Source of the DNA: Candidatus Nitrosopumilus sp.
GTDB lineage: Archaea; Thermoproteota; Nitrososphaeria; Nitrososphaerales; Nitrosopumilaceae
Direction of reading: 5' to 3'
Assembly (NCBI GenBank): GCA_030637455.1
Contig: DAOWGL010000014.1
Location: 1-18,283 of the forward strand
DNA length: 18,283 nucleotides
In this document: in pieces, positions 1 through 18,283 of the stretch
How the letters are laid out: the number at the start of each line of letters is the position of its first letter
Position numbering within the stretch: position 1 is the stretch's first letter
Made by a program: the position numbers and the translations under genes
The notes under the pieces: generated by a model
Database searches by the model: none
What the model was told of the DNA's origin: nothing
Seen by the model: only the letters and a program-made list of their open reading frames with translations

Positions 1-538
1 CAAATTCTTGTGCCCTTTCTTTTCCTCCTTGGTCTGGCGATACAACAAGTGGATTTTTCAGGCTCAATTTCTTGAAATATTGTACAAGTTCGGGAATTGC
101 AGAAACATTCTTTGTTTTAATAGAAAAATGTTTGAATCCAATCAAACTGTGAATATCAACTGCAATAATTTTTGATGCGCCAGCTCCTTTGAACAGCTTA
201 CCAAGAACTTTCATTGTCACAATTTCTCCTGGTAAAAATTCTCTATCTTGTCTTGCATATCCCATATATGGAATTACAGCAATTACTTCTGATGATGTTT
301 CTTTTGCTTTTGAAATTAGTGATAATGCTTGAAGTAGATTTGTATCAACTGGAGGGTAAATTGATTGTACAACAATAGATTTTTTTTTAGATATTTTTCC
401 ACTAAGTGTTATCTTACTTTCGCCGTCAGCAAAAATTTTAACTTGTGATTTTACAAAATTTGCCTTTATTTTTCTAGATAGTTTTCTTGCTACATCCTCA
501 GAAGATTTACCTGCAATTACTGATAATTTACTCAACAA
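1..538 (-). CDS. prs: Ribose-phosphate pyrophosphokinase (PRPP synthetase), 5' part only
   Basis: I translated this from the reverse strand; the gene runs off the left edge, so only about 179 N-terminal residues are visible. It makes 5-phosphoribosyl-1-pyrophosphate from ribose 5-phosphate and ATP in the cytoplasm, the precursor for purines, pyrimidines, histidine and tryptophan. Visible family motifs are FADGE near residue 40, PYMGYARQDR followed by a proline/glycine turn near residue 100 (ATP-binding region), an Asp-Ile-His metal-site motif (VDIHS), and VVSPDQGGKERA near the edge. No ATG is available; two tandem TTG codons (538 and 535) are the only plausible starts, the open frame beginning with LSKLSVIAGKSSED, which aligns with normal family N-termini. 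A TATA-like palindrome lies about 30 bases upstream. The family call is secure; the exact start is less so. Confidence 0.93.
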   Translation of the reverse strand, partial: MLSKLSVIAGKSSEDVARKLSRKIKANFVKSQVKIFADGESKITLSGKISKKKSIVVQSIYPPVDTNLLQALSLISKAKETSSEVIAVIPYMGYARQDREFLPGEIVTMKVLGKLFKGAGASKIIAVDIHSLIGFKHFSIKTKNVSAIPELVQYFKKLSLKNPLVVSPDQGGKERAQEF

Positions 539-560
539 GAAAATATGATTTAATGGGATT

Positions 561-573
561 CTTAAGTTTTAAG
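561..573 (-). promoter_or_regulatory. Candidate TATA element for prs
   Basis: CTTAAAACTTAAG on the minus strand is a perfect interrupted palindrome centred about 29-32 bases before the two candidate TTG starts. That spacing suits an archaeal TATA box giving a leaderless or nearly leaderless mRNA. The 39-base gap to the upstream mscS-like gene leaves room for little else. Confidence 0.4.
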
Positions 574-577
574 AAAA

Positions 578-2320
578 TTATTCTTCTTCGCCACTACCGC
601 GACCAATATCTCCAATACCATATTTGTCAATGGCCTTATTTCTCTTATCTTCTAGCTTATCGATCTCTTCTTGCTCGCGTTTTTCATCTCCTTGGTATAC
701 TGTTCTAATTGGCCATGGAATTCTAATATCATATCTTTTGAACTCTTCGTACATGATCATTCTCATGTCTGTTTTAGTTTTGAATTGTGCACCATAATTT
801 CTGACATATACTAATAATATGAAATCTAATGCAGAATCATTAAAATTATTGAATCTCACAATTGGTTGATTGATATCAACATGAATATCTTTATCACAAC
901 CACAACTTGGTTGGTTATTTTTTAGGTATGGACATCGAATTTGTCTAATTAGATGTCTACCCTTACCATCAACGACTTCATTCATTGCACGTTTCCCAAT
1001 TTTTACAAGAATAGCTGAAACCTGTTTAGGATCATTAAGATATGAAACACCTACCTCAACAATAGCAGGTACCATCTTTATTCCCTGTGTGTAGTTGATT
1101 ACCTGTGCACTGACTAATTGTCTTGTTGGAATTATTGCAATTGATTCGTTTAATGCATCTCGAATATAGGTAACTCTAGGCGTAATTTTGTGTACATATC
1201 CATTATAACCTGTATCAAGTTTTACACGTTCACCTTCGACAAATATCTTATCTTTTCGAATCATAATATATGCAAAATAGTTCTGCATAGTCTCTTGTAA
1301 TGCTAATCCTACACCAATTGCCATTCCTCCTGTAGCTGTAGCAAGTACAATCAAATCAACTCCCCACCAAGCAACAACACCTAAAATTGTCGCAACAAAA
1401 ATTCCAACTGGAAGTACCTGTTTTGCAGACTTTGGAATTCCTTCTCTTTTCTTTTTTGCATATCCTGGAGGACGAGAACTTGGAATTAGCGGCTCAAAGC
1501 CATTTGTTCTTTTTTCTTCCCTCCATACATCAATTGGAAAAATTTCATCAGGTTTTGCACCTGGTTTTAACTTTCTTCCAGATTGATTGTTACCAGTAAT
1601 GCAGTTTTGATAATATTTTTCATATTTTGAACGCTCAGATTTTTTCCATTCTCCAAATGGGTTATCAACTAATTTTTCATATCCACCAATTGGATTTCCT
1701 TTTGTTGTTCGAAATTGTTCCAACTCTAACATACCTTCTTTTGTTTTTAGCTTTTCTTTGAATTCTTCCTCCTCCATATCTTCTGGAATAACTTTTGGTG
1801 GAACCCATGTGTACAATTTATGGAAAAAATTATTTTCATCATCAACAAATCCTCTCATTTCAAACCATTCATCAAAATCATTTTTTTCTAACTCTGTTTT
1901 ATCACGTTTGTTAAGAGAAATTGGAATAAGATGAGAAATTGTATAACCAATTACCAAAATATTAAATGTGTTGAGAATTTTTGCAAATATTTCTTGAGGT
2001 GACATTACTTCGTCCCCAATTATAGTTAAGTCATCTCCTAACAAAATACCATTTTGTATGTGAACATTGATTACTGTGATAAATACAATCGCGAAAACTG
2101 GTAGAATTGCTCTGCGTATAAATCGTGAAGCATGCGGTCTTTGATAATAGAATTTTTTTGAACCTACCCAAGATGAAAATTTTCTATAACCTAGAGCAAT
2201 TATAATAAAACCTGCAATCATTACGAAAAATGCAATTTGAAGTGATTCAGATGATGCTAACATCTGTGCAACAGTTTCAAACTCACCTGCAGAAATTTGT
2301 GACAAGTCTTCTTCAGCCAT
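578..2320 (-). CDS. MscS-family mechanosensitive ion channel, large archaeal form
   Basis: This 580-residue membrane protein should open under membrane tension and release solutes on hypo-osmotic shock. Hydrophobic segments are at about residues 28-44, 71-88, 111-134 and 303-328. The last leads into the diagnostic pore helix (GGMAIGVGLALQETMQNYFA, 331-350) and then the beta domain (about 355-412) and the C-terminal alpha/beta domain. It is much longer than E. coli MscS (286 residues). The excess is mostly a charged, apparently soluble stretch at about 136-300, between the third hydrophobic segment and the pore region. A Cys cluster (C463, C473, C475) sits in the C-terminal domain, and the tail is charged (about 545-580). 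The ATG at 2320 is supported by a Shine-Dalgarno-like GGTGAT five bases upstream. It is divergent from the aminomutase gene. Family is clear; gating properties and the role of the insert are unknown. Confidence 0.9.
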   Translation of the reverse strand: MAEEDLSQISAGEFETVAQMLASSESLQIAFFVMIAGFIIIALGYRKFSSWVGSKKFYYQRPHASRFIRRAILPVFAIVFITVINVHIQNGILLGDDLTIIGDEVMSPQEIFAKILNTFNILVIGYTISHLIPISLNKRDKTELEKNDFDEWFEMRGFVDDENNFFHKLYTWVPPKVIPEDMEEEEFKEKLKTKEGMLELEQFRTTKGNPIGGYEKLVDNPFGEWKKSERSKYEKYYQNCITGNNQSGRKLKPGAKPDEIFPIDVWREEKRTNGFEPLIPSSRPPGYAKKKREGIPKSAKQVLPVGIFVATILGVVAWWGVDLIVLATATGGMAIGVGLALQETMQNYFAYIMIRKDKIFVEGERVKLDTGYNGYVHKITPRVTYIRDALNESIAIIPTRQLVSAQVINYTQGIKMVPAIVEVGVSYLNDPKQVSAILVKIGKRAMNEVVDGKGRHLIRQIRCPYLKNNQPSCGCDKDIHVDINQPIVRFNNFNDSALDFILLVYVRNYGAQFKTKTDMRMIMYEEFKRYDIRIPWPIRTVYQGDEKREQEEIDKLEDKRNKAIDKYGIGDIGRGSGEEE

Positions 2321-2325
2321 TAGTA

Positions 2326-2331
2326 ATCACC
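2326..2331 (-). promoter_or_regulatory. Shine-Dalgarno site of the MscS-like gene
   Basis: GGTGAT on the minus strand ends five bases before the ATG at 2320 and matches the archaeal anti-Shine-Dalgarno sequence. This gene therefore seems to have a leadered mRNA, unlike several neighbours whose TATA boxes lie about 26 bases from the start codon. It supports the start chosen. Confidence 0.6.
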
Positions 2332-2416
2332 ATTCTAATCAAACTCATGTCCTAGAATACAAAGGTTAACCCATATTATCACTATTTAGTGAAATTTTAA
2401 TCAATTTACCATGAAA

Positions 2417-2425
2417 TTTAAAAAT
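2417..2425 (+). promoter_or_regulatory. Candidate TATA box for the aminomutase gene
   Basis: TTTAAAAAT lies too close to the ATG at 2430 to serve a leaderless message from that codon, but is about 33 bases before the in-frame ATG at 2454. It therefore argues for a shorter protein. An alternative weaker element (TTTTAATC, about 2397-2404) would fit the 2430 start. Confidence 0.4.
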
Positions 2426-2429
2426 TTTC

Positions 2430-3845
2430 ATGCCTAAATGGTCTGTAACTTTTATGAAGGGTAAACGCACTAATTACAAAATGACCTATCAAGAAACAGT
2501 ATGGAATAATTCACCATCTCTAAAATCTTACACATTATCAAATTTTCGAACTCTTCCACAAATTCAAAAACTAAGTGAGGAAACTCAATTTGAGATGGAG
2601 GTTGTAGGAAATGTTTTACCATTTAAAACAAATAACTATGTTGTTGAACAATTAATTGATTGGAATAATATTCCAAATGATCCTATCTTTGTTTTGACAT
2701 TTCCTCAAAAAGGAATGTTAAAACCAGAACATTATAAAAAAATGGAAACTGCTTTAAAAAATAATTTAGATAAAAAAGAAATTACAAAAATTGCAAATGA
2801 AATTCGTTTACAGTTAAATCCACACCCTGCAGGTCAAATGGAATTAAATGTTCCAACATTGAAAGATGGTACCAAATTATATGGAATGCAGCATAAATAC
2901 AAAGAAACCTGTCTCTTTTTCCCTAGTCAAAGTCAAACATGTCATGCATATTGCAGCTTTTGTTTTAGGTGGCCACAATTTGTTGGCATGGATGAAATGA
3001 AATTTGCTATGCAAGAGGGAGAGCAATTAGTTCAATATGTTAGAGAACATCCAGAAATTTCTGATGTGCTTTTTACTGGTGGTGATCCAATGATAATGAA
3101 AGCAAAAATTTTCTCAAAATACGTTGATGCTTTAATTAATGCTAAACTTCCAAATCTTAAAACAATTAGAATTGGAACAAAAGCATTAGCATATTGGCCA
3201 TACAAATTTTTGACAGATTCAGATTCTCAAGAAATGTTAGATATTTTTAAAAAAATTACCGATAACGGTTTGCATCTTGCATTTATGGCTCACTTTAATC
3301 ATTTGAATGAATTATCCACTGATGCAGTAAAAAATGCAATTAAAGAAGTAAGAAAAACAGGCGCACAAATCAGAACTCAATCCCCTCTATTAGCACATAT
3401 CAACGATGATGCTGAAATGTGGGCAAAAATGTGGACCAAACAAGTTCAGTTAGGTTGTATTCCATACTACATGTTTGTAGTAAGAGATACAGGTGCTCAA
3501 CATTATTTTGGAATTCCACTAGTCAAGGCATATGAAATTTTCAAAAAGGCATATTCTTCAGTTAGTGGATTAGCTAGAACCGTTCGTGGACCAAGCATGT
3601 CAGCAACTCCAGGAAAAGTACATGTTATTGGAACTGCAAACCTGAGTGATCAAAAAGTAATTGTTTTGAGATTTTTACAGGGTAGAAATCCTGATTGGGT
3701 ACAGGTACCATTCTTTGCAAAATATGATGAAAATGCAATTTGGTTAGATGATCTAAAGCCTGCACTAACTGACAAATTCTTTTTTGATGATGAGATGAAA
3801 AATTTCAAAATGACACATCCTACTGAAGATTATCCTGAATCTTAG
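2430..3845 (+). CDS. KamA-family radical SAM amino acid 2,3-aminomutase
   Basis: The 471-residue protein carries the radical SAM cysteine motif C-x3-C-x2-C (C171, C175, C178 in TCHAYCSFCFRW) and a glycine-rich SAM-binding turn FTGGDP. Near the C-terminus a conserved Pro-Gly-Lys (SATPGKVHVIG, K396) falls where lysine 2,3-aminomutases have their PLP-binding lysine after a PGGGGK-like loop. Family members move the alpha-amino group to the beta carbon, converting lysine to beta-lysine, or glutamate or arginine to their beta forms. I cannot decide the substrate from sequence. A glutamine synthetase gene follows 72 bases downstream on the same strand, and an MscS channel is divergent, which makes an osmolyte role possible. 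The start is uncertain: a TATA-like TTTAAAAAT at 2417-2425 suits initiation at the in-frame ATG at 2454 (or 2481) better than 2430. Confidence 0.85.
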   Translation: MPKWSVTFMKGKRTNYKMTYQETVWNNSPSLKSYTLSNFRTLPQIQKLSEETQFEMEVVGNVLPFKTNNYVVEQLIDWNNIPNDPIFVLTFPQKGMLKPEHYKKMETALKNNLDKKEITKIANEIRLQLNPHPAGQMELNVPTLKDGTKLYGMQHKYKETCLFFPSQSQTCHAYCSFCFRWPQFVGMDEMKFAMQEGEQLVQYVREHPEISDVLFTGGDPMIMKAKIFSKYVDALINAKLPNLKTIRIGTKALAYWPYKFLTDSDSQEMLDIFKKITDNGLHLAFMAHFNHLNELSTDAVKNAIKEVRKTGAQIRTQSPLLAHINDDAEMWAKMWTKQVQLGCIPYYMFVVRDTGAQHYFGIPLVKAYEIFKKAYSSVSGLARTVRGPSMSATPGKVHVIGTANLSDQKVIVLRFLQGRNPDWVQVPFFAKYDENAIWLDDLKPALTDKFFFDDEMKNFKMTHPTEDYPES

Positions 3846-3917
3846 AATTAACCTGACTAACTTGACAACTCTAACTTACAAGACCACATTAGTAAAATAA
3901 TTTAGAATCAATATCAA

Positions 3918-5363
3918 TTGAACTCAGATCAAGTATTACAGACTATTCAAAATGAAAATATATCATTCATAGACTTTTGGTTTGTAGATATTTTCGGTGA
4001 ACTTCATAATGTTGGAATGCCAAGTTATGCAATTGACAAAAATAGTTTTGTTAATGGTCTTGAAAAATTAGATGCAAGTTCAATTGTTGGCTTCAAATCT
4101 GTAAACAATTCAGACATGATTTTAATGCCTGATCCAAACTCATTCAAAATTCTTCCTAATGATTATGATCCAGGTAATAGAAAAAATGCAAGAATGTTTT
4201 GTGATCTTTATGATGGAAGTACAAACAAAGAATCAAGATACACTAGAGATTCTAGAGGTATAGCTTTCAAAGCATCAGAGAAACTAAAAGAATTTGGATT
4301 AACTCATACTAATTGGGGTCCTGAGATAGAATTTTTTGTTTTTGACGCAATCAATGTTTATCCGTCTCCATATGCAGCAACTCATTCTGGAGGAGGTTCA
4401 GGTTACTCAATTGAATCCAAAGAATCCCCTTGGGCAAAAGGAAATGTAAGTACTGCAATTGATATCAAAGAAGGGTACTATCCATCACAACCAAAAGATA
4501 CTCTTAATGGTTTTAGGAAAGATGTTTGTGAAGATTTATACAATTATTTTGGAATAAAAATTGAAGCTGAGCATCATGAAGTTGCAACTTCTGGTCAATG
4601 TGAAATCAATTTAGTTTATGATGAAATGATTACTATGGCTGATAATGTTATTGCAGTTAAAAATTTAGTAAAAGTTAAAGCTAAAAGAAAAAATAAAGTT
4701 GCAACCTTTATGCCAAAACCAATTTTTGGTGACAATGCATCTGCTATGCATACACATCAAAGTCTATGGAATGAAAATAGGAATGAAATGTATGATGAAA
4801 ATGATGATGTAGCACAAATGAGTCAAATTGGCAGATATTATGTTGGTGGAATTCTAAGTCATGCTTCAGCACTATGTGCAATATCAAATCCTACAACAAA
4901 TTCATACAAACGTCTTGTTCCTGGATTTGAAGCACCAGTCAATGTTTGTTGGGGATTGGCAAATCGTTCTACAGCTATTAGAGTTCCAATGTATAATCGA
5001 AATCAAGAAAAAAGTAAGAGAATTGAATATCGTGTACCTGATCCAACAGCAAATATCTATCTTTTAGAAGCTGCATTACTACTTGCAGGACTAGATGGAA
5101 TTAAAAATAAAATTGATCCTGGTGATCCAGTTGAAGAAAATGTCTATAAACTTTCTACAGAAAAGAAACGAGAATACAATATTGGATCTCTACCTGTATC
5201 TTTGAAAGGAGCATTAGATTCTTTGTCTAGTGATTCAAATTTCTTAATAGATATTTTTACAAAAGATTTTCTAGATGCATATTCTGAATTAAAATACAAA
5301 GAATATACTGCATTTGCACAAACTCCCACAGCTTGGGAAGTTTCGATGTATGCGGATGCATAA
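3918..5363 (+). CDS. glnA: Glutamine synthetase, type I-like
   Basis: This 481-residue cytoplasmic enzyme joins ammonium to glutamate using ATP; it is the main ammonium-assimilating step when no rival is seen. The catalytic set is present: the Asp loop (D52, LDASSIVGFKSVNNSDM), metal ligands E136/E138 (GPEIEFF), E221 and E229 (HHEVATSGQCEI), H278 (AMHTHQSLW), the Glu flap E338 (RLVPGFEAPVN), R350/R355 (NRSTAIRVP) and E370/R372 (RIEYRVPDPTAN). The loop that is usually NGSGMH reads NASAMH, so it is somewhat divergent. Y410 (ENVYKLS) sits in the region of the bacterial adenylylation tyrosine, but no modifying enzyme is visible. The start is a TTG: an in-frame stop lies 15 bases upstream and no ATG fits the expected N-terminus. 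It follows the aminomutase gene in the same direction. Activity on beta-glutamate is a speculation from that pairing. Confidence 0.93.
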   Translation: MNSDQVLQTIQNENISFIDFWFVDIFGELHNVGMPSYAIDKNSFVNGLEKLDASSIVGFKSVNNSDMILMPDPNSFKILPNDYDPGNRKNARMFCDLYDGSTNKESRYTRDSRGIAFKASEKLKEFGLTHTNWGPEIEFFVFDAINVYPSPYAATHSGGGSGYSIESKESPWAKGNVSTAIDIKEGYYPSQPKDTLNGFRKDVCEDLYNYFGIKIEAEHHEVATSGQCEINLVYDEMITMADNVIAVKNLVKVKAKRKNKVATFMPKPIFGDNASAMHTHQSLWNENRNEMYDENDDVAQMSQIGRYYVGGILSHASALCAISNPTTNSYKRLVPGFEAPVNVCWGLANRSTAIRVPMYNRNQEKSKRIEYRVPDPTANIYLLEAALLLAGLDGIKNKIDPGDPVEENVYKLSTEKKREYNIGSLPVSLKGALDSLSSDSNFLIDIFTKDFLDAYSELKYKEYTAFAQTPTAWEVSMYADA

Positions 5364-5403
5364 TTGGTACAAACATCGATTATTTCATGAAAATTAGTAA
5401 AAC

Positions 5404-5415
5404 GTTTTTAAAATC
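5404..5415 (+). promoter_or_regulatory. TATA box for the secreted protein gene at 5434
   Basis: GTTTTTAAAATC is centred about 25 bases before the ATG at 5434, the normal distance for an archaeal leaderless transcript. It indicates that this gene is transcribed separately from glnA. Confidence 0.6.
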
Positions 5416-5433
5416 AAATTTGGTTTTTTTAGT

Positions 5434-6087
5434 ATGCAATTAAAATTATTCTTACTATTTTTGTTAATCATTCCAGGTCTATCTGGAATCGCATATGGTC
5501 ATACTATCGATGCTGTAGGCGAATATAGAGTAGAAATTGGTTGGATGAATGAACCTGTGGTATCAGGAGAAACTAATGCAATAGAATTCTATGTCAGTCC
5601 ACTAATAGTATGTCCAGAAATTTCTGAAGCATCCAAATGTGCAGAATCTCAAGAATTTCAGAATGGAATTTCAAATTTGAGAAAAACTGTTAAAATAAAA
5701 TTAATTTACAAAGATGAAAACATTACACTTCCTTTATCACCTGATCATAATATCCCAGGAAAATATCATGCATTTGTAAACCCAACTGTTTCTGGATTTT
5801 ACCAAGCAAATATTTTAGGAACAATTGTTGATACACCAATCAGTTTATCCATGCATCCACCCAAAGTTGATGAACGATCATACATTGAATTTCCTGAACC
5901 ATCTGACATTACAATAACACAAATGATTGATGGACATACTGCATTGATTGAAGATGTTAGTGATATGAAAGAATCAATAAACAATCTAGAAAAAAAACAA
6001 TCTGACAATATAGGATATGTTGGTATTGGAGCAGGTGTAATTGGAATTGCAATTGCAGTAATTGCACTTAGTAAATCTAAGAACTAA
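5434..6087 (+). CDS. Secreted, C-terminally anchored protein with possible copper-binding N-terminal His
   Basis: I do not recognise a named family with certainty. The 217-residue protein starts with a signal peptide (about 1-22, ending IAYG), then an extracellular domain beginning HTIDAVGEYRVEIGW, two nearby cysteines (VCPEISEASKC), a short coiled-coil-like stretch (about 168-190) and a C-terminal membrane helix (about 193-212) with a short basic tail. The domain is predicted beta-rich and ends in an exposed linker, so it should stand on the outer face of the cell membrane. Similar openings (mature His, then VG-YR-EIGW-NEP) occur in exported proteins found beside copper genes, from memory. 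If the signal peptidase cuts after Gly22, His23 becomes the N-terminus, as in copper-binding CopC-type proteins. The stop codon overlaps the convergent antiporter stop by a few bases. Confidence 0.75.
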   Translation: MQLKLFLLFLLIIPGLSGIAYGHTIDAVGEYRVEIGWMNEPVVSGETNAIEFYVSPLIVCPEISEASKCAESQEFQNGISNLRKTVKIKLIYKDENITLPLSPDHNIPGKYHAFVNPTVSGFYQANILGTIVDTPISLSMHPPKVDERSYIEFPEPSDITITQMIDGHTALIEDVSDMKESINNLEKKQSDNIGYVGIGAGVIGIAIAVIALSKSKN

Positions 6088-7307
6088 TCTGATATTTCAT
6101 TATTTTTTTTAAAAGAATATCGTAGTAATATTGGACCAATGAATATCGTACCTAATATTACAAAAACTAGTGTAGAGAAAATACTTTCAGAAATAATTCC
6201 ATAAGCTAATCCTAATCCAGCAGTGATAAATGCAATTTCACCTCTAACAATCATTCCGTATCCTATTCTCAAACCCTTATTCTTATTTTTGAGTAAAATA
6301 ATTGCTGGAATTCCTGAACCTAAAATTTTACTGAGAATTGCAATTATCAAAATTACAAAAAATAAGATGATATCTATATTCATAATATTGGAGATATCCA
6401 CATGTGCTCCCATTATTGCAAAGAAAAATGGTGCAAAAATAATTTGTAATTCTCCAACAAATTCTCTAACTGGTTTTACTAATTTTGAGCCTGCAAGTCC
6501 CATTCCTGCTGCAAATGCACCCACAATAGGATTTAGACCAATGATTGAAGCAATAGCTGCTATACCAAACGCTGAACCTAATGCAGTTGCTTGTTTTGTT
6601 CCACGAGATTCAAGAGTTGTTGGTCTGGTTACTGCTATTGCATGAACTATTTTTGGAAGTAAAAATACCGCACTTAACAATAGAATAACCCACAGAAGTA
6701 ATGATTCTGATACTTCATACAATACTGTCTCCAATGATGGGAGAGAATGTGCAATTACTATAGAAATTATTGCTGATAGAATAGCCAATCCCAATACATC
6801 ATCAAGTACTGCAGCATTAATCAAAATATTTCCCTCCTTTGTTTTCTCTTTTCCTAATTCTCCCAAAATTGTTACAGCAGCTGCGATACTTGTTGCACTT
6901 AGTGTTGCACCAATAATCATTGCAACCATCCAATCAATTCCAAATAAAATTGAAATTCCATATCCAAGTCCTAGTGGAACAATTACTCCCGCCGTACCAA
7001 TAATTCCAGCTTGAATTCCTACATGCTTTAAACCAGAAAAAGTGAAATGAAGTCCTGCTGAAAATAGAATTACTATTCCAGCAATTTGCCAAAATGATAG
7101 CATTAAATCATTTAGCTCTACTAATGGTTTGTCAAAAAACGATATCAAACCTCCTAAAGCAAAAGGGCCCAAAATTATTCCACCTATTACAAAACCAATT
7201 ATCTCAGAAATTCCAAAATGTTTACAAATTCTACCTAATGCCATTGAGGGAATTACTAAAATTAAAATTCCTACTAAGGTTGGTATAGCATCAAACTCTG
7301 TAACCAT
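6084..7307 (-). CDS. Monovalent cation:proton antiporter, CPA2 (KefB/NapA-like) family
   Basis: The 407-residue protein is almost entirely membrane helices, about 12-13 of them, and should exchange Na+ or K+ for protons across the cell membrane. Typical family features are the first-helix region (LGRICKHFGISEIIGF, about 25-39, then GGIILGP), the helix GATLSATSIAAAVTILGELG (133-152) and the ion-binding Asp pair in NAAVLDDVLGLA (D169, D170), which suggests electrogenic two-proton exchange. Later comes the GAFAAGMGLAGSKL segment. The C-terminus ends soon after the last helix; no TrkA-N or other regulatory domain is attached, unlike KefB. The ATG at 7307 is backed by a TATA box 27 bases upstream. 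It is last in a four-gene minus-strand run. The ion transported cannot be told from sequence. Confidence 0.92.
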   Translation of the reverse strand: MVTEFDAIPTLVGILILVIPSMALGRICKHFGISEIIGFVIGGIILGPFALGGLISFFDKPLVELNDLMLSFWQIAGIVILFSAGLHFTFSGLKHVGIQAGIIGTAGVIVPLGLGYGISILFGIDWMVAMIIGATLSATSIAAAVTILGELGKEKTKEGNILINAAVLDDVLGLAILSAIISIVIAHSLPSLETVLYEVSESLLLWVILLLSAVFLLPKIVHAIAVTRPTTLESRGTKQATALGSAFGIAAIASIIGLNPIVGAFAAGMGLAGSKLVKPVREFVGELQIIFAPFFFAIMGAHVDISNIMNIDIILFFVILIIAILSKILGSGIPAIILLKNKNKGLRIGYGMIVRGEIAFITAGLGLAYGIISESIFSTLVFVILGTIFIGPILLRYSFKKNNEISD

Positions 7308-7330
7308 TTAAGTTTGAATTTGTTTTGAAT

Positions 7331-7338
7331 TATTAAAA
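7331..7338 (-). promoter_or_regulatory. TATA box for the antiporter gene
   Basis: TTTTAATA on the minus strand is centred 27 bases upstream of the ATG at 7307, so the message is probably leaderless and independent of the APC permease gene just upstream. Confidence 0.6.
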
Positions 7339-7366
7339 CTAATTTTAAAAATCAGATTTGATTATA

Positions 7367-8656
7367 TCATTGGGATTTGAGTCTAGAATTTTTAGAAACT
7401 TTATAGAAAACTGCCCCGATGCCTATAATTGCAATCCCCACAAGCACAACTTCAACTTCAAATTGGAATGCCATATAGACAGAAATCCCTAACCCAAATA
7501 ATGGCAGAATTGGAAATTTTCCAATATTGATCGGAACTTTGAATTTTCGTTCAATATCTGGTTCTGTATAACGTAAAACAATAACAGCCAAATTTACAGC
7601 AGCAAAGGTAATTACAATTGCAAAAACTGTAATATTTGCAACAATTACAATATCTCCAATTAATGTAAAAGCAATTGATGTTATCAGAATTACAATTACT
7701 GCCATCCAAGGTGTTTTTGTCTTAAAATGAATTTTTCCTAATATGGCGGGAAATACTTTTTCTTTTGCCATACCATAAAAAATTCTAGAGCCTGCAACAA
7801 GTGTAATCAAAACTGTATTGGTAATAGCAAAAAGGGCAATAGATGAAAGTAGAATATGTGCTTCTGATCCCAAACCTCTTTCTGCTACTAATGCAATTGG
7901 AGCAGCTGAAGTGGCAAGTTCTTCCCAATTTACAACTCGAACTACAGCTAAAGAAACTAGTATGTACAAAATACCAGATATTACAACTGATAGAATTATT
8001 GCTCTAGGCAGTGTTTTTTTAGGCCTTTTTACCTCTTCTGCAACATTTGCCATATCTTCAAACCCAATAAATGCGAAAAATATCAAAACAAATGCAACAA
8101 CAATTCCCGTGAAACCTGTAGGACTTTCAGTATAATTTACAGGTTCAGGATTTGCAAAAGTAAAACCAATGATAATTATCAGAATCAATCCTGAGGCTTC
8201 AATTATTGTAAAGATGGTATTTGTCCATGCTGATTCTCTAATTCCTATAAAATTCACTATTGAGAGAATCACCAACAAACCAATAGCAGAAATAATAATT
8301 GGAACATTTACAAATTCTGCAAAATATCCTCCAAACCCTAGTGCAACTGTTGCAGCTGTAATTATAGATGTAATTGCTGTTAGCCAACCTATTAGAAAAG
8401 CAAAAAAATTGTTTTTAAAAGCATTTTTGATGAAAACATATTCTGCAGCTGCTTTTGGAAATATTGATGTTAATTCTGCATAACTAAATCCTGCAAATAA
8501 TGCAACAACAGATCCTAAAGCAAATGCTATCCATACAGAATCTCCTGCAAACCCTGCTGCTTCTCCAATTAAGACATAGATTCCGGCACCAAGAATTAAC
8601 CCTGTTCCATACATTGTGAGTTGAAAAAGACCCATGTGACGCTTTAATTCAGACAT
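7367..8656 (-). CDS. APC-superfamily amino acid permease
   Basis: The 429-residue protein has about 12 membrane helices and the first-helix substrate-binding motif of the APC family (GTGLILGAGIYVLIGEAAG, about 17-35), then the AELTSIFPKAAAEYVFIKNAF stretch typical of the second and third helices. The GFEDMANVAEEVKRPKKTLP motif (about 200-220), in a family-specific cytoplasmic loop, is also clear. It should move an amino acid or polyamine across the cell membrane, by proton symport or exchange; the substrate cannot be assigned. It starts 11 bases after the stop of the VIT1/CCC1-type gene, with no promoter visible in between, so the two are probably co-transcribed. There is no extra C-terminal domain. 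Confidence 0.92.
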   Translation of the reverse strand: MSELKRHMGLFQLTMYGTGLILGAGIYVLIGEAAGFAGDSVWIAFALGSVVALFAGFSYAELTSIFPKAAAEYVFIKNAFKNNFFAFLIGWLTAITSIITAATVALGFGGYFAEFVNVPIIISAIGLLVILSIVNFIGIRESAWTNTIFTIIEASGLILIIIIGFTFANPEPVNYTESPTGFTGIVVAFVLIFFAFIGFEDMANVAEEVKRPKKTLPRAIILSVVISGILYILVSLAVVRVVNWEELATSAAPIALVAERGLGSEAHILLSSIALFAITNTVLITLVAGSRIFYGMAKEKVFPAILGKIHFKTKTPWMAVIVILITSIAFTLIGDIVIVANITVFAIVITFAAVNLAVIVLRYTEPDIERKFKVPINIGKFPILPLFGLGISVYMAFQFEVEVVLVGIAIIGIGAVFYKVSKNSRLKSQ

Positions 8657-8667
8657 TTATTGCAATC

Positions 8668-9351
8668 CTAAGAAATTAGAAAATTTAATCCATACCCTAC
8701 CAAGTAAGCAACAATTGCAGCAATCCCACCAATGATCAATGTATTAATCCCTGAGTGCAACATCGATTTTTTTACAATTTTTCCTTTAATCATTCCAACT
8801 AGAAAAAATGCAGCAAGAACAAATACAATGGAATATACAAAAGCTTCAGAATTTTGTTCAATTCCTATTATCATGAATATCATAAATGGAATTAACGGAA
8901 TCAATCCAACTATATTGAAACCAACAAAAGTACTTACAGAACTATGAATGGGATTTTTTTCATTCTCGATTAATCCTAGTTCCTCTTTCATCATTGTGTC
9001 TACCCACACCTTTCTTCTAGATGTGATTATTCGTACAACGTCTTCTAATAATTTATCCTTGAATCCTTTTTCTTTGTAAATATCTCTAATTTCTTCTCTT
9101 TCTTGTTCTTCTAAATTATCTATCTCCCATTCTTCTTGTTTTCTTTTCATTGCTACAAACTCATTTCTAGCCTTTGATGCCTGATAATTTGCAGCAGCCA
9201 TAGAAAATCCATCTGCAAATAAGTTTGCAAATCCTAGAATCAGAATAATCCCTGAAGGCAGTGATGCACCCATTATTCCTGCAACTATTGCAAAAGTTGT
9301 AACTGCTCCATCTATAGAACCATAAATAAAATCATCAAAATGCCATTTCAT
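8668..9351 (-). CDS. VIT1/CCC1-family iron/manganese transporter
   Basis: The 227-residue membrane protein matches the VIT/CCC1 family, which moves Fe2+ or Mn2+ out of the cytoplasm by proton exchange. The N-terminus carries the conserved DFIYGSIDGAVTTFAIVAG helix (about 6-24), followed by GFANLFADGFSMAAANYQA (about 40-58). A charged, Glu-rich cytoplasmic segment (about 60-125), rich in EE and KE pairs, corresponds to the metal-binding domain between the second and third helices. Three more helices complete the five-helix fold. Length fits the family. The gene lies in a minus-strand run after the CBS protein (49-base gap with a possible TATA element) and immediately before the APC permease. 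It probably guards against excess iron in cells with heavy copper and iron use; that role is inferred. Confidence 0.92.
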   Translation of the reverse strand: MKWHFDDFIYGSIDGAVTTFAIVAGIMGASLPSGIILILGFANLFADGFSMAAANYQASKARNEFVAMKRKQEEWEIDNLEEQEREEIRDIYKEKGFKDKLLEDVVRIITSRRKVWVDTMMKEELGLIENEKNPIHSSVSTFVGFNIVGLIPLIPFMIFMIIGIEQNSEAFVYSIVFVLAAFFLVGMIKGKIVKKSMLHSGINTLIIGGIAAIVAYLVGYGLNFLIS

Positions 9352-9377
9352 AATACTGTAATTCTTTTCAACTTAAT

Positions 9378-9385
9378 GTTTTAAT
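9378..9385 (-). promoter_or_regulatory. Possible TATA box for the VIT1/CCC1-like gene
   Basis: ATTAAAAC on the minus strand is centred about 30 bases before the ATG at 9351, in the 49-base gap after the CBS gene. Slightly distant for a leaderless transcript, so support is modest. Confidence 0.4.
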
Positions 9386-9400
9386 GTATTTACAAAATTA

Positions 9401-10228
9401 TTATTTTGCAATAGCCTTTGTAATGTCAGTTTTACTAATTATTCCTGCAATTGTTTCATTTCCATCTAATACTACCAAACCACTAACATTGTTTTCCAAA
9501 ATTAGTTTACATGCATCTGATAAATTCTGATTAAATTTGATAGTGATTAATCCTTCAGTCATGACTTCTCTGGCTAGTGAAATATTTCCAAATCCTTCTT
9601 TTGAAAGAAATCCTTGTCTAATTTGATCTGAGATTCCATATCTTGAATCATCTAGTTCACTTCCAAGCTCAATTCCAATTCTGAATAGATCTCTAAACGA
9701 AATGATTCCAACGGCTTCTTCATTTTGATTTTTTACAATTAATCTAGAAATTTTCTTTTCTAACATCTTTCGTACTACTTTGTATAACGGTGCGGCAGTA
9801 TGAGTAGATTCATAGTCATGAGTCATAAAATCTACAACTTTCTTTTCATCAGTAATATTTTCAGCGTAATAATTTACAAGATCACTTTTTGTAAAAATTG
9901 CTTTCACTTCTTCTTTTTCACCAATAGCCAATGAACTAATATTTTTCTCAACCATTATTTTTGCTGAATTTTTAGGAGTGATTCCTTGACTTACAAATTC
10001 AATTGGTTTCATTATTTTTGTAATGGGAATTTCATCTAGTCCTTGCCTTGTAGTTTCTGAAAATAAAAATAATCCAATATCTTTTTCAGTAATAATTCCA
10101 ACATGTTTACCATTATCTACAACAACTAATCGACTAATTTTTGTATCCAACAGCATTCTAATTGCATCTGAAATTGTTGAATTTTTTATTATGGAAATAG
10201 GCTTTTTTGAAATATTACTAATTGACAT
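9401..10228 (-). CDS. Four-CBS-domain (double Bateman) regulatory protein
   Basis: The whole 275-residue protein consists of four CBS repeats, roughly at residues 5-60, 70-125, 130-190 and 217-275, with no attached enzyme or DNA-binding domain. Each repeat shows the pattern of a V/T-x-D/N-x-S/T-x-x-A start, a helix, then G-I-I-(T/S)-x-x-D, for example KHVGIITEKDIG, EAVGIISFRDLF and TIAGIISKTDI. Paired CBS domains bind adenine nucleotides or SAM and usually act as energy sensors through a partner protein. The partner is unknown here. The gene is divergent from a UspA gene, another nucleotide-binding stress protein, over a 122-base shared promoter region with an inverted repeat. A TATA box 27 bases upstream of the ATG supports the start. 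Confidence 0.93.
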   Translation of the reverse strand: MSISNISKKPISIIKNSTISDAIRMLLDTKISRLVVVDNGKHVGIITEKDIGLFLFSETTRQGLDEIPITKIMKPIEFVSQGITPKNSAKIMVEKNISSLAIGEKEEVKAIFTKSDLVNYYAENITDEKKVVDFMTHDYESTHTAAPLYKVVRKMLEKKISRLIVKNQNEEAVGIISFRDLFRIGIELGSELDDSRYGISDQIRQGFLSKEGFGNISLAREVMTEGLITIKFNQNLSDACKLILENNVSGLVVLDGNETIAGIISKTDITKAIAK

Positions 10229-10249
10229 TTCTTATTTTTGTAGATTTTT

Positions 10250-10260
10250 CTTTAAAAATA
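10250..10260 (-). promoter_or_regulatory. TATA box for the four-CBS gene
   Basis: TATTTTTAAAG on the minus strand is centred 27 bases before the ATG at 10228, matching the leaderless-promoter pattern seen at several other genes here. Confidence 0.65.
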
Positions 10261-10268
10261 GGAGATAT

Positions 10269-10312
10269 AATTTCCAATTTTGATTATGATTAGGTTTTCA
10301 ACTTTGGAAATT
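10269..10312. repeat. 9-bp inverted repeat in the CBS/usp divergent promoter region
   Basis: AATTTCCAA (10269-10277) is repeated as its exact reverse complement TTGGAAATT (10304-10312), with a 26-base spacer. It lies just upstream of both TATA boxes, so it could be a shared operator. Chance occurrence in AT-rich DNA cannot be excluded. Confidence 0.35.
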
Positions 10313-10319
10313 GATGGTC

Positions 10320-10330
10320 TTTTTATATTA
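10320..10330 (+). promoter_or_regulatory. TATA box for the UspA gene
   Basis: TTTTTATATTA is centred about 26 bases before the ATG at 10351, predicting a leaderless message. Confidence 0.7.
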
Positions 10331-10350
10331 GAATAATTACAAATTGATAC

Positions 10351-10773
10351 ATGGCTAAGTTTAACAAAATTCTTGTTCCACTTGATGGTTCTGCAAATGC
10401 CACTCGTGGTTTAGATAGAGCAATTGAAATTGCAAAAGGCAGTGGTGCTGAAATCACTGGATTTTATGTATTTCATTTGCCTGTAGCAGCAGGAATCAAA
10501 TACACAGCAAAAATGAAAGAAGAAGCACAAAGAAAAGCTGTAAAAGCTATTGGTCCTGCTATGAATAAAACCCAAAAGGCCGGTGCCACTTTCAAATACA
10601 AAACTGGTGGTGGAAATACTGGTTCTGAAATTGTCAAATTTGCTAAAAACGGAAAGTTTGACATGATTGTAATTGGTGCAAGAGGATTAGGTGGTGCAAA
10701 AGAAGCATTTCTTGGAAGCACATCAAATTATGTAATGCACAAAACCAATATCCCAGTATTAGTAGTCAAATAG
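10351..10773 (+). CDS. Universal stress protein, UspA family
   Basis: The 140-residue cytoplasmic protein is a single UspA domain. It begins with the first beta strand and Asp loop (KILVPLDGSANATRGLDRA, 6-24) and carries the ATP-binding signature G-x2-G-x9-G-S (G109, G112, G122) followed by a last strand (NIPVLVVK). It should therefore bind ATP and act as a nucleotide-linked stress or signalling protein; its target is unknown. Length is normal for the family. It is divergent from the four-CBS gene, which is also a predicted adenine-nucleotide sensor, so shared control is plausible. A hairpin followed by a T tract directly at the stop codon indicates that it is a single-gene transcript. Confidence 0.95.
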   Translation: MAKFNKILVPLDGSANATRGLDRAIEIAKGSGAEITGFYVFHLPVAAGIKYTAKMKEEAQRKAVKAIGPAMNKTQKAGATFKYKTGGGNTGSEIVKFAKNGKFDMIVIGARGLGGAKEAFLGSTSNYVMHKTNIPVLVVK

Positions 10774-10800
10774 TTCAATCTGAACTTTTTTCCATTTTTT
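10772..10800 (+). terminator. Hairpin plus T-tract terminator after the UspA gene
   Basis: AGTTCA-ATC-TGAACT forms a perfect 6-bp stem with a 3-base loop that includes the stop codon end. It is followed by TTTTTT, CCA and another run of six T. T tracts alone terminate archaeal RNA polymerase; the stem may add to it. Confidence 0.6.
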
Positions 10801-10872
10801 CCATATCCTTGATATTCTATGCGTAATAACCTACAAGTATAGGAATTTGAAAAAATAACTTTGGTGTAGATT

Positions 10873-12027
10873 ATGGTAGAAAGTAATTATGATATTTTAA
10901 GAATTGTTGAGGGTTCAACAGAAAAAGAAATTCGTGATGCATTTAGACGATTAGCTCTCCAGTTTCATTCAGATCGTGGAGGTGAAAATGAACAATTTAT
11001 CAAAATTAAACAAGCATACGATGATCTAAAAATTGGTAAAAAATATCCAGAAACAGATTATGAAAAATTAAAAAATTCCAAAGTATATTCTGGTGATTCA
11101 GAAGCTGATGTAAGAAGAAAAAACCAGATTTTAGGTCAAGAATTATTCAAAGAAATGAAAACTGCTGAAGAATGGGCTGCCACTTTGAATAATTCAAACA
11201 CAACTGCATCTAGATTGTTTGGTTCAAAAACCCTTGGAGAAATTGAATTAGAACGAAAGGCTAGTGGTGCTTTGTCAATTAAAGGAAATTTTATGGCAGG
11301 AAGTTTTTCTTATAATGGTCCAATAATTATGCAGGGAAGTATTACTAGTCCATCATGGACAGAAGAATTTCAGACAAATATCCATCTAACTAATGGGGAT
11401 TTCAAATTCATTAATCCACTAGAAAATAAATACAAAATTGATAATGGTGCAAAAATTATAGTAGATAATGGTAATGTTGTTATTGGAAATGTTTATGGAA
11501 GAAAATTTAAAATTGAAGATCCTGTACGCGTAGGTGTTTTTCAAATTCAAGAGCATAGAACTCACATCTCAGCTTTAAATGGAAAAATTATTGCAGAAAA
11601 TATTGCAAATACAGTATTACTTGAAGCTGATTCTGTTATTGTTTTGAATGTTGAAGACGATGTAAAAATTTCTGCAAGAGAAATTTTATTTTATGGTGGA
11701 AAGTTAACTTTTGATTCTGAGATTTTATTAAAAGAAGGTGGAACAATTAGATTCTTTGAGAATTTTTCTATTCAGGGACTAAGTGGTGATGCAATAATCA
11801 AACTTGAAAATGGTAAAAAAATTAGATTATTTGATCTTAAAACTAAAAAAATTAAAGATTTAGCTGATGAATTTGTATCAAACAAAGAGAACTACATCAA
11901 AGATGCCACTATGGTTGGTCGTGGATTTACTATAACCTATACAATGTTAGATAATCTCTCTTTGAAACCTGCTAAAAAACAAAAACAAGGTTGGGCATCA
12001 AAATTTAGATTTTCTAAAAATAATTAG
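10873..12027 (+). CDS. J-domain protein with variant HSD motif and a beta-rich body
   Basis: The N-terminus (about 1-58) is a J domain: YDILRIVEGSTEKEIRDAFR, then RLALQFHSDRGG, then a last helix with FIKIKQAYDDL. J domains stimulate Hsp70 (DnaK) ATPase through an His-Pro-Asp triplet; here it is His-Ser-Asp (32-34). There are no Gly/Phe or zinc-finger domains, so this is not a full DnaJ. A charged linker follows (about 59-125), then about 230 residues of short alternating strands with regularly placed Gly, Asn and Ile/Val (for example GKIIAENIANTVLLEADSV), which look like a beta-solenoid comparable to polymer-forming bactofilins. The tail is basic. I know no named family for this architecture. 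It is transcribed alone between usp and the PII-like gene; no convincing TATA box was found. Confidence 0.8.
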   Translation: MVESNYDILRIVEGSTEKEIRDAFRRLALQFHSDRGGENEQFIKIKQAYDDLKIGKKYPETDYEKLKNSKVYSGDSEADVRRKNQILGQELFKEMKTAEEWAATLNNSNTTASRLFGSKTLGEIELERKASGALSIKGNFMAGSFSYNGPIIMQGSITSPSWTEEFQTNIHLTNGDFKFINPLENKYKIDNGAKIIVDNGNVVIGNVYGRKFKIEDPVRVGVFQIQEHRTHISALNGKIIAENIANTVLLEADSVIVLNVEDDVKISAREILFYGGKLTFDSEILLKEGGTIRFFENFSIQGLSGDAIIKLENGKKIRLFDLKTKKIKDLADEFVSNKENYIKDATMVGRGFTITYTMLDNLSLKPAKKQKQGWASKFRFSKNN

Positions 12028-12030
12028 AGG

Positions 12031-12046
12031 TAAAAATCGATTTTTA
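12031..12046. repeat. 16-bp perfect palindrome before the PII-like gene
   Basis: TAAAAATCGATTTTTA is fully self-complementary. It lies four bases after the J-domain gene stop and about 25 bases upstream of the TATA box of the next gene. It could be an operator or, on the plus strand, part of a terminator with its T run. Confidence 0.5.
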
Positions 12047-12068
12047 GGCTTGATAATGACAGTTTCTC

Positions 12069-12078
12069 ATAAATAAGA
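12069..12078 (+). promoter_or_regulatory. TATA box for the PII-like gene
   Basis: ATAAATAAG within CATAAATAAG is centred about 25 bases before the ATG at 12098, so the message is likely leaderless. Confidence 0.55.
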
Positions 12079-12097
12079 CCTTTTTTGAAAATTATAC

Positions 12098-12679
12098 ATG
12101 AAAAAGATAGAGGCTGTAATTAAAAGAAAAAATTTTCCTACCATTAAAACCAATTTGAATACAGTTGGAACTTACATTATTGATAAACGAAATTTAGATG
12201 ATAGTGATATTTATGATGAATCACAAGGTTCTCGTGCTGGTTCTACTGGAGTAAAGTCAGTACCACTTGCAAAAATCGAAATGGTAGTTTCAGATAAAGA
12301 TGCAAGAAAAGTAGTAGACATGGTTTCAAAAACTTCTGGTTTATCATCAGTTCATGGAGGTAAAATCTTTGTTTCTGAAATGGAAGAAGTTGTAGATATG
12401 GAAACACTTGACGGACAACAAGACCTTGAAATATCTTTAGATAAAAAACCAGAATCAAAATCATTACCAAAGCGCAGTAGATTAGTCCCGTTACAAAAAT
12501 TTACTTTACATAAACTACAAGAAACATATGAAGAAAACAAAGAAACCCTTCGAAATGATTACAGAATAAAATCTTTTAGCGATTTTGTAAATTATTGTAT
12601 TATGAAATCACTTCCAATTTTAGAAAAACAATTAAAAAATCCTACAATTATCTATGAAAATAATTTTGGCGATTTTTAA
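12098..12679 (+). CDS. PII-like protein with a C-terminal ribbon-helix-helix-like segment
   Basis: Residues 1-112 follow the PII fold closely: an opening MKKIEAVIKRKNFPTIKTNL, helix, GTYIID strand, a long T-loop-like stretch (29-55), then PLAKIEMVVSDKDARKVVDM and the end motif GGKIFVSEMEEVVDMETLDG, which matches the GKIFVxPVExxIRIRTGE block of GlnB/GlnK. The T loop has no canonical Tyr51 site (a Tyr lies at 39) and the C-loop Arg residues (IRIR) are replaced (VDME). Residues 113-127 form a charged linker. Residues 128-178 read as strand (RLVPLQKFTL), helix, short turn, helix (SFSDFVNYCIMKSLPILEK), which resembles a ribbon-helix-helix DNA-binding unit. This tail is absent from ordinary PII proteins of about 110 residues. 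It is convergent with glnK and its microproteins. PII homology is good; the DNA-binding reading is an inference. Confidence 0.8.
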   Translation: MKKIEAVIKRKNFPTIKTNLNTVGTYIIDKRNLDDSDIYDESQGSRAGSTGVKSVPLAKIEMVVSDKDARKVVDMVSKTSGLSSVHGGKIFVSEMEEVVDMETLDGQQDLEISLDKKPESKSLPKRSRLVPLQKFTLHKLQETYEENKETLRNDYRIKSFSDFVNYCIMKSLPILEKQLKNPTIIYENNFGDF

Positions 12680-12768
12680 TAGTAGCCATTAAACAAAGCT
12701 AATCCTACTAATGTCATACCTACTGCTGCGAGTATTAATTTTGCAATAAAAATTCTGGATATTTTCAT
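12676..12768 (-). CDS. 30-residue membrane microprotein downstream of glnK
   Basis: This small reading frame, too short for most gene callers, encodes 30 residues: a basic start MKISRIFIAK, one hydrophobic segment (LILAAVGMTLVGLALF) and a short NGYY end. It should be a single-span membrane peptide with its basic N-terminus inside. Its ATG overlaps the TGA stop of the 42-residue frame upstream (ATGA), which is the classical sign of translational coupling, and its stop overlaps the stop of the convergent PII-like gene. No function is known to me. Position after glnK suggests a role near Amt/GlnK. Confidence 0.6.
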   Translation of the reverse strand: MKISRIFIAKLILAAVGMTLVGLALFNGYY

Positions 12769-12893
12769 ATAGCTAGACCGACAATTAATGGTACAACTAT
12801 AACTCCAACTATTACGGCTACTTTGAGATAATCTTTACCGTGAAGTGGTTGCATTTTTTCTCTATGAAATAACTTACTTTTACGTAAATTCAT
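12765..12893 (-). CDS. 42-residue membrane microprotein between glnK and the 30-residue frame
   Basis: The frame starts eight bases after the glnK stop and encodes 42 residues. A hydrophilic, basic N-terminal half (MNLRKSKLFHREKMQPLHGK, 1-20) is followed by one membrane helix (about 22-42, VAVIVGVIVVPLIVGLAI). By the positive-inside rule the N-terminus should be cytoplasmic, where it could meet GlnK or the cytoplasmic face of Amt. It ends in TGA overlapping the next ATG. Both tiny frames have the codon use and sharp hydrophobic/hydrophilic split of real membrane peptides and are packed exactly in the space between genes. No homologous family is recognised, and expression is unproven. Confidence 0.6.
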   Translation of the reverse strand: MNLRKSKLFHREKMQPLHGKDYLKVAVIVGVIVVPLIVGLAI

Positions 12894-12901
12894 AATCTTT
12901 C

Positions 12902-13231
12902 TTAGATTGTATTATCCCCTTCAGCAGTAGTTGCAATATCTATTGCACGTAAAATTTGTGAAACAAAAATTTTACCAACTCTGCCATTTTCTTTGATAAT
13001 TCCTATGACTTCATCTTCTTTTGTATCTGGTATTATGACTTCTAAATGATATTTGTCACTAAATTGAGGCACAAAAATCTCACTTCCTTTTGATGCGTGA
13101 ATTTCCGGACCTGGTTTCTTTCCTCTTCCTCTGACTTTGGAAACTGTGAGGCCCCCTATGCCTATTTTTTTTAACCCTTCACTGATTCCCATGACATCAT
13201 TTTCGCCAAGTATTACTTCTATTTTGAGCAT
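12902..13231 (-). CDS. glnK: Nitrogen regulatory protein PII (GlnK type)
   Basis: The 109-residue protein is a canonical-length PII trimer subunit. It binds ATP/ADP and 2-oxoglutarate and controls the ammonium transporter, whose gene is divergent across 117 bases. The B-loop region ends in GKIFVSQ (K87, matching the conserved Lys90). The T loop (about 36-57) reads GRGKKPGPEIHASKGSE and lacks the Tyr51 that bacteria uridylylate, as in most archaeal GlnK proteins. The C-terminal IRIRTGE block is altered to IDIATTAE, losing two arginines that normally contact nucleotide phosphates. A TATA element lies about 29-30 bases upstream of its ATG. Two microprotein genes follow in the same direction. Confidence 0.95.
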   Translation of the reverse strand: MLKIEVILGENDVMGISEGLKKIGIGGLTVSKVRGRGKKPGPEIHASKGSEIFVPQFSDKYHLEVIIPDTKEDEVIGIIKENGRVGKIFVSQILRAIDIATTAEGDNTI

Positions 13232-13256
13232 TTAGTTATTGTAATTTCGATTACAC

Positions 13257-13266
13257 AAATATAATT
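13257..13266 (-). promoter_or_regulatory. TATA box for glnK
   Basis: AATTATATTT on the minus strand is centred about 30 bases before the glnK ATG. The palindrome at 13283-13297 lies directly upstream of it, in the place of an activator or repressor site. Confidence 0.55.
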
Positions 13267-13282
13267 TCTGGTTTTGATGACT

Positions 13283-13297
13283 AAATGATTATCATTT
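13283..13297. promoter_or_regulatory. 15-bp perfect palindrome midway between glnK and amt, candidate operator
   Basis: AAATGAT-T-ATCATTT is a perfect inverted repeat with a single central base. Its centre (13290) is 59 bases from each start codon, so it sits symmetrically between the two divergent promoters. This is the arrangement of a shared operator for a homodimeric regulator. The regulator is unknown. Confidence 0.6.
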
Positions 13298-13318
13298 GTA
13301 TATCAAATTTCGACATTG

Positions 13319-13326
13319 TTATTAAT
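13319..13326 (+). promoter_or_regulatory. TATA box for amt
   Basis: TTATTAAT is centred about 26 bases before the ATG at 13349, consistent with a leaderless message for amt and the gene behind it. Confidence 0.5.
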
Positions 13327-13348
13327 TCTAAATTAACCATTTTTCTCA

Positions 13349-14659
13349 ATGGTACTTGATTCTGGAGATACAGCATGGATGCTTGTAGCTGGAAGTCTTG
13401 TATTGCTTATGATTCCTGCATTGGGTCTTTTTGAATCTGGATTATTAAGGAAAAAGAACGCTGCATCAATTTTTATGCAAATCTTCTTTGGTTTGGCAAT
13501 GCTTAGTGTCATGTGGTTTATTTTTGGATTTAGTGTTTCCTTTGGTGATTCAACTGGAGGATTAATTGGAAATTTTGATTGGTTATTTCTTAAAGGAGTT
13601 CCATCTGATGCACCATTGGAACAATATGCTCCAACAATCCCTGGTGTGTTGTTTGTTAAATTCCAATTAATGTTTGCAGCAATTACTCCGCTATTGCTTA
13701 CAGGAACTATTGCTGAAAGAATGAAATTCAGTTCATTTATCATATTTATTGCAGCATGGTCTATGCTGATTTACTATCCACTTGTTCACTGGGTTTGGGG
13801 TGGTGGATGGTTAGCACAACTTGGTGTTGTTGATTTTGCTGGTGGTATTGTAATTCACACAAGTGTTGGAATGGCAGCTCTTGCTGCCGCACTAGTGCTT
13901 GGTAGAAGAAGAAACTATGGTCCAGCCATTATGATTCCTCATAGTATTCCACTTGCTGTTTTAGGTTCTTCATTATTGTGGTTAGGATGGTTTGGTTTTA
14001 ACGCAGGTAGTGCACTTTCTGCATCAGGTGGAGTTGCTGGTAATACTGTAATTGTAACCCACATGGCCTCATCTGTATCTGCTTTAATTTGGGCAGGACT
14101 TTCATGGATTAGAACTGGAAAACCATCAGTTGTAGCTACAATTAACGGCGCAATTGCAGGTCTTGCAGGAATTACTCCTGCATCTGGATTTGTTAGTCCT
14201 GAACATGCATTTGTAATTGGTATTGCAATAGGTGTAATTTCATACTCTGGCGTAGTGTTATTCAAAGAAAAATTAAAGATTGATGATGCACTTGATGTAA
14301 GCTCTGTTCACGGTGTTGCAGGTATTGTTGGTGCGTTAGCTATAGGAATTTTTGCAAGTACTGCAATTAATCCTGGAGGAGTAGACGGATTACTCTTTGG
14401 TAATCCAGATCAACTTTGGATTCAAGCAGTAGGTGTTGGTGTAGCAGCTGTTATGGGATTTGGTGGAACTTGGATAATTCTTCAAGTGTTGAAACGTACT
14501 ATAGGAATTCGAGTTTCAGCTGAAGTTGAAGATGTGGGATTGGATATTAGTGAGCATGCTGAATCTGCTTATTCTGACGAAGAAGAATTCTTGCTGGATA
14601 TGGATGATTATAAAGATGAATTACAGGAAAAGGATGAAATACTATTCAAAAAGAAATAA
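13349..14659 (+). CDS. amt: Ammonium transporter Amt/MEP/Rh family
   Basis: The 436-residue protein has the eleven-helix Amt fold and imports ammonium, the energy and nitrogen source of an ammonia oxidiser. Family landmarks are GLFESGLLRKKN (26-37), the region with KFQLMFAAIT (104-113), TGTIAERMKF, the DFAGG loop, the twin pore histidines H170 (VIHTSVG) and H321 (VHGVAGIVGAL), and GWFGFNAGSALSA (213-225). There is no bacterial-type signal peptide. The cytoplasmic C-terminus (about 385-436) keeps the family VGLDISEHAESAY block, which contacts GlnK, then adds an acidic, charged tail (EEEFLLDMDDYKDE). The gene is divergent from glnK and is followed 14 bases later by a DUF6659-type gene. Which of the two transporter types of this group it belongs to cannot be fixed by eye. 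Confidence 0.97.
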   Translation: MVLDSGDTAWMLVAGSLVLLMIPALGLFESGLLRKKNAASIFMQIFFGLAMLSVMWFIFGFSVSFGDSTGGLIGNFDWLFLKGVPSDAPLEQYAPTIPGVLFVKFQLMFAAITPLLLTGTIAERMKFSSFIIFIAAWSMLIYYPLVHWVWGGGWLAQLGVVDFAGGIVIHTSVGMAALAAALVLGRRRNYGPAIMIPHSIPLAVLGSSLLWLGWFGFNAGSALSASGGVAGNTVIVTHMASSVSALIWAGLSWIRTGKPSVVATINGAIAGLAGITPASGFVSPEHAFVIGIAIGVISYSGVVLFKEKLKIDDALDVSSVHGVAGIVGALAIGIFASTAINPGGVDGLLFGNPDQLWIQAVGVGVAAVMGFGGTWIILQVLKRTIGIRVSAEVEDVGLDISEHAESAYSDEEEFLLDMDDYKDELQEKDEILFKKK

Positions 14660-14673
14660 GATGGTAATAAAAA

Positions 14674-15039
14674 ATGACAGTAGACTATAATGAAATATCA
14701 AAACAAGTTCTTGATTTAGATCCTAAAGTTAGATTTGCAGGTGTTGCAAATAGTAAGGGTGAGATGATTGCTGGTGGACAAAAAGAAAATGTAGAAAAAA
14801 TCTTAGATGGTGAAAATGTCAAAATGTCAATTCACTATGCACTGCAAAAAAGAGATCTTTATACAAATTTAGCATACAAACTAGGTAAAGAACAATCATC
14901 AATTACAGAATACGCAATAGTTACCATGATTAGTATTCCAATCAATTCCAACGACTTGTTTATGATTAGTACAGAACCAAGAGCAGATTATTTGAAAATT
15001 ATTGATTTTGTTCACGCTGCTCTAAAAAATTCAGAATAA
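14674..15039 (+). CDS. DUF6659/roadblock-like small protein
   Basis: The 121-residue protein belongs to a group common in ammonia-oxidising archaea. From memory this is DUF6659, with a roadblock/LC7-like fold. The pattern LDPKVRFAGVANSKGEMIAGG (15-35) is the characteristic strand-turn-strand opening, followed by a helix, a central segment (AYKLGKEQSSITEYAIVTMISIPI, 67-90) and a last strand-helix (FMISTEPRADYLKIIDFV). It is soluble with no signal peptide. Roadblock-like proteins dimerise and often serve as adaptors or small-GTPase partners. The gene starts 14 bases after amt on the same strand with no separate promoter, so it is likely co-transcribed. Its own function is unknown. Confidence 0.8.
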   Translation: MTVDYNEISKQVLDLDPKVRFAGVANSKGEMIAGGQKENVEKILDGENVKMSIHYALQKRDLYTNLAYKLGKEQSSITEYAIVTMISIPINSNDLFMISTEPRADYLKIIDFVHAALKNSE

Positions 15040-15082
15040 AGGCTGTTCTAGCCCCAAAATTCCTGTTTTCAGATTAAGAAAT

Positions 15083-15110
15083 ATTTTTTCTAATACTATT
15101 TTTTTCTTTT
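15083..15110 (+). terminator. T-rich terminator after the amt transcript
   Basis: Two T runs (15084-15089 and 15099-15105, then TTTT to 15110) follow the DUF6659 gene; a small GGCT/AGCC stem lies upstream at 15041-15053. T tracts are the usual archaeal termination signal. The site overlaps the end of the convergent cyclase gene. Confidence 0.5.
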
Positions 15111-16844
15111 AACTTCAAAAATACTATAACCGTATTTCTCTTTTATTTCAATTGAACAAAATTGCATAAATTCGTATTCATCAAACTCCTTTAAAATTTC
15201 ATACATGTTACTACCAACTACTATACTATTTTTTGGACAAAATGAATTTATTTTAAAACATCGATTCACCGTAGGTCCAAAAATATCTGAAATTTTAGAT
15301 GTAGTACTTTCAGCTACTTTTACAGCACCATATGTTGCACTAATTTTGTAATCTAATGCATCAATATTTTGTGCATTGAGTTCTTTTTTGAGTTCATCAT
15401 GAGATTCAATCATAGATAAACAACATTCTAGAACATTTTTCATTGCTACATTATCTTTAGAATCAATATTTGCAAATCTAAACATCAAAGCATCTCCAAT
15501 ATTCTTTACAACTTCTCCATTATGTTTAAGAATAATTTTGGCCATAAAATTTAGAAAAATTTCATACATTTTACTTACATCATCATCTGATAATTTAGAT
15601 GATATTCTAGTAGAATCACTCATATCAATTACACCAACACAATCATTTTCTTCATGTTGAGAAAATTTTAGCAGCATACCGCCTTCAAGTTGTTTGATAA
15701 CCTTTTCTTTCTCTTTGATCTCAATTAATGATTCTTCAAGTTTTTGTGCCATCAAATCAAACGCATGAGATAATTCCCCAATTTCATCACCTGTTGTAAT
15801 ATTTGTTCTTACTTCAAAATCCCCACTTGCAATTTTGTTTGCAGCATTTTTTAATTTGAGAACTGGTCTTGAAATTGATTTTGATATTACAAAAGCAACA
15901 ATTCCCATTCCTATGGTGATCACTATTCCAGTTTGTAATATTCTATCTTGAAGAATCTCTATTGGTTTTTCTACTTCTGCCTTGTCAATTTCAACAAGTA
16001 ATACAATGCCTAAATCATTTGCACAATAAGATGATCCGTAAATTGGAATATTTCTATAATCTTCATAAAATCCTAAAATTTCTTCGTCATTATTGAAACA
16101 TTTTTGGACGGCTAAGGTATCAACTTTTTGCTGGAATACAACATTATCTAAAAATCTAGATTCAGACAACATCAACAATTGACTATTTACAATGTATACT
16201 TCACCAGATTCTCCCAATCCACTTCGATTAATCATAACATTATCAATTGATGCTGTTCTCATTCTTGAAATAATTACACCGATTGGTTCATCCCCTTTTT
16301 TACTATCATCAGCAAAAATTGGTGATACTACTATCATTTTTTTCCCAGCTTCTGAAGATTCAAATTCTACAAATGATTCTTTTATTCCTCTTTGAAAAAA
16401 TTTATTTTCAACAAAATTTTCATTTGTATTGCCAGTAAGAGAAAAAAATATTTTCCCATCATTACCAATTATTTTTGTATCCTCAAACTCTATAGAAAAC
16501 CCAATTAATTCTTGAAATGCTTGAACTTGAATTAAAAAGTCTCTGCGATTATTTTCTTTAAATTCTTTTAGTTTGTTTTCAGGAATTTGATTCATTTCTA
16601 AAACTAATAATTGAATCATAGGATCATTTGCAAGAATATTGTTTTGTTCAATTCGTGATTCAAAAAGTAATCTTAGTGTATCTCCTCTTACTATTGATTC
16701 TCCTAGTAATTGATTTCCCGCTCTTTCTTTTAGGATTTGATCAGCATAATTGAAACTAAGAAAACCTGTAATCGAAATAGTAACAACGGATACAATCAGT
16801 ACCAATAAAATGAGTTTTTTACTAAGATTAAATGAAATCGACAT
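15096..16844 (-). CDS. Membrane sensor with HAMP and class III adenylate cyclase domain
   Basis: The 582-residue receptor has a membrane helix (about 10-33), a large extracellular Cache-type sensor region (about 35-300), a second helix (about 302-322), a HAMP linker (about 323-375), a helical segment and a cyclase homology domain (about 398-582). In the cyclase domain both metal-binding aspartates are present (D407 in VIDMSD; D451 in NIGDALMF). The residues that choose adenine are also present: K447 and D520 (SDIFGPTVN). N527 is present, but the transition-state Arg four residues later is Lys531 (VNRCFK). It should therefore make cAMP, or bind ATP, in response to an outside ligand. Such multi-domain cyclases are uncommon in archaea. 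The ATG at 16844 has a TATAAAAT-like element a little closer upstream (about 21 bases) than usual. It is divergent from the cupredoxin gene. Confidence 0.88.
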   Translation of the reverse strand: MSISFNLSKKLILLVLIVSVVTISITGFLSFNYADQILKERAGNQLLGESIVRGDTLRLLFESRIEQNNILANDPMIQLLVLEMNQIPENKLKEFKENNRRDFLIQVQAFQELIGFSIEFEDTKIIGNDGKIFFSLTGNTNENFVENKFFQRGIKESFVEFESSEAGKKMIVVSPIFADDSKKGDEPIGVIISRMRTASIDNVMINRSGLGESGEVYIVNSQLLMLSESRFLDNVVFQQKVDTLAVQKCFNNDEEILGFYEDYRNIPIYGSSYCANDLGIVLLVEIDKAEVEKPIEILQDRILQTGIVITIGMGIVAFVISKSISRPVLKLKNAANKIASGDFEVRTNITTGDEIGELSHAFDLMAQKLEESLIEIKEKEKVIKQLEGGMLLKFSQHEENDCVGVIDMSDSTRISSKLSDDDVSKMYEIFLNFMAKIILKHNGEVVKNIGDALMFRFANIDSKDNVAMKNVLECCLSMIESHDELKKELNAQNIDALDYKISATYGAVKVAESTTSKISDIFGPTVNRCFKINSFCPKNSIVVGSNMYEILKEFDEYEFMQFCSIEIKEKYGYSIFEVKRKK

Positions 16845-16861
16845 TTTTGTTCTATGTTAAT

Positions 16862-16868
16862 TTTATAG
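16862..16868 (-). promoter_or_regulatory. TATA-like element of the cyclase gene
   Basis: CCTATAAAAT on the minus strand has its TATAAAA core centred about 21 bases from the ATG, closer than other leaderless promoters here. It is a strong consensus match, so either the spacing is unusual or the true start differs. Confidence 0.4.
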
Positions 16869-16950
16869 GAATATCAACTCTTTTTAGTATTTTGTGCCTA
16901 TAGTAATTCTTTGAATTGATATTAATTTGCAATAATGAAAATAACCTCAA

Positions 16951-16960
16951 GTATTTAATT
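16951..16960 (+). promoter_or_regulatory. TATA box for the cupredoxin gene
   Basis: GTATTTAATT is centred 27 bases before the ATG at 16983, predicting a leaderless message. Confidence 0.6.
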
Positions 16961-16982
16961 AACTAAATTCTGCCTTTAGAAT

Positions 16983-17978
16983 ATGAAATTTTTATTATTA
17001 TCCACACTTTTTGTAATTTTAGCTTCTACATCTTTTGCATATGCTGAGGAATACATCATTGATATTCCATTTGGCGCATATAATCCTGAATTAAATACTC
17101 CAGCAGAAGTTTGGTATGACCCTCCTCAAATAACTGTCACAGTTGGAGATGTAATTACTTGGTATAATGATGATAGAGAAGCTCACACTGTAACTAGTGG
17201 AGAGAGTCCAGGACGATTTGGGTGGATGGATAACAGAGACTTTGGAACACCTGATGGAATGTTTGATAGCGCACAATTTGCTCCAGGAGAATCATGGTCG
17301 TACGAATTTGAAGAATCAGGTGCATTCACATATTTTTGTATAATCCATCCTTGGATGGAAGGAATTGTAATTGTTGAAAATGAAATACCAGATTATCCTC
17401 ATGACGCTACAGGTAAAAAATTGGAATTTCCATTATTACAATACACTCCAGATAGAAATATAGAAGTAAATCTATCATGGGATCCCCCAGTCATTAAAAC
17501 TCATGAAAAAATTCAATTTGTTTATCAATTCTATGATCCACAAACAAATTCTAATCTTGCAGAAATGAAATATAATTTTGTAATCTTTCAAAATGGACAA
17601 GAAATTTTTAGAGATGAAGGACTAAGTCAAATTGGAGGAGATTATAGAAATTTTGTTTTTAGTGATTCTGGATCTGTCATAGTAAGAATAGAAGGAATTC
17701 AATCACCTTCAATTTTTGCTGAGGAAAGTGTTACTGTATTTGGAGAAGTTGGAAGTAAAGAACAACGCTCTGTTGATTTTACTACTGCAGTTTATGATAA
17801 TCCAGAAAAAACATCACATGAAACTTATCACATAAAACCGGCTCAAAGACTAACAACATATTACGAATTAATGTTAATCATCATTCTTGTTCCCGGTGTA
17901 ATGTTCCTTGTAGCTATGTTTTGGTTAAAGAAAAAACCTAAAATCAAAGAAGATACGCAAGGCGCTGTTAAAATTTAA
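16983..17978 (+). CDS. Membrane-anchored blue-copper (cupredoxin) protein
   Basis: The 331-residue protein has a signal peptide (about 1-21, SFAYA/EE), a plastocyanin-like domain (about 25-133), a second beta-rich domain (about 145-255), and a C-terminal membrane helix (about 292-315) with a basic tail. Its copper site is complete: H68 (REAHTVTSG) and the C119-x2-H122-x2-M125 loop (YFCIIHPWMEG). It is thus an extracellular electron carrier tethered to the cell membrane. Ammonia-oxidising archaea use many such copper proteins in place of cytochrome c, so a part in ammonia oxidation or respiratory electron transfer is expected but not shown. The second domain has no obvious metal ligands. It is convergent with the ferredoxin gene. 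Confidence 0.92.
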   Translation: MKFLLLSTLFVILASTSFAYAEEYIIDIPFGAYNPELNTPAEVWYDPPQITVTVGDVITWYNDDREAHTVTSGESPGRFGWMDNRDFGTPDGMFDSAQFAPGESWSYEFEESGAFTYFCIIHPWMEGIVIVENEIPDYPHDATGKKLEFPLLQYTPDRNIEVNLSWDPPVIKTHEKIQFVYQFYDPQTNSNLAEMKYNFVIFQNGQEIFRDEGLSQIGGDYRNFVFSDSGSVIVRIEGIQSPSIFAEESVTVFGEVGSKEQRSVDFTTAVYDNPEKTSHETYHIKPAQRLTTYYELMLIIILVPGVMFLVAMFWLKKKPKIKEDTQGAVKI

Positions 17979-18013
17979 AATAATAAAAAGAAATTAAAAA
18001 TTGATGAACTAAT

Positions 18014-18283
18014 CTAATCGATTAATTCAGTCCAACCTTTGACGAAGACTGAGTTCTTGTAGAGTGGAACTGGTTGTCCAACAGTAAAGTCCATTGGTCG
18101 CATCCAAAAGATTGCTTTTGTTGGGCATACACCAATGCATGCACCATCAGAAATACATCTTTCTGGGTAAAAGACAAATGCTTTACCTCTTTTCCAGCCT
18201 TCGACTGGTTTTACTCTAAGGACATCTGGTCCAAGTGTGGTACAGATTTCTACACATAGTGCGCATCCGATACACATTTGTTC
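18014..18283 (-). CDS. Di-cluster ferredoxin, N-terminus beyond window
   Basis: The frame is open through the right edge (GAA CAA before an internal ATG at 18277), so only the C-terminal 89 residues are seen. Two iron-sulfur motifs are visible: CIGCALCVEIC (C-x2-C-x2-C-x3-C) and CISDGACIGVCP, which lacks the second cysteine and has Asp in its place (C-x2-D-x2-C-x3-CP). The first motif is not followed by the usual Pro. Compared with NuoI subunits of complex I the region is similar but the tail (FTVGQPVPLYKNSVFVKGW) is not typical, and no nuo genes flank the 3' side. It is best called a 4Fe-4S ferredoxin family protein that carries electrons in the cytoplasm; complex I membership is possible. 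Confidence 0.85.
   Translation of the reverse strand, partial: EQMCIGCALCVEICTTLGPDVLRVKPVEGWKRGKAFVFYPERCISDGACIGVCPTKAIFWMRPMDFTVGQPVPLYKNSVFVKGWTELID

Follow-up and report, generated by a model that had tools for sequence, protein, structure and literature searches.

PII proteins (GlnK/GlnB) ordinarily act through partner proteins and not on DNA. Where the state of PII or GlnK is coupled to transcription of amt and glnK, as with AmtR, GlnR, TnrA and NtcA-PipX, DNA binding falls to a separate polypeptide. One-component regulators are also known: the archaeal nitrogen repressor NrpR, which combines a winged helix with another 2-oxoglutarate domain, controls glnK-amtB through palindromes, and NikR joins an N-terminal ribbon-helix-helix (RHH) domain to a C-terminal ACT (ferredoxin-like) ligand domain. 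MetJ and other RHH repressors recognize short tandem palindromic boxes, which lie 8 bp apart in the case of MetJ.

Here we analysed a stretch of 18,283 nt, called the window in its entirety, whose numbering is used for all coordinates below. It encodes a PII-like protein with a C-terminal RHH-like domain (hereafter the fusion), a candidate for a so far undescribed archaeal nitrogen regulator. Searches of the open-licence literature turned up, among the titles and abstract starts listed, no mention of a PII-RHH fusion or of the TGATNATCA operator described below. We consider it quite probable that the fusion serves ammonia-oxidizing archaea as a one-component transcription factor, predicted from sequence to bind DNA and to control glnK-amt and its own gene. 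Such a protein would resemble NikR in combining an RHH with a ferredoxin-like ligand domain within a single polypeptide, and would differ from it in the reversed domain order, the PII-like sensor, a longer helix A in the tail and a different operator. The proposed role parallels that of NrpR, likewise an archaeal one-component regulator that controls glnK-amt by way of palindromes, whereas the DNA-binding and sensor domains differ, going by the general description of NrpR. In contrast to AmtR, GlnR, TnrA and NtcA-PipX with their separate DNA-binding chain, sensor and DNA-binding domain would here share a single chain.

A PII-like domain joined to a conserved C-terminal domain

The fusion gene is organized as follows:

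12098..12679, + strand: PII-RHH fusion gene, 193 aa
12098..12412, + strand: PII-like domain, residues 1-105 (Pfam, PDB sequence, predicted fold)
12413..12469, + strand: variable linker, residues 106-124 (alignment of relatives)
12470..12637, + strand: RHH-like domain, residues 125-180 (conserved tail of the fusion)

A sequence-only reading of this DNA had claimed a PII-like protein with an extra C-terminal domain, which Pfam, PDB sequence, predicted fold and conservation now confirm. Its domain bounds need adjusting: the N-terminal PII-like part stands, while the tail starts near residue 125 and not at 113. Across 44 aligned fusion sequences, the tail is conserved and the linker variable, the stretch 104-125 measuring between 13 and 57 residues. 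The RHH-like domain consists, in order, of a basic arm (KRSR), a strand-like segment (RLVPLQ), helix A, a KSFSDF turn and helix B; within it, R126, R128, P131, L132, Q133 and K134 are invariant in 44/44 sequences, from Nitrosopumilus to Nitrosocaldus types. Directly upstream of the fusion gene, positions 10873-12027 encode a 384-aa protein with an N-terminal DnaJ domain (PF00226) and a remainder without Pfam match, and this DnaJ-domain gene holds the same place in two close relatives (L148, L149).

The PII similarity on which that reading hinged was found above the curated Pfam cut-off (PF00543, 40.8 bits, cut-off 25), and structure comparison of residues 1-111 revealed the PII ferredoxin-like fold in the predicted monomer. 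The fusion is like PII proteins in the sequence and fold of residues 1-105, in its linkage to glnK and amt, and in the lysines at the positions that we take to be Lys58 (44/44 fusion sequences) and Lys90 (43/44). It differs from them in its C-terminal RHH-like domain, in an Asp or Glu at the presumed Arg101 position (44/44 in the alignment) and in missing the canonical T-loop motif at its place. At the presumed Arg103 position, which like that of Arg101 we assign to the ATP site, S, E, D, Q and N predominate across the 44 sequences. The GRG motif, with which the canonical PII T-loop starts, is absent there from the window protein and from the shown alignment of fusion sequences; in Nitrosocaldus-type rows, a GRGGG occurs further along, closer to where the loop stretch ends. 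Because the ATP-site arginine is gone, we regard the domain as PII-like and not as a canonical PII, and the absence of the ATP-site arginines makes the usual reading of ATP and 2-oxoglutarate by this domain doubtful. Of the earlier proposal of a nitrogen/energy sensor, the PII-like fold is retained, and ordinary nitrogen/energy sensing becomes doubtful. The neighbouring GlnK of the window (12902-13231) ends in DIATTAEG at the place where PII proteins have the two arginines, and it, too, may bind nucleotides differently.

Spread of the fusion and its association with amt

A protein search with the fusion recovered 1339 relatives; among the 120 matches listed, those with a name are called 'transcriptional regulator', 'P-II family nitrogen regulator' or 'nitrogen regulatory protein P-II 1'. 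Of 300 genomes searched in the class, 103 gave a match at E <= 1e-5, and 82 carry the fusion itself (hand count), so the same architecture is found in other archaea: 43 of the 72 genomes in the window's genus are carriers, as are 33 in other genera of the family and 6 in a second family, whose fusion proteins have close database relatives named Candidatus Nitrosocaldus. These 82 include split or interrupted copies (for example in G044, G104, G111, G284, G293 and G297) and one genome (G230) whose contig stops before the tail. The G111 copy is split over two frames (G111:C14), and a second copy, 39% identical, lies on another contig (L133:4903-5520).

At many of the family's loci, the fusion is found together with glnK and amt. 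It is accompanied by amt and a PII gene in the second family, and in one genus (g2) the PII gene is convergent with the fusion and amt lies elsewhere. Within the window's genus, fusion and amt share their losses: a close amt is present in 42/43 fusion carriers versus 1/29 other genomes, the latter including three with a match to the PII part only (G081, G220 and G221) and missing contigs affecting both groups. The G081 genome is a single contig; its fusion stops near residue 86, next to a 99-aa PII-like ORF, and no close amt is left. Directly after amt, the window encodes a DUF6659 protein (14674-15039), present in 13/34 loci compared, mostly near amt (flank lengths differ).

A putative tandem operator array between glnK and amt

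The region downstream of the fusion gene contains the following elements:

12902..13231, - strand: glnK, PII family, 109 aa, proposed target, convergent with the fusion
13257..13264, - strand: TATA-like TTATATTT, presumably of glnK (from sequence)
13275..13283, no strand: putative operator box 1, TGATGACTA, 2 mismatches (array scan)
13286..13294, no strand: putative operator box 2, TGATTATCA, perfect (array scan)
13297..13305, no strand: putative operator box 3, TGTATATCA, 2 mismatches (array scan)
13319..13326, + strand: TATA-like TTATTAAT, presumably of amt (from sequence)
13349..14659, + strand: amt ammonium transporter, proposed main target (PF00909, E 6.3e-117)

As had been noted before, the fusion (+ strand) and glnK (- strand) are convergent. 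Between the divergent glnK and amt genes, the window holds three tandem copies of a consensus box, TGATNATCA, with an 11-bp period; this array is situated upstream of each of the two TATA-like elements and overlaps neither. The palindrome at 13283-13297, earlier put forward as a candidate operator, survives with a correction: it is the middle of this conserved three-box array, which is new relative to that observation.

We compared 46 distinct glnK-amt intergenics, all from fusion carriers. Together they show 139 mismatches, versus a mean of 481 after shuffling (sd 8, minimum 459; 100 shuffles). At least one perfect TGATNATCA is present in the best array of 44/46, and in 40/46 each of the two start codons is 40-44 bp away from the array. 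One glnK-amt intergenic, that of G246 (L173 / L108), has an expanded array of 11 boxes in tandem. As in MetJ-type operators, the tandem short palindromes suggest dimers bound side by side; the spacing is 11 bp versus 8 bp in MetJ, which has no PII domain, and homology to MetJ is unsupported here.

Fusion and array co-occur in cis and in trans

The exact two-box pattern is present in 27/300 genomes, and all 27 are among the 82 fusion carriers by hand count (hypergeometric 1.6e-17, assuming independent genomes; since the genomes are related, the co-occurrence tests are not independent). The reversed pattern, used as a control, gave zero among the matches listed. With up to one mismatch allowed, a two-box site was found in 59 of the 76 fusion carriers searched; the 17 without one at this threshold include the window's genome. 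The amt promoters gave a consistent picture. All 65 from carriers (46 plus 19 further ones, with the fetched L235 left out as a glnK site, and L005 and L229 seemingly one contig) have a two-box site at <=4 mismatches in 16 positions, versus 2/40 from genomes without detected fusion, 38/40 lacking the array. These 40 comprise 20 from 14 genomes of one genus (g8), 18 from two families (f3, f5) and two from genus g2. The two exceptions are L214, with 4 mismatches, and L215 of G141, with 3; a divergent fusion query did not find the fusion in G141, despite this weak array.

Physical proximity is not a constant feature of the association. G028 and G056 have an exact array at glnK-amt and the fusion on another contig, G137 has exact arrays at amt and at a glnK-like gene on two contigs and the fusion on a third, and 1-mismatch arrays occur with the fusion far away in G003, G025, G071 and G148. 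Since fusion and array thus go together in trans, linkage alone is insufficient to explain their association. Genomes with the fusion typically have a glnK-amt array as well, which the fusion very likely controls.

Boxes before the fusion gene and at other sites

The window's fusion gene is itself preceded by a box:

12051..12059, + strand: single box TGATAATGA, 1 mismatch, putative autoregulatory site
12068-12075: TATA-like CATAAATA, downstream of the TGATAATGA box

A box at <=1 mismatch lies between -95 and -40 in 25 of 63 distinct fusion promoters (hand count), compared with ~4-5 expected at the window's chance rate; the other 38 have none in this interval. In 16 of the 25, including the window (12051-12059), it is located at -45 to -48. 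Three perfect boxes precede the fusion gene of L125, located at -90, -79 and -68. Among Nitrosocaldus-like loci, L134, L136 and L138 have a perfect box and L137 has one with one mismatch, each beside a TATA-like element, the boxes preceding an operon of a small ORF followed by fusion and PII; L135 is uninformative, its stretch having ended at an ORF boundary.

Beyond these promoters, the matches listed include, in four genomes (L247, L248, L250, L251), a 1-mismatch two-box site near position 1500 of the locus; some 55-100 bp further downstream follows a cation/proton antiporter-like gene, a possible second target. In G229 and G216, TGATGATCANNTGATCATCA has a Pit-like phosphate transporter gene on one side and a PhoU-like gene on the other (L163:1501, L164:1202, L260:1522); all three gene labels are our own reading of the sequences. 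We judged as chance, also among the matches listed, the sites in transketolase-coding sequence (L253, L254, L257, L258), other coding sites (L252, L255), a site downstream of an Hsp20-like gene (L249) and one at a contig edge (L256).

Relationship of the tail to ribbon-helix-helix domains

The tail is a separate conserved domain that is also found outside the fusion. Tail-only ORFs of 57 and 70 aa exist (L139, L140), the domain is also part of other proteins (L322-L325), and its profile matches 48 of 398 sampled genomes of the phylum. With the 57-aa ORF as query, we recovered 3 database proteins, 82-100% identical. Three of the other proteins (L322, L323 and L324) measure 132-144 residues from stop to stop and gave no Pfam match above cut-off; in them the RHH-like domain lies close to the N-terminus and a Cys-containing part comes after it.

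For comparison with archaeal RHH_1 domains, we used a reference set of 21 segments from 30 loci of the class, 9 having been dropped by a motif/stop filter. A first tail profile of 18 sequences reached an hhalign score of 13.6 (P 0.027). Extended by four distant members from the profile search, it scored 21.15 (P 4.2e-4), a value attained by 0/300 column shuffles (mean 9.2, sd 2.0, maximum 17.4), with shuffled columns as the only control and RHH_1 as the sole family compared. The alignment places strand on strand and the SxSD turn of the tail on the SxSE turn of RHH_1, helix A being eight residues longer in the tail.

Scans of tails against Pfam, PHROGs, NCBIfam and PDB sequences yielded nothing above threshold. 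The window tail had no Pfam RHH match, RHH_5 for L139 (E 0.04) and RHH_1 for L325 (E 0.042) fell below the Pfam cut-off, and unrelated models score equally well or better on single tail sequences. We judged as chance, without certainty, a DAAF9_N match of the window tail (E 0.0076) and a ribosome-binding factor A match of L324 (E 9.4e-5, 22.8 bits against a cut-off of 236). The full-length AlphaFold monomer has tail helices at 131-152 and 160-180 and no strand in the tail, which may be because an RHH strand would form in the dimer only. On these comparisons, the tail is likely, though not proven, to be an RHH domain: the idea of an RHH tail gains from the extended profile, its shuffles and a remote similarity in the right register, and finds less backing in the narrower profile and none in the Pfam RHH models.

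Proposed mechanism and alternative explanations

The array accompanying the fusion in cis and in trans supports the sequence-only reading of a one-component nitrogen regulator, whose DNA-binding fold had been inferred. In the mechanism that we propose, a flexible linker would connect the PII-like sensor at the N-terminus with an RHH DNA-binding domain at the C-terminus. The fusion would bind the tandem TGATNATCA boxes, usually two or three, in the glnK-amt intergenic region with its two divergent promoters and, in some genomes, also the box before its own gene; whichever ligand or partner the PII-like domain senses would set amt and glnK expression. We infer here the DNA binding, the RHH dimer or oligomer, the ligand or signal, and the sign of regulation. 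Given the position of the array, just ahead of the two TATA-like elements and equidistant from the two start codons, we lean towards the bound fusion acting mainly as an activator. More tentatively, it may represent a regulator class that combines a PII-like trimer with RHH dimers. Six chains, paired as three RHH dimers and grouped as two PII trimers, would satisfy both the three-fold symmetry of PII and the two-fold symmetry of RHH; such a hexamer would fit the three 11-bp boxes between glnK and amt, with a sensor that lacks the usual ATP reading and perhaps responds to GlnK (through mixed trimers) or to another ligand.

The same factor at the same sites might instead repress glnK-amt, bound under ammonia starvation, a reading whose odds overlap those of the main one and which we hold to be a real possibility, though below even. 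RHH proteins are mostly repressors, but the boxes stand ahead of the two TATA-like elements and leave them free, as sites of archaeal activators do. According to PMC7490402, low-affinity amt transcripts fall at low ammonia, which a starvation repressor would fit too. It is rather unlikely, in our estimate, that a different, unlinked regulator binds the boxes while the fusion only co-occurs and uses its tail for protein contacts. Other genes such as that for DUF6659 also accompany amt, G141 has a weak array without a detected fusion, and DNA binding by the fusion is itself a prediction; yet DUF6659 is found in merely 13/34 loci (with differing flank lengths), fusion and arrays occur together on different contigs (G028, G056, G137), boxes precede the fusion gene in 25/63 promoters, and the tail resembles an RHH. 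We find it very improbable that the C-terminal extension serves oligomerization or targeting of a PII-like protein that does not bind DNA. The name 'P-II family nitrogen regulator' of some records and tail scores below Pfam cut-offs would agree with such a role, but six tail residues are invariant in 44 sequences while the linker varies, and the fusion is coupled to the array.

Physiological context and significance

Low ammonia is reported to depress the low-affinity amt of N. maritimus, a gene absent from deep-sea genomes (PMC7490402), and nearly all sponge-associated genomes are reported to be without amt1 and to have a single PII gene (PMC11812461). The window's amt has a similar loss pattern, together with PII genes, and this pattern, the sole basis for the assignment, leads us to infer that it is amt1 and the counterpart of the N. 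maritimus low-affinity amt. In a sponge symbiont, the second amt lies beside ATP synthase (PMC6790972), an arrangement that was not seen in L332 and L333. Activation of amt by the fusion at ample ammonia, or its repression in starvation, would fit.

With a named protein and a named 31-bp operator, control of glnK-amt becomes testable in vitro. Direct control of DNA by a PII-like domain would, if true, be unusual for a family that acts through partners.
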